Of a stretch of DNA of 64,000 nucleotides, positions 1 through 64,000 are shown one piece after another (position 1 is the first letter of the stretch; each line of letters begins with the position of its first letter). The DNA is from Nonlabens xylanidelens. GTDB lineage: Bacteria; Bacteroidota; Bacteroidia; Flavobacteriales; Flavobacteriaceae. The stretch covers positions 439,392 through 503,391 of the forward strand of contig NZ_PTJE01000002.1 of assembly GCF_002934445.1 (NCBI RefSeq), written 5' to 3'. The notes beneath the pieces are model-generated. The model was given only the letters and a program-made list of their open reading frames with translations. It was not told where the DNA came from and ran no database searches. A program made the position numbers and the translations under genes.

Positions 1-548
1 TAAAAGAACACGTTGCTTCTCTTAAAAAACACGTCGCAGATTTATCTGGAAAAAGCTATCATGATTACCACATCGATAGCCCAGACTTTGTACTTCTTTT
101 TGTACCTATAGAACCAGCATTTGCCATGGCGTTAAATTATGATGGAAATCTATACAGTGAGGCATTTGATAAGAATATAGTTATAGTTACACCTACCACT
201 CTATTAGCGACATTGCGTACTATAGACACGATGTGGCAAAATGAAAAACAGCAAAAAAACGCACTAGACATAGCAACAGCTGCTGGTGCTTTGTACGATA
301 AATTTGTAGGTCTTACAGAAGATTTAATTAAAGTAGGTTCACAACTAGATACGGTTAAAAAATCTTATTCTGCTAGTATGAATAAACTTACTGAAGGTTC
401 TGGAAACCTAGTAGGTCGTATAGAACGTTTAAAAAGATTAGGTGCCAAAGCCAATAAATCTCTGAATGAAAAACTGGTAAATCGTGCTATAGAAAGTGAT
501 CCAGATTTTCTAGAAGCTAGTGACGAAGAACAACGACTAAACTTATAA
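1..548 (+). CDS. rmuC: DNA recombination protein RmuC, C-terminal part (5' truncated)
   Basis: The reading frame is open from the left edge, so the gene starts outside the window; the ATG at 126 is internal. The visible 180 or so residues match the end of the RmuC nuclease-like domain: a strand with PDFVLLFVPIE, the segment NIVIVTPTTLLATLRTI, and a following helical region with WQNEKQQKNA and LYDKFVGLTEDL. A charged helical tail ends in DEEQRLNL. RmuC proteins are linked to limiting DNA inversions and to recombination, through a predicted restriction-endonuclease-like core and an N-terminal coiled coil not seen here. The stop lies two bases before an array of palindromic sites that serves the next gene. 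Confidence 0.9.
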   Translation, partial: KEHVASLKKHVADLSGKSYHDYHIDSPDFVLLFVPIEPAFAMALNYDGNLYSEAFDKNIVIVTPTTLLATLRTIDTMWQNEKQQKNALDIATAAGALYDKFVGLTEDLIKVGSQLDTVKKSYSASMNKLTEGSGNLVGRIERLKRLGAKANKSLNEKLVNRAIESDPDFLEASDEEQRLNL

Positions 549-549
549 T

Positions 550-682
550 ATTACACTATTACGTAATAAGAATCAAATATTACATAATAACGTAATAAAA
601 TACAATTATTACACTTTTATGTAATAAATACAAATATTACTTAATAATGTAATATATTTGAATTATTACACTTTTACGTAAT
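550..682 (+). promoter_or_regulatory. Array of five palindromic operator-like sites
   Basis: Five copies of ATTAC-N8-GTAAT lie at 550-567, 579-596, 608-625, 636-653 and 665-682. The period is 29, 29, 28 and 29 bp. The 10-11 bp linkers and part of the N8 centre vary, while the arms are invariant. This is the pattern of binding sites for a dimeric protein rather than of a simple tandem repeat. A TAnnTTTG promoter element lies between copies 4 and 5. The last copy ends 16 bases before the start codon of the SatD-like gene, so occupancy should block or modulate that promoter. The binding protein is not shown; autoregulation by the downstream HTH protein is the simplest inference. Confidence 0.8.
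653..660 (+). promoter_or_regulatory. Flavobacterial -7 element for the SatD-like operon
   Basis: TATATTTG matches the Bacteroidota -7 consensus TAnnTTTG exactly. It sits between operator copies 4 and 5, which would place the transcript start near 665, inside copy 5. A clear -33 TTG is not visible, as is common at regulated promoters. Confidence 0.6.
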
Positions 683-698
683 AATTTAAAAGTAGTTT

Positions 699-1319
699 AT
701 GCAAGTAGTCTTAGCAGGTGATATAATAGGTTCTCAAAAGAACCAGCCAGATGATTATCTCAAGATCATAGAGCCTATTTTAAAAGTACATTCTAAAAAT
801 GGAATGTATCAAATATATCGTGGCGATAGTTTTCAAGTATGGATGGACAGTCCAGAGCAAGGTTTATTAACCTGTCTTAAATTAAAAACTGCGTTGAGAA
901 AAACCGGTATGCTAGATGTAAGAATAGCAATAGGTGTAGGCGATGTACAAGTTATAGATAATGATATTGCAAAATCTTCTGGAAATGCTCTAACACAATC
1001 TGGAGAGTTATTAGATTCATTAAAGAATAAGGAGCAAAACATTATGGTAAGAAGTGGAAACCCACTGGATTATTATATGAATACTGCATTAAAAATTGCT
1101 CTTATTTATATGGATGATTGGACAGAGAATGCAGCTGCCATTTTATATGAAGTTTATAAAAACCCTACTATTACCCAACAAGAAATGGGTGATAAATTAG
1201 GTATTAAGCAAGCCACTGCTAGCCGCAGACTAGATCGTGCCCATTATAAAGAGACAGATGCACTTCTACATTTATTTAAACAATACTATAAAGACGTGAG
1301 CCATGGAAGTATTAATTAA
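699..1319 (+). CDS. SatD-family protein: cyclase-like domain plus C-terminal HTH
   Basis: The protein has 206 residues. The N-terminal part has the layout of a class III nucleotidyl cyclase domain: LAGDIIGSQ at 5-13 (like the DIxGS metal-binding strand), GDSF at 42-45 (second metal-site Asp), RIAIGVGDV at 75-83 and GNALTQSGEL at 95-104. The usual catalytic Arg of the last motif is replaced by Ser, so nucleotide binding is more likely than catalysis. Residues 157-181 (TITQQEMGDKLGIKQATASR and following) form a helix-turn-helix. Proteins of this type are annotated as SatD family and are often next to DUF3307 proteins, as here. The gene overlaps the next one by 17 bases and lies behind a five-site operator array. 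I infer a one-component regulator; the cyclase similarity is my own reading from motifs. Confidence 0.75.
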   Translation: MQVVLAGDIIGSQKNQPDDYLKIIEPILKVHSKNGMYQIYRGDSFQVWMDSPEQGLLTCLKLKTALRKTGMLDVRIAIGVGDVQVIDNDIAKSSGNALTQSGELLDSLKNKEQNIMVRSGNPLDYYMNTALKIALIYMDDWTENAAAILYEVYKNPTITQQEMGDKLGIKQATASRRLDRAHYKETDALLHLFKQYYKDVSHGSIN

Positions 1320-2010
1320 GTTACTAATAGCACACTTTTTAGGTGATTTCATTCTACAGACCAATAATTTTACTAAACAAAAAGAAAAACACCAGCTACG
1401 CTCCTACCACCTCTATGTTCATGCGACAATTCATGCACTGTTGTCCTGGATTCTTCTTTGGGATTTAAAATACTGGTATGTGGCCCTTATCATTTTAGTA
1501 ACACATTTTTTAATAGATGCAGGTAAACTATATTTCACCACTAAGAAAAACAGCCGCTGGTTATTTACCATAGATCAAATAGCTCATATTTTAATACTCG
1601 TAGTTCTAGCAACAAATACATCGGGAATTAACTTTATTATAAACGAACAGTTTTTACAAATACTATGGCCATTAATCTTATGTGTATTATTTCTTACTAG
1701 TCCTGTAGCCATCATGCTTAAAATATTTTTTACTAGATGGACTTTAACAGAAGACGACACCGGAATTTATGGACTTAAAAATGCTGGGAAATGGATAGGT
1801 ATGTTAGAGCGATTGCTTATATTCTTATTTATTATAACAGACCATTTTAGCGCTGTAGGATTATTATTAACTGCAAAATCTGTTTTTAGATTTGGTGATT
1901 TAAGTAAGGCAAAAAATATGAAGCTCACAGAGTACGTATTAATAGGTACATTGCTTAGCTTTGGAATCGCAATTCTAACCGGATTGTTATTTAAAAATTA
2001 CATGATATGA
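1303..2010 (+). CDS. DUF3307 integral membrane protein
   Basis: The protein has 235 residues with about six hydrophobic segments. The N-terminus LLIAHFLGDFILQT followed by an Asn-Asn-Phe and a basic stretch is characteristic of DUF3307; a second signature is THFLIDAGK near residues 67-75. The conserved His and Asp residues (H11, D15, H67, D71) are repeated as an HxxxD pattern in membrane-proximal segments, which could form a metal or active site. Function is unknown in the family. It overlaps the SatD-like gene by 17 bases and the next gene by 4, so it is very probably translated as part of a three-gene operon under the palindrome array. Confidence 0.8.
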   Translation: MEVLIKLLIAHFLGDFILQTNNFTKQKEKHQLRSYHLYVHATIHALLSWILLWDLKYWYVALIILVTHFLIDAGKLYFTTKKNSRWLFTIDQIAHILILVVLATNTSGINFIINEQFLQILWPLILCVLFLTSPVAIMLKIFFTRWTLTEDDTGIYGLKNAGKWIGMLERLLIFLFIITDHFSAVGLLLTAKSVFRFGDLSKAKNMKLTEYVLIGTLLSFGIAILTGLLFKNYMI

Positions 2011-2375
2011 AAAAGATTTTAGGAGTCATACTTACCACAATATTACTACTAGCCGTTATATGGTATGCATTTATATATTTCGCTAGCTATTCTGATGGGT
2101 ACCGTAGTGGAGAATTAATTAAGTTTACACATAAAGGTTTTGTCGTTAAAACCTGGGAAGGCGAGATCTCGCAAGGTATAAGCGGTGCACAAATTTTCTC
2201 TTTCTCTGTAATGGATAATCAACCAGAGATTATCGAAAAACTCAAGGAATATCAAGGTAAATATGTGAAGTTAAAGTATGAAGAGAAATTTGGAACTTTC
2301 TTCTTCTGGGGTGATACAAAATACTTTATTACCGAGGTTACTAAAGAAAATAGCCCACATTTTAATCGAGATTAA
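2007..2375 (+). CDS. Small membrane-anchored conserved hypothetical protein
   Basis: This 122-residue protein has one N-terminal membrane segment (residues 4-26) and an exported soluble domain with the motif SGELIKFTHKGFVVKTWEGE followed by GISGAQIFSFSV. Homologues with this motif are widespread in flavobacteria. They are sometimes misnamed 6-phosphogluconate dehydrogenase, which neither the length nor the motifs support. The start overlaps the stop of the DUF3307 gene by four bases, so translation is probably coupled. A perfect palindrome of the genome-wide family follows ten bases after the stop. Function unknown. Confidence 0.75.
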   Translation: MKKILGVILTTILLLAVIWYAFIYFASYSDGYRSGELIKFTHKGFVVKTWEGEISQGISGAQIFSFSVMDNQPEIIEKLKEYQGKYVKLKYEEKFGTFFFWGDTKYFITEVTKENSPHFNRD

Positions 2376-2384
2376 TGATGGGAA

Positions 2385-2406
2385 TTCCGCTTTCGCGAAA
2401 GCGGAA
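2385..2406. repeat. CGCTTTCGCGAAAGCG palindrome, copy 1
   Basis: This is a perfect 22-bp palindrome and the longest copy in the window; its ends are TTCC/GGAA. It lies between the small membrane protein and the thioesterase. No T-run follows, so it is not a normal terminator. Confidence 0.9.
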
Positions 2407-2445
2407 CACTTATCCAATTAATTCTCTTAACAACAAGCACATTTT

Positions 2446-2991
2446 ATGAAAGATACTTTTAAATCTCCAGAACAATCTAGAGTCATGTTATCCTTATTAA
2501 TGTTACCATCTAATGCCAATTTTTCTGGTAAAATTCATGGAGGTTATGTTCTTTCTCTAATAGATCAAATTGCATTTGCTTGTGCGTCAAAACACAGTGG
2601 TGTCTACTGCGTTACAGCAAGTGTGGATGTTGTAGATTTTTTAGCTCCTATAGAAGTAGGCGAAATGTTAACCTTAAAAGCATCTGTAAACTATGTAGGT
2701 AAATCTTCTATGGTAGTAGGTATACGTGTAGATGCAGAGAACATACAAACTGGTGTGACAAAGCACTGTAATTCTTCTTTTTTAACTATGGTTGCCAAAG
2801 ATGAAAATGGTAAAACCGTACCTGTTCCTGGACTTAAAATAAGTAACGAGACTCATGTACGCAGGTTTGCTAGAGCCATAAAAAGAAAACAAATTAAACA
2901 AAAAAGCGCCCAAGAAATCGCTGCTGCAAACTTCTCTGACGCTAGTTATAAGGAAGAATTAAAAAATTACAATGTAGAGATTGTTCTTTAA
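2446..2991 (+). CDS. Acyl-CoA thioesterase, hotdog fold
   Basis: The 181-residue protein has a hotdog domain of the YciA/BACH type. The signature is GKIHGGYVLSLIDQIAFACA at 28-47, with Asn24 and Asp40 as the probable catalytic pair and the helix starting HGG. A second block is DFLAPIEVGEMLTLKASVNY at 64-83. The C-terminal 60 residues are basic and helical (FARAIKRKQIKQKSAQEIAA), as in related cytosolic thioesterases. It should hydrolyse acyl-CoA to free acid and CoA in the cytoplasm. It is a single gene between the palindrome at 2385 and the convergent aspartokinase, with no visible terminator in the 34-base gap. Confidence 0.85.
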   Translation: MKDTFKSPEQSRVMLSLLMLPSNANFSGKIHGGYVLSLIDQIAFACASKHSGVYCVTASVDVVDFLAPIEVGEMLTLKASVNYVGKSSMVVGIRVDAENIQTGVTKHCNSSFLTMVAKDENGKTVPVPGLKISNETHVRRFARAIKRKQIKQKSAQEIAAANFSDASYKEELKNYNVEIVL

Positions 2992-3025
2992 AAAAAACAC
3001 CTACTTCTAACTCTGTTTATTATAA

Positions 3026-4363
3026 TTAATAGGCAACAGCTTTTTCCTGTTGGGATTCAAATACATAACCTTGTAATTTTTGTAACGTATTTAATTTTTG
3101 ATCTGTATTGATCAATAATGATATATTATTATTGCTACCACCATATGAGATCATGCGTACAGGTACATCTTGTAATACTTGAAATAAATGTGGTGTGTCT
3201 TCATGATAAATAATATTGTTACCTACCAGACACACGATACTCATACCTTGATCTACATCTACACTAGCTATCTTCTCTAGTTCTTCTACTATAGCATCCA
3301 GATGTAATGGATTATCTATGGTAAGAGAAACAGCTATTTCTGATGTGGTAATCATGTCTATAGAGGTCTCGTATTTTTCGAAAATTTCAAATACTTTTTT
3401 AAGAAAACCATGCGCTTGTAACATTCTTGCAGATTTTATCTTAATGGCATAGATGCCGTCTTTTGCCGCGATAGCCTTGATTCCTTCTCCATGAACATGA
3501 TGTGTTATTAAAGTACCATAAGAATCTGGAGACATGGTATTTTTTAAACGTACAGGAATGTTAAGATCTTTTACAGGTATAACCGTTTGAGGATGTAAAA
3601 TTTTGGCTCCGAAATAAGCAAGCTCTGCCGCTTCATCAAAAGATATGTTTGAAATAGCAGTCGTATTTTCTACAAAACGAGGGTCGTTATTGTGGAAACC
3701 ATCGATGTCCGTCCATATTTGTACTTCGTCTGCCTCAATGGCTGCTCCTACTATAGAAGCTGTATAATCACTACCACCACGTTGTAAATTAGATACATTA
3801 CCCTGAACATCTAGACATATAAAGCCTTGAGTAATGTAAATATCTGCCTCACTATTTTCATTTAAAATCCTATCTAGATTTTGTTTGATATAAAAAGAAT
3901 CTGGCTCGTCATTATTATCAATACGCATAAAATCTAAAGCAGGTAATAATGCAGCGTTAATACCTTCTTGCTTTAAAAATCTACTGAATAGAAAGGTAGA
4001 TAATAGTTCTCCTTGAGCAACTATTTGATTATAAATCAATGTAGTATGCTCTGAGCCTACAAGCTCTATTAAATTTGTAAAAACATTATTTACATATTCT
4101 TGAGATTCCTTAATAAGCACACTATCATTTAATAATTGCTCTATAGTAATTTGATAACTACTAGCCAGTTGTTGTATAAGAATAAGTGCAGATTCTTTTT
4201 CATTTAAGCGTATCTGTTCAGATATTTCTACCAAAGCATTTGTAGTACCAGACATAGCAGATAGTACCACCACTTTCTTAGTACCATCATTAATGATGTT
4301 TTTTACATGAGTCATGTTTTCTACAGAACCTACTGAAGTACCACCAAATTTTAAAACTAGCAT
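3026..4363 (-). CDS. lysC: Aspartate kinase (aspartokinase), monofunctional
   Basis: The protein has 445 residues. KFGGTSVGS at 5-13 is the amino-acid-kinase nucleotide loop; NLQRGGSDYTASIVGAAI near 193-210 is the aspartokinase signature; WTDIDGF follows. The last 150 residues are two ACT domains that would bind the allosteric amino acid (MITTSEIAVSLTID, then IVCLVGNN and VRMISYGGSNNNIS). It catalyses phosphorylation of aspartate, the first step towards lysine, threonine and methionine. It is divergent from an ACT-domain protein, and the two face each other through back-to-back promoters at 4420-4438, suggesting joint control. There is no fused homoserine dehydrogenase. Confidence 0.93.
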   Translation of the reverse strand: MLVLKFGGTSVGSVENMTHVKNIINDGTKKVVVLSAMSGTTNALVEISEQIRLNEKESALILIQQLASSYQITIEQLLNDSVLIKESQEYVNNVFTNLIELVGSEHTTLIYNQIVAQGELLSTFLFSRFLKQEGINAALLPALDFMRIDNNDEPDSFYIKQNLDRILNENSEADIYITQGFICLDVQGNVSNLQRGGSDYTASIVGAAIEADEVQIWTDIDGFHNNDPRFVENTTAISNISFDEAAELAYFGAKILHPQTVIPVKDLNIPVRLKNTMSPDSYGTLITHHVHGEGIKAIAAKDGIYAIKIKSARMLQAHGFLKKVFEIFEKYETSIDMITTSEIAVSLTIDNPLHLDAIVEELEKIASVDVDQGMSIVCLVGNNIIYHEDTPHLFQVLQDVPVRMISYGGSNNNISLLINTDQKLNTLQKLQGYVFESQQEKAVAY

Positions 4364-4419
4364 TTTATTAATTTTTAGGTAAAAATACAGCCACTCTTAT
4401 GGTAAAAGAAAAAATATAA

Positions 4420-4427
4420 CAAAATTA
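4420..4427 (-). promoter_or_regulatory. -7 element of the aspartokinase promoter
   Basis: Read on the minus strand this is TAATTTTG, an exact TAnnTTTG. It lies 56 bases upstream of the aspartokinase ATG and only three bases from the opposing element at 4431-4438. Confidence 0.55.
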
Positions 4428-4430
4428 GTT

Positions 4431-4438
4431 TAATTTTG
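4431..4438 (+). promoter_or_regulatory. -7 element of the ACT-protein promoter
   Basis: TAATTTTG is an exact TAnnTTTG match 25 bases before the ATG at 4464. It is the same octamer as the divergent aspartokinase element, so the two promoters overlap and may exclude one another. Confidence 0.55.
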
Positions 4439-4463
4439 CACAAGCTGTTAAATAGTTAACAAT

Positions 4464-5117
4464 ATGAAAACCATAGCAGATTGTGTTGAAGAGATTTTAG
4501 TTACTCAACCATTTCTAGAAGAAGCATTATCTAGACGCATCATTAATTTCTCTGCCCTAGCAGAAGAATTACAAGAGCCCATAAGTGGCATGCTTAGAAA
4601 ACCTGTTAAAACTGGTGCCATTATGATGGCGTTGAGACGTTACAATCCGCCCAAAGATTTGAGACATTCTAATAACTTAAAATCTATTTTAAATAATCTA
4701 GGAGATATAACAGTACGATCTAACCTTATCGATTTTACCTTTAAAAATTCTAGTACCTTATTCTTAAGTCATAGTAAGATTCTAGAGTCCATAAACACAA
4801 CTATTTTTTATGGATTTTCTAAAGGAATACATGAAAGTAACCTGGTTATATCCATGAGTGAGAAGGAAAAAATACAATCTCAATTTGCCGATGAGATCAT
4901 GACGAGCACACAAGACAATTTAAGCGCCATAAGTATCGCTTTACCAGAAAATAACACTCAAGTCCCTGGTTTATATTATCAAATATTTAAACGTTTTGCA
5001 TGGGAAGGCATCTCTTTGCATGAGGTTATTTCTACTACTAACGAGTTCAGTGTACTCGTGGAAAATGATACGGTAGACAAAGCATTTTCGGCTATTAAAA
5101 AGTTGGGATACACCTAG
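4464..5117 (+). CDS. ACT-domain protein, probable amino-acid-responsive regulator
   Basis: The protein has 217 residues and no enzyme domain that I recognise. The last 50 residues (PGLYYQIFKRFAWEGISLHE, then EVISTTNEFSVLV, then KAFSAIKKLGY) follow the aspartokinase-type ACT pattern with its beta-alpha-beta rhythm. The N-terminal 65 residues (MKTIADCVEEILVTQPFLEE and MLRKPVKTGAIMMALRRYNP) look like a small helical, possibly winged-helix, domain. It is divergent from aspartokinase. A ligand-sensing regulator of that pathway is a reasonable inference but not shown. A strong terminator follows. Confidence 0.7.
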   Translation: MKTIADCVEEILVTQPFLEEALSRRIINFSALAEELQEPISGMLRKPVKTGAIMMALRRYNPPKDLRHSNNLKSILNNLGDITVRSNLIDFTFKNSSTLFLSHSKILESINTTIFYGFSKGIHESNLVISMSEKEKIQSQFADEIMTSTQDNLSAISIALPENNTQVPGLYYQIFKRFAWEGISLHEVISTTNEFSVLVENDTVDKAFSAIKKLGYT

Positions 5118-5160
5118 TACTTACCATTTAATAAATAAAATATTGACATACAAAAAATAA

Positions 5161-5198
5161 AAAAAAAGCCTGAATCAAATTGATTCAGGCTTTTTTTT
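5161..5198. terminator. Bidirectional intrinsic terminator
   Basis: The stem GCCTGAATCA/TGATTCAGGC (5168-5177 with 5181-5190) has an A-tract on the left and a T-tract on the right. It serves the ACT protein and the convergent serine hydrolase. Confidence 0.92.
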
Positions 5199-5217
5199 GA
5201 GCGCTTTAAATCTACCT

Positions 5218-6744
5218 TTACTCTACTCTCGTTGCGTTCATTTCGTTGAAAAAGAAGTCATCATTAGGCACGTCAAAGGTGATACCAGTAACTTTACCAT
5301 AAGCATCACTCTCAAATTTTACAGTTCCAAAACTAAACCATGCCTGCGGCTCGTCCCAATGGATTTCATAAGCATCATAATTAAAATGTGAGAGCGTACT
5401 ATTTAATAATGGCGTGTGTTCCCATAGTAATTTAAGCTCACCATTCATTTCTTTTACTTCAAAGTTTCCATAAATATCGGCATGATACCTTCCTATAATT
5501 GCTGCTTTCTTTAAAGTAGGTTGCGTTCCCTTAACTTGTTTTGCTTTTCTGTCTGCTATTCTAGTATCGCCCGCTTTCCATTTATCATAACCGTCTAGCA
5601 TTTCTTTACTCCAGTCTTTCTTATCCCGATTTAAGAAACGATCAAAGACGTAATAAGCAATAGCATTAGTCGGTGCTTTTACCCCATTAGTAAGTACTAC
5701 AACACCTAGGTTCTCATCTGGTAGTATTTGTACCGTAGATATCATACCATCATAACCACCACCGTGACGTACTCTAAAGTTACCTTGATAATCTCCAAGA
5801 AACCATCCCAATCCATAACCAGCATATTGAGAACCGGTAGAATTGCGATTTACTTGATTTACCCCAAAGCTATTATGTAAATTCCACATGTTATTGCGAT
5901 TCTGCTCAGAGAATAACGTGTCGTTTTTCTTAGTAACTCCATGATTCATATTAAGAATCATCCATTTACTCATGTCATGAACACTAGAAATAATACCACC
6001 TGTAGACTGCACGTTATCCCAACCTACCCAGGGAATCGTGTAATTCCTATTATTTGCATCCATAGCATGTGGAGTCGCTACATTCTTATTGCTGCCAAAA
6101 TCTTTGACACTCACCACCGTATCATCCATCTCTAGAGGTTTTAAAATACGCTCTGTAACATTTTCTTTGAAACTCTTATCAGTTACTTTTTCAATTAACG
6201 CACCAGCAGTGATAAACATTAAATTAGAATATCCATAACCAGCTCTAAAATCATAAGCCTGCGGTACAAACTTGATGCGCTTTACTACTTCTTCTGTACT
6301 CAACTCTGACTTATACCAGATACCATCACCAGAAAACGTTCCTAACCCTACATTATGACTCAATAAATCTTCTACCGTAACCATTCTACTTATTGCAGGG
6401 TCGTATACCTCAAAATAAGGCAAGTGATCCTGTACTTTATCCTTCCAGTTCACCTTGCCTTCTTCTACCAGTTGCGCCATAATAGCCGCGGTAAACGCTT
6501 TTGTATTACTAGCGATGGCATATAAGGTATGTTCATCTGGTTTTTCATTACCATTCACATCCATCTTTCCATAACCTTTCTCAAAAACGATTTTACCGTC
6601 CTTTACAATGGCAACACTTAATCCAGGAATGTTCCAGTTTTGTTGCGTTTGAGAAATGTATTGATCTAGCTTTTTGTAATTGACCTTTTGAGCAAATACC
6701 GCTGTAGAAACAAATAGAATAGATAGAAAGAGAATCTTTTTCAT
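5218..6744 (-). CDS. Secreted serine hydrolase, class C beta-lactamase family
   Basis: The 508-residue protein has a signal peptide (residues 1-18, ending VFA). It has the three active-site motifs of the class C beta-lactamase/DD-peptidase fold: SNTK at 79-82 (nucleophile Ser79 and Lys82), YSN at 172-174, and RHGGGYDGMIST near residue 330 in place of KTG. After the catalytic domain comes a linker and a C-terminal all-beta domain of about 100 residues (GRYHADIYGNFEVKEMNGEL), like DUF3471 domains attached to such enzymes. It probably acts on peptides or esters in the periplasm; the substrate cannot be read from the sequence. It is a single gene that shares its terminator with the convergent ACT gene. 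Confidence 0.88.
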   Translation of the reverse strand: MKKILFLSILFVSTAVFAQKVNYKKLDQYISQTQQNWNIPGLSVAIVKDGKIVFEKGYGKMDVNGNEKPDEHTLYAIASNTKAFTAAIMAQLVEEGKVNWKDKVQDHLPYFEVYDPAISRMVTVEDLLSHNVGLGTFSGDGIWYKSELSTEEVVKRIKFVPQAYDFRAGYGYSNLMFITAGALIEKVTDKSFKENVTERILKPLEMDDTVVSVKDFGSNKNVATPHAMDANNRNYTIPWVGWDNVQSTGGIISSVHDMSKWMILNMNHGVTKKNDTLFSEQNRNNMWNLHNSFGVNQVNRNSTGSQYAGYGLGWFLGDYQGNFRVRHGGGYDGMISTVQILPDENLGVVVLTNGVKAPTNAIAYYVFDRFLNRDKKDWSKEMLDGYDKWKAGDTRIADRKAKQVKGTQPTLKKAAIIGRYHADIYGNFEVKEMNGELKLLWEHTPLLNSTLSHFNYDAYEIHWDEPQAWFSFGTVKFESDAYGKVTGITFDVPNDDFFFNEMNATRVE

Positions 6745-6779
6745 GAGTTGAATTTATGGTATGAAGATAAGGGTTGTTT

Positions 6780-6795
6780 CGCTTTCGCGAAAGCG
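6780..6795. repeat. CGCTTTCGCGAAAGCG palindrome, copy 2
   Basis: This is a perfect 16-bp palindrome in the gap upstream of the serine hydrolase, 36 bases before its start codon. Confidence 0.9.
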
Positions 6796-6862
6796 TGTAA
6801 GTTTGAATAATCGTTCAAAGAATTAACAGTAAAGGCAAAATACAATTGGTTAAGTTATCTTT

Positions 6863-7018
6863 ATGAATCGAACGGTCAATTTTAATCTCGACATGAAAAA
6901 AGGATATCTTACTCGTTACCAAGGCTATGAAAAGCATCTAAGAAAATATTTAAAACGTAAATTTTGGAAAGGTGAGCGATTTGAAGAGAAGAAGGAGATC
7001 AAAAAACATGTCAATTGA
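6863..7018 (+). CDS. Small basic hypothetical protein (51 residues)
   Basis: An ATG at 6863 opens a 51-codon frame ending with TGA at 7016-7018. The product starts MNRTVNFNLDMKKG and is strongly basic in the middle (HLRKYLKRKFWKGERF), followed by a Lys/Glu-rich tail. No signal peptide is seen. The gap of about 340 bases between the serine hydrolase and the next gene would otherwise be empty, and the coding composition (a coherent charged helix, with no rare-looking residue mix) supports a real gene. I do not recognise a family. A second in-frame ATG at residue 11 is possible. Confidence 0.45.
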   Translation: MNRTVNFNLDMKKGYLTRYQGYEKHLRKYLKRKFWKGERFEEKKEIKKHVN

Positions 7019-7087
7019 GTGTAACAGAATGAAAAACTATTTAGCAAAATATCTATCTAAATCTACATTTTAAAAAAGCTTTTAATT

Positions 7088-7567
7088 TTGAAAAAAAAAC
7101 TTTTAATACTAGCCTTAATATTTCAGGCAGGCATTTTAAACGCTCAGAAAACTCAATCTGAATTGATAATAGGAACTTGGAGGTTTGAAAAGAATTGTGA
7201 TTTAAGAACAAGACAAGAAAAAGTTAAATATTCTGACATTCCCTATTGCCCTCGAGAGACAGATACCAATTCTGGAAATACAGACAGAGTCTTTAAATCA
7301 AATAATCAGTTTGAATTTTATGAAACTCAATTTGGTATTTATAAGATAAAAAATAATGTACTAATAATTGAACATAGAATTTTACAAGAACATGCAAATC
7401 TAAATCCAGATGCAATAAAACGTTATCTTAAAAGAAAATTAATTGAGAAAAAAGATGATGGATTTTATTATTACAAACCTCAAATGTTAAGTATAAAATC
7501 AATTTCAGATGATCAAATCGAATTTGGTTCTGATAAACAATATACTATATGGAAACGCATAGATTAA
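7088..7567 (+). CDS. Secreted hypothetical protein, lipocalin-like N-terminus
   Basis: The 159-residue protein has a signal peptide (1-19, ending LNA, then QKTQ). The mature protein begins with LIIGTWRFEKNC, the strand pattern of lipocalin-like and similar small exported beta proteins, and ends with QYTIWKRID. Two of its three cysteines (Cys37 and Cys54) could form a disulfide. It stands first in an accessory group with the HEAT-repeat gene three bases downstream. The DNA here is more AT-rich than in the housekeeping blocks around it, suggesting an accessory region. Function unknown. Confidence 0.65.
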   Translation: MKKKLLILALIFQAGILNAQKTQSELIIGTWRFEKNCDLRTRQEKVKYSDIPYCPRETDTNSGNTDRVFKSNNQFEFYETQFGIYKIKNNVLIIEHRILQEHANLNPDAIKRYLKRKLIEKKDDGFYYYKPQMLSIKSISDDQIEFGSDKQYTIWKRID

Positions 7568-7570
7568 GTC

Positions 7571-8404
7571 GTGAATAAATTAACCGAATATCCCACCAAT
7601 AAGATTTTTGACCGACTTATAGATAATAAGTCAACTAATAATTATTTGAACTATATCAGTGAGCTAAGAAAACGAAAAACTAAAGAAATTTACAAACGTT
7701 GCTTATTATTAATAGAAAAAGGCTCAGATAAAGAGAAAATCATAGGGATCGATGTTATATCTCAATTTGGTTTTAATCCAAGGCTGTTTCAAAAAAGAAC
7801 TCTAAAGATTTATTTTGATCTATTAAAAACAGAGACCAACAAACGTGTTATAGAATCTACCCTATTTGGAATAAGCTGGAACAATGAAAATATAACAGAT
7901 AAACAACTGTCTATTATTTGCTATTATGTTGAGCATAAAAGTGCATATGTGAGATATGCTTTGACATATGCACTTTGTAGAATAGAGAAAGATAAAGCAA
8001 TAGATACATTGATTAAATTATCAACTGATCGAGATGTTGACATAAGGGATTACGCCACCTTTGGTTTGGGCAGTCAGAATGAACTAGACAACCATAAAAT
8101 AAGAGCTGCATTATGGGAAAGAGTTAAAGATAAAGATCAAGGTGTTAGACTTGAAGCTATTTCTGGACTAGCCCAGAGAAAAGATAAAAATATTATTGAG
8201 ATCCTTAAGAAGGAGTTCTCTAGCATTCCTTATCATAACCTTTCTCATGTATTAGAATGTATAGAACACCTGAATGACAAAAGTTTTATCCCTATTCTAG
8301 AAAACAAAAAATACGAAAACAAAGATCAAAGTATATCAGAGATCAAAAAAAAATGGGTTTTAGCAACTTTGGGTAAGTTGAAAAGTAATAAGAATAACAT
8401 ATGA
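7571..8404 (+). CDS. HEAT-repeat protein
   Basis: The 277-residue protein consists of helical pairs with HEAT-type repeats: YVRYALTYALCRIEKDKAID, then DRDVDIRDYATFGLGSQ, then DQGVRLEAISGLAQRKDKN. It starts with GTG at 7571, three bases after the preceding stop; no closer ATG gives the full N-terminal helix. There is no signal peptide, so the protein is cytoplasmic. HEAT proteins are protein-binding scaffolds, and no partner can be named. Its stop overlaps the next small ORF in an ATGA arrangement, which suggests coupled translation. Confidence 0.75.
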   Translation: MNKLTEYPTNKIFDRLIDNKSTNNYLNYISELRKRKTKEIYKRCLLLIEKGSDKEKIIGIDVISQFGFNPRLFQKRTLKIYFDLLKTETNKRVIESTLFGISWNNENITDKQLSIICYYVEHKSAYVRYALTYALCRIEKDKAIDTLIKLSTDRDVDIRDYATFGLGSQNELDNHKIRAALWERVKDKDQGVRLEAISGLAQRKDKNIIEILKKEFSSIPYHNLSHVLECIEHLNDKSFIPILENKKYENKDQSISEIKKKWVLATLGKLKSNKNNI

Positions 8405-8508
8405 AATACACACTTTTCGTTTTGACTTTTCTGTTCGTGATCATTAGTGTTCCGCAAAAATCAATTAGTAAAAAATCTATAACGATTCAAAAAAATAATA
8501 CGTTATGA
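8401..8508 (+). CDS. Small hydrophobic ORF (35 residues), possible exported peptide
   Basis: The ATG overlaps the TGA of the HEAT gene (ATGA), and its own TGA overlaps an ATG at 8505 in the same way. The product starts MKYTLFVLTFLFVIISVPQK, a signal-like hydrophobic segment, followed by a basic Ser/Lys-rich tail. The two ATGA junctions suggest it is translated. It may equally be a decayed copy of the next lipoprotein gene, whose signal begins with the similar MKYIFVILLLTL. Confidence 0.4.
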   Translation: MKYTLFVLTFLFVIISVPQKSISKKSITIQKNNTL

Positions 8509-8531
8509 TCTATTTTGGAAAACAAAAAATC

Positions 8532-9071
8532 ATGAAATACATTTTTGTAATTCTATTATTAACCTTGACCAGTTCATGTAAACAGCAAGAAGACAACAAG
8601 TCTATAAATATTGAGTCAACTAAAAAGGAAGAAACGACACCTCTTAGAATATCAAAAGATTCTATAAACACTTCTTTTCCAATACAAATAGAGAATGAGA
8701 AAGGATTTATTAAAATATTTGGACAACGACAATTCAAAAACAATCAATTAATTTCCAGTAACTTCACTATATCTATTGCAGATATACCTAAATATCTTTT
8801 AGTACAAAATATAGAGAAAGAAAGTTTTAAAATTTCGGACACCGACTTAAAAAAAACGGATACAATTAATATGAATAACTTCGTTATTAAAAATATCAAA
8901 TTTGAATTTGTGAGAGCAAACACTCTTTATTTCAACGCTGTTCTTCAAAATCCTTTGAACAAAAGAGAAATAGTTGGAAGATTTAATTTATTCTATCAAA
9001 CCAATAAAAAAGGGAGAGTTTATGGATGGATTGTAGATGAAATAAGAGCGGCAACTATTACAAATAACTGA
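8532..9071 (+). CDS. Hypothetical lipoprotein
   Basis: I chose the ATG at 8532 because it gives a compact lipoprotein signal, MKYIFVILLLTLTSSCKQQE, with the lipobox Cys at residue 16. An ATG at 8505 in the same frame adds nine residues and overlaps the stop of the small upstream ORF, so it is a possible alternative. The mature part (179 residues in all) begins with a Ser/Lys/Glu-rich linker. It then has a domain with alternating strands (FPIQIENEKGFIKIFGQRQF, VIKNIKFEFVRANTLYFNAV). No family recognised. It is probably anchored in a membrane facing the periplasm. Confidence 0.65.
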   Translation: MKYIFVILLLTLTSSCKQQEDNKSINIESTKKEETTPLRISKDSINTSFPIQIENEKGFIKIFGQRQFKNNQLISSNFTISIADIPKYLLVQNIEKESFKISDTDLKKTDTINMNNFVIKNIKFEFVRANTLYFNAVLQNPLNKREIVGRFNLFYQTNKKGRVYGWIVDEIRAATITNN

Positions 9072-9174
9072 TTATGTAACTCAAAGTGAAGGAAGCACTC
9101 TATAATTTAATTTTACAATTACGTAACCTTTACCATCTCGAAAACATTTAATTAATGAGTTTTAAGAAGTATTA

Positions 9175-9846
9175 ATGAATAACAAACGACATATTTTACT
9201 TTTAATACTTTTGACTTTTAATTTGATTAATTCTCAAAATCAATTAGAAAATGATCAAAAAGAATTCAATCTTATAGCAGGTATCGCACCACTATCATTA
9301 ATTGATGTTTTTGATGGTATATCAATTCGTCCAACAGTTGACATAAAACTTTATAAAAATTATGCGCTTGGATTAGAATACGGACATTATTTAGACATTG
9401 ATGGCGAATTTAAACGCGGACAAACTGGTTACTTAATCAAATTAACCTTTAAGTATTACTTGAATAAAGAGCGTGTTTTTGGAAATTACATCGCCTTAGA
9501 GTATCAATATAAAAACGTCACCTTTGGTTTAGATGATCAAATTTCTTTTCCCGATCAAGAATCATTTGTAAAAAACTATTCATTGAATAGAAAATCAAAT
9601 GTTTACACAATTAAATTTGGTGAAACAACATCTATAAGTAAACATTTAGTAATTGACTTCTATGTAGGTCTTGGAGTCCGTTTTCTAAACTCAACTGCAA
9701 GTGGAATTAGTCCAGAAGAACTTGATAATATTAGTACTACAGAAGATAATGAAGATACTTTAATAGAAGGCCTTTATATTGAACCTGGCAATTTTATAAG
9801 ACCTAATTTAACTTTAGGTTTCAAGTTAGGATATAAAATATTTTAA
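9175..9846 (+). CDS. Secreted outer-membrane beta-barrel-like protein
   Basis: The 223-residue protein has a signal peptide (1-20, LILLTFNLINSQ). The mature sequence alternates short amphipathic strands with turns: LIAGIAPLSLIDVFDGISIR, YALGLEYGHYLD, GYLIKLTFKYYLN, VIDFYVGLGVRFLN and a last strand NLTLGFKLGYKIF ending in Phe. This is the pattern of small eight-stranded outer-membrane barrels. The final Phe fits a BAM recognition signal. It is the last gene in the accessory group and is convergent with a small two-helix membrane protein. Function unknown. Confidence 0.7.
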   Translation: MNNKRHILLLILLTFNLINSQNQLENDQKEFNLIAGIAPLSLIDVFDGISIRPTVDIKLYKNYALGLEYGHYLDIDGEFKRGQTGYLIKLTFKYYLNKERVFGNYIALEYQYKNVTFGLDDQISFPDQESFVKNYSLNRKSNVYTIKFGETTSISKHLVIDFYVGLGVRFLNSTASGISPEELDNISTTEDNEDTLIEGLYIEPGNFIRPNLTLGFKLGYKIF

Positions 9847-9861
9847 ACTATTAAATTAAGA

Positions 9862-10218
9862 CTATATATCTTTAAACAGCAAATAATAAATCAAAACGAT
9901 GATTAAGAAGAAGTAAACTCTATTATTAAAATATTTGTTCCAAGAAATGATTGGAAAAGAAAAACCTTTAGTACTACCTTTCAATTCATGTTCAAAACTT
10001 CTTGGTTGCATTAAAATATCCTTAGTAAGGTAAGAAAAGTCTTTATCCTGTCTTGGAGTATTTGATTCAACAAACTGTTCATAGGTTTGTTTTTTTACCT
10101 TAAAATAAACGTAAATTAGAAAAAAAGAAATAATCACTAATGTGCCAACTTCATATCTTTGAACTAATGTTGGGTCTAACGTTATACCGCTACTAAATGA
10201 TCCATCGTATATCTTCAT
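9862..10218 (-). CDS. Small membrane protein with two helices
   Basis: The 118-residue protein has hydrophobic segments at about 24-40 (VGTLVIISFFLIYVYF) and 98-115 (RVYFFLIIVLIYYLLF). They are separated by a polar loop of about 55 residues containing the motif SYLTKDILMQPRSF. No signal peptide and no known family. It is convergent with the barrel-like gene, with only 15 bases between stops. The assignment as a real gene rests on length, the coherent membrane pattern and the absence of a better frame. Confidence 0.55.
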   Translation of the reverse strand: MKIYDGSFSSGITLDPTLVQRYEVGTLVIISFFLIYVYFKVKKQTYEQFVESNTPRQDKDFSYLTKDILMQPRSFEHELKGSTKGFSFPIISWNKYFNNRVYFFLIIVLIYYLLFKDI

Positions 10219-10409
10219 AGTTATTAAAAATTGAACATAAATATAGACAATTAATTAGTCTTTACTCAATAAATTAAACCATCAGGAACTGATTTAGACT
10301 ATGCAAACACGAATAGTTGCCATGTCAATTCTTACTAACAATACGAAAATTAAAACTTTTTATAATCTCGTGATGATAATATTTATCGACTGTATTCGAA
10401 CTAGTATAT

Positions 10410-10421
10410 CTTTCGCGAAAG
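10410..10421. repeat. TTTCGCGAAA palindrome, copy 3 (one arm shortened)
   Basis: The core CTTTCGCGAAAG is intact. The left flank is T instead of G, so only 12 bp remain symmetric, while the right flank still reads GCGAAA. It looks like a decaying copy. Confidence 0.8.
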
Positions 10422-10440
10422 CGAAACCACAACTTAAAAC

Positions 10441-10472
10441 AAAAAGCCCTAAAAGCTTCAAACTTTTAGGGC
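10441..10472 (-). terminator. carB terminator
   Basis: The stem GCCCTAAAAG/CTTTTAGGGC (10446-10455 with 10463-10472) is followed on the minus strand by TTTTTGTTTT. It lies about 105 bases beyond the carB stop. Confidence 0.8.
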
Positions 10473-10490
10473 TTTGATTTATAATACTGT

Positions 10491-10562
10491 TGTCAGTCTG
10501 AGCTTGTCGAAGACGAGTTGAAATCCAAATATTAAATCAACTTCGACAAGCTCAGTTTGACA
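10491..10562. repeat. Inverted repeat with GAGCTTGTCGAAG arms
   Basis: The left arm at 10491-10512 and the right arm at 10541-10562 are reverse complements except at two positions. The shared core is CTGAGCTTGTCGAAG. The arms are separated by 28 bases. It lies directly after carB and could fold into a long stem in the carB mRNA. From memory, this motif recurs between genes in other Bacteroidota. Confidence 0.75.
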
Positions 10563-10576
10563 CCTGCATAAGTAAA

Positions 10577-13429
10577 TTACTTACTCAAATACATTCTACG
10601 TCTTGCGTACAAGTCATAAAAAGCATCGTCTTTAAGACTGTCTATAAATAAGATACTTTCTCCAGTAGATTTCATTTCTGGTCCTAGACGTTTATCTACG
10701 TTAGGAAACTTATTGAAAGAGAATACTGGTTGCTTGATCGCATAACCATCTAATTGTGGATTAAAATCAAAGTCAGTTACCTTATTATGACCTAACATAA
10801 CCTTTGTAGCATAGTTTACATAAGGCTCTTTGTAGGCTTTGGCAATAAATGGAACTGTACGAGATGCTCTTGGATTTGCTTCAATGATGTATACTTTTTC
10901 ATCCTTGATCGCAAACTGTATGTTAATCAACCCTACTGTATCTAGCGCAAGTGCTATCTTCTTAGTATGATCTTTAATTTGCTGCATTACCAGGTCACCT
11001 AGGTTAAATGGTGGTAACAACGCATTTGAATCTCCAGAATGGACACCACATGGCTCTATATGCTCCATTATACCAATAATGTAAACATTCTCTCCGTCAC
11101 AAATTGCGTCTGCCTCTGCCTCTATCGCTCCATCCAGATAATGGTCTAATAAAAGTACATTGTTAGGTATCTTTTTTAAGATATCTACAACGTGCTCTTC
11201 TAACTCGTCTTTATTGATAACGATTTTCATCCCTTGACCACCTAATACATAAGAAGGTCTAACTAAGATAGGAAAATCTAATTTCTCAGCTACTTGAAGA
11301 GCCTCAGCTGGTGTAGTTGCTGTTGCAAATTCAGGGAAAGGAATGTTATTCTTAAGTAACATTTCAGAGAACAACCCACGATCTTCGGCAAGATCTAGAG
11401 CTTTATAACTAGTTCCTAAAATCTTAATACCGTAACGTTCTAGTTTTTCAGCTAGCTTTAAAGCCGTCTGTCCACCTAGTTGAACTATTACACCTTCTGG
11501 CTTTTCATGACGTATAATGTCATAAATATGTTCCCAAAATACAGGTTCAAAATATAATTTATCTGCCGTATCAAAATCGGTTGAAACCGTTTCTGGATTA
11601 CAGTTAATCATGATCGTTTCATAACCACATTCTTGAGCTGCATAAACTCCATGCACACAACAGTAGTCAAATTCTATTCCCTGTCCGATACGGTTAGGAC
11701 CAGAACCTAGAACAATTACTTTCTTTTTGTCAGATACCACGCTTTCATTTTGCACGTAGCGCTCTCCATCTGCAGTTTCTATATCTGCCTCAAATGTGGA
11801 GTAATAATATGGTGTATCTGCTTTAAATTCTGCCGCACAAGTATCAACGAGTTTATAAACTCTATTGATTTTCATTTCCTCACGTAAATTATATACCTCT
11901 GACTCGAGACATCCTAACATATGCGCGATCTGGCGGTCTGCAAATCCTTTTTGTTTTGCTTCTAGTAGTAGCTTTCGCGAAAGCGTGCCCACATCATACT
12001 TCCCTATTTCTTTTTCTAATAAGAAGAGTTCTTCAAACTGCTTTAAGTACCACATGTCTATTTTAGTAATCTCAAAGATTCTATCTAATGAGATTCCCAT
12101 AGCTACGGCATCATATAGTGCAAAAACACGATCCCAACTTGCGTTAGTTAGTTTTTCAATCACCTGATTATAATCCGTATAACCTTTACCGTCTGCTCCT
12201 AAACCATTACGTTTAATTTCTAGTGACTGTGTCGCTTTATGAAGTGCTTCTTGGAAAGAACGACCTATTCCCATTACCTCTCCTACGGCTTTCATCTGAA
12301 GACCTAGAGTACGATCAGATCCTTCAAACTTATCAAAGTTCCAACGTGGGATTTTTACAATTACATAATCTAAAGTAGGCTCAAACAATGCCGATGTATT
12401 ACCGGTAATTTGATTATTTAACTCGTCTAGTGTGTAACCTAGCGCTAGTTTAGTAGCAATTTTTGCAATAGGGTAACCTGTCGCTTTACTTGCTAGTGCA
12501 GAAGATCTAGATACACGAGGGTTGATCTCGATAGCGATAATCTCTTCTTTCTCATCTGGACTTACTGCAAACTGTACGTTACATCCACCTTCAAATTCAC
12601 CTATACTACGCATCATGTGGATAGCCATGTCACGCATTTTCTGGAAAGTGCGGTCTGATAGCGTCATGGCAGGAGCTACTGTAATAGAATCTCCTGTATG
12701 GATTCCCATAGGATCCATATTTTCAATAGTACATATAATAACTACGTTATCGTTTTTATCGCGTAGTAATTCTAATTCATATTCTTTCCAGCCCAGTAAG
12801 GCTTTATCGATCATTACCTCGTGAATAGGAGAAACCTCTAAACCTACGGTTAATAATTCGTCATAATCTTCTTCATTATGGACAATAGCTGCACCAGCAC
12901 CGCCTAGAGTAAAAGAAGAACGTATACATAAAGGAAAACCAAATTCTTGAGCAATTTCCTTTCCTTTTAAGAAAGAAGTAGCAGTGGCTTGTGGCGCCAT
13001 ACCTACTCCTATTTCACCCATCAACAATCTGAATTTCTCTCTGTCCTCAGTAATGTTAATTGCATCGATATCTACACCGATCATATCTACGTTATGATCT
13101 TCCCAAATACCTTTTTCCTGCGCCTCAATACAAAGATTTAACGCTGTCTGTCCACCCATAGTAGGAAGTACAGCATCAATTTGTGGGTGCTCTTTAAGGA
13201 TTTGTTTAAGTGAAGTAGTTGTTAATGGTAAAAGGTACACATGATCTGCCATAGAAGGGTCAGTCATGATAGTTGCCGGATTTGAATTAATTAAAATGGT
13301 CTCTATTCCTTCTTCTCTTAGAGATCTTAAAGATTGAGAACCTGCATAATCAAACTCACACGCTTGACCTATGATTATAGGCCCGCTACCTATTAATAAA
13401 ATGGATTTGAGGTCTTTTCTTTTTGGCAT
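10577..13429 (-). CDS. carB: Carbamoyl-phosphate synthase large subunit, short form
   Basis: The 950-residue protein contains both ATP-grasp halves of CarB. The first half begins KSILLIGSGPIIIGQACEFD and the second KKVIVLGSGPNRIGQGIEFD, each with its own ATP-binding and Arg/Glu metal motifs (IEINPRVSRSSALAS and IIEANPRASRTVPFIA). It makes carbamoyl phosphate from bicarbonate, ammonia (from CarA glutaminase) and two ATP, for pyrimidines and arginine. The protein stops at about LGPEMKSTGESILF, where E. coli CarB (about 1073 residues) continues with its C-terminal allosteric MGS-like domain. That domain is absent, so UMP/ornithine control of the E. coli type is unlikely. carA is not adjacent. 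A palindrome copy lies inside the gene at 11971-11984. Confidence 0.95.
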   Translation of the reverse strand: MPKRKDLKSILLIGSGPIIIGQACEFDYAGSQSLRSLREEGIETILINSNPATIMTDPSMADHVYLLPLTTTSLKQILKEHPQIDAVLPTMGGQTALNLCIEAQEKGIWEDHNVDMIGVDIDAINITEDREKFRLLMGEIGVGMAPQATATSFLKGKEIAQEFGFPLCIRSSFTLGGAGAAIVHNEEDYDELLTVGLEVSPIHEVMIDKALLGWKEYELELLRDKNDNVVIICTIENMDPMGIHTGDSITVAPAMTLSDRTFQKMRDMAIHMMRSIGEFEGGCNVQFAVSPDEKEEIIAIEINPRVSRSSALASKATGYPIAKIATKLALGYTLDELNNQITGNTSALFEPTLDYVIVKIPRWNFDKFEGSDRTLGLQMKAVGEVMGIGRSFQEALHKATQSLEIKRNGLGADGKGYTDYNQVIEKLTNASWDRVFALYDAVAMGISLDRIFEITKIDMWYLKQFEELFLLEKEIGKYDVGTLSRKLLLEAKQKGFADRQIAHMLGCLESEVYNLREEMKINRVYKLVDTCAAEFKADTPYYYSTFEADIETADGERYVQNESVVSDKKKVIVLGSGPNRIGQGIEFDYCCVHGVYAAQECGYETIMINCNPETVSTDFDTADKLYFEPVFWEHIYDIIRHEKPEGVIVQLGGQTALKLAEKLERYGIKILGTSYKALDLAEDRGLFSEMLLKNNIPFPEFATATTPAEALQVAEKLDFPILVRPSYVLGGQGMKIVINKDELEEHVVDILKKIPNNVLLLDHYLDGAIEAEADAICDGENVYIIGIMEHIEPCGVHSGDSNALLPPFNLGDLVMQQIKDHTKKIALALDTVGLINIQFAIKDEKVYIIEANPRASRTVPFIAKAYKEPYVNYATKVMLGHNKVTDFDFNPQLDGYAIKQPVFSFNKFPNVDKRLGPEMKSTGESILFIDSLKDDAFYDLYARRRMYLSK
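11971..11984. repeat. GCTTTCGCGAAAGC palindrome, copy 4, inside carB
   Basis: This is a perfect 14-bp palindrome, read in the carB frame as Thr-Leu-Ser-Arg-Lys-Leu. It falls in the helical oligomerisation region between the two ATP-grasp halves, a place that tolerates variation. Confidence 0.9.
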
Positions 13430-13473
13430 TATAAAGTGATTTTATGGGACTTAGGTAATTTGGTAATAGGGTA

Positions 13474-13507
13474 CAAAAAAAGGCGTCAATTCTAATGAAT
13501 TAACGCC
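13474..13507 (-). terminator. rpmH terminator
   Basis: The stem GGCGTTAATT/AATTGACGCC (one mismatched pair) at 13482-13507 is followed on the minus strand by a run of seven T. It separates rpmH from carB. Confidence 0.85.
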
Positions 13508-13533
13508 TAAAGTATAATTAAAGATAAATCATA

Positions 13534-13698
13534 TTATCTTTTGTGTCTTCTTTCAGTAGAAACAGATAATTTTTTACGTCCTTTAGCTCGGCGACGAGCA
13601 AGAACTTTACGACCGTTTGCAGAAGCCATGCGCTCTCTGAAACCGTGCTTGTTTCTTCTTTTCCTTTTACTTGGTTGGTATGTTCTTTTCTGTGCCAT
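13534..13698 (-). CDS. rpmH: 50S ribosomal protein L34
   Basis: This 54-residue protein was found by reading the minus strand. The product begins [20 protein letters not shown] and contains the L34 signature ([14 protein letters not shown]) and [11 protein letters not shown]. It is a little longer than E. coli L34 (46 residues) because of a C-terminal tail ending in RRHKR. It is a structural protein of the large ribosomal subunit. The gene has its own promoter (13758-13787) and terminator (13474-13507), so it is transcribed alone. The usual rnpA/dnaA neighbours are absent. Confidence 0.97.
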
Positions 13699-13757
13699 AG
13701 CTTGAAATCTGTATCTATATAATAAAAAGGCTTTAAACCTTAGATTTTAATCGGCTG

Positions 13758-13787
13758 CAAATATAACAACTCTTATTTTACTTACAA
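13758..13787 (-). promoter_or_regulatory. rpmH promoter, -33 TTG and -7 TATATTTG
   Basis: On the minus strand TTG (13785-13787), a 19-base spacer and TATATTTG (13758-13765) match the Bacteroidota housekeeping consensus exactly. The -7 element ends about 60 bases before the rpmH ATG. Confidence 0.8.
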
Positions 13788-14182
13788 CAGGAAATTCACT
13801 TTTTTTGAAAATATTTTTCTACTAATTCCTAATCAGTTTCATTTTCAGCTTTAAAGATAATGATAAGATCAATACCTATCTAATAGCTAAGTAATAAAAT
13901 TTTAAAACTACCAGTTCAGTTCTTATCTAGCGACAGCTTTGTATCTATTCCTTGTCTAGACTATTATACTTAAGACTCTTTACTATAGTTTACTATTCTG
14001 TCTATCCAATCTTATTGTATATAGTTTAAAACATAATATTACTTCTACCCTTCAAAAACGGTAATTTATATTTGAATTTGCAGTAACCGACAAAAGACTT
14101 TAATCACTTTACTTTTAAAGGTTATATCCATTTACAGAATAAAACACTACCCTTTCCTGAAAACAAAAACTCCTTAAATCCT

Positions 14183-14190
14183 TATCTTTG
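14183..14190 (+). promoter_or_regulatory. -7 element upstream of the TPR protein
   Basis: TATCTTTG is an exact TAnnTTTG match 22 bases before the ATG at 14213. Confidence 0.55.
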
Positions 14191-14212
14191 CAAACTTCAA
14201 AACACACCTATA

Positions 14213-14728
14213 ATGTTTAACAAAAACATCAAACTGGTTATCACTGCTATTATTGTAGCATATGCCATATATCAATTTACTAGAAACGAGATCCTTACAG
14301 GGATTTTCTTAATCTTATTTTCAGGAATCTTCATATTTCTTTACTTTAAAAACGAGATGATCTTACTTGCATTTAATCGTTTAAGAAAGCAAGATTTTCC
14401 AGGTGCAAAAAAATGGTTAGATAAAATAACAGATCCAGAAGCTGCTCTAGTACAAAAGCAACAAGGTTATTATAACTATTTACACGGTCTTATGATTTCT
14501 CAAGAAAACATGACCAAAGCTGAGAAATACTTTAAAAAAGCTATCGCATTAGGTCTTAACATGGATCAAGATCTTGCGGTTGCCAAATTAAACCTAGCAG
14601 GTATCTCTATGATGAAGCGTCGCAAACGTGAAGCTACTGCCCTACTTAGTGAAGCAAAGAAACTAGATAAACAAGGAATGCTAGCCGATCAGATAAAAAT
14701 GATGAAGCAGCAAATGAAGAAGATTTAA
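14213..14728 (+). CDS. Membrane-anchored TPR-like protein
   Basis: The 171-residue protein has two N-terminal membrane helices (about 6-22 and 27-45, LTGIFLILFSGIFIFLYF). A cytoplasmic helical domain follows with tetratricopeptide spacing: GYYNYLHGLMISQENMTKAE, YFKKAIALGLNMDQDLAVAK and ATALLSEAKKLDKQG. TPR domains bind proteins; the partner is unknown. It is a single gene bounded by its own promoter element and a strong terminator. Similar short 2TM-TPR proteins are common in flavobacteria without assigned function. Confidence 0.7.
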   Translation: MFNKNIKLVITAIIVAYAIYQFTRNEILTGIFLILFSGIFIFLYFKNEMILLAFNRLRKQDFPGAKKWLDKITDPEAALVQKQQGYYNYLHGLMISQENMTKAEKYFKKAIALGLNMDQDLAVAKLNLAGISMMKRRKREATALLSEAKKLDKQGMLADQIKMMKQQMKKI

Positions 14729-14757
14729 TTCTAGATTTAAGAAACTGGATAAAATAA

Positions 14758-14785
14758 TAAAGCCCGATCTCGCGATCGGGCTTTA
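14758..14785. terminator. Bidirectional terminator
   Basis: The stem GCCCGATC/GATCGGGC (14762-14769 with 14774-14781) has a TCGC tetraloop, with A residues on the left and a short T-rich tail on the right. It lies between two convergent genes. Confidence 0.85.
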
Positions 14786-14791
14786 TTCGTT

Positions 14792-15421
14792 TTAAAATCT
14801 CAGATCACTTGTGTCGAAATAGTCAACACCTAACTCTAATTGCAATTGATAATCATAATACCCCCCTAATACTCCTATTGCTATAAAAAAATTTATATTG
14901 GGATTTCTCAAATCTGACCTGTTCAACTCAGTTAAAATATAGTATTCACTAAGCCACCAGTTAATATCTAAAAAACCTGATTCATCAAGCTCTTTTTCCA
15001 TAGTTTTCACAATTTTCAAATCATTATTCAAATTTGATAAATATGAAGCAAATTTTGTTTCTGGCGAAATACAAGGTGATTGATAATCTTGATTTACTGC
15101 GTATAAAGTCGACCTACACTCACTCCAAATAACATTTGGGTGTTTAGAAATAAAATCACCAACTTTATCAGAAACAGTATCATCAAACATCTCAAATAAA
15201 ACACACATATCTCCATCGATATCTCTTAAAACACCACGATAACAACTTAAATCATTTTGACTTTCACAAACTCTAGAATTAAACAGCTCCACGAGCGTTT
15301 GTATATCTGCTAATTCTTCTTGATTGTAGATAGATTTCATTTCCTGACTGGGAATGAATTTTTGTTCCTTTTTTGAACAACTTACTAAGAGAATTAAAAA
15401 AAGTAAAACAATAAATCTCAT
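14792..15421 (-). CDS. Hypothetical lipoprotein
   Basis: The 209-residue protein has a lipoprotein signal MRFIVLLFLILLVSCSKKEQ, with the lipid-attachment Cys at residue 15. The mature part has five further cysteines (SRVCESQNDLSCYRG, DMCVLFEMF, SECRST, SPCISPE), possibly forming disulfides in the periplasm. The C-terminal half is helical and acidic and contains the hydrophobic stretch FFIAIGVLGGYYDYQ near residue 180. I recognise no family. It lies 12 bases after the rnz stop and may be a read-through partner in the pyrR-pyrB-rnz direction. It shares its terminator with the convergent TPR gene. Confidence 0.65.
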   Translation of the reverse strand: MRFIVLLFLILLVSCSKKEQKFIPSQEMKSIYNQEELADIQTLVELFNSRVCESQNDLSCYRGVLRDIDGDMCVLFEMFDDTVSDKVGDFISKHPNVIWSECRSTLYAVNQDYQSPCISPETKFASYLSNLNNDLKIVKTMEKELDESGFLDINWWLSEYYILTELNRSDLRNPNINFFIAIGVLGGYYDYQLQLELGVDYFDTSDLRF

Positions 15422-15433
15422 GTTTTTTAGATT

Positions 15434-16354
15434 TTACAATTTTGGATTACTAAACTCAAACACTTTTCCATCCATCGCTAGCTCACTGTTCTCAAAGACT
15501 TCTCTGGCCTCTGACCTGAAGAGCTCATAATCACCATAACGTGATGAATAATGACCTAATATAAGTGTCCCAACCTTTGCCTTTAAAGCGATAGTTGCAG
15601 CCTGCTCTGCCGTGCTGTGTTTTGTTCTGTCACAAAGATTTTCATGTGCTTTTAAAAAGGTGCTTTCATGATACAAAGCTGTAACTCCTGTAATTTGCGG
15701 TACAATGTCTTCTTTATAAACCGTATCGCTACAAAATGCATAACTTTTAGGCTTATCACCATCCATAGTCAACTCTTCATTTGCGATGACTTCACCGTTA
15801 TCTAAAGTAACATCATGACCTTGTTTTACTTTACGATAATAGGCCTGATCTACTCCATATTCTTCACAAGCGACTATATCCAGACGCCTGTCACCTGGCT
15901 TTTCTTGAAATAAGAAACCGTGTGTAAATACGCGATGCTCCAGTGGTATAGTTGTTACTGTTAGAGAATCATCTTCTAGTAGAAGTTGTGGGATGTTTTC
16001 TACGCTTTCGCGAAAGCGTAAATCAAAAGCTGTATATACCTTTGCTAACTTTAATTGAATAAGAATTAACTCTTTAATCCCTTTAGGACCATAAATAGTT
16101 AACTCAGAATCACGACTTAATAAACAAAATGTAGAAATTAAACCTATCAATCCATATACATGATCGCCATGTAAATGTGAAATAAAAATATGCTTGATAC
16201 GAGCAAACTTAATACGATTTTTACGCAACGCCATTTGCGTACCTTCTCCACAATCTATGAGAAATAAATGACCTTTCATCTCTAGAATTTGAGCCGTAGG
16301 ACGTGCGTTATCTCGAGGTGTTGCGCTGTGACAACCAAGTATTGTTAATTTCAA
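15434..16354 (-). CDS. rnz: Ribonuclease Z
   Basis: The 306-residue protein has the metallo-beta-lactamase fold of tRNase Z. It begins MKLTILGCHSATPR, has the zinc motif HLHGDH at 60-65 (ISHLHGDHVYGLIGL), and a later YHEST and ILGHYSSRY that provide further zinc ligands. It removes the 3' trailer from tRNA precursors. The start codon is TTG at 16354; no ATG or GTG in frame gives the typical N-terminus. It lies in a run of same-strand genes with a STAS-like gene and pyrB. A perfect 20-bp palindrome copy lies inside the gene and is read as RFRESV. Confidence 0.93.
   Translation of the reverse strand: MKLTILGCHSATPRDNARPTAQILEMKGHLFLIDCGEGTQMALRKNRIKFARIKHIFISHLHGDHVYGLIGLISTFCLLSRDSELTIYGPKGIKELILIQLKLAKVYTAFDLRFRESVENIPQLLLEDDSLTVTTIPLEHRVFTHGFLFQEKPGDRRLDIVACEEYGVDQAYYRKVKQGHDVTLDNGEVIANEELTMDGDKPKSYAFCSDTVYKEDIVPQITGVTALYHESTFLKAHENLCDRTKHSTAEQAATIALKAKVGTLILGHYSSRYGDYELFRSEAREVFENSELAMDGKVFEFSNPKL
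16001..16020. repeat. CGCTTTCGCGAAAGCG palindrome, copy 5, inside rnz
   Basis: This is a perfect 20-bp palindrome with TA ends, identical over all 20 bases to copy 6 at 20601. In the rnz frame it encodes Arg-Phe-Arg-Glu-Ser-Val. Confidence 0.9.
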
Positions 16355-16429
16355 ATTGTGTGTTTTAATACTATAAATAGCGTTTTAGAGCAAATAGAAG
16401 GTACCGCTGCAGCGTCATGGTAAATAGAT

Positions 16430-16762
16430 CTAAAAGCCTAGATCGCGTTCAATCTCTTCCATCTCTATCACATCTTGTGCTTCTTGAATAGTAGGCACAA
16501 TCATTAACTCTTCTGGAATCTCATCTATAGAAATGGCAGTATTTACCATTACAAAAGATTGCTTAGAAGCCCTGTGATTATTACTCAATTCTAAAAAGGA
16601 AATTAAATCCATTAAAGATGCTTTATCATACTGTAGTAGATCAACGACTACATTCTTACCAGTAAATTGGTCATTTATTCGGTTTAAAAATGAAGCGAAA
16701 TCTTTAATATCATCTCGCTCATCTTTTAGTACTATATACTTATCGTGTTCTTCACTAATCAT
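16430..16762 (-). CDS. STAS-like small protein
   Basis: The 110-residue protein alternates strands and helices like a STAS domain: KYIVLKDERDDIKDFASFLN, then KNVVVDLLQYDKASLMDLIS, then SFVMVNTAISIDEIPEELMI. An acidic tail follows (EAQDVIEMEEIERDLGF). In the family, STAS domains bind partner proteins or nucleotides, often in anti-sigma systems; here neither partner is present. Its start overlaps the pyrB stop by eight bases, so it is co-translated with pyrB. In related genomes, from memory, it sits between pyrB and rnz, suggesting a conserved operon. Function is an inference. Confidence 0.6.
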   Translation of the reverse strand: MISEEHDKYIVLKDERDDIKDFASFLNRINDQFTGKNVVVDLLQYDKASLMDLISFLELSNNHRASKQSFVMVNTAISIDEIPEELMIVPTIQEAQDVIEMEEIERDLGF

Positions 16763-17690
16763 TTCTTCTAATTTTTGCAGCTACTAAATATAAAACTGCC
16801 ATTCTAATAGCGACACCATTTTCTACCTGATTCAAAATAATAGCTTGATCAGAGTCTGCGACGTCACTTGTAATTTCTACACCTCTATTAATAGGTCCAG
16901 GGTGCATGATTACAATATCTTTTTTAAGACTGTCTAACAATTCTCGATTTACACCGTATTGCTGCACATATTCTCTAACACTTGGGAAATAAGAAATATC
17001 CATACGCTCGTTTTGAACGCGTAGCATATTTGCTACATCACACCATTCTAGAGCTTTTTTGAGATTAAGCTCTACTTTCACCCCTAGAGATTCAATATGT
17101 TTAGGTAAAAGAGTCGCAGGACCACAAACCATAACCTCGGCTCCTAGTTTCTTAAGACAGTAAATGTTTGATAACGCTACACGGCTGTGTAAAATATCTC
17201 CCACTATAACTACTTTCTTACCTTTAAGACTACCTAATTTTTCTCTTATGGAATAACTATCCAGTAACGCTTGAGTAGGATGCTCATGAGCGCCATCTCC
17301 TGCATTTACTATTCTAGCGTCTACATGCTTAGAAAGAAAGACTCCAGCACCAGGATGAGGATGCCTCATAACGACTAGATCTACCTTCATAGCTAGAATA
17401 TTATTTACTGTATCAACTAAGGTCTCTCCTTTCTTAACTGAACTTTGTGCCGCACTGAAGTTAATCACATCTGCACTCAATCTTTTTTCAGCAAGTTCAA
17501 AAGACAGTTTTGTTCTTGTAGAGTTTTCAAAAAAGAGATTTGCTATGGTAATATCTCTTAAAGAAGGAACCTTTTTAATAGGCCTGTTGATCACTTCTTT
17601 AAACTGATCTGCAGTTTTGTGAATTAAATTGATATCCTCAACGGTAAGGTATTTAATCCCTAAAACATTATCAACACTCAACTCACTCAT
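16755..17690 (-). CDS. pyrB: Aspartate carbamoyltransferase catalytic subunit
   Basis: The 311-residue protein has the carbamoyl-phosphate-binding STRTKLSF motif at 57-64 (NLFFENSTRTKLSFELA), the HPTQALLDSYSIRE motif near 137-150, and the aspartate-side block MHPGPINRGVEI near 263. It joins carbamoyl phosphate and aspartate, the committed step of pyrimidine synthesis, using the product of carB elsewhere in the window. Its start overlaps the pyrR stop by one base, so the two are coupled. A regulatory pyrI is not adjacent. Confidence 0.95.
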   Translation of the reverse strand: MSELSVDNVLGIKYLTVEDINLIHKTADQFKEVINRPIKKVPSLRDITIANLFFENSTRTKLSFELAEKRLSADVINFSAAQSSVKKGETLVDTVNNILAMKVDLVVMRHPHPGAGVFLSKHVDARIVNAGDGAHEHPTQALLDSYSIREKLGSLKGKKVVIVGDILHSRVALSNIYCLKKLGAEVMVCGPATLLPKHIESLGVKVELNLKKALEWCDVANMLRVQNERMDISYFPSVREYVQQYGVNRELLDSLKKDIVIMHPGPINRGVEITSDVADSDQAIILNQVENGVAIRMAVLYLVAAKIRRND

Positions 17691-18235
17691 TAGTCTTCAT
17701 TTTTTAAAAGGTAAACAGCATCTTCTCCTCCATTCTCTTTCCAGAGCACTTTTACTTTTTGATTATTTATTGCATCTACCTGTCTGCCATTATAATCTGG
17801 CTGTATAGGTAAATGTCTAGAAAATCTTCTATCGATAAGAGTTAACAACTCTATAGTATCTGGCCTACCAAAAGATTGCAAAGCTGTAAGTGCTGCGCGT
17901 ATGCTTCTACCAGTATATAACACATCATCCACAATGACTACACGCTTATTTTCTACTAAAAAATTAATCTCTGTAGAATTTGCTTTTAATGGCTCATCAT
18001 TTCTTCTGAAATCATCTCTATAGAAAGTAATATCTAACAAACCAGTTTTTAAGTTTTTAATCTTATAGTTGGTTTTTAAAATTTCAGCAAGTCTATTCAG
18101 TAAAAAACTACCTCTAGGCTGTAAACCTACAAGGGCCGTATTTTCAAATGTGTCGTGATTTTCAATTAATTGGCAAGCTAATCTGTGAAGTATAATATCC
18201 AGAGCTGCGGCGTCGAGAAGTAATTTTTGACTCAT
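17690..18235 (-). CDS. pyrR: PyrR-type phosphoribosyltransferase/regulator
   Basis: The 181-residue protein has a PRTase fold with the PRPP loop RVVIVDDVLYTGRSIRAAL at 98-116 and the N-terminal TALVGLQPRGSFLLNRLA region. PyrR proteins in Gram-positive bacteria bind the pyr mRNA leader and also convert uracil to UMP. The protein heads the pyrR-pyrB-STAS-rnz run. A 16-base inverted repeat lies in the leader between two candidate -7 elements (see 18252-18294); whether this PyrR regulates RNA or only acts as a uracil phosphoribosyltransferase is open. Confidence 0.88.
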   Translation of the reverse strand: MSQKLLLDAAALDIILHRLACQLIENHDTFENTALVGLQPRGSFLLNRLAEILKTNYKIKNLKTGLLDITFYRDDFRRNDEPLKANSTEINFLVENKRVVIVDDVLYTGRSIRAALTALQSFGRPDTIELLTLIDRRFSRHLPIQPDYNGRQVDAINNQKVKVLWKENGGEDAVYLLKNED

Positions 18236-18251
18236 GAAACCAATTTAATTT

Positions 18252-18294
18252 CAAAATTATAGCAGTAAAATTACTGCCTATACTAGCAAAGATA
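18252..18294 (-). promoter_or_regulatory. pyrR promoter region with two -7 elements and an inverted repeat
   Basis: On the minus strand TATCTTTG (18287-18294) and TAATTTTG (18252-18259) are both exact TAnnTTTG octamers. Between them GCAGTAA-TT-TTACTGC (18262-18277) is a perfect 7-bp inverted repeat with a two-base centre. If transcription starts from the upstream element, the repeat is in the 5' leader, where it could be an operator or an RNA hairpin. Confidence 0.5.
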
Positions 18295-18512
18295 AGTATT
18301 TTGAACTGTCCTTAAAGTCTGTATTTTATTTATTGAAATAAAAAAGGAAGTTTACATAAAAATGCCTCCTATTAACCACAAAACAAAAGCATAAATCTCG
18401 TTAAAAAACTTAGTATCTGTAAGGCCAACTATCAAATACGTGACCACATTTATATTTTAACTGTGTACTATCACACAACCAGCATCTTTATAATCGAATA
18501 AAAAAAAGACAT

Positions 18513-18546
18513 AAAAAAAACCCTTATCAGAAAACTGATAAGGGTT
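18513..18546 (-). terminator. rpsA terminator
   Basis: The stem CCCTTATCAG/CTGATAAGGG (18521-18530 with 18535-18544) has an AAAA loop on the plus strand. On the minus strand it is followed by a run of eight T. Confidence 0.9.
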
Positions 18547-18573
18547 TTAAGGTTTAGAATTTAAAAACTATTA

Positions 18574-20418
18574 CTAGTTCTTACCTTCCATTCTATCTTT
18601 AAGTGCTTGTAACTTAGAGTTTGCATCACCTAATGTAGGCTTAGACTCTTCAGCAGACTTAGCAGCTGCTTGTTGTACATTCTTAGCTTCTTCTTCTTTA
18701 TGAAGAATCATGTGAGAACCTACTACACGCTTAAATTCTTTGTTGAATTCAATGATCTGGATTTGCGCCTTCTCACCTTTCTTCAATTTAGAACCATCTT
18801 CTTTTTCTAAGTGACGTGTTGGAATAAACACAGAGATATCTTCATTAAAGTTAACTACAGCACCTTTGTCTACAGTTTCAGTAATTTCAATATCGTGAGT
18901 TGTTCCTACACCGAATTCACCTTCGTACTTATCCCATGGGTTAGGCATAGTTTGCTTATGACCTAGAGATAATTTACGTCCTTCTACGTCTAGTTCAAGA
19001 ACCACTACTTCTAGTGTATCTCCTACTGCACAGAATTCAGATGGGTGCTTCACTTTCTTAGTCCAAGAAAGGTCAGAGATGTAAATTAATCCATCAACAC
19101 CTTCTTCAAGTTCTACAAATACACCGAAGTTAGTAAAGTTTCTTACTGTACCAGAGTGCTTAGAACCTACAGGATACTTAGTAGTAATGTCAGTCCATGG
19201 ATCTGGGTGAAGTTGCTTCATACCTAGAGACATCTTACGATCTTCTCTATCAATAGTAAGAACCTCAGCATCGATGATATCACCTACTTTTACGAAGTCA
19301 CCAGCACTTCTTAAGTGCGTAGACCATGACATTTCAGAAACGTGAACAAGTCCTTCAACTCCTTCTTCTACTTCTACAAATGCACCGTAATCAGCAATAA
19401 CAACTACTTTACCTTTTACTTTATCTCCAGTTTTGATCTTGTCAGAAAGAGCTTCCCATGGGTGAGCTTCTAATTGCTTAAGACCTAATTGGATACGAGA
19501 TTTATCTTCGTCAAAGTCAAGGATTACCACGTTAAGTGTCTGATCTAGTTCTACAACCTCATTAGGGTGGTTGATACGTGACCAAGAAAGGTCAGTAATG
19601 TGAACAAGTCCATCAACACCACCTAGATCAACAAATACACCGTAAGAAGTAATGTTTTTAACAACACCTTCAAGTACCTGTCCTTTTTCTAGACGAGAGA
19701 TAATTTCTTTCTTCTGCTCTTCGATATCTGCTTCGATAAGCGCTTTGTGAGATACTACAACGTTTTTGAATTCGTGGTTGATTTTCACAACTTTAAATTC
19801 CATTGTTTTATCTACGTACTGGTCATAATCACGGATAGGCTTCACATCAATTTGTGAACCTGGTAAGAATGCTTCGATACCGAATACATCTACGATCATA
19901 CCACCTTTAGTACGACATTTAACGTAACCGTTTACGATTTCGCCAGTGTCATGTGCATTGTTAACGCGTTCCCAAGCCTTGATAAGACGTGCTTTACGGT
20001 GAGAAAGGATCAATTGTCCAGTCGCATCTTCACGTACATCTACAAGAACTTCAACCTTATCACCTTCTTTAAGGTTCTGGTTGTAACGGAATTCGTTAAG
20101 AGAAATAGCACCTTCAGACTTTGCGTTAATATCAATGATAGCATCACGATCAGTAATCTTGATAACTACACCTTCAATTACATCAGTATCGATAGTGTCA
20201 ACAAAGTTGTCAGATACTAATTTTTCAAAAGCCTTTAATTGCTCCTCATCAACTTTTTCGATTCCTTCACTATAACGTTCCCAGTCAAAAGAGTCTAGAA
20301 ATGCAGCAGGATCTTCTTGTTGTGGAGAAGTAATTACTGGAGTTTTTTTCTCAGTTTGAGCGTCTGCTACACCATCTTGTGAAGCGTCCCACTCTTTGTT
20401 TGTTTGATTTTCAGCCAT
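18574..20418 (-). CDS. rpsA: 30S ribosomal protein S1
   Basis: The 614-residue protein has six S1/OB-type RNA-binding domains in tandem, starting near residue 75 (VIEGVVIKITDRDAIIDI). Typical repeats include VKNITSYGVFVDLGGVDGLV, ADYGAFVEVEEGVEGLVHVS and NFTNFGVFVELEEGVDGLIY. The N-terminal 45 residues are a low-complexity acidic region and the C-terminus is a charged tail. S1 recruits mRNA to the ribosome; Bacteroidota mRNAs lack strong Shine-Dalgarno sites, so S1 is likely central here. The gene is single, with its own promoter and terminator. Confidence 0.97.
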   Translation of the reverse strand: MAENQTNKEWDASQDGVADAQTEKKTPVITSPQQEDPAAFLDSFDWERYSEGIEKVDEEQLKAFEKLVSDNFVDTIDTDVIEGVVIKITDRDAIIDINAKSEGAISLNEFRYNQNLKEGDKVEVLVDVREDATGQLILSHRKARLIKAWERVNNAHDTGEIVNGYVKCRTKGGMIVDVFGIEAFLPGSQIDVKPIRDYDQYVDKTMEFKVVKINHEFKNVVVSHKALIEADIEEQKKEIISRLEKGQVLEGVVKNITSYGVFVDLGGVDGLVHITDLSWSRINHPNEVVELDQTLNVVILDFDEDKSRIQLGLKQLEAHPWEALSDKIKTGDKVKGKVVVIADYGAFVEVEEGVEGLVHVSEMSWSTHLRSAGDFVKVGDIIDAEVLTIDREDRKMSLGMKQLHPDPWTDITTKYPVGSKHSGTVRNFTNFGVFVELEEGVDGLIYISDLSWTKKVKHPSEFCAVGDTLEVVVLELDVEGRKLSLGHKQTMPNPWDKYEGEFGVGTTHDIEITETVDKGAVVNFNEDISVFIPTRHLEKEDGSKLKKGEKAQIQIIEFNKEFKRVVGSHMILHKEEEAKNVQQAAAKSAEESKPTLGDANSKLQALKDRMEGKN

Positions 20419-20539
20419 AATAGGTTGCTGATTAAAATTTGTATTCTAAAAAAGTAGCGGAAACTTATAGAACCTTTTAAAGAAGAGTTATATAAATATT
20501 TGATTCCCAACCGGTTTCCTTATTCTCGATTTGGGTTTG

Positions 20540-20570
20540 CAAAAGTACATCCTTTTTTAATCATTAACAA
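20540..20570 (-). promoter_or_regulatory. rpsA promoter, -33 TTG and -7 TACTTTTG
   Basis: On the minus strand TTG (20568-20570), a 20-base spacer and TACTTTTG (20540-20547) fit the housekeeping consensus exactly. The leader to the ATG is about 115 bases, long enough for autoregulation by S1. Confidence 0.78.
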
Positions 20571-20600
20571 TACTTAAGTCTATGAAAATGTTGTTTTAAT

Positions 20601-20620
20601 TACGCTTTCGCGAAAGCGTA
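20601..20620. repeat. CGCTTTCGCGAAAGCG palindrome, copy 6
   Basis: This is a perfect 20-bp palindrome with TA ends, between the rpsA promoter and the divergent vWA gene. Confidence 0.9.
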
Positions 20621-20743
20621 CCAAACATCCATTTATCTATATCTAGTATAGTTTTTACTCATTGAAAAGAGGCTTTCACTCATTCACTGTTTTTTAAAGC
20701 AACTCGGAAAGCTAATTTTAATCAACATTTAAAACCAAATCCC

Positions 20744-22873
20744 ATGAAAAAACTACTACTTTTTACAGCAATTGTTATAACAGCGATGAGTTGTTATGCA
20801 AAAAACATAACCGGTAAGATAACCGATTCAGATGGCGGTCTTTTAGGTGCCACTATTTCCATCAAAGGTGGCAAAGCAAATACTACCAGCGATTTTGATG
20901 GTAACTATTCTATAGAAGCAAGTCCTGAAGATGTTATCGTATTTAGTTACACTGGTTACGATACTCAAGAAATTGTAGTAGGCAACCAGACTATTATTAA
21001 TGTGGTGATGCAAACTAGTCTTGATGCTGTTGTAGTAGTGGGATATAGCAACCATATTAAAAGTAAGAATTATGCAGCATCTTCCACCATAACCGCCAGA
21101 CCTAATGCAAGTGTTATACAACGCTTATCTGGTCAAGTAGCAGGAGTACATATTCAAAATTCGAATGGCCAACCAGGAGCAAACACTTCTATACGTGTAC
21201 GTGGAATGGCTTCTAACAATTCAGCAAATCAGCCTCTTATTGTTATGAATGGCAGGATGATAACAGAAAAAGAATTAAACAGCTTAGATCCTACCGATAT
21301 ATCTAGTATTGAGGTTTTAAAAGATGCTTCTGCTACTGCCATTTATGGAAATCGCGGGACAAATGGAGTCATTCTTATCAATACGGAGAATGATGTAAAA
21401 CTGAATGAAGCCGCTGTAGTGATACATCAACTAAGAGATCTATTTGCAAATGAATCCTATAAGAACATTGAAGAAAACGAATTTACTCGAGTAGGTAACG
21501 CTCCTCTTTCCACTTTTTCTATTGATGTTGATAAAGCTTCTTATAGTAATGTGCGCCGTATGATTAACAACGGACAGACCGTTACTCCTGATGCCGTAAA
21601 AATTGAAGAGATGATTAATTATTTTAACTATGATTATGATCAGCCTACGGGAGATCATCCATTTGCCGTTCATACTGCAGTATCAAAAACACCATGGAAT
21701 AGAGAGACACAACTAGTGAAAATAGGTTTGCAAGGAAAGGACGTAAATAAAGATCAATTACCTGCATCACACTTGACATTTTTAATAGATGTTTCTGGTT
21801 CTATGTCAGATCAAAACAAATTGCCTTTATTGAAATCTGCTTTTAAAATATTAGTGCAACAATTAAGAGAAAAAGACAAAGTCTCGATAGTTGTGTATGC
21901 AGGTGCTGCAGGAATTGTATTAAAACCTACTTCTGGCGCTGACAAGGAAACGATTATTAACTCACTAGAAAACCTCAATGCAGGTGGCTCTACCGCTGGC
22001 GGACAAGGAATAGAACTTGCTTATAAAGTAGCGCAAGAAAACTTTATTAAAGACGGAAACAATCGAGTGATTCTAGCTACAGATGGAGATTTTAACGTAG
22101 GAGCATCCAGCGACAAAGCGATGGAAAAACTTATCGAAGAAAAAAGAAAGAGCGGTGTGTTCTTATCGGTTCTAGGAATGGGTTATGGCAATTATCAAGA
22201 TTCTAAACTAGAAACATTAGCCGATAAAGGAAATGGAAATCACGCTTACATTGATAACATTCAGGAAGCACGTAAGGTTTTCGGCAAAGAGTTTAACGGA
22301 AGTTTATACACCATTGCCAAAGATGTAAAACTACAAGTAGAATTCAATCCTAAGAATGTGCTAGCATATAGATTGATAGGATATGAAAACAGATTGCTAG
22401 CAACCGAAGATTTTATAGATGACACTAAAGATGCTGGCGAACTAGGAATAGGTCATACAGTAACCTCGTTATATGAAATCATCCCTACAGGAAAAGACAG
22501 CAAACATCTAAAAGAACTGACCGATTTAAAATATACTGACACCTCTTTTTCTAAGGATTTTAATAAGGAATTATTTACAGTAAAACTGCGCTATAAAAAA
22601 CCAGCTCGAGAAAAAAGCACACTTATGGAATTTATTCAAAAAAACAAAACAACTAGAGCAGATGACAACATGCAGTTTGCAGCAGCAGTTGCCATGTTTG
22701 GCATGCAATTGAGGCATTCTAAGTATTATAATGAAACTACTCTGGAAGATGTGATCCAACTTGCTAAAAAAGGTAAAGGTAAAGATGAAGACGGTTATCG
22801 TGCCGAATTTATAAGGCTTGTAGAAGCATACCAAGCTTATAGGAACGAAAGCCTCTCTTACTCTGGTAATTAA
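20744..22873 (+). CDS. vWA (YfbK-like) protein with CarboxypepD-like and SusC-type plug domains
   Basis: The protein has 709 residues. A signal (1-19) with a Cys at 17 leaves open whether it is a lipoprotein. Residues 20-90 are a carboxypeptidase-regulatory-like beta domain (GATISIKGG, TSDFDGNYSI). Residues 95-215 are a TonB-receptor plug of the SusC/RagA type: VVVVGYS, GQPGANTSIRVRGM, then VLKDASATAIYGNRGTNGVI. No beta-barrel follows. Residues 240-320 are the N-terminal vWF-associated domain, and 343-520 a vWA domain with an intact MIDAS (DVSGSMS at 349-355). The rest matches the YfbK C-terminal domain (DUF3520). It is probably an exported, envelope-associated adhesion or scaffold protein. 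The barrel-less plug is the notable part. Confidence 0.85.
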   Translation: MKKLLLFTAIVITAMSCYAKNITGKITDSDGGLLGATISIKGGKANTTSDFDGNYSIEASPEDVIVFSYTGYDTQEIVVGNQTIINVVMQTSLDAVVVVGYSNHIKSKNYAASSTITARPNASVIQRLSGQVAGVHIQNSNGQPGANTSIRVRGMASNNSANQPLIVMNGRMITEKELNSLDPTDISSIEVLKDASATAIYGNRGTNGVILINTENDVKLNEAAVVIHQLRDLFANESYKNIEENEFTRVGNAPLSTFSIDVDKASYSNVRRMINNGQTVTPDAVKIEEMINYFNYDYDQPTGDHPFAVHTAVSKTPWNRETQLVKIGLQGKDVNKDQLPASHLTFLIDVSGSMSDQNKLPLLKSAFKILVQQLREKDKVSIVVYAGAAGIVLKPTSGADKETIINSLENLNAGGSTAGGQGIELAYKVAQENFIKDGNNRVILATDGDFNVGASSDKAMEKLIEEKRKSGVFLSVLGMGYGNYQDSKLETLADKGNGNHAYIDNIQEARKVFGKEFNGSLYTIAKDVKLQVEFNPKNVLAYRLIGYENRLLATEDFIDDTKDAGELGIGHTVTSLYEIIPTGKDSKHLKELTDLKYTDTSFSKDFNKELFTVKLRYKKPAREKSTLMEFIQKNKTTRADDNMQFAAAVAMFGMQLRHSKYYNETTLEDVIQLAKKGKGKDEDGYRAEFIRLVEAYQAYRNESLSYSGN

Positions 22874-22880
22874 ATAATTC

Positions 22881-22945
22881 AACCTCGCAGATCAAATAAA
22901 AAGAACAGCTTAAAAGCCAGAAGTATGTTCTTGATCTGTGAGGTT
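22881..22945. repeat. Long hairpin between the two paralogues
   Basis: AACCTCGCAGATCAA (22881-22895) pairs with TTGATCTGTGAGGTT (22931-22945) apart from one G.U position. An inner AGAACA/TGTTCT adds a second helix. There is no T-run, so the element is unlikely to be an ordinary terminator. Confidence 0.75.
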
Positions 22946-22969
22946 ATTTATATATTTAAAATACTTATT

Positions 22970-23614
22970 ATGAAATCAATCTCTTTCTTATTTATTATCA
23001 TATCATTATTCTCTTACAGTCAGCAAAAAATTAGTGGAACTGTACATGATAATAATGGCAGCTTACTTGGAGCAACCATATCAATTCATAAAACAAATAA
23101 AACAACATCAACAGATTTTGATGGAAATTACAACATACTAGCTGCCACAGGAGACACATTAAATTTTAAATATGACGGACATTTTTCAAATCAAGTTGTA
23201 GTAGAAAATGATACTATCATAAAAACAAAGATGAAAATGATAGCACCATACACCTACATAGGATATCAAGGTGTTTATATGAAATGTTTTGGCGCTTTCA
23301 CTATACCGATTAATTACTTACCATTAAGAGATTTGTTAATGGCAAGAAAGAACATGGAAAACTCAATTACACCACAATTAATTGATGGTAGATTAATCTC
23401 TCTAGATGGTATTTTCATAAATAAAAAAGAATTCAACAATATTCCACCGTTAGAGATCAAGTCTGTTACTCTTTTGAAAAACTCAAAAGAAAATATTGGA
23501 CATATGAGAACTACTCCTCATTTGATAATAACTACAAAAGAAGAGAATTTCAAAAATTTATTTGAATTCATAAAACGCTTTAGAGATATTATTCCAGCTG
23601 ATTTAAGGAAATGA
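22970..23614 (+). CDS. Truncated paralogue of the vWA-plug protein (no vWA domain)
   Basis: I chose the ATG at 22970 because it starts a clean signal peptide (MKSISFLFIIISLFSYSQQK); an upstream ATG at 22925 only adds a non-signal leader that runs through the hairpin. The 214-residue product has the same CarboxypepD-like domain as the gene before it (GTVHDNNGSLLGATISIH and STDFDGNYNI). It then has a degenerate plug whose final motif reads VTLLKNSKENIG where the larger protein has VLKDASATAIYG. The sequence stops there, without barrel or vWA domain. It probably arose by tandem duplication followed by loss. Exported; function unknown. Confidence 0.7.
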   Translation: MKSISFLFIIISLFSYSQQKISGTVHDNNGSLLGATISIHKTNKTTSTDFDGNYNILAATGDTLNFKYDGHFSNQVVVENDTIIKTKMKMIAPYTYIGYQGVYMKCFGAFTIPINYLPLRDLLMARKNMENSITPQLIDGRLISLDGIFINKKEFNNIPPLEIKSVTLLKNSKENIGHMRTTPHLIITTKEENFKNLFEFIKRFRDIIPADLRK

Positions 23615-23649
23615 AAAGTAATTTTATTTTTAAATTCTAATTTACAACT

Positions 23650-24108
23650 ATGACTTCAAAAGCAACCACAGCTCAAGAGTACTTAAAAAACCTTCCAGAA
23701 GATCGTTTGCAACCTATAAGTGATTTACGTGATGTTGTTCTTAAAAACTTACCTGCAGGATTTGAAGAAGGAATGCTTTATGGTATGCTGGGCTATTATG
23801 TTCCTAAAGAAGTTTATGAACCAGGTTACCACGTAGGTAAAGAATGGACGCCATTACCATTTATAAATATCGCTTCTCAAAAGAATTTTATCGCTTTATA
23901 TCACTCTGGTATTTATGCAAATCCAGAATTGATGGAATGGTTTAAGGCAGAATACTCCAAACATTCTAAGTACAAACTGGACATGGGGAAAAGCTGTATT
24001 CGTTTTAAGAAGGTAGATAATATCCCACTAGATCTTATTGCAGAATTATGTCAAAAAATGACACCGCAGGAATGGGTGCAGATTTATGAAAGTGTGATTA
24101 AGAAATAG
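23650..24108 (+). CDS. DUF1801 domain protein
   Basis: The 152-residue soluble protein has the DUF1801 pattern: an N-terminal helix (TTAQEYLKNLPEDRLQPISD), a central strand pair with EEGMLYGMLGYYVP, then PLPFINIASQKNFIALYHSG and a C-terminal helix with LDMGKSCIRFKKVDNIPLDL. The fold is related to YdhG-type proteins, whose biochemical role is unclear, and the family is widespread. It stands alone between the truncated paralogue and a hypothetical gene two bases downstream, with which it may be co-transcribed. Confidence 0.8.
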   Translation: MTSKATTAQEYLKNLPEDRLQPISDLRDVVLKNLPAGFEEGMLYGMLGYYVPKEVYEPGYHVGKEWTPLPFINIASQKNFIALYHSGIYANPELMEWFKAEYSKHSKYKLDMGKSCIRFKKVDNIPLDLIAELCQKMTPQEWVQIYESVIKK

Positions 24109-24110
24109 TC

Positions 24111-24563
24111 ATGAAGAAACCAGAGTTTTTATACCTATTGCTTGGAGCTAGTTTTGTTTCATATCGTTTTGCAAAAAGATTTGTAAAGGATAAATTAAAA
24201 TCAGATTTTAGATATGATATTATTTTAAATTATTCAAATGATGATCCTGCTATGGAACAGTTTGATTTTTATCCAGAGGATAATGATAAAAGATTTTTCA
24301 ACCTTAATGAGAACGAAGTTGTCGATATATTATGTAGAAAAAACAAAGTTCCCGTATGGATAGATATTTCAGTATGTAAAGTAGATCGAAAATTTACAAC
24401 ATTCAATTTATTATGCGCAGGACGATACTCTGATAATCCTGATGAATATTATTATAAGAAAAATGGTTCAGGCCCATTCGGTATTAAAAGCCCAAATTTC
24501 CCACCTGGACATAATAAAGATGAAAAATTTAAACTCAAGAATTCTAATCAATTAAAGTTTTAA
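24111..24563 (+). CDS. Hypothetical protein
   Basis: The 150-residue protein begins MKKPEFLYLLLGASFVSYRF, a hydrophobic start that is not a normal cleavable signal, followed by a basic segment (RFVKDKLKSDFRYD). The body is rich in Asn, Asp and Tyr and has WIDISVCKVDRKFTTFNLL, a strand pair. The last 40 residues are Pro/Lys-rich (GIKSPNFPPGHNKDEKFKLK). I recognise no family. It begins two bases after the DUF1801 stop and so is probably in the same transcript. Confidence 0.6.
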   Translation: MKKPEFLYLLLGASFVSYRFAKRFVKDKLKSDFRYDIILNYSNDDPAMEQFDFYPEDNDKRFFNLNENEVVDILCRKNKVPVWIDISVCKVDRKFTTFNLLCAGRYSDNPDEYYYKKNGSGPFGIKSPNFPPGHNKDEKFKLKNSNQLKF

Positions 24564-24666
24564 GAATAATAACTTTCTAACCAAGGGGAAATAGGTTAAC
24601 CTAGAGACAAAAAAGGCAACACCAAAGGAGCAATTCAAATGGCTTGATGCGATTATAGAAAAAGAA

Positions 24667-25362
24667 CTAAGCTTTTTCAACAGCAATCTCAGCCCAAGAG
24701 ACTAACAATTCAAATTGTTCTTCTCTCGTCATTTTTGAAGTATCTAATAATTTTGCTTCTGGTAATTGAATAAGTGGACTATCTTCTCTTGTAGAATCTA
24801 TATGATCTCTTCCTATTACATTTTCTAGCACTTCTTCTAGGGAGACGTCATCACCTCTTTCTAGCAACTCTGCATAACGTCTTTGTGCACGTACTTCTGG
24901 TGCTGCGGTCATAAATACTTTAAGCTCTGCATCTGGAAAAACAACACTTCCTATGTCACGACCATCCATAACGATACCTTTCTCCTCACCCATTGCTTTT
25001 TGTTGTTCTACCAGCTTTGCACGCACTTCAGATATTTCTGCTACTTTACTTACTATACCACTTACTTCCAGCGTGCGTATTTGCTTTTCTATATTCTCAC
25101 CATTTAAATACACATCTGCACGATCTGTGTCTTTATTGTATTTAAAACTGATGTGAATATCTGGTAAAGATTCAACTAGCTTTTCAATATCTAAAGAACC
25201 TTTTGCGAGCAAGTTTTCGCGTAAAGCGTAAAAAGAAACCGCTCTATACATCGCACCAGTATCTACATAGACATATTGCAATTTTACAGCAAGTTGTTTT
25301 GCTGCTGTACTTTTACCAGTACTAGAATGTCCATCTATAGCGATTGTAATTTTCTTACTCAT
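24667..25362 (-). CDS. cmk: Cytidylate kinase
   Basis: The 231-residue protein has the P-loop AIDGHSSTGKST at 8-19, the CMP-binding VYVDTGAMYRAV at 31-42, and GIVMDGRDIGSVVFPDAEL near 129-147, the standard Cmk signature. A lid region with AQRRYAELLERG follows. It phosphorylates CMP and dCMP with ATP. It abuts porQ: the porQ stop lies one base before the cmk start, a pairing I recall from other Bacteroidota. A degenerate copy of the palindrome family lies in the gene near 25213-25228. Confidence 0.95.
   Translation of the reverse strand: MSKKITIAIDGHSSTGKSTAAKQLAVKLQYVYVDTGAMYRAVSFYALRENLLAKGSLDIEKLVESLPDIHISFKYNKDTDRADVYLNGENIEKQIRTLEVSGIVSKVAEISEVRAKLVEQQKAMGEEKGIVMDGRDIGSVVFPDAELKVFMTAAPEVRAQRRYAELLERGDDVSLEEVLENVIGRDHIDSTREDSPLIQLPEAKLLDTSKMTREEQFELLVSWAEIAVEKA
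25213..25228. repeat. Degenerate palindrome copy inside cmk
   Basis: GTTTTCGCGTAAAGCG differs from the family core by one substitution and one inserted T. It encodes part of YALREN in the cmk frame. It reads as a decayed copy. Confidence 0.45.
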
Positions 25363-26379
25363 TTATTGCAAATTTATATTAACCCCAAAAAGGCTCGTAT
25401 GTGACGCTAGTGTATACCTAGCATGTGTGTAACTAAATCTTAAATTATTCATTTTTAAAGAAAAACCAGCACTCACACCAGAAAAAGCTCTCGTGTTCTC
25501 TATGCGCAATTCTTCGGCTCTTCTAAAACTGTATCCTAAACGTACTTCAAAAACTTGTTCTGGAAAAATCTCTAATCCTAATACAGTATGTCTCAAAGCA
25601 TTGTTAATAAATCCAGGTTTCTCATCTGTCACATTACCATCTAGATCTGTTTGCGCGTTTGCCTCATTAACAAAGGCTATATTCCATTGTTGTAAATTCT
25701 CTAGAGTGACGTGCAGTCTTAAAGGAAGGTACTTCATGTTATTAGAAAAACCAGCCGATATCTCCAAAGGAAGATCTTCATAAATCTCATTATAAGGTGT
25801 AAATTGTGTCCCTAGATTACGTACAACTACCGCTGCACGTATAGCCTTATCTTCATTATAATATAAGAAACCTATATCTACCGCTCCACCAAAGGATGTG
25901 TAGATATCTAATTTTGAAGAAATGAATTTCAAGTTAGCCCCTACATAAAAGTCAGACCACGGTATATTATAAGCATAACCCATAGAGACGGCCACCTCAC
26001 TACCACCGAATTCTCCGGTAGAGTTACCTTGCTCGTCAAAACCATCAAATTTCCCGTAATTTAAGTAAGTAACACCGGCATGAAAGGTTTGCACGTGTCT
26101 ATCCCAGGTATAAGCATAACTAGCAGTACCATAATTTACATCTCCTAAATAATTGACATAATTGACCTGTAACTGATTATCCATTTTAGGATTAATAGTT
26201 GCCGGATTCAGGATTCCCGACGTAGGATCATAATCTACAGCAGTAAGTACCCTACCACCTAGAGCTGCTTGCTTTGTTCCAGATACCAAGTTTAAGAACT
26301 GGTATGTAGATTTTCCTCCTATTTGCGCTTTCGCGAAAGCGGAACATAACAAAATAACAAGAAACAAGTGACGCATCAA
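25363..26379 (-). CDS. porQ: Type IX secretion system protein PorQ
   Basis: The 338-residue protein has a signal peptide (ending SAFAKAQ) whose last part is encoded by a palindrome copy. The mature protein is an outer-membrane barrel of the PorP/PorV/PorQ type: GKSTYQFLNLVSGTKQAALG near 22-41 is the PorQ N-terminal block. It continues with alternating strands (VNYVNYLGDVNYGTASYAYT) to the end at FGVNINLQ. PorQ belongs to the T9SS attachment complex that anchors cargo on the surface. The tight link to cmk is seen in other Bacteroidota. Two adjacent ATG codons start the gene. Confidence 0.85.
   Translation of the reverse strand: MMRHLFLVILLCSAFAKAQIGGKSTYQFLNLVSGTKQAALGGRVLTAVDYDPTSGILNPATINPKMDNQLQVNYVNYLGDVNYGTASYAYTWDRHVQTFHAGVTYLNYGKFDGFDEQGNSTGEFGGSEVAVSMGYAYNIPWSDFYVGANLKFISSKLDIYTSFGGAVDIGFLYYNEDKAIRAAVVVRNLGTQFTPYNEIYEDLPLEISAGFSNNMKYLPLRLHVTLENLQQWNIAFVNEANAQTDLDGNVTDEKPGFINNALRHTVLGLEIFPEQVFEVRLGYSFRRAEELRIENTRAFSGVSAGFSLKMNNLRFSYTHARYTLASHTSLFGVNINLQ
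26326..26341. repeat. CGCTTTCGCGAAAGCG palindrome, copy 7, inside the porQ signal sequence
   Basis: This perfect 16-bp palindrome is read in the porQ frame as Ala-Phe-Ala-Lys-Ala, giving the signal-peptidase site SAFAKA-Q. Confidence 0.9.
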
Positions 26380-26455
26380 TGGTTTTTCAATAACTGCAAA
26401 TGAATAACGCTTGCAAGTTTAATTTATTTTTATGTGAAGTAAGGTATTTTAAAGT

Positions 26456-27784
26456 TTAATCTATTGCCTCTATGCGTACTATTCCATCTTCTTCTATGGA
26501 TAATAGTTTCACATTGTGCAATTGGTTTACAAATTCTGGATTCCAGTAAGTTTTTACTTTTACATAATTCTCTGTAAATCCATGAATAAAGCCCTCTTTA
26601 TTCTCTGCTTCCCATAATACTGTTTTAGTCTTCCCTAACTGACTTTCATAAAAAGAACGACGTTTCTTTACAGACAGACCACGTAGCATTTTAGATCTTT
26701 TTTTACGTACGTTAATAGGTACAGCACCTTCCATAGTAGCGGCTGGTGTGTTTTCTCTTTCTGAATACGTGAATACATGTAGATATGAGAGATCTAGTTC
26801 ACTTAAATAATTATAAGTATCTAGAAAATGGTCGTCTGTCTCTCCTGGAAATCCTACTATCACATCTACACCTATACAACAGTCTGGCATCACTTCTTTA
26901 ATCTTACTGACACGATCTGTATATAACTCTCGATTATAGCGACGCTTCATCTTACCTAACAACTCGTTATTACCGACTTGTAATGGTATATGGAAATGAG
27001 GCACAAAGGCATTTGCTCCAGAGACAAATTCTATAGTCTCATTCTTCAATAAGTTAGGTTCTATAGAAGAAATACGTAAACGCTCTATTCCTTTTACTGT
27101 ATCTAGTGCGTGAACTAGATCTAGAAAAGTATGCTCATGACGTTTATTACCGTGCTCGCCTTTTCCATAATCACCTATATTAACACCTGTAAGGACTATT
27201 TCTTTAATCCCTTGCTCGCTTATCTGTCTTGCATTATCCATTACATTTTGTAAAGTATCACTACGCGAGATTCCACGAGCTAGCGGTATGGTGCAGTATG
27301 TACATTTATAATCACAACCGTCTTGCACTTTTAGAAAAGCCCTAGTTCTATCACCTATAGAGTAAGATCCTACGTAAAAATCTGCCTCATCTATTTCACA
27401 AGAATGTACTTGTGCTGGTTCTTCCTTAGACAGCTGATTAAGATAATCGGTAATTTTAAATTTTTCTGTAGCACCTAGAACAAGATCTACGCCATCTACA
27501 GCGGCCAGTTCTTCTGGTTTTAATTGCGCATAACAACCTACTGCTATAACAAAAGCATCTTCATTTACCTTCTGCGCTTTTTTAACCACAGATTTAAAAC
27601 GTTTATCTGCATTTTCTGTAACACTGCAGGTATTCACCACATAGATATCTGCTTTTTCTTCAAAGTCTACTCTACCAAAACCTTCTTGTTCAAAAGAACG
27701 TGCAATGGTACTGGTCTCACTAAAATTAAGTTTACAACCTAATGTGTAAAAAGCGACTGATTTTGTAGCTGTCTCTACGGGCAT
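26456..27784 (-). CDS. mtaB: tRNA t6A37 methylthiotransferase MtaB
   Basis: The 442-residue protein has an N-terminal UPF0004 domain with three cluster cysteines (C17, C53 and C84) and a radical-SAM domain with the CxxxCxxC motif at C157, C161 and C164 (DGCDYKCTYCTIPLARG). A C-terminal TRAM-like domain completes it. MtaB adds a methylthio group to N6-threonylcarbamoyl-A37 of tRNAs reading ANN codons. It is the MtaB subtype by its start TLGCKLNFSETS. It has a TAnnTTTG element immediately upstream. Confidence 0.92.
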   Translation of the reverse strand: MPVETATKSVAFYTLGCKLNFSETSTIARSFEQEGFGRVDFEEKADIYVVNTCSVTENADKRFKSVVKKAQKVNEDAFVIAVGCYAQLKPEELAAVDGVDLVLGATEKFKITDYLNQLSKEEPAQVHSCEIDEADFYVGSYSIGDRTRAFLKVQDGCDYKCTYCTIPLARGISRSDTLQNVMDNARQISEQGIKEIVLTGVNIGDYGKGEHGNKRHEHTFLDLVHALDTVKGIERLRISSIEPNLLKNETIEFVSGANAFVPHFHIPLQVGNNELLGKMKRRYNRELYTDRVSKIKEVMPDCCIGVDVIVGFPGETDDHFLDTYNYLSELDLSYLHVFTYSERENTPAATMEGAVPINVRKKRSKMLRGLSVKKRRSFYESQLGKTKTVLWEAENKEGFIHGFTENYVKVKTYWNPEFVNQLHNVKLLSIEEDGIVRIEAID

Positions 27785-27807
27785 ATTCTGTTATGATTTA
27801 AGGGCTG

Positions 27808-27815
27808 CAAAGATA
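27808..27815 (-). promoter_or_regulatory. -7 element of the mtaB promoter
   Basis: TATCTTTG on the minus strand is an exact TAnnTTTG, 23 bases before the mtaB ATG. Confidence 0.55.
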
Positions 27816-27884
27816 GTTTTTTAGTCGCAGAATTTTATTGCTACTACAGAGACTGTTTTACGGTACTGGTTATGATGTTGTTTC

Positions 27885-27900
27885 CGCTTTCGCGAAAGCG
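27885..27900. repeat. CGCTTTCGCGAAAGCG palindrome, copy 8
   Basis: This is a perfect 16-bp palindrome in the gap between mtaB and the SnoaL-like gene. Confidence 0.9.
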
Positions 27901-27947
27901 AGTTCTCCATCAAAAAAACAAGATAATTTAAAGCGATAGAATTAAAT

Positions 27948-28310
27948 TTATTCTTCTGTATCATAGAAAAATTGCTCTCTCCATATTTTACCGTTTTTTA
28001 CCTGATACACTCCTATTTCATTCATTTGAGAACGATGACCGCTAGGTTTGTGCGTCGTATCCATCCAGAAGGTAACAGCAAAATGACCGTCTGCAACTAC
28101 AGGATCTGACACCTTATTGCCATGTACTTCAAAATTTTCTTTCCACCACTGCCCTTTTTTCTGTAAACCATCAAAACCTTTTACTTCTTTCATAGGCTCT
28201 GACATTTCTACACTGGTTATTTCTGGACTGTACAACTCTTCATAAGCTTTATGCTCTTCATTATTACGGCAGTATGCTACTAGTTGGTTTGCTACTTCTC
28301 TGGTGGTCAT
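27948..28310 (-). CDS. SnoaL/NTF2-like protein
   Basis: I prefer the ATG at 28310, giving MTTREVANQLVAYCRNNEEH (120 residues); an upstream ATG at 28334 adds eight residues. The protein has the small cone-shaped NTF2-like pattern: an N-terminal helix pair, a linker (SPEITSVEMSEPMKEVKGFD), then sheets GHFAVTFWMDTTHKP and MNEIGVYQVKNGKIWREQFF. Members of the family are enzymes or binding proteins with many substrates, so none can be named. It is a single gene, with no clear promoter element. Confidence 0.75.
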   Translation of the reverse strand: MTTREVANQLVAYCRNNEEHKAYEELYSPEITSVEMSEPMKEVKGFDGLQKKGQWWKENFEVHGNKVSDPVVADGHFAVTFWMDTTHKPSGHRSQMNEIGVYQVKNGKIWREQFFYDTEE

Positions 28311-28480
28311 GATAGTATATTTTATATTAAGCACTTAAATGTACCCTTTTTATTTTTATAGGAGCAACTTATTTAACGGTATTTAAGTAGAGATAACCGT
28401 TTACCTAGTGCATATAATTTAATAGAATGAAAAGTTAACAATTCTTGTTATAAATCCACAGGGTTCACGACCTTTGTAGT

Positions 28481-29089
28481 ATGAAAATGAAAGCCGAAAA
28501 GAAATTTACACTAGGTCTTAAATTACCCACTGATCCACGATGGGCAGATATTTCTACCATAAGCCTACAACACATTCTTACCGACCATGCTTTTTGTGAA
28601 CAAAAGGCAACAAGTAATATTATATCGTTAATACAACAATATTCTGAACGTGAAGGTATTGTAGAACTCTTATCACCTGTAGTTACTGAAGAATGGGGCC
28701 ATTTTAGAATGGTTATTGCAAAGTTAAAAGAACGAGGTCTGGAACTAGGTTTACAAAGACAGGATGAATATGTAAAAAAACTGGTCAAAGGAAAGAAAAA
28801 AGGCCAAAGCCGTGAAGGGTATTTTCTAGATCAACTGCTTATTTGTGCCATGATAGAAGCTCGCAGTTGTGAGCGTTTTAAAACATTATGGCAAAATCTA
28901 GATGATACAGATTTACAAGAGTTCTATTATAAATTTATGGTTGCCGAAGCCTCTCATTACAAACTCTTTTTAGAACTTGCAAAAATGCATTTTCCTGAAG
29001 ATGACGTCATGGTACGCTGGAACTACTGGTTAGATTATGAAGCTAGCTTTATAAGCGATCTAGAAGTACGTGGTGATAGGTTACATTAA
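28481..29089 (+). CDS. miaE: tRNA ms2io6A37 hydroxylase, MiaE-like
   Basis: The 202-residue protein has a ferritin-like four-helix diiron fold. Ligands line up as E40, ExxH at E71-H74 (TEEWGHF), E126 (MIEARSCERF) and ExxH at E156-H159 (AEASHYKLF). MiaE hydroxylates the isopentenyl group of ms2i6A37 in an O2-dependent reaction. A second in-frame ATG lies six bases later. It lies on the opposite strand near mtaB, another modifier of A37, and starts a short run with heme A synthase. Confidence 0.88.
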   Translation: MKMKAEKKFTLGLKLPTDPRWADISTISLQHILTDHAFCEQKATSNIISLIQQYSEREGIVELLSPVVTEEWGHFRMVIAKLKERGLELGLQRQDEYVKKLVKGKKKGQSREGYFLDQLLICAMIEARSCERFKTLWQNLDDTDLQEFYYKFMVAEASHYKLFLELAKMHFPEDDVMVRWNYWLDYEASFISDLEVRGDRLH

Positions 29090-29118
29090 TTAAAAAGGTT
29101 ACAAAAGAAACGATTGCA

Positions 29119-30171
29119 ATGAATAAAACTATTCAAAATTTCTTCTCAGAAAAAAGATACCGTCAGTGGCTATCTCTCAGCATCTTACTAATTTATCTTA
29201 TAGTTATCGCTGGCGCTGTGGTGCGCATGACTGGTAGCGGTATGGGATGTCCAGACTGGCCTAAGTGTTTTGGTTATTTAATACCACCGACAGAGCAATC
29301 TCAAATAGAGTTCTCACCAGAAACACCGTACAAAGAAGGAATGGTGATTATAGTAGACGAAGAACTGCGTGTAGCCAAAGATGATTTTTTCTCTACAAAA
29401 ACCTTTTCTGAAAAAAATTGGGAGCCTTATACTAAACATGACTATGCTCTTTTTAATGTTTACCACACCTGGACGGAGTATGTTAACCGACTGGTAGGCG
29501 CACTAGGTGGTCTGGTAGTTTTGATCATGTTTATATTTTCATTGCGTTATATAAAGAAGAGACCATGGATAACTATTTTAAGCTTTGTGGCTGTAATATC
29601 CATGGTGGTGCAGGCTGTCATAGGTAAAATAGTTGTAGACACTCATTTATCTCCAGCATTGATCACCTTTCATATGATAGTAGCGTTGCTTATCGTAGGA
29701 TTATTGATTTATCTATTACATGAGGTAAAACCTATTGATTACCGTTTTAAATCTAATAAGAAAATGGCTCAATTTGCTGCTTTACTTATTATTCTAACTC
29801 TCGTACAAGTAGCAATGGGGACACAAGTTAGACAGTTTATAGACCATCAAGTAGATTTACTAGGCTATCCATTAAGCTCTACATGGTTAGAAAATGGACC
29901 GTTAGTTTTTATTATACATAGAAGTTACTCTATTTTATTAGTAATCGCACATATTTGGTTTTTCTACCAGATGATACAGAAATTTCAACATCCTAAAACT
30001 CCATACTATCTGCTAGCAAGTTTATTTGTCATCACCATTTTAAGCGGTGTTTTTATGAATTACCTAGATTTTCCTTTTGGTTCTCAGGCAGTTCATTTAG
30101 TTATCGCCTCTTTAATCTTAGGCGTACAGTTCTATTTATGGATGCGATTAAGGGTCGCACTAAAATCATAA
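29119..30171 (+). CDS. ctaA: Heme A synthase (COX15/CtaA)
   Basis: The 350-residue membrane protein has about eight helices. It begins WLSLSILLIYLIVIAGAVVR and contains MTGSGMGCPDWPKCFG, the COX15 block after helix 1, with conserved His residues in helices: YHTWTEYVNRLVGAL, TFHMIVALL, IIHRSYSILL and QAVHLVIASL. It oxidises the C8 methyl group of heme O to give heme A for cytochrome aa3 oxidase, in the cytoplasmic membrane. A long periplasmic insert (about residues 55-110) after helix 1 carries charged residues and is typical of this family in Bacteroidota. Confidence 0.9.
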   Translation: MNKTIQNFFSEKRYRQWLSLSILLIYLIVIAGAVVRMTGSGMGCPDWPKCFGYLIPPTEQSQIEFSPETPYKEGMVIIVDEELRVAKDDFFSTKTFSEKNWEPYTKHDYALFNVYHTWTEYVNRLVGALGGLVVLIMFIFSLRYIKKRPWITILSFVAVISMVVQAVIGKIVVDTHLSPALITFHMIVALLIVGLLIYLLHEVKPIDYRFKSNKKMAQFAALLIILTLVQVAMGTQVRQFIDHQVDLLGYPLSSTWLENGPLVFIIHRSYSILLVIAHIWFFYQMIQKFQHPKTPYYLLASLFVITILSGVFMNYLDFPFGSQAVHLVIASLILGVQFYLWMRLRVALKS

Positions 30172-30187
30172 TATAAACAGCACGATA

Positions 30188-30212
30188 AGTAACATGTGTC
30201 ACATAAGTTACT
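30188..30212. promoter_or_regulatory. Palindromic operator-like site upstream of dps
   Basis: AGTAAC-ATGTG-T-CACAT-AA-GTTACT forms an almost perfect palindrome 64 bases before the dps ATG. A weak -7-like element (TAACTTTA, 30225-30232) follows it. It could bind a peroxide- or metal-responsive regulator; no regulator gene is nearby. Confidence 0.5.
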
Positions 30213-30275
30213 ATAGATAAAGACTAACTTTATATCAAATAATTAAGAACCCACACAATATTAAAATTATACACC

Positions 30276-30752
30276 ATGAAAAATACCAACTTAATAGGAC
30301 TCGACAGCGACAAAGCAAAAGAACTAGCTGAAAAATTAAATGAACTTCTAGCTAATTACTCCATATTCTATCAAAACACCAGAGGTTATCACTGGAATAT
30401 TAAAGGAGAAAAGTTTTTTGAACTACACGTAAAATTTGAAGAATTATACAATGACCTTGTTCTTAAAATAGATGAAGTTGCTGAAAGAATCCTGACACTA
30501 GGTCACACTCCTAAACACAATTATGCAGATTATAGAGCTGCTTCTCAAATTAAAGAAAGTGCACAAGTAAGTGATGGTATTGTAGCTGTAGAAGACATTT
30601 TATCTTCTTTTCAAACTATAATTATCCTTCAACGTGAATTACTATCCCTTTCTTCTGATGCTGACGACGAAGGTACTAGCGCCTTAATGAGTGATTACAT
30701 AAGCTCACAAGAAAAACTAGTATGGATGTATTCTTCATTCTTAAATAAATAA
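30276..30752 (+). CDS. dps: Dps-family ferroxidase/DNA-protection protein
   Basis: The 158-residue four-helix protein has the intersubunit ferroxidase ligands at the exact Dps spacing: H39, H51, E55, D66 and E70 (YHWNIKGEKFFELHVKFEEL, then KIDEVAE). Position 55 is Glu where many Dps proteins have Asp. Dodecameric Dps oxidises Fe(II) with peroxide and stores iron, protecting DNA. It has no long basic tail, so DNA binding would be weak. It is single, preceded by a palindromic operator candidate and followed by a strong terminator. Confidence 0.95.
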   Translation: MKNTNLIGLDSDKAKELAEKLNELLANYSIFYQNTRGYHWNIKGEKFFELHVKFEELYNDLVLKIDEVAERILTLGHTPKHNYADYRAASQIKESAQVSDGIVAVEDILSSFQTIIILQRELLSLSSDADDEGTSALMSDYISSQEKLVWMYSSFLNK

Positions 30753-30783
30753 AAAATGTAAACCATTATTTATATAGAAATAA

Positions 30784-30823
30784 AACTCTCATAATCCTTA
30801 ACAAGATTACGAGAGTTTTTTTT
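30784..30823 (+). terminator. dps terminator
   Basis: AACTCTCATAATC (30784-30796) pairs with GATTACGAGAGTT (30805-30817) with one mismatch, followed by a T-run to 30823. Confidence 0.9.
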
Positions 30824-30909
30824 ATGAAATTCTTATCAAATATTTGAGCTTTCCATGAACTATATCTATCAATCTAACGTTTTAAATAAAAGCATTAAAC
30901 AACATACTC

Positions 30910-31137
30910 ATGGCAGAACAAGTAAGAATATACACAGCAAGTGCTATAACAATTAACAGACTAGCACAATTACTAGAAGAACAAAACATACCTTCTATTA
31001 TAAAAAACAATCAAGAATCTGGTAGACTAGCCGGTTTTGGCACCACAGCAGAAAGTGTAGAACTATACATTCTAGATACTGATGTAGAAAAAGCGCAAAA
31101 AGTAGTAGATGTTTTTAAATCAGTTAACAACATTTAG
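30910..31137 (+). CDS. DUF2007 putative signal-transducing protein
   Basis: The 75-residue protein has the DUF2007 pattern: a strand QVRIYTASAITINRLAQLLE, a second segment IPSIIKNNQESG, and a helix-strand end VELYILDTDVEKAQKVVDVF. The fold is a small alpha-beta domain related to the ACT-like group, with about the family's usual length. It is free-standing, and its role is not established. It is a single gene with a 140-base gap on its right that carries the promoter of the next gene. Confidence 0.8.
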   Translation: MAEQVRIYTASAITINRLAQLLEEQNIPSIIKNNQESGRLAGFGTTAESVELYILDTDVEKAQKVVDVFKSVNNI

Positions 31138-31246
31138 AAATGTACTTATCCATAATATAATAGAACTTATTTTCCCCATGTTATTTAACAGGTTAAATAC
31201 TGAAATTCCTACTAATCATAATAACATAGATCAGGTTCAAAATTCA

Positions 31247-31254
31247 TATCTTTG
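31247..31254 (+). promoter_or_regulatory. -7 element upstream of the pRiA4b ORF3-like gene
   Basis: TATCTTTG is an exact TAnnTTTG match 22 bases before the ATG at 31277. Confidence 0.55.
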
Positions 31255-31276
31255 CCATCCTTAAAAATTGAAGTAA

Positions 31277-31807
31277 ATGATCTATAGATTAAGAGTTCTT
31301 CTTGATGCAAATGACGACTGTTTTAGAGACATAGAAATTGATGCTAACAGCACACTTGAAGAGTTTCACAACGTTATTGTACAGTCCTTTCAACTAGAAG
31401 GAGATGAAATGGCTAGTTTCTATGCCAGTGATGAAGAATGGAATCAAGGTGAAGAGTATTGCCTATTTGATATGAGTGGCGGTATGGCACCAGTTAAGAA
31501 AATGGCCGACACTTTATTAGAAAACGCCATGAGTAAAACTAAGACTAGGATGATCTATATTTATGACTTCTTAAGTCTATGGACGTTCTCTGTAGAACTA
31601 GCAGATATTGTTAGTAATGTATCTGGAACAGCCTATCCACAGGTAATATTTTCTGTCGGTGAATTACCTGATAACGCTCCTGACAAAGAGTTTGAAGCAG
31701 ACCCTCGTTTTCATGAAGATGGAGAAGAAGAATATCGTGGTGATATAGATGATGGTGATGACGAGTTCTATGATGAGCATTCCTTTGACGAAAACGACCT
31801 ATACTAG
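31277..31807 (+). CDS. pRiA4b ORF3-family protein
   Basis: The 176-residue protein matches the plasmid pRiA4b ORF-3 domain: IYRLRVLLDANDDCFRDIEI, TLEEFHNVIVQSFQLEG, the surface patch ASFYASDEEWNQGEE and MIYIYDFLSLWTFSVELADI. The last 40 residues are strongly acidic (DGEEEYRGDIDDGDDEFYDE). The family name comes from a plasmid ORF, and function is unknown; it also occurs in plain chromosomal contexts. The next gene, a nucleoid-associated protein, starts three bases after the stop, so a two-gene operon is likely. Confidence 0.8.
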   Translation: MIYRLRVLLDANDDCFRDIEIDANSTLEEFHNVIVQSFQLEGDEMASFYASDEEWNQGEEYCLFDMSGGMAPVKKMADTLLENAMSKTKTRMIYIYDFLSLWTFSVELADIVSNVSGTAYPQVIFSVGELPDNAPDKEFEADPRFHEDGEEEYRGDIDDGDDEFYDEHSFDENDLY

Positions 31808-31810
31808 CCT

Positions 31811-32869
31811 ATGATTAATTTATTTAACACTAGAATTGAAAACCTAGCCATACATCGTGTAGGTAATAAGAATAAAGGAGAACACCTTCTTACGTCAGAT
31901 AACACCACACCGCTAGATGACGAGATGCATTCTCTTTTAAAGGAATATTTTTTAAAATCTTTCCGCTCTAAAGAAGAGGCTTATTATAGTTTCACACATG
32001 AAGATGACTTAGAGTTTCATGAGATGTACGCTTACGCGAAAGCGATATTCTCAACACCAGCTTCTTTACTAGAAAATAGTAAAAAGATGGCAAAACACTT
32101 ATACCAGCAGTCAGACCATCCACACATAAGAAGTGGTGAGATATACATATGTTACTTTGATAATGTAATGGTGGACAACAATAAAACTGATGCAATAGGT
32201 ATTTTTAAGAGTGAGATAAAACAAGAGTTTTTACAATTTGAAGAAGGAGAGTCTGATTTAAAGATGATCTTACAACAAGGAGTGAACTTAAATAAACTTG
32301 ATAAAGGTGCCATCATATTTAATGTCGAAGAAGAAGTAGGGTACAAAATCCTTTCTGTAGATTCTAACCGTTATGATGCAAAATACTGGCTAGAGAGTTT
32401 CCTAGGTGTAGATGTTTTTGAAGATGAAAACTTCTTTACTAAGAAATATTTGAAATTTTGTCAAGACTTTGCAAAAGACGTAGTTCTACCTGCAGAGGAT
32501 AAGAAGGAAGAAGTAATGTTTATGAATCGTGCAGTAAATCATTTTGCAAAAAATGACACTTTTGAAGAATCTGCCTTTTTAAATGAAACATTAGATAACC
32601 CAGATCTAATTCCAGAATTTAAAAATTATAAAGTAGATCAAGGTGCAAAACACTCTATAGAAGATGTGTCTAGTTTTCCTATCTCTAACACTGCCGTAAG
32701 TGCAGCTCGTAAAGGAATAAAAAGTGTTATTAATCTAGACACTCATGTTCAAATAAAAATGGACTTTACTAATCCTGATAGTGCAGATAAGTTTATTGAA
32801 AAAGGATGGGACGAAGAAAAACAGATGTATTACTATCTAGTTTACTTTAATCGTGAAGAAAAGAAATAA
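31811..32869 (+). CDS. Nucleoid-associated protein, NdpA/YejK family
   Basis: The 352-residue protein has the 37-kDa nucleoid-associated domain: LFNTRIENLAIHRVGNKNKG at the N-terminus, DEMHSLLKEYFLKSFRSKEE, then QSDHPHIRSGEIYICYFDNV and ISNTAVSAARKGIKSVINLD. Members bind the chromosome or decatenation machinery in E. coli; the role in Bacteroidota is inferred from the family. It is downstream of the ORF3-like gene in a probable operon. A degenerate palindrome copy at 32029-32044 encodes Tyr-Ala-Lys-Ala. Confidence 0.8.
   Translation: MINLFNTRIENLAIHRVGNKNKGEHLLTSDNTTPLDDEMHSLLKEYFLKSFRSKEEAYYSFTHEDDLEFHEMYAYAKAIFSTPASLLENSKKMAKHLYQQSDHPHIRSGEIYICYFDNVMVDNNKTDAIGIFKSEIKQEFLQFEEGESDLKMILQQGVNLNKLDKGAIIFNVEEEVGYKILSVDSNRYDAKYWLESFLGVDVFEDENFFTKKYLKFCQDFAKDVVLPAEDKKEEVMFMNRAVNHFAKNDTFEESAFLNETLDNPDLIPEFKNYKVDQGAKHSIEDVSSFPISNTAVSAARKGIKSVINLDTHVQIKMDFTNPDSADKFIEKGWDEEKQMYYYLVYFNREEKK
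32029..32044. repeat. Degenerate palindrome copy inside the nucleoid-protein gene
   Basis: CGCTTACGCGAAAGCG differs from the family 16-mer at one base. It is read as part of Ala-Tyr-Ala-Lys-Ala. Confidence 0.6.
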
Positions 32870-32899
32870 ACTTTTTTACCCATACTTAAAAAATTAAAA

Positions 32900-32940
32900 A
32901 ATGTCTCTAACGTACTTAAAGTCGTTAGAGACATTTTTAT
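32900..32940. terminator. Bidirectional terminator
   Basis: AATGTCTCTAACG (32900-32912) pairs perfectly with CGTTAGAGACATT (32923-32935), flanked by A-rich and T-rich tracts. It separates two convergent genes. Confidence 0.92.
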
Positions 32941-34005
32941 TTAATGGTCTAGATCATGGTAATTTCTCTTCACAAACTCCATAGCAGTATTTAAAATACC
33001 TCCCATACTTCTTGCCGTTTTAAATTTAACATCACCGGTAAATTCATGTAATTCTCTTTTAAGCTGTTTAAACTTTACAGGCGTCGATATAAAGTCGGCT
33101 CTCATACATTTGATAAGTTGTTTATACCTGGTTTGTGTATTAATTAAACGCTTTGCGATCAAGGCGCGTTCTTCTTTTTTATATTGTTCTATACTGGCGC
33201 TTTTTAAACACTCTGCAACATTAGTTACCATAGGAAGGTTTTCCTTAAAAAACTGTGGTCGATACACTTTTAATTTACCTTCATAAGATTGCTGGTCAAA
33301 ATCTATCGCACGTATAGCATAACTTACTCTATCAAAATCATGCGTTGGAATAACTACATAGTTGTAAGAACGCATATCACCTAGTAAGCGTATCAAACAA
33401 CGTTCATTAAATTTTACAAACTCCTTTGCTATTTGAGTAAGCTCCTGATGATCGCAACCATCCATATAATCTGCAATAAATTCATCACCTGGTATACCTG
33501 CTATATGCTCTTCTATGAGAGTGTCTTTGTAAACTAAAAAATTAATACGGTGTGGTGAGAGTAAATGTTCTAACTCTAACCCATAAACGCGAGAGGCATC
33601 AGCTTTTTTTACATAAAAATAAGTAAAAGCATCATTAAGAATATTACTCACCTTGATACGGAATGGTTTTGTATTTCCAAAGGTGCAATAATCAACCGCA
33701 TCGACACTTAAGTAATCTAGAGTCTCATCACGTCCATCACTATGTAGAATATCATAAATTCTTTTAAGATGCCTATCTATATGCTCTCTATCAGAGTCAG
33801 AATAATAGCATCTCACCCACAAAGTATCTTCATCATTCTTATCATACACCGTTATACAACCAGCAAATCTAAGTAAATCATCATACGACACAGGTATACT
33901 AGTAGCTCGATTATACCGCTTCACATAGTCTGATAATGAACTACCTATAGGAAATGTAGGCTTCTTATTTGATAATAATTTATCATTGAGAATCTTTTCT
34001 GACAT
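32941..34005 (-). CDS. Hypothetical protein with protein-kinase-like fold
   Basis: The 354-residue cytoplasmic protein has motifs in kinase order. YFYVKKADASRVYGLELEHL near 129-148 resembles the strand with the ATP-anchoring Lys and the helix with its Glu partner. LIEEHIAGIPGDEF near 163-176 resembles the hinge. LLGDMRSYNYVVIP at 207-220 has the catalytic Asp210 and Asn215 at the canonical D-x4-N spacing. RAIDFDQQSY at 232-241 fits the metal-binding DFG-like Asp235. The N-terminal 110 residues and C-terminal 100 residues are unlike any family I know. It may be an aminoglycoside-phosphotransferase-type or HipA-like kinase. The substrate is unknown and the kinase call is inferred from motifs. 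Confidence 0.6.
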   Translation of the reverse strand: MSEKILNDKLLSNKKPTFPIGSSLSDYVKRYNRATSIPVSYDDLLRFAGCITVYDKNDEDTLWVRCYYSDSDREHIDRHLKRIYDILHSDGRDETLDYLSVDAVDYCTFGNTKPFRIKVSNILNDAFTYFYVKKADASRVYGLELEHLLSPHRINFLVYKDTLIEEHIAGIPGDEFIADYMDGCDHQELTQIAKEFVKFNERCLIRLLGDMRSYNYVVIPTHDFDRVSYAIRAIDFDQQSYEGKLKVYRPQFFKENLPMVTNVAECLKSASIEQYKKEERALIAKRLINTQTRYKQLIKCMRADFISTPVKFKQLKRELHEFTGDVKFKTARSMGGILNTAMEFVKRNYHDLDH

Positions 34006-34064
34006 AATTACAGTAACATTTTTCGTTTCTTGCAGTCACATAATACAACAAAAAAACCTCATTC

Positions 34065-34961
34065 ATGGAAACCATCCTTGAAATTAACCAACTTCACAAA
34101 ACATATGGCGCATTAACAGCGGTAGACCATATTTCATTTAAAATTAAAAAAGGCCATGTCTATGGAATACTAGGACCTAACGGTAGTGGTAAATCCACAA
34201 CTCTAGGAATGGTGCTCAATGTGGTAAACCCCACTAGCGGTGAATATAAATGGTTTGAGGGATCTACATCAAATCACGACGCTCTCAAAAGAATAGGTGC
34301 TATTATTGAGAGACCTAACTTCTACCCTAGCATGAGTGCTATTCAAAATCTAGAGTTAGTTTGCAAAATTAAAAATATAGACAAATCTAAGATTGAAGAA
34401 AAGCTAGCTGTAGTAGACCTTTTAAATCGCAGCCATTCTAAATTCAGTACGTATTCATTAGGGATGAAACAACGTCTTGCAATCGCAAGTGCGCTACTTA
34501 ATGATCCTGAGATATTAATTCTAGATGAACCCACTAATGGACTAGACCCACAAGGTATAAGACAAATTAGAGACATCATACAAAAGATCGCTTCAAACGG
34601 TACTACTATATTACTTGCCTCTCACCTACTTGACGAAGTTGAAAAAGTATGTACCGATGTTATTGTTTTGAGATTAGGTAAAATGCTTTATGCAGGACCA
34701 GTAGATGAAATGAACAGAAATCACGGCTCTATTTTTATAGACGCTAGTGATAGAAAAGCTTTACATAGTTTTATTGAAAACAAACCTTATGCCGGTACCA
34801 TCACTACACATGATAACGGCCTAGAAGTAAAACTTTATGAACCAGTTGATAATGCACAAATCAATAAAGATGCATTTGAGAGCGGTATTATCTTAAGCAA
34901 ATTAGTGCATAGAAAACAAAGCCTAGAAGACCAATTCATCGAGTTAACTAACAAAAACTAA
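34065..34961 (+). CDS. ABC exporter ATP-binding protein
   Basis: The 298-residue protein has the Walker A GPNGSGKST at 37-45, the ABC signature YSLGMKQRL near 132, and Walker B ILILDEPTNGLD near 153, then the switch His (LLASHLLDEVEKV). The C-terminal 90 residues form an extension seen in CcmA/NatA/BcrA-type exporters. It pairs with the permease gene eight bases downstream as a two-component ABC exporter. Substrate unknown; such systems often move antibiotics, lipids or sodium. Confidence 0.9.
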   Translation: METILEINQLHKTYGALTAVDHISFKIKKGHVYGILGPNGSGKSTTLGMVLNVVNPTSGEYKWFEGSTSNHDALKRIGAIIERPNFYPSMSAIQNLELVCKIKNIDKSKIEEKLAVVDLLNRSHSKFSTYSLGMKQRLAIASALLNDPEILILDEPTNGLDPQGIRQIRDIIQKIASNGTTILLASHLLDEVEKVCTDVIVLRLGKMLYAGPVDEMNRNHGSIFIDASDRKALHSFIENKPYAGTITTHDNGLEVKLYEPVDNAQINKDAFESGIILSKLVHRKQSLEDQFIELTNKN

Positions 34962-34969
34962 TCCACGCC

Positions 34970-35812
34970 ATGAAAAGATTATTAGATATAGAATTTCACA
35001 AATTCAGATATAGTAAAAGCAGTATAGTACTTACCATTATTTATTTAGTCATCGTAGTTCTTATGATGCTTAGTGGTATGATAAGAATAGACCTAAATGG
35101 TTTTAATGGTAGTTTTTCTGATCTAGGAATATTCAACTTCCCGTTAGTATGGCATATTAGTACTTATTTCACAAGTTTTTTAAAGATATTCATAGCCATA
35201 GTTTTAGTATCACTAACAGCAAACGAATACAGCAATAGAACTATAAAGCAAAACTTAATAGATGGATTAAGTAAGAAAGAATTAATACTTTCTAAGTTAT
35301 ACTTAGCCCTGTCTTTAGCTATTTTAACCACCGTTGTAGTGTTTATAGCCTCATTAATATTAGGCTTAATTTACTCTGACTTTGACGAGCCTTCTATAAT
35401 TTTCTCACAAATGGGCTATTTAGGGGCATTCTTCTTAGCGCATTTAGTATTCTTTTGCTTTTGTTTATTTGCTGGTATTTTAGTCAAAAGAAGTGCCTTT
35501 GCATTAGGTTTTGTATTTGTATGGTACATTTTTGAAGGAATACTAAACCTATTAGCTAAAGGTGTAGATACGTTTTACGACACCCACATTTATGAATGGT
35601 TGACTCACATTTTACCATTAAACGCCATGTCTAATTTAATTAAACAACCGTTTACTAAAATCGATTTAGTAGAATCTGCACTGAATCAAATTTCTGTTGA
35701 AGGAATGGATTTTGGTTACGACATAGAATGGATAGATGTAGCATCTGTATGCATATGGAGTACATTATTTATTTATATGTCCTACGCATTATTAAAAAGG
35801 AGAGATTTGTAA
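34970..35812 (+). CDS. ABC exporter permease
   Basis: The 280-residue protein has six hydrophobic segments (for example IVLTIIYLVIVVLMMLSGMI at 19-38 and FVFVWYIFEGILNLL near 185) and the ABC-2 permease pattern with NEYSNRTIKQNLIDGLSKKE in the first cytoplasmic region. It starts eight bases after the ATPase gene and is probably co-translated with it. It would form a homodimer in the cytoplasmic membrane with the ATPase. Confidence 0.85.
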   Translation: MKRLLDIEFHKFRYSKSSIVLTIIYLVIVVLMMLSGMIRIDLNGFNGSFSDLGIFNFPLVWHISTYFTSFLKIFIAIVLVSLTANEYSNRTIKQNLIDGLSKKELILSKLYLALSLAILTTVVVFIASLILGLIYSDFDEPSIIFSQMGYLGAFFLAHLVFFCFCLFAGILVKRSAFALGFVFVWYIFEGILNLLAKGVDTFYDTHIYEWLTHILPLNAMSNLIKQPFTKIDLVESALNQISVEGMDFGYDIEWIDVASVCIWSTLFIYMSYALLKRRDL

Positions 35813-35842
35813 AATACAATTAACATAATCTACTTATAAAAC

Positions 35843-35873
35843 GTCGCTATAATTAATTTTATAGCGACATTTT
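35843..35873 (+). terminator. Terminator after the ABC permease
   Basis: GTCGCTATA (35843-35851) pairs with TATAGCGAC (35860-35868) across an eight-base AT loop, followed by ATTTTCATT. The T-run is modest. Confidence 0.7.
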
Positions 35874-35950
35874 CATTATTATTCATTTGCTTAAAATCAG
35901 GAAATGTTAAAAGAGTCTCAATTGTGATATGTGTGCATTAAATTCGCACT

Positions 35951-38900
35951 ATGCAGAAAAAGAAATTCTTTCATGCCATTTCAATATTGGCAATATTATT
36001 TAGTTGTGGTTTAGTTAATGCTCAATTAGAAGCCTCAAATTGGTATTTTGGTTTTAATGCAGGTATAAACTTCGATCCTGCTACCGGTGCTGTTACCGCT
36101 TTGACAAATGGTCAAGTATCTACTAATGAAGGTTGCGCCAGCATATCTGACGAAAATGGCCAACTTCTTTTCTATACGGACGGATCTACTGTATACGATA
36201 GTTCGCACAACATCATGGTTAACGGTGTGGGGTTAAGAGGTAATCCATCTAGTACACAAAGCGCTATTATCATCCCAAAACCACAGGACCCAAATATCTA
36301 TTATATTTTCACAGTAGATGTTCCAGCCTTCGGTGGTTCTGATGGGATACATTATTATGAAGTAGACATGACCGGAAATCTTGGTCTTGGAGAGGTAGTT
36401 ACAAATATTGCAAACCCTCCACAATTAATTGGTCAGGCTGCAGAAAAACTAACGGCAATTAATCATTCCGTGAACGATGAAATTCTAGTAACAGCTATGG
36501 CAAACGCATCTGGATTTGGTGCCTATAACTCCTTTTTTACTTATACTGTAAGTGCCGCCGGTGTTAATTTAACTCCAGTAATATCCACTGTCGCTACTAC
36601 TACCACTGAAAGAAGAGGAAATTTAAAAATATCTCCAGACGGTAGATATATGGTTTCTTGTAATATGAGTACAGGTACATTTATCTATGATTATGACCAA
36701 AGCTCTGGTGTTGTTTCTAATGAACGTAGACTATCCTTCAGCGGTGCAAATCAAGCTGGATATGGAGTAGAATTTTCTCCTGATGGTAGCCTTTTGTATG
36801 TTACCGCATCTAACGATGCTGGAGGATCTGGTGCTGCAAACCATACCTCTACCCTATATCAGTACCAACTTACCAACACTAACTTAGTAAATCCTATTGT
36901 TTTCGGTACCGTTATAGACACAAGACAGGGATATCGTGGTTCTTTACAGTTAGGAATAGATGGCAAAATCTACAGAGCCATATCAGATTCTTATGATATC
37001 GGTAGACCTTTTTTAGGAGTAATCAATAACCCAAATACAGTAGGAACAGGATGTAATTATCAACATGATGCCATACCACTTTCTGGACGTGCATCAACAC
37101 AAGGATTACCTCCTTTTATTCAAAGTTTCTTTGCTCTTATAGATGTAGAAAATCTATGTCTTGGAGATGGTACCACCTTTGAATTTCAATCAGATACACC
37201 ACCAGATGCAGTTTTATGGGATTTTGGAGATGGAAATACTTCTACTCAAGAAAACCCAACACATACATATGCAGCAGCTAGAATTTATAATGTTGTACTT
37301 TCTCTTACCAGTGGAGGTAGCACCAGAATATATCGTAAAAACGTTCAAATTTATGAATCTCCAGTAGCAAACCCAATATCAGATCAGGCTGCTTGTGATA
37401 TAGATCAAGATGGCATGGCTACTTTTGATTTAGATAACACTGCAACACCAGAAATTTTAGGATCACAAAGTGACATAACTTACACAGTAAGGTACTTCAC
37501 AAATCAAAGAAATGCAGACGATAACTTAAACCCTATCACTACTCCTTATGAATCAAATGTCGCTAACCAAAGCCTAATCGCTAGAATCTATAATTCTAAT
37601 AATGCTGCATGTTATGAAACTTTAAGTTTTAACCTAGAAATATTTGATCAACCTATTTCTAATGCAGTAAATGAATTAGAAGGATGCGATGATGATTTTG
37701 ATGGAATCATAGACTTTAACCTTAGTGATCAGACATCATTAATTCTAGGGACTCAAAATTCAAGTGATTTTAATGTTTCTTACCATACTTCACAAAACGA
37801 TGCAGATTTAGGCATTAACCCATTACCTAATACGTATAGAAACAACACTCCTTTTAATGAAACGGTCTTTGTGCGTGTAGAAAATGTATTATCTAACAGT
37901 TGTGCCGACACTACACAATTCTTTGAATTAATAGTTAACCCTAAACCTGTCGCATTAGACTTTACTGCTTTTCAATGTGATGAAGACGGCACCGTAGATG
38001 GTAGAACTATTTTTAGTTTTGATAGTTTTAGCAATTCAATTAGTGATAATGCAACAGGAGTTTCTGTTACTTATTTCATTAATCAAAATGATGCAGATAA
38101 TGACGTGAATCCTTTAAACAGCACTAGTTACACTAACTTAACACCTATGCAAACTATAGTTGCCAGAGTTACTAACGATATTACAGGCTGTTTCACAACC
38201 TCGATGGTCACCTTATCTGTAAGTGCTAGCGATGCTCAAGACACCACACTTTCCACTTGTGATGATGACGGTATAGAAGATGGTTTTTCAGAATTTGATC
38301 TAACTACAGCGAGTAGCAATGTACTTATTAATGCACCAGCTGATGTAACACTCAACTATTACCTAACTCTCAACGATGCTCTAACAGAACAAAATGTTCT
38401 ACCTATTGCATATACAAACACAACAGCAAATAACCAGACCATTTATGCAAGAGCAGAATCTCCTGATGGTAACTGTTTTGGAATAAGCGAAGTAGAACTT
38501 ATAGTTAATCCACTTCCCGTGATTGAACTTACAGAGCTGTATGATTATTGTGGTAATAACCCACAAGCACTAGTTATAGATAGTGGTATTATAACTGGTT
38601 CTACTACAGATTACACCTACTCTTGGAGCACAGGAGAAACTACAGAGTCTATATCTGTAACTAATGGAGGTGATTATACTGTAACGGTAAGCAATTCTGA
38701 TGGATGTACTAGACAGCGATTAGTTACGGTAATTATCAGTGAACCTGCAACTATAAACAGTATAGAAGTGGTAAATGCTGGTACTAATGATTCTGGAGGT
38801 GCAACTATTAATGCAAGCGGTCTAGGAGACTACGAGTACCGCATAAGTCTTGATGAACCCTTTCAAGACAGCCCTATCTTTGATAACATTGCACCAGGTT

Positions 38901-39226
38901 TCTATACTGCTTATGTAAGAGATAGAAATGGCTGTGGAACTACTACACAAGATTTCAGTATTGTGGGTTACCCTAGATATTTCACTCCTAATAATGATGG
39001 GTTTCATGATTACTGGCAGTTAATAGGTGTTTCTGTAGTTTTTGAACCTAATAGCGAGATTTACATATTTGATCGTTATGGTAAATTACTCAAACAACTA
39101 TCTCCACAAGGTCCTGGCTGGGATGGAAACTATAACGGCACGCCATTACCATCTAGTGATTACTGGTTTAAGGCAACTTTAATGGATGGGACTACCTTCT
39201 CATCTCACTTTACGTTAAAAAGATAA
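35951..39226 (+). CDS. T9SS type B surface protein with PKD and four CDD modules
   Basis: The 1091-residue secreted protein has a signal peptide cleaved after VNA at 24. Residues 25-400 are a beta-propeller-like head (LEASNWYFGFNAGINFDP, then ISPDGRYMVSCN, EFSPDGSLLYVTA and LGIDGKIYRA). A PKD domain with WDFGDGNTSTQENPTHTY is near 415-460. Four roughly 97-residue modules start with ACDIDQDG (about 480), GCDDDFDG (577), QCDEDGTVDG (675) and TCDDDGIEDG (769). An Ig-like segment lies near 863. The last 85 residues (YFTPNNDGFHDYW to HFTLKR) are the gliding-type CHU_C sorting domain. It is cargo of the T9SS to which porQ belongs. It is the first of three tandem paralogues. Confidence 0.9.
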   Translation: MQKKKFFHAISILAILFSCGLVNAQLEASNWYFGFNAGINFDPATGAVTALTNGQVSTNEGCASISDENGQLLFYTDGSTVYDSSHNIMVNGVGLRGNPSSTQSAIIIPKPQDPNIYYIFTVDVPAFGGSDGIHYYEVDMTGNLGLGEVVTNIANPPQLIGQAAEKLTAINHSVNDEILVTAMANASGFGAYNSFFTYTVSAAGVNLTPVISTVATTTTERRGNLKISPDGRYMVSCNMSTGTFIYDYDQSSGVVSNERRLSFSGANQAGYGVEFSPDGSLLYVTASNDAGGSGAANHTSTLYQYQLTNTNLVNPIVFGTVIDTRQGYRGSLQLGIDGKIYRAISDSYDIGRPFLGVINNPNTVGTGCNYQHDAIPLSGRASTQGLPPFIQSFFALIDVENLCLGDGTTFEFQSDTPPDAVLWDFGDGNTSTQENPTHTYAAARIYNVVLSLTSGGSTRIYRKNVQIYESPVANPISDQAACDIDQDGMATFDLDNTATPEILGSQSDITYTVRYFTNQRNADDNLNPITTPYESNVANQSLIARIYNSNNAACYETLSFNLEIFDQPISNAVNELEGCDDDFDGIIDFNLSDQTSLILGTQNSSDFNVSYHTSQNDADLGINPLPNTYRNNTPFNETVFVRVENVLSNSCADTTQFFELIVNPKPVALDFTAFQCDEDGTVDGRTIFSFDSFSNSISDNATGVSVTYFINQNDADNDVNPLNSTSYTNLTPMQTIVARVTNDITGCFTTSMVTLSVSASDAQDTTLSTCDDDGIEDGFSEFDLTTASSNVLINAPADVTLNYYLTLNDALTEQNVLPIAYTNTTANNQTIYARAESPDGNCFGISEVELIVNPLPVIELTELYDYCGNNPQALVIDSGIITGSTTDYTYSWSTGETTESISVTNGGDYTVTVSNSDGCTRQRLVTVIISEPATINSIEVVNAGTNDSGGATINASGLGDYEYRISLDEPFQDSPIFDNIAPGFYTAYVRDRNGCGTTTQDFSIVGYPRYFTPNNDGFHDYWQLIGVSVVFEPNSEIYIFDRYGKLLKQLSPQGPGWDGNYNGTPLPSSDYWFKATLMDGTTFSSHFTLKR

Positions 39227-39256
39227 ATTATGATTGCCTATTTTTACAATAGAGCA

Positions 39257-41305
39257 ATGAAGTATATATTTTATTTATTAATTTTTATCTGTTCCGCTTT
39301 CGCGAAAGCGCAACTAGAATCATCCTATTGGTATTTTGGTATCAATGCAGGTATCGATTTCACATCTGGTAATGCTGTGGCTGTAGATAATGGTCAGTTA
39401 GTAACTGGAGAAGGTTGCGCAACGATTTCAGATCCTTTTGGAAATTTATTATTTTACACAGATGGCTCTTTAATTTATGATGCAAACCATGTAATCATGC
39501 CTAACGGGACTGGTTTAAAGGGAAATTCTTCCAGTACAAGTAGTGCCATAATAGTACCTTTACCTGGCAATTCTAGTATTTACTATGTTTTTACAGTAGA
39601 CACAGATGACTCCTTATATCGCAATACAGAAGGGTTGCATTATTCTATAGTAGACATGACACTTAATAATGGCACAGGTGATGTAGATCCTTTTAATAAA
39701 AACATCAATCTACTACCCATCACATCAGAAAAACTTACAGCTATTACAAATGCCGCAAGAGACGGTTTCTGGATCATATCACAATTTGAAGGTACATTTT
39801 ATTCTTATGAACTTACAGTTAGTGGACTTAACACAACTCCAGTATCTTCTCAAGTCGCTCCTTTCATAGAATTAATTAACTCCACAGTTACAAATGTAGA
39901 TGTTGCTGCAATGAGAGGTTATATAAAAATAAATGCGAGAGGTAACAAACTAGCCGCAGCTCATTTTTCAAATAACACCACAGCCGAGTTTTCTGGTATA
40001 ACAAATGTACTAACAGCTAGAAGTCTTGCATATACTAACGGTGGTGAACTTTATCTCTATGATTTTGACAATTCAACTGGCGTGGTTTCTAATCCACAGG
40101 CGTTGCTGACACGATCTGATGGTGGTTCTATTTATGGAGTTGAATTTTCTGGAAATGATCAGTTCTTATATGCCGAAGTAGACTACATGAATGCATCTAC
40201 AACACAAATTTTTGATTTTTTAAGAGGAGAAATCATTCAGTACGATTTAACTTCTAATAATATAGCTGCCAGCGCACAAGTAATACATGATGATAACATT
40301 ACACCTTTTAGAGGTGCTTTGCAATTAGGACTTGATAATAAAATTTACCATAGTAGAATACAACAAAACGCTTTAAGCGTTATAAATAATCCCGATACTA
40401 TCGGTGTTGGTTCTAATTATGAATACAACTCATTCCCTTTATCTCCTAATACAGTTGCATGGTATGGACTACCCATATTTGTACAATCATTTTTACTTAA
40501 TGGAGAGATCGAGACTATGGATCACTGTTTTGGTGAGCCCCAAGATTTTAGTATTCAAACTGCTGCAAGCATAGTATCAATAGATTGGGATTTTGATGAT
40601 ATAGATTCAGGAATAAACAATTTTTCAAACGATTTAACACCTACTCATCTATTCTCTGCTCCTGGCACCTACACTGTTACAGCGACAGTAGAAACGTTAG
40701 TACAAACATTTACAATAACGCAAGATGTCGTTGTTTTTAACTCTATACAGATCAATGATTTCCAACCTATTATTGAAGAGTGTGAGCTTGGTTTTGACAA
40801 AGCTGTTTTTGATTTAACACAAATAGCAGAACAGATAAATAACAATTCAAATCAAGAAGTTACCTTTTTCGAATCTGAAGCTGATGCTCTTGAAAACATA
40901 AATCAAATCCTTAACCCAAGCAGTTATACAAATCTTTATTTAACTCAAGAAATCTTTGTTAGGGTATCTACTTTAAATTGTTTTGATGTCTTTTCTTTCA
41001 AAATAATTACAAAACTCTGTGAAATTGAGGTTTTTAACGTCATAACACCTGACGGTGATGGATTAAATGATACGTTTATCGTTTCTGGCCTATATAATAT
41101 TTATGATAAACATAAAATGTATATATTTAGCCGGTACGGACAAAAGATTTGGGAAGGAAATAACATAACTGGTGGATGGGACGGCACATCAAATACTGGT
41201 TTATTTCATACTAATGACATTTTGCCGACAGGTACATATTTTTATGTATTAGAATTAAATGAACCTAACATAAAGCCCAAAGCCGGTTATGTTTATTTAA
41301 GATAG
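39257..41305 (+). CDS. T9SS type B surface protein, short paralogue with one CDD module
   Basis: I chose the ATG at 39257, which gives MKYIFYLLIFICSAFAKAQL (682 residues); an upstream ATG at 39230 only lengthens the signal n-region. The end of the signal, SAFAKA, is encoded by a palindrome copy. The head resembles the preceding paralogue (LESSYWYFGINAGIDFTSGN). A PKD domain lies near 443 (DWDFDDIDSGINN), and a single module starts with ECELGFDK near 509. The CHU_C domain from ITPDGDGLNDTF to the end is about 85 residues. It is shorter because it has one repeat module instead of four. Confidence 0.88.
   Translation: MKYIFYLLIFICSAFAKAQLESSYWYFGINAGIDFTSGNAVAVDNGQLVTGEGCATISDPFGNLLFYTDGSLIYDANHVIMPNGTGLKGNSSSTSSAIIVPLPGNSSIYYVFTVDTDDSLYRNTEGLHYSIVDMTLNNGTGDVDPFNKNINLLPITSEKLTAITNAARDGFWIISQFEGTFYSYELTVSGLNTTPVSSQVAPFIELINSTVTNVDVAAMRGYIKINARGNKLAAAHFSNNTTAEFSGITNVLTARSLAYTNGGELYLYDFDNSTGVVSNPQALLTRSDGGSIYGVEFSGNDQFLYAEVDYMNASTTQIFDFLRGEIIQYDLTSNNIAASAQVIHDDNITPFRGALQLGLDNKIYHSRIQQNALSVINNPDTIGVGSNYEYNSFPLSPNTVAWYGLPIFVQSFLLNGEIETMDHCFGEPQDFSIQTAASIVSIDWDFDDIDSGINNFSNDLTPTHLFSAPGTYTVTATVETLVQTFTITQDVVVFNSIQINDFQPIIEECELGFDKAVFDLTQIAEQINNNSNQEVTFFESEADALENINQILNPSSYTNLYLTQEIFVRVSTLNCFDVFSFKIITKLCEIEVFNVITPDGDGLNDTFIVSGLYNIYDKHKMYIFSRYGQKIWEGNNITGGWDGTSNTGLFHTNDILPTGTYFYVLELNEPNIKPKAGYVYLR
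39295..39310. repeat. CGCTTTCGCGAAAGCG palindrome, copy 9, in a signal sequence
   Basis: This perfect 16-bp palindrome encodes Ala-Phe-Ala-Lys-Ala at the signal-peptidase site, as in porQ (copy 7). Confidence 0.9.
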
Positions 41306-41336
41306 CAAAAACTACAATCCAATTAACTACAAAAAA

Positions 41337-44264
41337 ATGAAAAAACTTTTCCTCCTAACCTTAACTTTTTTATTAAGTTTTCAAATCAATGCACAATTAG
41401 AATCCTCATGGTGGGTTTTTGGAGACAATGCAGCCATAGAGTTTAATCCTAATCCTCAAAATAGATCTACAGAACCTTTCATAGCTGGGTCTGGTTTTAT
41501 GCAAGATGAAGGAGTAGGTACTATTTCAGATGATAATGGAAATTTATTATTTTACACTAACGGAAGTACAGTTTGGAATCGTAATGGTGCAATTATGTCT
41601 AATGGAACAGGTCTATTAGGTGGAGGGTCTGCAACACAAGCGGCAATTATTCTAAAAGCTCCAGAAACGCCTGATGTATATTTTATATTTACAGTTGGTA
41701 ATGCTGGTAATGGTCCATTAGCCTATTCTCGTATCGAGATGCAACTTAGTGGAGGATTAGGCGATGTCGTTCCAGGTGTTAAAAATGTAATTTTAATGGA
41801 TGAATGTGCCGAAAAAGTAGCCGGTACTATTAAAACAGGCAGCAATAACGCATACGTAATGACATATGCAAGACAAAATGGTACCAGCACTAATGCTGGA
41901 ACAGGAAATTTCAATTCTTTATTTGCTTGGGAAGTTAGAGGAATTCCTGGAACAGGTATATCATTCGTGAATGCCTCTCCAGTACCACAAGCATCTAATG
42001 GTAACTCGGCAAACTTCCCTGCACTTGCTTCAGAAAATGACGGAGATAGAGGAATGTTAAGAGTCTCTCCAGATGGAACTAAATTAGTTGTCGCTCATCA
42101 AAATGCTGGATTTGGCGGCGGTACTAATCAAACGGGAGCTTGGCTTTACGATTTTAACCCAGGTAATGGTCAGTTTAGCGGTGCTGGACTACAATTAGAT
42201 AGCGGTCCTGTTTATGGTGTTGAATTTTCACCATCTTCACAATATTTATATCACGATATTAGTAGTTCATTTAGTCCTACCACAACAAGTAACAGGAAAC
42301 TAGTACAATACGATCTATGTGAAGAAACAAATATTATAGCCTCAAGAAATGAATTTGCTGATATTACAGGAGGCTCAAGAGGTACATTACAACTAGGTAG
42401 AGATGGGAAAATATATGTTACCAGATTTGGTACTAGTTTTTTAGGATCTATTGATCCAGAAACAGCAACTCCTGTTTACAACCCAACAGCTATCGATATT
42501 TCACCAGGAGTTTCTCAACAAGGTCTTCCTGTATTTATACAATCTAATTTTGCAAGCTCATTTACTGTTAATGATCAGTGTCAAGGTGATGCAACAGATT
42601 TTCAATTAGCATGTTTACCACAAGTAGCCGCTTCTGTTTGGAATTTTGGAGATGGTAATACCTTATCAGTTACAGGACCTGGAATTGTTCAAAATACTTA
42701 CGCTGCTGCAGGAACATATACAGTTAGTGTAAATGTTACAAACGTATCTGGTGACGTTAGAGATTTTACGCAAGACATAACCATTTATGAAAATGGAATC
42801 GTAGATCCTGTTGATACTACATTATTAGATTACTGTGATGACGATAATTCTGGTTCAGAAATTGTTGACTTAACGCAATTCACAGCAGATGTATTAGGTA
42901 CTCAAGACGCAGCAACCTTCAATATCTCTTACCACTCTACTCAAACAGATGCTGAAATGGACACAAATCCTTTACCAGATAACTATGATGTAAGCGTAGG
43001 TACTGTACAAGTTTGGGTAAGAATCGCAAACAACACCTCTCCTATAGACGACGGTTGTAGTGCTGTAGCATCATTTGACCTTACCGTTAGCACAACGCCT
43101 AGTGTTTCAAATATCCCAGATTTTGAGCTATGTGATGACTCTAGCGAGGATGGTATAGAAGATTTTGATCTTGCAGGTTACCTAAGTGTTATAGAGAATA
43201 CCGCTGGTAACCCAGTAGACGTAAGCTATACCTACCACCCTACACAAATGGATGCTGATATGAATACCGCAGCAATAGATACAACTGTACCTTTTACAAA
43301 CACTACATCACCTCAAATTGTATTTGTAAGACTACAGAATACAAATGAAGCTGACTGTTTTGGAACAGCACCTATAAATTTGATCGTACAAGATTTACCA
43401 TCTATTTCTACACCGATGAATATTGAAGTATGTGATGATGCACCATTAGATGGTAGTAGTGACTTTATATTATCAGATCAAGATAACAACGTAGACCCTA
43501 CTGGATTAAATACTGTTTCTTACTACAATAGCCTTAGTGATGCAGACTCTGGTAACAATCCTTTACCTAACACATATAATGTAACAGGTTCTGAAGAAAT
43601 CTTTGTGAGATCAGAAACACCAGACGGTTGTTTCAACACGACTAGTTTTATGATAACAGTACAAGCTGCTCCATCTATAGGTAACGCTCCAGATCTTACT
43701 AATATATGTGATGATAGTGTTGATTTAAATCAAAACCTTTTTGAATTATCTGTACAAGACGATATCATTCTTAATGGAAATAGCGCTACAGACTTTACAA
43801 TAAGTTACTATACCACAGATGCAGACGCTCAAGCTGGTGTTAACGCATTACCTACTACTTATGTGGTTCCTTTTCAAGCTGGAACAACTTCTGATTTATT
43901 GTTTGCTAGATTAGAAGATAATGTTACAGGTTGTTTCAACACTTCTCAATTTACCATCATATTTGAAAGATGTGAAATCATCTTCCCAGAAGGTTTCTCT
44001 CCTAATAACGATGGAATAAATGATACATTCTCTATTCCTGGACTTGCTGAACAATACGATAACTTTAGTCTTCAAATATTCAACCGTAATGGATCAGTTG
44101 TTTATGAAACAGCTGCTAGCAATTATGTTGAATTTGCAGGAATACCTAATAGCGGTGTATTATCTGGCGATGGCTTACTACCTACCGGAGTTTACTTTTA
44201 CGTTATTAAATATAATGACGCAGACATAGAAGACACAGCTAGTTGGGTCTATATCAACTACTAA
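41337..44264 (+). CDS. T9SS type B surface protein, third paralogue with four CDD modules
   Basis: The 975-residue protein has a signal (1-19, LSFQINA) and the head LESSWWVFGDNAAIEFNP with propeller-like repeats. A PKD domain lies near 434 (VWNFGDGNTLSVTGPG). Modules start with YCDDDNSG (about 499), LCDDSSEDG (598), VCDDAPLDG (698) and ICDDSVDLN (791). The CHU_C domain starts at FPEGFSPNNDGINDTF near 881. Each module begins with a Cys and an Asp-rich loop that could bind calcium. The three genes are 30 bases apart or less, so they form an operon-like block ended by the terminator at 44290. Surface role, perhaps adhesion or polymer binding, is inferred. Confidence 0.9.
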   Translation: MKKLFLLTLTFLLSFQINAQLESSWWVFGDNAAIEFNPNPQNRSTEPFIAGSGFMQDEGVGTISDDNGNLLFYTNGSTVWNRNGAIMSNGTGLLGGGSATQAAIILKAPETPDVYFIFTVGNAGNGPLAYSRIEMQLSGGLGDVVPGVKNVILMDECAEKVAGTIKTGSNNAYVMTYARQNGTSTNAGTGNFNSLFAWEVRGIPGTGISFVNASPVPQASNGNSANFPALASENDGDRGMLRVSPDGTKLVVAHQNAGFGGGTNQTGAWLYDFNPGNGQFSGAGLQLDSGPVYGVEFSPSSQYLYHDISSSFSPTTTSNRKLVQYDLCEETNIIASRNEFADITGGSRGTLQLGRDGKIYVTRFGTSFLGSIDPETATPVYNPTAIDISPGVSQQGLPVFIQSNFASSFTVNDQCQGDATDFQLACLPQVAASVWNFGDGNTLSVTGPGIVQNTYAAAGTYTVSVNVTNVSGDVRDFTQDITIYENGIVDPVDTTLLDYCDDDNSGSEIVDLTQFTADVLGTQDAATFNISYHSTQTDAEMDTNPLPDNYDVSVGTVQVWVRIANNTSPIDDGCSAVASFDLTVSTTPSVSNIPDFELCDDSSEDGIEDFDLAGYLSVIENTAGNPVDVSYTYHPTQMDADMNTAAIDTTVPFTNTTSPQIVFVRLQNTNEADCFGTAPINLIVQDLPSISTPMNIEVCDDAPLDGSSDFILSDQDNNVDPTGLNTVSYYNSLSDADSGNNPLPNTYNVTGSEEIFVRSETPDGCFNTTSFMITVQAAPSIGNAPDLTNICDDSVDLNQNLFELSVQDDIILNGNSATDFTISYYTTDADAQAGVNALPTTYVVPFQAGTTSDLLFARLEDNVTGCFNTSQFTIIFERCEIIFPEGFSPNNDGINDTFSIPGLAEQYDNFSLQIFNRNGSVVYETAASNYVEFAGIPNSGVLSGDGLLPTGVYFYVIKYNDADIEDTASWVYINY

Positions 44265-44287
44265 ATAAATAGAATTAATAAATTATC

Positions 44288-44322
44288 AAAATCCTAGTTT
44301 TAATTAACTAGGATTTTTTTTT
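44288..44322 (+). terminator. Terminator of the T9SS cargo block
   Basis: AATCCTAGTT (44290-44299) pairs with AACTAGGATT (44306-44315), followed by nine T. Confidence 0.92.
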
Positions 44323-44346
44323 ATCTTTAAGCTGTACTGTTAGTTC

Positions 44347-44362
44347 CGCTTTCGCGAAAGCG
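44347..44362. repeat. CGCTTTCGCGAAAGCG palindrome, copy 10
   Basis: This is a perfect 16-bp palindrome between the T9SS cargo terminator and the MarR gene. Confidence 0.9.
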
Positions 44363-44417
44363 AGACTGAATAAATTACACTTGAAACTATATCGTTTGAA
44401 ATTTTACAATATTTTAC

Positions 44418-44454
44418 TATGCATGCATAACAAAAATTACTATATTGCAGTATA
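44418..44454. promoter_or_regulatory. Putative MarR operators upstream of the fad operon
   Basis: TATGCATGCATA (44418-44429) is a perfect 12-bp palindrome. TATATTGCAGTATA (44441-44454) is an imperfect palindrome matching at 12 of 14 positions, with TATATTGC as a near -7 element. Both lie within 46 bases of the MarR ATG, where an autoregulating MarR dimer would bind. Confidence 0.55.
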
Positions 44455-44463
44455 TTTATAATT

Positions 44464-44922
44464 ATGAGAGATAAAACAATCGATTACATTCTTAGAGCTA
44501 CATGGATGTCAGTTTCTAAAATGTATAATGAACAAGCTGCTGTTAAGGGCAGTACTATGTCTACAGGATTTGCTCTTATTAGTATAGATCCAGAAACAGG
44601 AACACCTAGTACAGCTTTAGGACCTAAAATGGGAATGGAAGCTACTTCTCTATCACGTACACTTAAAATGATGGAGAATAAAGGTCTCATAGAAAGACGT
44701 AGAAATCCAGAAGATGGAAGAAGTGTATTGATTCATCTGACAGATTTCGGCGCTGAAATGAGAGAATTTTCAAAGTCAGTTGTTAAAACTTTTGACCAAG
44801 TCGTTAAAAATGAGATTGAACCAGAAAAAATAGATACCTTTCTAGAAGTTGCCTTTAAAATTAACGAAATAGTAAACTCTAAAAAAATCTTCAAAAAAAA
44901 AGCTCTATTAGCTCAAAAATAA
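44464..44922 (+). CDS. MarR-family regulator of the beta-oxidation operon
   Basis: The 152-residue protein has the MarR winged helix: MEATSLSRTLKMMENKGLIE (recognition helix) followed by RRRNPEDGRSVLIHLTDFG, the wing. The N- and C-terminal helices form the dimer interface. It is the first gene of a run with fadB, fadA and an acyl-CoA dehydrogenase; its stop is one base before the fadB start. It probably represses this operon and is released by an acyl-CoA or fatty-acid ligand. That ligand is inferred from context. Confidence 0.85.
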   Translation: MRDKTIDYILRATWMSVSKMYNEQAAVKGSTMSTGFALISIDPETGTPSTALGPKMGMEATSLSRTLKMMENKGLIERRRNPEDGRSVLIHLTDFGAEMREFSKSVVKTFDQVVKNEIEPEKIDTFLEVAFKINEIVNSKKIFKKKALLAQK

Positions 44923-44923
44923 T

Positions 44924-47332
44924 ATGGGAAAACGTAGAATAAAACATGTAACCGTAATAGGTTCTGGTATCATGGGAAGTGGAATTGCTTGCCATTTTGC
45001 AAACATAGGTTGTGAAGTACTCCTACTGGACATAGTCCCAAGAGAACTTACTGACAAAGAAAAGGCCAAAGGTCTAACTCTAGAGGACAAGGTAGTTCGT
45101 AACCGTATGGTTAACGATAACCTTACAGCTTCTGTAAAGAGTAAACCGGCACCTTTATACAATAACTCATTTGTAAACAGAATTTCTACAGGAAATTTAA
45201 CTGATGACTTATCTAAAATTAAAGATACCGACTGGATTATTGAAGTCGTTGTTGAAAGATTAGATATTAAAAAATCTGTTTTTGAACAAATTGAGAAGTA
45301 CCGTAAACCTGGTACTTTAATTACATCAAATACTTCTGGTATTCCTATCTCTTTCATGAATGAAGGACGTAGTGAAGATTTCCAGAAGCACTTTGCAGTA
45401 ACACACTTTTTCAATCCGCCGAGATATTTAAAATTATTTGAAGTTGTTCCAGGTCCTAATTGTGATCCTGAGGTTACTGACTTCTTAATGGAATATGGAG
45501 AGAAATACTTAGGTAAGACATCAGTTCTTGCAAAGGATACTCCAGCGTTTATAGGTAACCGTATCGGTATATTCTCTATTCAGAGTTTATTCCACACTGT
45601 TAAAGAGATGGGACTTACCGTTTCTGAAGTTGATAAACTTACCGGTCCTGTAATAGGTCGTGCTAAGTCTGCCACTTTTAGAACTGTAGATGTTGTAGGA
45701 CTAGATACACTTGTACATGTTGCAAATGGTGTTTATGAAAACTGTCCAGAAGACGAGCATAAAGACACTTTTAAATTACCAGACTTCATCGATACAATGA
45801 TGGAAAATAAATGGTTAGGTTCTAAAACTGGTCAAGGTTTTTATAAAAAGAATGTAACTAAAGATGGTAAGAAAGAGATTCTAGCATTAGACTTAGATTC
45901 TATGGAGTACGTTGCACAACCTCGTGCAAAGTTTGCTACACTAGAATTAACTAAAACAATTGATAACGTTGCAGATCGTTTTCCTGTATTAATTAAAGGA
46001 AAAGATAAAGCTGGTGATTTCTATAGAAAATCATTTGCTTCACTATTTGCATACGTACAACATAGAATTCCAGAAATAAGTGATGAATTGTACCGTATAG
46101 ACGATGCAATGAGTGCAGGTTTTGGTTGGGAACATGGACCATATCAGGTTTGGGATGCCGTAGGTGTTGCAAAAGGTGTGGAGTTAATGGAAGCAATCGG
46201 TAAAAAACCAGCTGCTTGGGTAACAGAAATGCTAGAGAAAGGATTTGAATCTTTCTATACAGTAAAAGATGGCTCTACTTACTACTACTCTATCCCAGAT
46301 AAAGATTATGTAAAGAAACCAGGTCAGGATGGATTTATCATTCTAGATAATTTACGTGCAAATGCCCCAGTCTTCAAAAATTCTGGTGTAACTGTACATG
46401 ATATAGGTGACGGTATCCTTAATGTAGAATTTACTTCTAAGATGAATTCTATAGGTGGTGACGTACTTGCTGGTATGAATAAAGCTATTGATATCGCCGA
46501 AGATCGTTTTGACGGTTTAGTAGTAGCAAATAATGGTGCTAACTTCTCTGTAGGAGCAAATATCGGTATGATATTTATGATGGCTGTAGAGCAGGAATAT
46601 GATGAGCTGAATATGGCTATCAAACAATTCCAAGATACAGTTATGAGATTGCGTTACAGTAGTATTCCTACTATCGTTGCGCCGCATCAAATGGCATTAG
46701 GTGGTGGTTGTGAAATGACCATGCACTCTGACGTTGCTGTTGCTAGTGCAGAGACTTACATCGGTCTAGTAGAATTTGGTGTAGGTGTAATCCCTGGTGG
46801 TGGTGGATCAAAAGAGATGGCACTAAGAGCTAGTGACACTTTTGAGAAAAATGACGTAGAATTAAATAGACTTAGAGAATACTTCCTTACTATAGGAACA
46901 GCTAAAGTTGCAACAAGTGCTTATGAAGCATACGATCTAGGCATCTTGAGAAAAGGTGTGGATCATGTTGTTGTAAACGATAATAGACGTATTGCTTTTG
47001 CAAAAGCACAAGCGAGACTTCTAGCTGACAAAGGTTACACACAACCTGCTATGCGCAAGGATATAAAAGTATTGGGCCAGCAAGCATTAGGAATGTTCTT
47101 AGTAGGAACTGACGCGATGAAAGCTGGAAAATATATAAGCGAGCACGACTTAAAAATCGCAAATAAACTAGCTTATGTAATGGCAGGTGGTGATTTAAGT
47201 GCCCCTACCCTTGTCTCTGAACAGTATTTATTAGACCTAGAACGTGAAGCATTCTTAAGTCTTACTGGAGAGAGAAAAACACTGGAGAGACTTCAACACA
47301 TGATCCAGAAAGGTAAACCTTTAAGAAACTAA
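44924..47332 (+). CDS. fadB: 3-hydroxyacyl-CoA dehydrogenase/enoyl-CoA hydratase
   Basis: The 802-residue protein has the NAD-binding dehydrogenase domain first (VTVIGSGIMGSGIACHFANI near 9-28) and the crotonase-type hydratase domain in the C-terminal third (RFDGLVVANNGANFSVGANI and MALGGGCEMTMHSDVAVASA). This order is the reverse of E. coli FadB and is like the FadN type of Bacillus. The dehydrogenase motif THFFNPPRYLKLFEVVPG near 163-180 is complete. It catalyses two steps of fatty-acid beta-oxidation in the cytoplasm. It starts one base after the MarR stop and four bases before fadA. Confidence 0.93.
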   Translation: MGKRRIKHVTVIGSGIMGSGIACHFANIGCEVLLLDIVPRELTDKEKAKGLTLEDKVVRNRMVNDNLTASVKSKPAPLYNNSFVNRISTGNLTDDLSKIKDTDWIIEVVVERLDIKKSVFEQIEKYRKPGTLITSNTSGIPISFMNEGRSEDFQKHFAVTHFFNPPRYLKLFEVVPGPNCDPEVTDFLMEYGEKYLGKTSVLAKDTPAFIGNRIGIFSIQSLFHTVKEMGLTVSEVDKLTGPVIGRAKSATFRTVDVVGLDTLVHVANGVYENCPEDEHKDTFKLPDFIDTMMENKWLGSKTGQGFYKKNVTKDGKKEILALDLDSMEYVAQPRAKFATLELTKTIDNVADRFPVLIKGKDKAGDFYRKSFASLFAYVQHRIPEISDELYRIDDAMSAGFGWEHGPYQVWDAVGVAKGVELMEAIGKKPAAWVTEMLEKGFESFYTVKDGSTYYYSIPDKDYVKKPGQDGFIILDNLRANAPVFKNSGVTVHDIGDGILNVEFTSKMNSIGGDVLAGMNKAIDIAEDRFDGLVVANNGANFSVGANIGMIFMMAVEQEYDELNMAIKQFQDTVMRLRYSSIPTIVAPHQMALGGGCEMTMHSDVAVASAETYIGLVEFGVGVIPGGGGSKEMALRASDTFEKNDVELNRLREYFLTIGTAKVATSAYEAYDLGILRKGVDHVVVNDNRRIAFAKAQARLLADKGYTQPAMRKDIKVLGQQALGMFLVGTDAMKAGKYISEHDLKIANKLAYVMAGGDLSAPTLVSEQYLLDLEREAFLSLTGERKTLERLQHMIQKGKPLRN

Positions 47333-47336
47333 GAAA

Positions 47337-48527
47337 ATGACAAACGCATATATAGTTGCCGCAAAAAGAACGGCAGTAGGAAAATCAGGTCGTGGGGTTT
47401 TTAGATTTAAAAGACCAGACGAGCTAGCAGCAGAAACTATTCAAGGAATGTTAAAAGACCTTCCTGATTTTGATAAAGGTCGCATCGATGACATGATCAT
47501 AGGTAATGCAATGCCAGAGGCTGAGCAAGGACTTAACATGGCACGTCAGATATCACTTCTAGCATTAGAAAGAGTAGACATTCCAGGTATAAGTATCAAT
47601 AGATGGTGTGCATCTGGACTAGACGCTATCGGTGCAGCCGTAGCTAGAGTACAATCTGGTATGGCACAATGTATCGTTGCCGGTGGTGTAGAAAGCATGA
47701 GTTATGTTCCTATGGGTGGTTATAAACCTGCTCCAGCTTATAGCCTGGCAAAGCAAGGTCATGAAGACTACTACTGGGGAATGGGACTTACTGCAGAAGA
47801 GGTTGCAAATGACTATAAGGTTTCTAGAGAAGAGCAAGATCAATTTGCTTATGACTCTCACATGAAAGCCTTAAAAGCACAAGCTGAAAACCGTTTCCAA
47901 GATCAAATTGTTCCTATCGATGTAGAAGAAACTTATCTAGACGAGAACGGAAAAAAGAAAACTAGAACCTATACAGTAACTAAAGATGAAGGACCTAGAA
48001 AAGGTACAAATCTAGAGGCGCTGGCAAGATTACGTCCAGTATTTGCTGCAGGTGGTAGTGTTACAGCTGGTAACTCTTCTCAAACTAGTGATGGTGCTGC
48101 TTTTACACTTGTAATGAGTGAAGAAATGGTAAATGAATTAGGTATAAAGCCTATTGCAAAACTAGTAAGCTTTGCCGTAGCAGCTGTAGAACCTAGAGTT
48201 ATGGGTATTGCGCCTATAGAAGCTATTCCAAAGGCATTAAAACAAGCAGGTCTTAAAAAAGAAGACATGGCTCTTATTGAGTTAAATGAAGCTTTTGCAA
48301 GTCAGTCTGTTGCTGTGGTTAGAGAACTAGGTCTTAATAAAGACATCGTTAACGTTAACGGTGGTGCTATCGCACTAGGTCATCCACTAGGTTGTTCAGG
48401 AGCAAAACTATCTGTGCAAATCTTTGATGAGATGCGCAAGAGAGGAAACCAAGGAAAACACTGTATGGTTACCATGTGTGTAGGTACTGGACAAGGTGCT
48501 GCTGGTATTTTTGAGTTTTTAAATTAA
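47337..48527 (+). CDS. fadA: Acetyl-CoA acyltransferase (3-ketoacyl-CoA thiolase)
   Basis: The 396-residue protein has the thiolase active site: nucleophile Cys91 (INRWCASGLDAIGAA), the His of GGAIALGHPLGCSGAK near 345-360, and the second Cys of CMVTMCVGTGQGAAG near 379-393. It releases acetyl-CoA from 3-ketoacyl-CoA, completing beta-oxidation with fadB. It starts four bases after fadB. A palindrome copy lies between its stop and the next gene. Confidence 0.94.
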   Translation: MTNAYIVAAKRTAVGKSGRGVFRFKRPDELAAETIQGMLKDLPDFDKGRIDDMIIGNAMPEAEQGLNMARQISLLALERVDIPGISINRWCASGLDAIGAAVARVQSGMAQCIVAGGVESMSYVPMGGYKPAPAYSLAKQGHEDYYWGMGLTAEEVANDYKVSREEQDQFAYDSHMKALKAQAENRFQDQIVPIDVEETYLDENGKKKTRTYTVTKDEGPRKGTNLEALARLRPVFAAGGSVTAGNSSQTSDGAAFTLVMSEEMVNELGIKPIAKLVSFAVAAVEPRVMGIAPIEAIPKALKQAGLKKEDMALIELNEAFASQSVAVVRELGLNKDIVNVNGGAIALGHPLGCSGAKLSVQIFDEMRKRGNQGKHCMVTMCVGTGQGAAGIFEFLN

Positions 48528-48533
48528 GAATTA

Positions 48534-48549
48534 CGCTTTCGCGAAAGCG
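48534..48549. repeat. CGCTTTCGCGAAAGCG palindrome, copy 11
   Basis: This perfect 16-bp palindrome fills the 39-base gap between fadA and the acyl-CoA dehydrogenase, inside a probable operon. Confidence 0.9.
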
Positions 48550-48566
48550 AGATAACAATACATATT

Positions 48567-50372
48567 ATGTCAACAGAAAATAAAATAGAAATGATACGCG
48601 GTGGACAATTCATCGTGAAGGAAACAAATCCATCAGAAGTATTTACTCCAGAAGACTTCTCTGATGAACAAAAGATGATGCGCGAGAGTGTACAGGAATT
48701 TGTAGACAAAGAGATCGTTCCTAATAAAGACCGATTTGAAAAGAAAGACTATGCACTTACTGAAGAAGTAATGCGCAAAGCTGGAGAAATGGGATTCTTA
48801 GGTGTAGCTGTTCCAGAAGAGTATGATGGTCTAGGTATGGGCTTTGTCTCTACTATGTTAGTTTGTGATTATATTTCTGGTGCAACTGGATCTATCGCAA
48901 CTGCTTTTGGAGCACATACAGGAATAGGTACTATGCCTATTACTCTATACGGTACTGAAGAGCAAAAGAAAAAATATGTTCCTAAACTTGCTACTGGTGA
49001 GTGGTTTGGAGCTTATTGTTTAACTGAGCCTGGTGCAGGGTCTGATGCAAATTCTGGAAAAACAAAAGCAGAGCTTACTGCAGATGGAAAACACTACAAG
49101 ATCAATGGTCAAAAAATGTGGATTTCAAATGCAGGTTTCTGTAATGTATTTGTAGTATTTGCACGTCTAGAAGATGATAAAAACATTACTGGATTTATCG
49201 TAGAAAACGATCCTAGTAATGGGATTACAATGGGAGAAGAAGAACACAAATTAGGTATTCACTCCTCTTCTACTCGTCAGGTATTCTTTAATGACTGCCT
49301 GGTTCCTGTAGAAAATATGCTTGCTGGTCGTGGTGAAGGTTTTAAAATTGCGATGAATGCATTAAATGTAGGTCGTATAAAACTAGCTGCAGCATGTCTA
49401 GATGCACAACGTCGTGTAATTACACTTGCTACTAATTATGCTAATGAGCGTGAGCAGTTTAAAACTCCTATCGCAAAATTTGGAGCTATAAGAAAGAAAC
49501 TTGCTGAAATGGCTGTTAATGCTTATGTGGGTGAAAGTGCTTCTTATCGCGCTGCTAAAGATGTAGAAAACCGAATCCACTTGCGTCAGGAAGAAGGTGC
49601 AACCTTTGCAGAGGCTGAATTGAAAGGTGTTGAAGAATTTGCTATAGAATGCTCTATTCTTAAGGTTGCTGTATCTGAGGATATGCAAGCATGTAGTGAT
49701 GAAGGTATACAAATCTATGGTGGTATGGGCTTCAGTGCAGATGCTCCTATGGAGGCTGCATGGAGAGATGCTCGTATCTCACGTATTTATGAAGGTACTA
49801 ACGAGATTAACCGTATGCTAGCAGTAGGAATGTTAGTTAAAAAAGCGATGAAAGGTCACGTTAACTTACTAGAGCCAGCAATGGCAGTAGGAAATGAACT
49901 TACTTCTATTCCTTCTTTTGAAACACCAGATTTTTCAGAGCCATTATCTGAAGAAATGGATATGGTTAAGAAACTTAAAAAAGTATTCTTAATGGTTGCA
50001 GGAAGTGCGGTGCAAAAATTCGGTCCAGCACTAGAAGAGCACCAGCAATTATTAATTGCAGCGTCAGATATTCTTATCGAGATCTATATGGCAGAGAGTG
50101 CTATTCTTAGAACTCAAAAGAACATCGCTCGTACTAGTGTAGAAGAGCAAAAAGAGCAAATTGCAATGTCTCAATATTACTTATATCAAGCGTCTAAAAT
50201 TATCCAGGCAAGAGCTGAAGAAGGTATTTCTAGCTTTGCTGAAGGTGATGAACAACGCATGATGCTTATGGGACTTAAACGTTTCACTAAATATACAAAC
50301 CTACCTAACATTGTAGCTCTAAGAGATACTATCGCAGATAAGGTGACTGAAGCTAATAAGTACCCTTTCTAG
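48567..50372 (+). CDS. Acyl-CoA dehydrogenase
   Basis: The 601-residue protein has the full acyl-CoA dehydrogenase fold, with an extra N-terminal region and a C-terminal helical domain of about 190 residues. Motifs are AYCLTEPGAGSDANSGKTKA (FAD and substrate site) near 150-169, QKMWISNAGFCNVFVVFARL, and the flavin-binding YGGMGFSADAPMEAAWRDAR near 390, then YEGTNEINRMLAVGMLV. It carries out the first, FAD-dependent step of beta-oxidation. It is the last gene of the MarR-fadB-fadA run, 39 bases after fadA, and has a strong terminator. Confidence 0.93.
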   Translation: MSTENKIEMIRGGQFIVKETNPSEVFTPEDFSDEQKMMRESVQEFVDKEIVPNKDRFEKKDYALTEEVMRKAGEMGFLGVAVPEEYDGLGMGFVSTMLVCDYISGATGSIATAFGAHTGIGTMPITLYGTEEQKKKYVPKLATGEWFGAYCLTEPGAGSDANSGKTKAELTADGKHYKINGQKMWISNAGFCNVFVVFARLEDDKNITGFIVENDPSNGITMGEEEHKLGIHSSSTRQVFFNDCLVPVENMLAGRGEGFKIAMNALNVGRIKLAAACLDAQRRVITLATNYANEREQFKTPIAKFGAIRKKLAEMAVNAYVGESASYRAAKDVENRIHLRQEEGATFAEAELKGVEEFAIECSILKVAVSEDMQACSDEGIQIYGGMGFSADAPMEAAWRDARISRIYEGTNEINRMLAVGMLVKKAMKGHVNLLEPAMAVGNELTSIPSFETPDFSEPLSEEMDMVKKLKKVFLMVAGSAVQKFGPALEEHQQLLIAASDILIEIYMAESAILRTQKNIARTSVEEQKEQIAMSQYYLYQASKIIQARAEEGISSFAEGDEQRMMLMGLKRFTKYTNLPNIVALRDTIADKVTEANKYPF

Positions 50373-50397
50373 TATTCTAGAAAATTTTAAATGAATT

Positions 50398-50434
50398 AAA
50401 GCCGCTATTGGATTTTCCAAATAGCGGCTTTTTA
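50398..50434 (+). terminator. Terminator of the fad operon
   Basis: GCCGCTATT (50401-50409) pairs with AATAGCGGC (50420-50428) and is followed by TTTTT. Confidence 0.92.
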
Positions 50435-50519
50435 ATTAAATAGAAATCATTTATTAAAATTAAATCATAAAGTTCCCAACTATTAACAAATCATAAACAA
50501 GGTTTTTCGAGGCTTATTC

Positions 50520-50527
50520 TACTTTTG
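50520..50527 (+). promoter_or_regulatory. -7 element immediately before the first mscS gene
   Basis: TACTTTTG is an exact TAnnTTTG that ends only six bases before the ATG at 50534. The transcript may start at or next to the start codon. Confidence 0.55.
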
Positions 50528-50533
50528 TTTTAT

Positions 50534-51355
50534 ATGAAAGAGATACTAGAAGATTTTAATGTAGAGAAAGGTTTTGAGCTAATTTTAGAATATGGTATTC
50601 CGTTAGTAAAAGCAATTCTAATTTTTATTGTAGGAAGATGGTTAATTAAGAAAGCTCTTAAGCTAACGAGAAAAATAATGTTAGCTAGAGATTACGATAT
50701 AACTTTAGAAAAATTCTTACTCAATTTAATTAAATGGGGCCTTTGGATTTTACTTATTATAACGGTAGTAGGAACACTAGGTATACAAACAACTAGTTTT
50801 GCCGCGGTTATTGCAGCTGCAGGGCTAGCTATCGGGCTAGCGTTACAAGGATCGTTGTCTAATTTTGCTGGTGGCGTGTTACTATTATTATTTAAACCTT
50901 TTAAAATAGGAGACACTATCGAGGCTCAAGGTGTTTTAGGTACTATTAAAGAAATAGATATCTTACAAACTAAAATAATAACTCCACAACGCAAACTGGC
51001 TATTATTCCTAACGGTCCATTGTTGAACGGGAATATTATTAATTTTAATGCAGAAGGTATTTTAAGATGTGACACCACCATAGGTGTAAGTTATGACGCA
51101 AATATTACACAAACTTTAGAAGCGTTGCGCAAGCTAGTGGAAGATCATCCATTAGTTCTTAAAGATCCTGCACCACAAATAATGGTGGCTGCAAATGCTG
51201 ACAGTTCCATTAATATTAATGTAAGACCTTATACACTCACAGATGACATGTGGACAGTGTACTGGTATCTGCAAGAAAACTTTAAACCTACTCTAGATGC
51301 TATAGGTGTAGATATACCTTATCCACATCAGGTAGAAATTCAAAAAAAAGGATAA
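50534..51355 (+). CDS. mscS: Mechanosensitive channel, MscS family (paralogue 1)
   Basis: The product from the ATG at 50534 has 273 residues. A TTG nine bases upstream is in frame but overlaps the -7 element, so I reject it as the start. The protein has three helices: TM1 near 17-40, TM2 near 60-80, and the pore helix with AVIAAAGLAIGLALQGSLSN followed by FAGGVLLLLFKPFKIGDTIE. The cytoplasmic beta domain carries IIPNGPLLNGNIINF. It gates with membrane tension to release solutes on hypo-osmotic shock. A close paralogue lies about 210 bases downstream. Confidence 0.9.
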   Translation: MKEILEDFNVEKGFELILEYGIPLVKAILIFIVGRWLIKKALKLTRKIMLARDYDITLEKFLLNLIKWGLWILLIITVVGTLGIQTTSFAAVIAAAGLAIGLALQGSLSNFAGGVLLLLFKPFKIGDTIEAQGVLGTIKEIDILQTKIITPQRKLAIIPNGPLLNGNIINFNAEGILRCDTTIGVSYDANITQTLEALRKLVEDHPLVLKDPAPQIMVAANADSSININVRPYTLTDDMWTVYWYLQENFKPTLDAIGVDIPYPHQVEIQKKG

Positions 51356-51381
51356 TTTAAACTCCTTGAATAATTATTAAA

Positions 51382-51410
51382 AACCGCTCCTATTAGAGCG
51401 GTTTTTTTAT
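51382..51410 (+). terminator. Terminator of the first mscS gene
   Basis: AACCGCTC (51382-51389) pairs with GAGCGGTT (51396-51403), followed by TTTTT. Confidence 0.92.
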
Positions 51411-51530
51411 ATCGAGTATCCAGATAATTTAGATTAACGACTGAAAAACTGCTAAAACGTGTTTTTAACCGACAAAACGTTACTTTTTAAAAAAATAAGA
51501 ATCCTTTTTAGATTACCATTTATTACTAGT

Positions 51531-51538
51531 TAAATTTG
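51531..51538 (+). promoter_or_regulatory. -7 element of the second mscS gene
   Basis: TAAATTTG is an exact TAnnTTTG match 28 bases before the ATG at 51567. The second channel gene therefore has its own promoter. Confidence 0.5.
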
Positions 51539-51566
51539 AATTCAACAAACAAAAACATTAGTAAAA

Positions 51567-52427
51567 ATGATTCAAGAACCTGTAGTACAAGCAGACAATT
51601 TAGACCTAAATATAAGTCCTGACGGATTTAGCTTAGAAAACATTACTGGTTATGCCCTAGAATATGGTATACCACTTTTAAAAGCTATTTTAATTTACAT
51701 AATTGGTGCATTTATCATTAAAAAGCTAGTAAAAGTTACTAGTAAATTAATGGATAAAAGAGATTATGACGTTACCTTAAAGAAATTCTTAACCAGTTTA
51801 CTTAAATGGGTTTTAACCATACTTCTTATAGTAACAGTAGCAGGTACATTAGGAATTGAGACAGCTAGTTTTGCTGCTATTCTTGCCGCAGCTGGTCTTG
51901 CAATAGGACTTGCTTTACAAGGTTCTCTATCTAACTTTGCTGGTGGTGTTCTTATCTTAATTTTTAAACCTTATAAAATAGGTGATCTAGTAGAGGCACA
52001 AGGAGAATTAGGTGTTGTGAAAGAGATCGACATATTAGTTACTAAATTAATAACCCCTGCAAACAAACTTGCTCTTATACCTAATGGCCCTATGGCAAAC
52101 GGTAACATCATAAATTATACTGCCGAAGGTAAAATGAGAGTAGATACTACTGTAGGAATAGGATATGGTGAAGACATGAAACAAGCTAAAGATGCTTTAC
52201 TTGCTATGTTAGAATCTAATCCTAAAGTACTTAAAGATCCGGCACCATCTGTAAACGTTAGTGAACTTGCAGAAAGTTCTGTTAATCTAGCTGTAAGACC
52301 TTACTGTGCACCAGAAGACTATTGGGATGTTTATTTCTGGACTATAGAAAATACAAAACTTGTACTAGATAGAGAGAAAATTGAAATTCCTTATCCTCAC
52401 GCAGTGGAGATACACAAAGAGGCTTAA
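51567..52427 (+). CDS. mscS: Mechanosensitive channel, MscS family (paralogue 2)
   Basis: The 286-residue protein is closely similar to the preceding channel over its whole length. It has the same pore helix (ILAAAGLAIGLALQGSLSNF) and the cytoplasmic motif LIPNGPMANGNIINYTAEG. The N-terminal 20 residues (EPVVQADNLDLNISPDGF) differ. The pair is a tandem duplication with independent promoters and terminators, which suggests separate regulation or gating rather than a single operon. Confidence 0.9.
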   Translation: MIQEPVVQADNLDLNISPDGFSLENITGYALEYGIPLLKAILIYIIGAFIIKKLVKVTSKLMDKRDYDVTLKKFLTSLLKWVLTILLIVTVAGTLGIETASFAAILAAAGLAIGLALQGSLSNFAGGVLILIFKPYKIGDLVEAQGELGVVKEIDILVTKLITPANKLALIPNGPMANGNIINYTAEGKMRVDTTVGIGYGEDMKQAKDALLAMLESNPKVLKDPAPSVNVSELAESSVNLAVRPYCAPEDYWDVYFWTIENTKLVLDREKIEIPYPHAVEIHKEA

Positions 52428-52450
52428 TATCCTTTCTTATCATTACTAGA

Positions 52451-52488
52451 ATAGCTTATGCACTTAGTGCATAAGCTATTTTTGTTTT
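52451..52488 (+). terminator. Terminator of the second mscS gene
   Basis: ATAGCTTATGCAC (52451-52463) pairs perfectly with GTGCATAAGCTAT (52467-52479) across a TTA loop, followed by TTTTTGTTTT. Confidence 0.92.
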
Positions 52489-52490
52489 CA

Positions 52491-53345
52491 TTAATATGAA
52501 TACTTTAAACTGTAGTAACTAACTCGTGGCGCTTTACCAGCTACTTGTAAATAAGCTCCTGTTTTAAAGTAAAAATCTCCATCTTTTTCTAACCACTTGT
52601 TATCTACCGTATAAATTTTAGTCTTCGATTTTCCGGTATTGATATTCTTCACATAAACGCTAATTTGATTACCAGATTCTAAAATTTCTAGTTTACAATA
52701 GAGCTCATGCCCATCTCTAAAACCAACTAAATAATCATTTGTTGATTCTCCTTCATATTTAATGTACGTATCGGTAAGTACTGCTCTCAATTCATTTTCA
52801 CCTGTGTATTCTACTCTAAATAGAGGCCTTCCTACACCTTGAGCATCATTATGTATTTGTGCTAAGGTTACTCCTTTTCTATCATTAGAATTAGGTAGAT
52901 TTTCAAATTTTGCTTGAAACCTCAAGATACTTTGATCATTAAGCTTCAAGTTTTTGAGCTGTCTAAACTCTACGCGATCATTCTTATCGTCAGTTGCTTG
53001 TAAAACCATGGCGTCACCACAAACTTTAAAAATAGTATCATCACAAAAAGTATCTAATTTTTTAAACTCTTCCCTACTCTTTCCACCGTTCTTATATTGT
53101 TGCAATTTTGAGTCTGTTAGCACTGTTTTAAATTGGTCTAGATGTATTGGTTTTTTTTCGTCACAAGAAAAACACTCCTTTATATCCTCATGAAGTGGTA
53201 ATATAAATGGCGATTCTGCATCTTTTACATTAGTACTGTCTATAGATTTACTTGCCCCACCACATGAAACTAGTAGACCAGTTAAAACTACACCTGATAT
53301 CAAAAATATCTTATTATAATTTTTCTTTTTTATTCTTTGAATCAT
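52491..53345 (-). CDS. Polysaccharide lyase family 7 lipoprotein (alginate lyase)
   Basis: The 284-residue protein has a lipoprotein signal (LTGLLVSCGG, Cys28) and then the PL7 jelly-roll. All three signature blocks are present: RVEFRQ at 124-129, AQIHND at 162-167 (catalytic Gln163 and His165) and YFKTGAYLQ at 259-267 (catalytic Tyr265). PL7 enzymes cleave alginate by beta-elimination; the lipid anchor places it in the envelope. No other alginate gene is adjacent, so it stands alone without a polysaccharide utilisation cluster. It is convergent with the second mscS gene. Confidence 0.85.
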   Translation of the reverse strand: MIQRIKKKNYNKIFLISGVVLTGLLVSCGGASKSIDSTNVKDAESPFILPLHEDIKECFSCDEKKPIHLDQFKTVLTDSKLQQYKNGGKSREEFKKLDTFCDDTIFKVCGDAMVLQATDDKNDRVEFRQLKNLKLNDQSILRFQAKFENLPNSNDRKGVTLAQIHNDAQGVGRPLFRVEYTGENELRAVLTDTYIKYEGESTNDYLVGFRDGHELYCKLEILESGNQISVYVKNINTGKSKTKIYTVDNKWLEKDGDFYFKTGAYLQVAGKAPRVSYYSLKYSY

Positions 53346-53518
53346 CGATTTATTTTAAAATTATATTTAGCTGTAAATCTACAGTATCTGTGATTTATTT
53401 CTATTAAATTTTTTATAGGCATTATAAAGACTTTAAAAAGTGTGTGATTTCTCTAAATAATCCCATGTAGTAAATTAAGAACATGTACTTTTTTAAGGTT
53501 CCAGAGGTATATAAATTC

Positions 53519-53534
53519 CGCTTTCGCGAAAGCG
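53519..53534. repeat. CGCTTTCGCGAAAGCG palindrome, copy 12
   Basis: This is a perfect 16-bp palindrome upstream of the M28 peptidase gene, in a stretch that is in frame with it but outside its coding part. Confidence 0.9.
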
Positions 53535-53614
53535 TGCTTATAAAGTATCCTTTTAACAATTTCATAGAACATCATAAATTCATAGCTCTTATCTTAGTAG
53601 CTAAATTTTTAAAC

Positions 53615-54955
53615 ATGAAAAACCTATTAATACTATCTCTACTTTGTAGTTACTTATCTATTGCACAAGTACCTACAGACCATCAAATGGACTTATACAC
53701 TATCATTGATGAAGTAAGTGCAGATAGAATCGAGAACGACGTGCGTACACTAGCCGATTTTGGAACAAGAAATACATTTTCTGATACGGTTTCTAACACG
53801 AGAGGAATAGGCGCAGCAAGGAGATGGATCAAGGCACAATTTGATCAAATATCAAAAGAATGTGGTAACTGTCTAGAGGTGTTCTATCAAAAAGATTTTG
53901 TTTCTACTGATATGGGTAGTCGCATACCTAAAGATGCTTGGGTAGTAAATGTGGTTGCTATTCAAAGAGGTACCTCTAGTCCTAATGATATGGTGATGAT
54001 GAGTGGTGACATAGATTCTCGCGCTAGTGATACTATGGACTTTACAACAGATGCGCCAGGTGCAAACGATAATGCTAGTGGTATGGCAGGTACTATAGAA
54101 GCTGCACGAGTTTTGAGCAAACGCAAGTTTAAGAACAGTATCGTTTATGTAGGTTTAAGTGGTGAGGAACAAGGCCTTTTTGGAGGAAAAGGACTGGCCG
54201 AATACGCTAAAAAGAAAAAATGGAATGTCATAGGGTTTTTAAATAACGATATGATAGGAAATATAGAAGGTGTAGATGGCGTAATCGACAACAGGGAATT
54301 TAGAATTTTTTCTGAACCTACAGATCCTACTGAGACAGAACGACAGCGTAATGGTCGCAGATTTTATGGTGGTGAAGTAGATGGAATTTCTAGACAACTA
54401 GCTCGATACATACATAAATCAGTAAAGACTTACATGCCAGAAATGAAGCCTATGATGGTTTATAGACTGGACCGTTTTGGGAGAGGTGGTCATCACAGAC
54501 CTTTTGCAGATCTAGGTTTTCCTGGAATACGAATTATGGAAGCACATGAAAATTACACCCAACAACACCAAGACATAAGAACAGAAAACGGTATAGCATA
54601 TGGTGATGTCGTAGAGCATGTTAATTTCCCTTATGCTAGAAAATTAACTGCTGTAAATGCTATTAACCTAGCTCAACTGGCATGGGCTCCTAGCAGACCT
54701 CAAAATGTTAAAATAGGTGGTATAGTAGAAGCTCATGTGAAATTTAAATGGGACAAAGTAAAAGATGCCGTAGGATATAAAATTTACTGGAGAGATACTA
54801 CTAGTCCTACCTGGGATAACTCGCGATATGTAGGTGATGTAAACGCATTTACTTTAAAAGGAATAGTAATCGACAACTCCTTTTTTGGTATAGCTGCAAT
54901 AGGAAAAGATGGTATAGAGAGTATGGTCAGTTTTCCTAGTGGTACTTTTAGATAA
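53615..54955 (+). CDS. Secreted M28-family zinc peptidase
   Basis: I start at 53615 (MKNLLILSLLCSYLSIAQVP, 446 residues), which gives a clean signal peptide; the in-frame extension back to 53483 runs through a palindrome copy and lacks signal features. The peptidase has the zinc site of M28: GDIDSRASDTMDF, GANDNASGM and LSGEEQGLFGGKGL, then FLNNDMIGN. After the catalytic domain, residues from about 355 form a fibronectin-like or beta domain (KFKWDKVKDAVGYKIYWRDT). It is probably an aminopeptidase or carboxypeptidase in the periplasm or outside the cell. Confidence 0.87.
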   Translation: MKNLLILSLLCSYLSIAQVPTDHQMDLYTIIDEVSADRIENDVRTLADFGTRNTFSDTVSNTRGIGAARRWIKAQFDQISKECGNCLEVFYQKDFVSTDMGSRIPKDAWVVNVVAIQRGTSSPNDMVMMSGDIDSRASDTMDFTTDAPGANDNASGMAGTIEAARVLSKRKFKNSIVYVGLSGEEQGLFGGKGLAEYAKKKKWNVIGFLNNDMIGNIEGVDGVIDNREFRIFSEPTDPTETERQRNGRRFYGGEVDGISRQLARYIHKSVKTYMPEMKPMMVYRLDRFGRGGHHRPFADLGFPGIRIMEAHENYTQQHQDIRTENGIAYGDVVEHVNFPYARKLTAVNAINLAQLAWAPSRPQNVKIGGIVEAHVKFKWDKVKDAVGYKIYWRDTTSPTWDNSRYVGDVNAFTLKGIVIDNSFFGIAAIGKDGIESMVSFPSGTFR

Positions 54956-55100
54956 TTAGATGCTACATGTAAAATAAAAACTATTTAACATGTAGTAATT
55001 ACTCTACAACATGTCTATTAAAGAATATGAAAAATAGGCTTCTTCCCACATAATTAACCATCGTTAAATAAAACTGCTGTTTCACTCTGTTTTTTTAACA

Positions 55101-55128
55101 AAAAATACCCATTAATGGGTATTTTTTA
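55101..55128. terminator. Perfect palindromic terminator
   Basis: The stem AAAAATACCC and its mirror GGGTATTTTT around ATTAAT give a 26-bp perfect palindrome with terminal T-run. It could end the M28 transcript and isolate the downstream RNA candidate. Confidence 0.7.
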
Positions 55129-55156
55129 AAGGTTTAATTAGACTTAATTTTACTCA

Positions 55157-55265
55157 TGTGTTATAGACTAACCAACCAAATAACACAAAGAATTTTAGGG
55201 GGAAGAAAGCTCATTAATAATGACTTTCTCTAAAACTGCCAGATCTAATCTGGCAGTTTTTATTT
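55157..55265 (+). ncRNA. Candidate structured small RNA with three hairpins
   Basis: A near -7 element, TAATTTTA (55145-55152, one base off TAnnTTTG), would start transcription near 55157. Hairpin 1 is TGTGTTAT/ATAACACA (55157-55164 with 55180-55187), with an A- and C-rich loop containing AACCAACCA. A single-stranded G-rich segment (AGGGGGAAG) follows. Hairpin 2 is AGAAAG-c-TCAT/ATGACTTTCT (55204-55229). Hairpin 3 is AAAACTGCCAGA/TCTGGCAGTTTT (55232-55260) with a T-rich tail, a strong terminator. The upstream terminator at 55101 makes this an independent unit. A 25-codon ORF from 55156 to 55233 overlaps it and is the main alternative. I do not match it to a known RNA family. Confidence 0.5.
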
Positions 55266-55381
55266 ACACCTATTTTAAAATATTTCTTATTTTCATTTAA
55301 TTGTAGACTATTTATTTCGTGTATGATATGCGATACCTAGTCTAGTATATCTTTTCTAACTAAGATCTTTTTCAATAATCG

Positions 55382-55389
55382 TATCTTTG
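55382..55389 (+). promoter_or_regulatory. -7 element upstream of the SRPBCC gene
   Basis: TATCTTTG is an exact TAnnTTTG match 19 bases before the ATG at 55409. Confidence 0.55.
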
Positions 55390-55408
55390 ATATATAATTA
55401 GACCCTAA

Positions 55409-56431
55409 ATGAAAGCTTTCAAGTACATTTTTATACTAATATTAATCGTCATCATAGGAGGTGCTATCTATTTTTCATTAAAAGATGGAAAATATGATAT
55501 AACAGAATCTCGTATTATCGCAGCACCACCATCCCTTATCTATGATCAACTAGCAGATTTTAAAGAATGGGAAAACTGGAATCCATGGTTAGAAGATGAA
55601 GAAATAACCTCTACAATGGGTACACAAACTAAAGGTGTAGATGGTAATTATTCTTTTACAGATCCTTATGGTAATGGTAAAATGACTATAACAGGAATAG
55701 AGCCTAATAAGTATGTGGCTATGAATATGTTCTATGATAATGGTATGACAAGTTCTAACAGTGATGTAATCATGGATCTAGAACGCGTCGAAAATGGTAC
55801 TAAAATAACATGGAATATTAAGGGTGAACAAGGTCTATTAGATAAAGTAATGACTACCGTATTAGGCTTTAATATGGAAGATGAAATTAAACCTAAGTAT
55901 ACTGCAGGTTTAGAAAATCTAGACAACTATGTGAATAACCAAATGTCTGTACACCAAGTTCATGTAGACGGTATTATTGAAACTGGAGGTGGTTACTTTT
56001 TATACATGTCATCTAGTACAAAGAGAGAAAAATTGCAAATTGTAAAATCTCAAATGCTTCAAAACATTATGTCTTACATGAATCGCAATAATATCGATAT
56101 GTACGGCATGCCACGTGTGGTATATGAAAAGATAGATCCTACTAATAATAGTGTTTTATTCTCTGCAGCACTTCCTGTTGAAAATAGAGAGATTACTGCT
56201 ACTAACAGTAATATCCTATCTAGTTACCAAGAACCTGGAAAAGCAGTGAAAATCACTCTTAATGGTGCGTATAGTAACCTCGCTGAGGCATGGAGAAAAG
56301 GTGAAGAATTTATATCTCAAAACGGACTGGTAAAAGCAATAGCGTCTCCTTATGAAATATATAAAACGGATCCTATGCTTACTCCTAACCCAGCAGATTA
56401 TCGTACTGAAATTTATATACCTATAGAATAA
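55409..56431 (+). CDS. SRPBCC domain fused to a GyrI-like effector-binding domain
   Basis: The 340-residue protein has an N-terminal membrane anchor (residues 5-24, YIFILILIVIIGGAIYFSLK). An SRPBCC/START-like domain follows at about 33-180 (ESRIIAAPPSLIYDQLADFK, WENWNPWLEDEE). A second domain near 190-335 has the GyrI-like fold (DGIIETGGGYFLYMSSSTKR, ITLNGAYSNLAEAWRKGEEF). Both domains bind hydrophobic or aromatic ligands in their families; no enzyme motif is visible. Its stop is directly followed by the crcB ATG, so the two are translationally coupled. Confidence 0.82.
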   Translation: MKAFKYIFILILIVIIGGAIYFSLKDGKYDITESRIIAAPPSLIYDQLADFKEWENWNPWLEDEEITSTMGTQTKGVDGNYSFTDPYGNGKMTITGIEPNKYVAMNMFYDNGMTSSNSDVIMDLERVENGTKITWNIKGEQGLLDKVMTTVLGFNMEDEIKPKYTAGLENLDNYVNNQMSVHQVHVDGIIETGGGYFLYMSSSTKREKLQIVKSQMLQNIMSYMNRNNIDMYGMPRVVYEKIDPTNNSVLFSAALPVENREITATNSNILSSYQEPGKAVKITLNGAYSNLAEAWRKGEEFISQNGLVKAIASPYEIYKTDPMLTPNPADYRTEIYIPIE

Positions 56432-56809
56432 ATGAAGGCGTTTTTATTTGTTTTTATAGGCGGTGGACTAGGAAGTAGCTTAAGGTTTTATTTTTCCTTA
56501 ATAGAGAACAGTAATACACTAAAATGGATTCCTACCATAGGTGTCAATATATTAGGTTGCTTACTGCTAGGTGGTTTTTTAGCAGCGTTTCATAGAGAGC
56601 AATTATCCCATCAGTGGTATGTATTGTTAGGTGTAGGTTTTTGTGGTGGACTTACCACGTTTTCTACATTTAGTGCTGAGTTGTTTTTACTACTCAAAAA
56701 CGGCTCTTATGCATCTGCAATATGGTATTTGATACTAAGTATAAGTTTAGGAATAATAGCTGCTGGTGCTAGTTATAAATTTACCGAGGCATTTTTATTA
56801 AAATCTTAA
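56432..56809 (+). CDS. crcB: Fluoride channel Fluc (CrcB)
   Basis: The 125-residue protein has four membrane helices and the Fluc signatures: GGGLGSSLRFY at 10-20, a pore Asn near 39 (GVNILGCLLLGGFL) and GGLTTFSTFS at 72-81 with the conserved Phe and Thr residues. Dual-topology dimers export fluoride. It begins on the base after the SRPBCC stop. No fluoride riboswitch could be recognised upstream because the gene abuts its neighbour. Confidence 0.92.
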   Translation: MKAFLFVFIGGGLGSSLRFYFSLIENSNTLKWIPTIGVNILGCLLLGGFLAAFHREQLSHQWYVLLGVGFCGGLTTFSTFSAELFLLLKNGSYASAIWYLILSISLGIIAAGASYKFTEAFLLKS

Positions 56810-57019
56810 TTAAAAAGCACTTACTTTTTTATTTTTTGTCTTTACTCTCAAAGCACGATTACCTGCAAATAATAATTTACCTAGTAACATAATGATCAAT
56901 ACATCTGCAGAGATGAGAAATACTATTCTTAAAAATGTAGTTAATGGTGTAGTTAGATAAAAACCTGCCATTCCAGAGATAAGTGTTACTATACTAACAA
57001 TTAAAATAATCCTATTCAT
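56810..57019 (-). CDS. Small membrane protein with two helices
   Basis: The 69-residue protein has two helices: IILIVSIVTLISGMAGFYL at 3-21 and FLRIVFLISADVLIIMLLGK at 29-48. A basic tail (RALRVKTKNKK) follows and would face the cytoplasm. Similar short two-helix proteins occur in flavobacteria without known function. Its stop meets the crcB stop end to end, and it is divergent from the DJ-1-like gene with only 55 bases between start codons. Confidence 0.6.
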   Translation of the reverse strand: MNRIILIVSIVTLISGMAGFYLTTPLTTFLRIVFLISADVLIIMLLGKLLFAGNRALRVKTKNKKVSAF

Positions 57020-57074
57020 GAGTTTTAGTTTGGTTTCCCAAAAATCGTCCAGAAGTATTATCTCTACAGTTAAT

Positions 57075-57851
57075 ATGAAATCAATTGTTTATAATTTAAC
57101 TAACAATGCCAATTTACTCTTAACAGTATTCTTAGTCATCGGCTTAATTTCTTGTAATAAAACTAGCAAATTAGAAAAATCTATAACTAAAGAAGAAGTA
57201 TCCACACCTCAACTTAAAGAAAATGCATACAATGTGGGTTTTCTAATAATGGACGGTACTTTTAATACAGAACTTACAGCGCCATTTGATATATTTCAAC
57301 ACACTAAATACCGTGAAGGCATAAAACCTATGAATGTCTTTTTGGTAGCGCAAACTATGGATGCGGTCACAACATTTGAAGGAATAAGAATATTACCTGA
57401 CTATACATTTGATAACGCGCCTAATATAGATATACTGGTAGTTCCCAGTGCAGAGCATCATCTAGATACAGATCTAGAAAACAACACAATGATCAACTTT
57501 GTAAAACAAGTAAGTGAAAATGCCATGTATATCACGTCCCATTGTGATGGTGCATTTGTACTAGCACAAGCAGGAATCTTAGACGATAAAGTAAGTACAA
57601 CCTTCCCGTCAGATATTGATCAAATGAAAGATCGTTTCCCTCAGTTAGATATAAGAAAAAATATATGGTTTGTACATGATCAAAATGTAATTACCAGCGC
57701 TGGCGGTGCGAGATCTTTTGAGGCTGCCATGTATCTATGCGATGTACTTTATGGACCTGAAATTACTCAATCTCTTGCTGGTGGACTAGTTCTAGATTAT
57801 GAACTGGATAAATACCCTCACTTAATAATTGAATCTGAAAAAACAGAATAG
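57075..57851 (+). CDS. DJ-1/PfpI-family lipoprotein
   Basis: I start at 57075 (MKSIVYNLTNNANLL, 258 residues); the frame is open back to 57018, but this overlaps the opposite small gene. The signal ends at a lipobox, IGLISCNKT (Cys about 27). The mature domain has the DJ-1/PfpI pattern with the nucleophilic Cys in YITSHCDGAFVLAQAG and an acidic partner near NVGFLIMDGTFNTEL. DJ-1 proteins are usually cytoplasmic; a lipid-anchored, exported version is less common. Possible roles include a peptidase, chaperone or glyoxalase. Confidence 0.82.
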   Translation: MKSIVYNLTNNANLLLTVFLVIGLISCNKTSKLEKSITKEEVSTPQLKENAYNVGFLIMDGTFNTELTAPFDIFQHTKYREGIKPMNVFLVAQTMDAVTTFEGIRILPDYTFDNAPNIDILVVPSAEHHLDTDLENNTMINFVKQVSENAMYITSHCDGAFVLAQAGILDDKVSTTFPSDIDQMKDRFPQLDIRKNIWFVHDQNVITSAGGARSFEAAMYLCDVLYGPEITQSLAGGLVLDYELDKYPHLIIESEKTE

Positions 57852-57896
57852 ATTATTATCTATTTCACATTCTGTACTTAAATATTAGAATAGATC

Positions 57897-58976
57897 TCAA
57901 ATATCTAACAGAGATTGTAAATCAGTAGTTTTCAATTGCTTTTTTGCTTGTTTCCAGTCATCTTCATCTGGTTCAATCGGTTTTTGTTGATCTGCAAGCT
58001 CTGGCTCATAGGTTAAAACTGCCCATGAAGGAAAGTGGTCACTGTCAAAATCTGCACCAGTACCTGCTTTCTTTAATCTAAATTCTGGTGAGATAAGTAT
58101 GTGATCTAGTGGCCACCTCATCAATGGATACTGTGCGTGGTAGGTGCTATAAAACCCTCTTCCTATTCTCAAATCTAATAATTTACCTACTGTTTTAGTT
58201 AGTTGGGTGCTATGAGACCAAGCCACATCATTGAAATCACCTAGAACTATTACAGGTATTTTAGACTTATTACTTGCGATAGCAGTAAGCATTAACTCCT
58301 TATCACGGTCTGTACTTAAAGGATTGTGCTGCGGCATGGGTGGTGTAGGATGTATCGCATATAATTGAAATAAATTTTCATTCTTCATCCTGACCTTAGC
58401 ATCAATAGAAGGTATTTCTGGATCTACTTGAAATTTAATTCTCGTGTCTGATAATTCTAACCTAGAATACACTAACATACCATAAGTATTATCCTGTGGT
58501 TGCTCCACTTTAAAAGGATATGAATCGCCTATTCTATTTTTTATAGCATCACTCCACCTATCATTAGTCTCTGTAAAAACAATTAAATCTGGTTCTTTAG
58601 ATTCTATTTCTTTAAATAGTTCTTCTGTATTTTTATTTTCTTGCAACACATTTGCCGTATAAATACTAATGTAATTATCCTCAGAAATAGCAGAAGAGCT
58701 GTCTTCCACTTCTACCGGATATAACGGTGTGTAATCAACTATTTTAAAAAATTGAAAAGCAAAACAACCCAACAAAACTGTTATATATGCATAATCATTA
58801 ATCCATTTAGGCTTAAAAGTAAAGAAGTAAAGCAAAATCGCTAATAAGGTAAAAGCGGTAAGTTGAAGATGTGGAAAATCAAAAACTCTTATCCACCAGT
58901 AGTCTGCAGCTATAAGAGGCAGTAAACTTAAAAGTGCTGCGACTAGTCCTAACACTTGAAATACTTTTCTCCACAT
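57897..58976 (-). CDS. Endonuclease/exonuclease/phosphatase-fold membrane protein
   Basis: The 359-residue protein has three N-terminal membrane helices (about 5-80, including VLGLVAALLSLLPLIAADYW and YAYITVLLGCFAFQFFK). The EEP domain follows at about 100-330. Active-site motifs are ISIYTANVLQEN (first strand, Asn), VLGDFNDVAWS (metal-site Asp and Asn), DHILIS, and SDHFPSW (catalytic His). The fold hydrolyses phosphodiesters or phosphomonoesters; the active domain would be periplasmic. The C-terminal tail is acidic and charged. Confidence 0.85.
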   Translation of the reverse strand: MWRKVFQVLGLVAALLSLLPLIAADYWWIRVFDFPHLQLTAFTLLAILLYFFTFKPKWINDYAYITVLLGCFAFQFFKIVDYTPLYPVEVEDSSSAISEDNYISIYTANVLQENKNTEELFKEIESKEPDLIVFTETNDRWSDAIKNRIGDSYPFKVEQPQDNTYGMLVYSRLELSDTRIKFQVDPEIPSIDAKVRMKNENLFQLYAIHPTPPMPQHNPLSTDRDKELMLTAIASNKSKIPVIVLGDFNDVAWSHSTQLTKTVGKLLDLRIGRGFYSTYHAQYPLMRWPLDHILISPEFRLKKAGTGADFDSDHFPSWAVLTYEPELADQQKPIEPDEDDWKQAKKQLKTTDLQSLLDI

Positions 58977-58989
58977 AATATTTTTAAAA

Positions 58990-58997
58990 CAAATATA
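58990..58997 (-). promoter_or_regulatory. -7 element of the EEP-protein promoter
   Basis: TATATTTG on the minus strand is an exact TAnnTTTG, 13 bases before the ATG. Confidence 0.5.
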
Positions 58998-59051
58998 ATA
59001 TCAGATTGAAAGTAACTCTTTATGTTTTAGAAAGATTTAAAAGTTTTTAAG

Positions 59052-59555
59052 TTAAAAACCGTCATTATATTGATTTTTAGGAGCGTTAAAATTATCACTT
59101 CCTAATCCTTTAGGATTAACACCCCATTGATTAGCTCCATACTTACTGTCTTCCGTTAAGAAAATTAATAACATAATACTTGCTACCGGAACAAATCCTA
59201 ATAGAAAGCTCCATCCAGATCTACCAGTATCATGTAATCTTCTAACTGTAACTGCTACACTAGGTACAATGGTTGCCAGCACATAAAGAATATAAATGAT
59301 CAATAAAACAACACGCATTTCTTTAACAGATCCTAATAACATAAATATGAAAAAGAAGAAGAACAAAACTATGAAGTTGAACAATCTAAAATACCAATAT
59401 TCTGACCTGCGAGCTCTTCCTGTAAAGTTTGCATAATTAGTAAAACACTTGCCTATCATCTCAAACATTCCTGCATCATTAGTTGCAGCCGGCTGGTACT
59501 CTTCTCTACCTCTTCTTTGACGGTAAGTGTTATTATTGTTATCGAAATTATCCAT
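59052..59555 (-). CDS. DUF805 membrane protein
   Basis: The 167-residue protein has the DUF805 block NYANFTGRARRSEYWYFRLF at 36-55, then three or four membrane helices including IVLFFFFFIFMLLGSV, VVLLIIYILYVLATIVPSVA and RRLHDTGRSGWSFLLGFVPV. The N-terminus is a Asn/Arg-rich linker (NFDNNNNTYRQRRGRE) and the C-terminal tail is soluble. The RRLHDTGRSGW motif is diagnostic for the family, whose function is unknown. A palindrome copy lies on the left, between this gene and tamL. Confidence 0.88.
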   Translation of the reverse strand: MDNFDNNNNTYRQRRGREEYQPAATNDAGMFEMIGKCFTNYANFTGRARRSEYWYFRLFNFIVLFFFFFIFMLLGSVKEMRVVLLIIYILYVLATIVPSVAVTVRRLHDTGRSGWSFLLGFVPVASIMLLIFLTEDSKYGANQWGVNPKGLGSDNFNAPKNQYNDGF

Positions 59556-59601
59556 TATTCTATCTATTTAAAAAAAGGTACAATATAGTATTTTTAAATA
59601 T

Positions 59602-59621
59602 TCCGCTTTCGCGAAAGCGGA
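59602..59621. repeat. CGCTTTCGCGAAAGCG palindrome, copy 13
   Basis: This perfect 20-bp palindrome lies between tamL and the DUF805 gene. Confidence 0.9.
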
Positions 59622-59636
59622 CAAAGCAAAAAACTC

Positions 59637-61919
59637 TTAGAACGGATAACCTATAGCAAAGTTGAACACGGGATTTTCTACATCAAAATTCCAACGTTCA
59701 TTTTCTGGAAGCGATGGATCGTGCCATGGAGCAGCTAGGTCAAAACGTATCACAAATCCTTGAACATCTACACGCATTCCTACTCCTGCACCTATACCTA
59801 GTTCATTCAAAAAATTACTACTGAACTCGCCACCATCTAAACCGTTTCCTGCGGTAGACCATACATTTCCTGCATCTACAAAAAGAGCTCCTTTAACATA
59901 GCCGTAAATAGGAAAACGATACTCTACATTTGCCTCTAGACGCACGTTACCAGATTGATCAAAAAACGAGATGTCTTCATCATTTTCTGGAGTGTAGGTT
60001 CCAGGTCCCAAAGATCGAGTTCTAAAAGCGCGCACACTATACGCTCCTCCAGAAAAATACTGTTTACTAAATGGTAAAACATCACTGTTACCAAAAGGCA
60101 ATCCATAACCAGCAAATAATCGTGTTGCTAATCGAGACTCTTTACCAAGTAAATAATGAAATCTAAAGTCTACATCTGCCTTTGCGTATTGTGCATATTC
60201 TAATCCTAAGAACTCTTTCTTACCTAGATCATTTTCTTGAGCTAATAAACTAATGCTATTACCAGCAACATCTACAGTACTATTCACATAGTACAAGGCT
60301 CTCTTGCTCTGACTCAACATACCGTTATAAGTAAATGAATAGGTTAATCCAGAAATAAATTGTTGATCAAAACTACTTTGTAAAAATGCGTTATCGTCTA
60401 GTATAGCTTGAAATTCTTCAGATATATTTGTGGGTCTCACGTAGTTAATAGACACCGGATTTAACTCGTGCGTTACATATTTATTTGCTTGCCACACATA
60501 ACCAAAACTACCGGAAAAAGTTAGTAAACTGTACAACTGGCTACGGTTTAAGATCGATGCATTAAGACTGGTTTTAGTTTTAGGAATGGCATACTCAAAG
60601 TAATCACTATCTACCTTAAAAGGAGCTAACACACGTGGGAAAATTAAGTCTGCACCTAAACCGAATTCTGTACTAGTTAGACCACCACTACTGTTACCAG
60701 CTACTTGCACTTCATAAGTTCCTGTAGCTTTAATATTCAGAGTCTCTCCACCTTTAAATAAATTACGATTAGAAAAAGTAAGTCCTAATGTAGGACCAGA
60801 GAAATCATTTGATTTAGTTACCGCTTGCAATTCGGCACGTATGGCTCTTTTATTTAAAGGAGATAGAAAGATGTTTGCTTCTAAGTAATTAAGACTATCT
60901 GTTTGCTCTCCATCTATTTCTGTATATTCTATATTGACAAATTTATAAGCACCTATGGAGCCTAAACGCCTGCTAGTAGCTTTAGATTTTTCTGGATTAT
61001 ACAAATCACCTTTCTCTAAAAGTATAAAAGGGTCTAATCGATCTGGCCTAAAGAAATCTGATTCTTGAATAAAGTCTTTATTTGCATAACGTACGGTATC
61101 TACCTTAACAGTATCATTGTTAGTAACGTTATATGGAAAAACATTTACTGACTTTATTTGATATGGTTTTATGGCCTTCGTAGGCACGTCTTGTTTCAAT
61201 TTTAAAAACAGATCAAATTTTCTATTTTTATATTGATTAGTGTCTGCCTGAAATATTAAAAAACCAGAATTGAAATTATAATACCCCTTATCCTTTAAAT
61301 TTAAATCTATACGTTCCCTTTCCAGCTTCAAAGCAGATAAATCAAAACGAGAATCTACTTTTATAGGAGTGTTTTTTATCTGATCTTCTAACACTTTATA
61401 AAATGGAATAGAGTCACGATCTACCTGATAAGTTTTCATGCGATATGGATTAGGTAAAGTAACATTGTACGATACGTTACCTTCCTTTGCATCTTCATCC
61501 TTTAGGGTTTTAGACGATATATTACTAAAGAAAAATCCTCTATTTTCTAATCTATTACGCAATAAATCTCTAGTCGCTTCTTCCTCTACATCACTTAAAT
61601 AAACAGGCTTCTCTCCTATTTTCTTGTTTAAAAATCTTGCAATAAATCCCGCACTATCTTTATTCACTTTATAGTAATAATGCAATCCTGGACGCATTCC
61701 TAGAAACTTTGAATTAGGTTGTGGCGAAAGTGTTGCTTCTAGCTCTAATTTAAGAGCAGCTACATTTTTAACATCTGTCAGGGAATCTAATTTTATATCA
61801 AGTGAAGAGCCCGTAAATAACAATTCATCTTCTGGCACGTATTTCTTTACCGCACATGAAGACGCTATAAGAACGATACTTATAACTAATAGGGTTTTTA
61901 TGTAATTATTTAAATTCAA
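59637..61919 (-). CDS. tamL: TamL: TamA/BamA-family outer-membrane lipoprotein
   Basis: The 760-residue protein has a lipoprotein signal (LIASSCAVKKYVPEDELLFT, Cys about 22), which distinguishes Bacteroidota TamL from classic TamA. POTRA-like segments follow (VDRDSIPFYKVLEDQIKNTP and IKPYQIKSVNVFPYNVTNND). The C-terminal Omp85 barrel has the lid-type motif GGAYSVRAFRTRSLGPGTY near 630 and a final strand PVFNFAIGYPF ending in Phe. The start is TTG at 61919; there is no ATG for the signal. It follows tamB by ten bases, so the two are one operon. Confidence 0.88.
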   Translation of the reverse strand: MNLNNYIKTLLVISIVLIASSCAVKKYVPEDELLFTGSSLDIKLDSLTDVKNVAALKLELEATLSPQPNSKFLGMRPGLHYYYKVNKDSAGFIARFLNKKIGEKPVYLSDVEEEATRDLLRNRLENRGFFFSNISSKTLKDEDAKEGNVSYNVTLPNPYRMKTYQVDRDSIPFYKVLEDQIKNTPIKVDSRFDLSALKLERERIDLNLKDKGYYNFNSGFLIFQADTNQYKNRKFDLFLKLKQDVPTKAIKPYQIKSVNVFPYNVTNNDTVKVDTVRYANKDFIQESDFFRPDRLDPFILLEKGDLYNPEKSKATSRRLGSIGAYKFVNIEYTEIDGEQTDSLNYLEANIFLSPLNKRAIRAELQAVTKSNDFSGPTLGLTFSNRNLFKGGETLNIKATGTYEVQVAGNSSGGLTSTEFGLGADLIFPRVLAPFKVDSDYFEYAIPKTKTSLNASILNRSQLYSLLTFSGSFGYVWQANKYVTHELNPVSINYVRPTNISEEFQAILDDNAFLQSSFDQQFISGLTYSFTYNGMLSQSKRALYYVNSTVDVAGNSISLLAQENDLGKKEFLGLEYAQYAKADVDFRFHYLLGKESRLATRLFAGYGLPFGNSDVLPFSKQYFSGGAYSVRAFRTRSLGPGTYTPENDEDISFFDQSGNVRLEANVEYRFPIYGYVKGALFVDAGNVWSTAGNGLDGGEFSSNFLNELGIGAGVGMRVDVQGFVIRFDLAAPWHDPSLPENERWNFDVENPVFNFAIGYPF

Positions 61920-61929
61920 GTGCTTTGAT

Positions 61930-64000
61930 TTAGTTTTTATTTTCTTCAGTTGTTTTACTCTCGCTGTCCTCTTTCTTCTTTAATTCTTCCTCTTCTTCTT
62001 TTCTAGCTTTTTGATCCTCGGCTAGAACTGTCTTTGCAAATAGGTTTTTAAATTCATTAAATTCTTTGGTAAAGATTAATGAAATACCACTTACTACTAG
62101 CTGCCCATCTACCACGTTATCATATTGATTGCGACGGAAACCTTTTAATCTCCACTGACCAGCTTGTGTCAACAAATATTCTAGACTTACATTACCTATC
62201 ACAGGCACTTCTTCTCCATCTTGCGCACTACCTTGAATATCTACTTCACTACCTACACTTACAATTAATCTATCATCTAATAATTTTTTACTTGCCGTTA
62301 CATCTAATTGTGTTCTTTCCTGTCCACTACCGCTAGCATAGTCTGTATAACTATCTAACCCAAAGTTGAAATCTATACCTGTTTTACCTAATAATTGCCC
62401 ACCATATTGATTTAATTGATCGCTCAAAGCCTGGTTTAAGTTATCTCTAGCAATAGTTGCCGTTCCTCCATTACTACCATCTGTACCACTAGTAGGGAAA
62501 AATTTATTAAGAACAAGAAGAGAAAACACTTGCTTATTTAATTCCTGATCTTGAGTATTAACTTGTTGTAACCTACTGTACACTTCTCCTCCCAAAGCAC
62601 CTTGTTCATCTTCTGGTAAATCGAGTTTAAAACTAATTTCAGGCTTCAGCAGCTCTCCATCAATATTCAAATACACTACAAAAGGCAATCTCTGACGGTA
62701 TTTTTCTTGCGTTGCTAGATCTGCACCACTGGTCTGACTAGCCATTATCGCACTTGCACTAGTCTCTACTTTATAAATAGCACTTACATCTAGAATGGCA
62801 TCAAATGGATCACCAGACCAGGTAACGCTACCACCTTTTGCTAGATCAAAACGTCTAGAAACAATGTCGTAAAGATTAAATTGATAAAAACCTTCAGAAA
62901 TCTCATACCTTCCTGCAAGTGTCATTCTTCCATTAGGTGTCATTCTAAACTTAAGGTCTGCATCTCCAGAAACCTGTAGTTGATCTCCCGTATCAGGATC
63001 TATAATTATAGTAACCTTTGCGTCCTTGCGTACTTTAAAACTTGCTGTTACATCAAAACCTGTTAACGTTGCCGACTCTTCTTCCGTTTGTGTAAGAATA
63101 GCATCTGGATTCACCTTATTTACAAATTGCACAATACCATCACGCTCTACCACATCTAACTCTGTCGCTGGTAAAACATAAGTCACATCAGTTACATTCT
63201 TTACCGTTACATCTAGATCTATTACAGGAACGTCTGTATTACCAGTTATTTTTGCACTGGCATCAAAGGTAGCCTTACCATAATACAGGTCATTATCCTT
63301 TTCAGTACTATTAAGCGCTGTAAAATTAACTGCTTTTAAGTCTAAATCTAGAGTCGGTTGTAATAGGTTTTCTGTTCCCACGGTTCCATCTATAATAAAT
63401 GGATTACCATTTGCATCTGTAATAGATAGTTGGTCCATGTAAATACCATCATTATCTATTTTAATTTCTTCATTTTTAAAAGTGAAACTAGTGTCTAGCA
63501 TAGAAACACTAGCCGTTGCATTATTAAACTTTAAAACCCCATCATACTCAGGATCTACGGTTGTCCCTGCCACTTTAAACGTTCCATTTATAGAACCACT
63601 ACCATCTTTAAGAAAACCGTCAGAAATACCAGCCAGTGTGCTCATCGCGACTTTATTTATATCTAGATCTAAGTTTAATTTTGCAGCAACTTCATTTGCC
63701 TCATAATCTCCATCCAGCACTATATCAACATCTTCACCCTTTACACTCATATTCATATCGTACTTAGATGCGTCTAGTGATTTTGCATCTAACTTTAATA
63801 TTCCTAATGGTGTTTCCATAGCATGAAAATCCTCTATCTGTAAATCTGCAATGAAACCTGTTGCTCCATAAATATCATCTAGGACAAATTCTCCATTCAC
63901 CTTTCCTGTAGCTAGTTTTTCATCAGAATTTAAGAAACTTAGCAATCCTTGTAATCTAAAATTATTGATCAACATCGCCACATGTTCATTTGTAGTGTTT
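61930..64000 (-). CDS. tamB: TamB-like translocation/assembly protein, C-terminal part (truncated)
   Basis: The frame is open to the right edge; the codons past 63981 read on as NTTNEHVAML, so the GTG near 63981 is internal. The visible 690 residues are the beta-helix/groove repeats and the conserved C-terminal TamB domain: KVTIIIDPDTGDQLQVSGDA, MTPNGRMTLAGRYEISEGFY and LPFVVYLNIDGELLKPEISF, then RLQQVNTQDQELNKQVFSLL. The last 35 residues are an acidic/basic charged tail (KARKEEEEELKKKEDSESKT). TamB spans the periplasm and works with the TamL barrel on outer-membrane assembly or lipid transport. The tamL start is ten bases downstream. Confidence 0.88.
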   Translation of the reverse strand, partial: NTTNEHVAMLINNFRLQGLLSFLNSDEKLATGKVNGEFVLDDIYGATGFIADLQIEDFHAMETPLGILKLDAKSLDASKYDMNMSVKGEDVDIVLDGDYEANEVAAKLNLDLDINKVAMSTLAGISDGFLKDGSGSINGTFKVAGTTVDPEYDGVLKFNNATASVSMLDTSFTFKNEEIKIDNDGIYMDQLSITDANGNPFIIDGTVGTENLLQPTLDLDLKAVNFTALNSTEKDNDLYYGKATFDASAKITGNTDVPVIDLDVTVKNVTDVTYVLPATELDVVERDGIVQFVNKVNPDAILTQTEEESATLTGFDVTASFKVRKDAKVTIIIDPDTGDQLQVSGDADLKFRMTPNGRMTLAGRYEISEGFYQFNLYDIVSRRFDLAKGGSVTWSGDPFDAILDVSAIYKVETSASAIMASQTSGADLATQEKYRQRLPFVVYLNIDGELLKPEISFKLDLPEDEQGALGGEVYSRLQQVNTQDQELNKQVFSLLVLNKFFPTSGTDGSNGGTATIARDNLNQALSDQLNQYGGQLLGKTGIDFNFGLDSYTDYASGSGQERTQLDVTASKKLLDDRLIVSVGSEVDIQGSAQDGEEVPVIGNVSLEYLLTQAGQWRLKGFRRNQYDNVVDGQLVVSGISLIFTKEFNEFKNLFAKTVLAEDQKARKEEEEELKKKEDSESKTTEENKN

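Follow-up and report, generated by a model that had tools for sequence, protein, structure and literature searches.

The question raised by this locus is whether the DNA between two protein genes of Nonlabens xylanidelens holds a gene of its own and, if so, what controls it and what its product does. The whole stretch that was analysed, 64,000 nucleotides, is called the window here, and positions count from its first letter. The left neighbour is an M28 peptidase gene (53483-54955, forward strand). The right neighbour (55409-56431, forward strand) encodes an SRPBCC/polyketide-cyclase and GyrI-like protein, and Pfam and synteny mark it as conserved in that place. An initial annotation, made from the letters of the window, took 55145-55265 for an independent small RNA with three hairpins. 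Comparison with related genomes confirms that observation as a whole and partly supports the interpretation that came with it. In our opinion 55145-55265 on the forward strand appears to be a structured RNA gene in its own right, one of a small RNA family of Nonlabens. Our main reading is that a NarL-type two-component system would control this small RNA, which would act in trans by means of a run of G, and we put the probability of this at about 0.65. The comparison points to the gene, its structure, a fixed operator and promoter, and a link between that operator and a regulator gene.

The RNA is predicted to run from 55157 to 55262 on the forward strand, based on a promoter-position rule and on its homologs. 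The -7 promoter box TAATTTTA (55145-55152, forward strand) is of the type TAnnTTT[AG], and such a box is present in all 20 members that have this stretch of sequence. One further member (G013) ends at a contig end with its promoter outside the sequence, so the promoter counts have n=20. The available text of PMC9723704 supplies, from F. psychrophilum, the rule that the -7 box lies at -12 to -5. This puts the start at 55157, on the opening base of hairpin 1, just where the RNA had been proposed to begin, while the 3' end is taken as the U run of the terminator. The parts that follow are all on the forward strand. Hairpin 1 (55157-55187) pairs the arms TGTGTTAT (55157-55164) and ATAACACA (55180-55187) around a loop with AACCAACC, and it is lineage-specific. 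Next comes the proposed pairing region UUUUAGGGGGA (55193-55203) with the G run GGGGG at 55198-55202. Hairpin 2, with one bulged C, occupies 55204-55229, and hairpin 3 and its U run form an intrinsic terminator at 55232-55261. The predicted transcript is about 106 nt long in the source genome and about 74-115 nt across members. The strand from 55154 to 55264 folds at -32.1 kcal/mol versus -15.6 +/- 3.2 for 200 shuffles (z -5.1), and no shuffle was as good. The G run had been described as a single-stranded segment of five G. In the predicted fold of the source sequence this is right for the first three, which are free (unpaired probability 0.77-0.82), but the last two are mostly paired (0.15 and 0.13) at the foot of hairpin 2.

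Members of the family were collected by DNA search, by a covariance model (R1) built from ten members, and by synteny. Of 23 Nonlabens genomes 21 have the RNA, and in each of them it lies directly ahead of the same SRPBCC/GyrI-like gene. It is missing from G018 although the SRPBCC gene is there (31% protein identity), and in G014 (77% complete) there is no match for the SRPBCC gene. Four weak R1 matches (L075, L078, L079 and L080) were excluded since on inspection they are terminators lacking the core, and weaker R1 rows with no inspected sequence were left out of the member count. A covariance search of relatives at the same position had been suggested as one way to check the RNA; the result is those 21 of 23 genomes, with hairpin 2 and the terminator covarying.

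The covariation was counted over hairpins 2 and 3 in an alignment of the 21 members (A5). Across both hairpins 96.6% of cells are paired, and in 12 of 18 pairs both sides vary: in hairpin 2 this holds for 6 of the 8 pairs counted (95.8% of cells paired), in hairpin 3 for 6 of 10 (97.1%). None of 500 shuffles matched A5 in paired percentage, both-side pairs, both-side cells or covariation score, and 6 of 500 matched it in further pair types. Slid controls on the same alignment were 36-52% paired with scores of at most 0.10. RNAalifold finds the same two hairpins independently, with their ends shifted by a pair. With covariation behind hairpin 2 and the terminator, the structure that relatives keep bears out the idea of an independent RNA with its own promoter, in which a G run and a bulged hairpin are followed by an intrinsic terminator.

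Four or five G stand just before hairpin 2 in every one of the 21 members. In 17 of the 21 these G have a predicted mean unpaired probability of 0.5 or more; the value is lower in G010, G011, G022 and G002, the last of which has a predicted fold that breaks hairpin 2. Hairpin 1 and its C-rich loop, which were originally counted among the parts of the RNA, are there in the source sequence but are not defining parts. The predicted folds of eight members (G005, G004, G016, G001, G009, G012, G015 and G006) have no hairpin before the G run, and CCAACC is found in 5 of 21. Pairing between the C-rich and G-rich segments within the RNA is absent from the predicted fold of the source sequence. In the predicted folds of G011 and G022 the CCAACC bases do pair with the G run, so such an internal contact is possible in some members; in G010 another CC does the same.

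It has also been suggested that the locus is a small mRNA whose 25-codon ORF, from the ATG at 55156 to the TAA at 55231, is translated. The ORF is open in the source genome and begins beside the predicted start site, and ORFs of 16 and 17 codons in G008 and G003 have ILGGRK in common with it where the frame crosses conserved DNA. However, it is not conserved: in 15 of 21 members no ORF spans the G run, and those of G017, G013 and G007 differ in frame or peptide. The ATG lies 1 nt ahead of the predicted start, and the pairs of the RNA covary. We find a translated ORF here hardly credible. Since hairpin 1, CCAACC and the ORF are not general, we take the G run, hairpin 2 and the terminator to be the conserved unit.

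A different objection is that the RNA is only the leader of the gene it precedes. The terminator would usually stop transcription and a signal would give read-through into the SRPBCC gene. That gene is always immediately downstream, 103-233 nt from the G run to its start codon, and the G run of some members can pair with bases that lie upstream of it, which means alternative folds exist. On the other hand, no competing antiterminator was seen by eye. Moreover, 28 loci with SRPBCC orthologs in other genera have neither the core [AG]GGGG[GA] within 500 nt upstream nor the palindrome anywhere in the locus. The downstream gene also has its own -7 box. In the source genome this is TATCTTTG at 55382-55389 on the forward strand, and all 21 members have a TAnnTTTG box no more than 70 nt from the start codon. 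We consider a cis leader unlikely because the SRPBCC gene keeps its own box in all of them, and the claim that the RNA is set off on its right by the next gene's promoter stands.

The left boundary of the RNA is where we depart from the initial annotation. A perfect 16-nt palindrome, TACCCATTAATGGGTA, lies at 55106-55121 on the forward strand and had been labelled a terminator that isolates the unit. The palindrome exists and is perfect, but the label is wrong or incomplete. The gap from TACCC-N6-GGGTA to the -7 box is 23 nt in 19 of 20 members and 22 nt in one, so that palindrome start to -7 box measures 39 nt in 19 and 38 nt in the other. The distance from the -7 box to the G run ranges between 29 and 67 nt (20 members). 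TTTT follows within 10 nt of the palindrome in 10 of 20 members and is lacking in the other 10. Given the near-fixed spacing to the -7 box in 20 of 20 and the lack of TTTT in half of them, the palindrome is best read as an operator, of the form TACCC-N6-GGGTA and centred near -43.5. We predict that it serves a response regulator of the NarL/LuxR type, and it may also end transcripts coming from the left.

The spacing is not peculiar to this RNA. The genus was scanned for TACCC-N6-GGGTA followed at 16-30 nt (15 allowed spacings) by TAnnTTTR, which gave 78 rows, 60 of them at exactly 23 nt. Twenty of the 78 are the RNA itself (19 at 23 nt), and of the 58 other rows 41 also have 23 nt; a few rows have a palindrome in common. 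In a scan of 199 family genomes (25 with a match, TTTG only) 39 rows come from other genera, with 31 at 23 nt, a count tallied by hand from coordinates. All these spacing counts come from related genomes and are not independent. Even so, when a spacing stays the same from genus to genus, it is difficult to account for by anything but a regulator site. One might still argue that the palindrome is only the terminator of the upstream gene and that no response regulator controls the RNA. The source-genome copy is flanked by A6 and T6, half of the members do have the TTTT, and at other loci of the genus (L007-L009) near-identical palindromes come after what seems to be the M28 gene's end; matches to the palindrome are common. 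That argument must contend with a spacing that is constant over 20 loci with differing genes on the left, with the 10 members that have no TTTT, and with the same architecture, which precedes many protein genes and recurs across genera. We regard it as very improbable. The L007-L009 palindromes, which lie at around 1500 in their loci and have A and T tracts, resemble terminators that work in both directions, and one and the same sequence may thus have two functions.

A candidate for the regulator itself is found next to the RNA in many genomes. The link of the RNA's promoter to a NarL-type regulator was unexpected, and we consider it well supported by genome comparison. At one locus (L033, in G008) three genes stand between the M28 gene and the RNA. 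Among them are a histidine kinase gene (TPR, HisKA_3, HATPase) and, after it, the gene of a response regulator with Response_reg and GerE domains (Pfam). The closest solved structures to this regulator include VraR, DevR and NarL. Its ortholog is encoded in 18 Nonlabens genomes at 57-100% identity, and in 17 of the 18 the palindrome comes 14-321 nt after the regulator gene; in the other (G013) the gene sits at the edge of its contig. We also considered homologs in other genera, where 28 loci are among the matches listed. At 11 of these 28 (strict rule) or 17 (relaxed) the operator, 23-nt gap and box stand no more than 300 nt after the regulator gene. Any other spacing tested occurs there in at most one listed locus each, and the antisense strand after the gene gives two or three matches in all among the listed loci, none at 23 nt. 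The arrangement is absent from 11 of the 28 listed loci even under the relaxed rule. Because regulator genes adjoin this arrangement across genomes, we think the L033-type response-regulator family binds the TACCC-N6-GGGTA palindrome. At G133 the order is the end of the regulator, the site, and then an ORF that by eye reads like a kinase.

In three genomes no copy of the regulator gene adjoins the RNA: the source genome (G000), G017 and G010. In G000 and G017, and likewise in G010, the M28 gene is the left neighbour of the RNA. The three L033 genes, for a small protein, a histidine kinase and a response regulator, are missing from 54956-55105 in the source and from the same place in G017 and G010. 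A regulator paralog, 50% identical, is encoded elsewhere in G000 and G017, with no operator-23-box in its locus. G010 has only remote relatives of the regulator (best 2.4e-32), yet it keeps the operator and other such sites, and so another regulator may act there.

Our preferred reading of the mechanism is as follows. A signal would lead the partner histidine kinase to activate the NarL/LuxR-type response regulator, which would bind TACCC-N6-GGGTA at about -43.5 and recruit RNA polymerase to the -7 box. We infer that the gene is transcribed, that the regulator binds directly and that it activates the RNA rather than represses it. The RNA would then act in trans, its G-rich stretch pairing with C-rich sites in mRNAs, and such pairing of the G run probably adjusts the expression of other genes. 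A regulator whose further predicted targets often code for exported proteins would thereby gain a post-transcriptional arm. Among enterobacterial envelope regulators, sigma-E has such an arm in MicA/RybB and OmpR has one in OmrA/B. The likeness is that a regulator of exported proteins would also drive a small RNA; the regulators and the RNAs themselves are unrelated.

Complements of the G-run core with at most one mismatch are not enriched in G000 (6 + 8 versus 14 + 20 in the control), and pairing with the 54 gene starts of the window is not significant (best -16.3 versus a shuffled-seed mean of -16.3). These results make protein titration a serious rival. The RNA could titrate or recruit an RNA-binding protein through its G-run motif instead of pairing with mRNAs. 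The invariant part of the RNA is indeed a short G-rich motif, and neither the complement count in G000 nor the 54 gene starts turned up C-rich targets; against this, each RNA has a single copy of the motif. We judge a protein partner to be improbable as the explanation, though it is the strongest of the competing accounts, and we continue to favour pairing in trans.

The family is absent from Rfam, yet it is of a known kind. Rfam release 15 gives no match at or above the gathering threshold in the 64,000-nt window, and only sub-threshold matches for 54950-55420 when the threshold is relaxed. Neither the RNA nor the operator rule is described in the open-licence literature searched, which does not establish their absence in print. 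The available text of PMC7366714 and PMC11697453 describes GibS and FopS of Bacteroides thetaiotaomicron as small RNAs that act through single-stranded 5' seeds. It gives FopS an intrinsic terminator and ascribes a second promoter motif of GibS, PM2, to an unknown factor. The Nonlabens RNA resembles both in being a Bacteroidota small RNA with a candidate single-stranded seed, and FopS in its intrinsic terminator. It differs from them in that its candidate seed is G-rich, its promoter has a NarL-like palindrome, and it has no Rfam match. Its core has no second copy within one mismatch in the source genome, where the other places match only with two mismatches. The R1' consensus printed in PMC11697453 also looks different from the Nonlabens RNA when compared by eye.

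Closer to home are Rfp18 and other RNAs of F. psychrophilum, which according to the available text of PMC9723704 are likewise independent, structured, from the Flavobacteriaceae and conserved in related species. The type of -7 box is also common to that species (PMC9723704, same text) and the Nonlabens RNA. Rfp18 is predicted there to pair through its third stem-loop, whereas the region proposed for pairing in the Nonlabens RNA is the G-rich stretch. For the operator the comparison is NarL of E. coli, with sites at -40 to -49 (napF) and -38 to -47 (yeaR) in the part of PMC4549865 available. The 7-2-7 site described there consists of inverted heptamers 2 bp apart, with TACCCCTAAAGGGGTA as an engineered example. 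The palindrome TACCCATTAATGGGTA is identical to it at 13 of 16 positions, and its position of about -43.5 is of the activator type. The Nonlabens system is unlike that of E. coli in its phylum, in a kinase with TPR repeats and in a Bacteroidota-type promoter. In the literature surveyed, few small RNAs of the Flavobacteriaceae have a known function or controller. The predicted site of this regulator can be recognised across the family by a simple rule. A covarying structure, a defined promoter and a candidate regulator together make the small RNA, and a larger regulon of exported proteins, directly testable.

How far does the RNA extend beyond Nonlabens? A strict core pattern, run over one genome each of 84,980 species, matched 8 contigs, 7 from Nonlabens and one from 'Flavobacteria bacterium BBFL7' (G008). 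That pattern required five G and GACTTTC, so members with four G or a divergent core could not be found by it. R1, run across 397 family genomes (four of them Nonlabens), gave 10 matches outside the genus with E of 0.0016-0.009. We do not accept these as homologs: they are terminator-like, and in none of the 10 is there a TACC-N8-GG[GT]TA palindrome within 150 nt upstream. Two of them (L041 and L044) do contain a GGGG run. The scan is a weak negative because its strict filters also missed a true member (G012).

The operator extends further than the RNA does. A candidate regulon is apparent in which TACCC-N6-GGGTA lies exactly 23 nt from a -7 box and the genes that follow often encode exported proteins (L235-L274 and L206-L234). 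The fetched loci contain 61 sites with exactly 23 nt, and 41 of them have an ORF of at least 60 aa starting within 60 nt. By a crude test that counts orthologs separately, 35 of these 41 ORFs look exported. Pfam on ten of the site-adjacent proteins gave an outer-membrane barrel, DUF5723, a type IX sorting tail and thioredoxin, with no family for six. This larger regulon is not described in the open-licence literature searched.

Where no ORF lies near such a promoter, other short RNAs follow it. One type, terminator-ended and with UUAGGGAU after the operator-23-box, is seen at L238, L243, L248 and L250 (G010, G011, G005 and G004). Others, also terminator-ended, have GGGG or UAGGGA (L329, L330, L213 in G081, L234 in G075 and L266 in G012), and the GGGG RNAs of L329 and L330 (G108 and G062) directly follow the regulator gene. 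GGG occurs in 8 of 13 other terminator-ended RNAs, versus 3.05 in single-base shuffles and about 5.2 in dinucleotide shuffles, an excess of G runs that is suggestive only. A second model (R2) run on 81 loci had a best E of 0.02, and the only G-run RNA of another genus that it matched was L213, at E 0.57, so the homology of those RNAs is not shown. A tentative idea, to which we would give clearly worse than even odds, is that a NarL-type system kept across the Flavobacteriaceae controls an exported-protein regulon through the operator placed exactly 23 nt from the -7 box and has several times gained short G-run (UAGGG/GGGGA) RNAs. Some of these gained RNAs would directly follow the regulator gene, and the source RNA would be the Nonlabens example. 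If true, this would give the phylum an envelope circuit made of a regulator plus small RNAs. At L228 (G181) the operator-23-box stands directly before a gene that by eye reads like another response regulator, which hints at a cascade. Separately, an inverted repeat, CTTTCGCGAAAG, recurs in Nonlabens, for the most part in intergenic DNA (L072, L073, L141, L143, L144 and L195).
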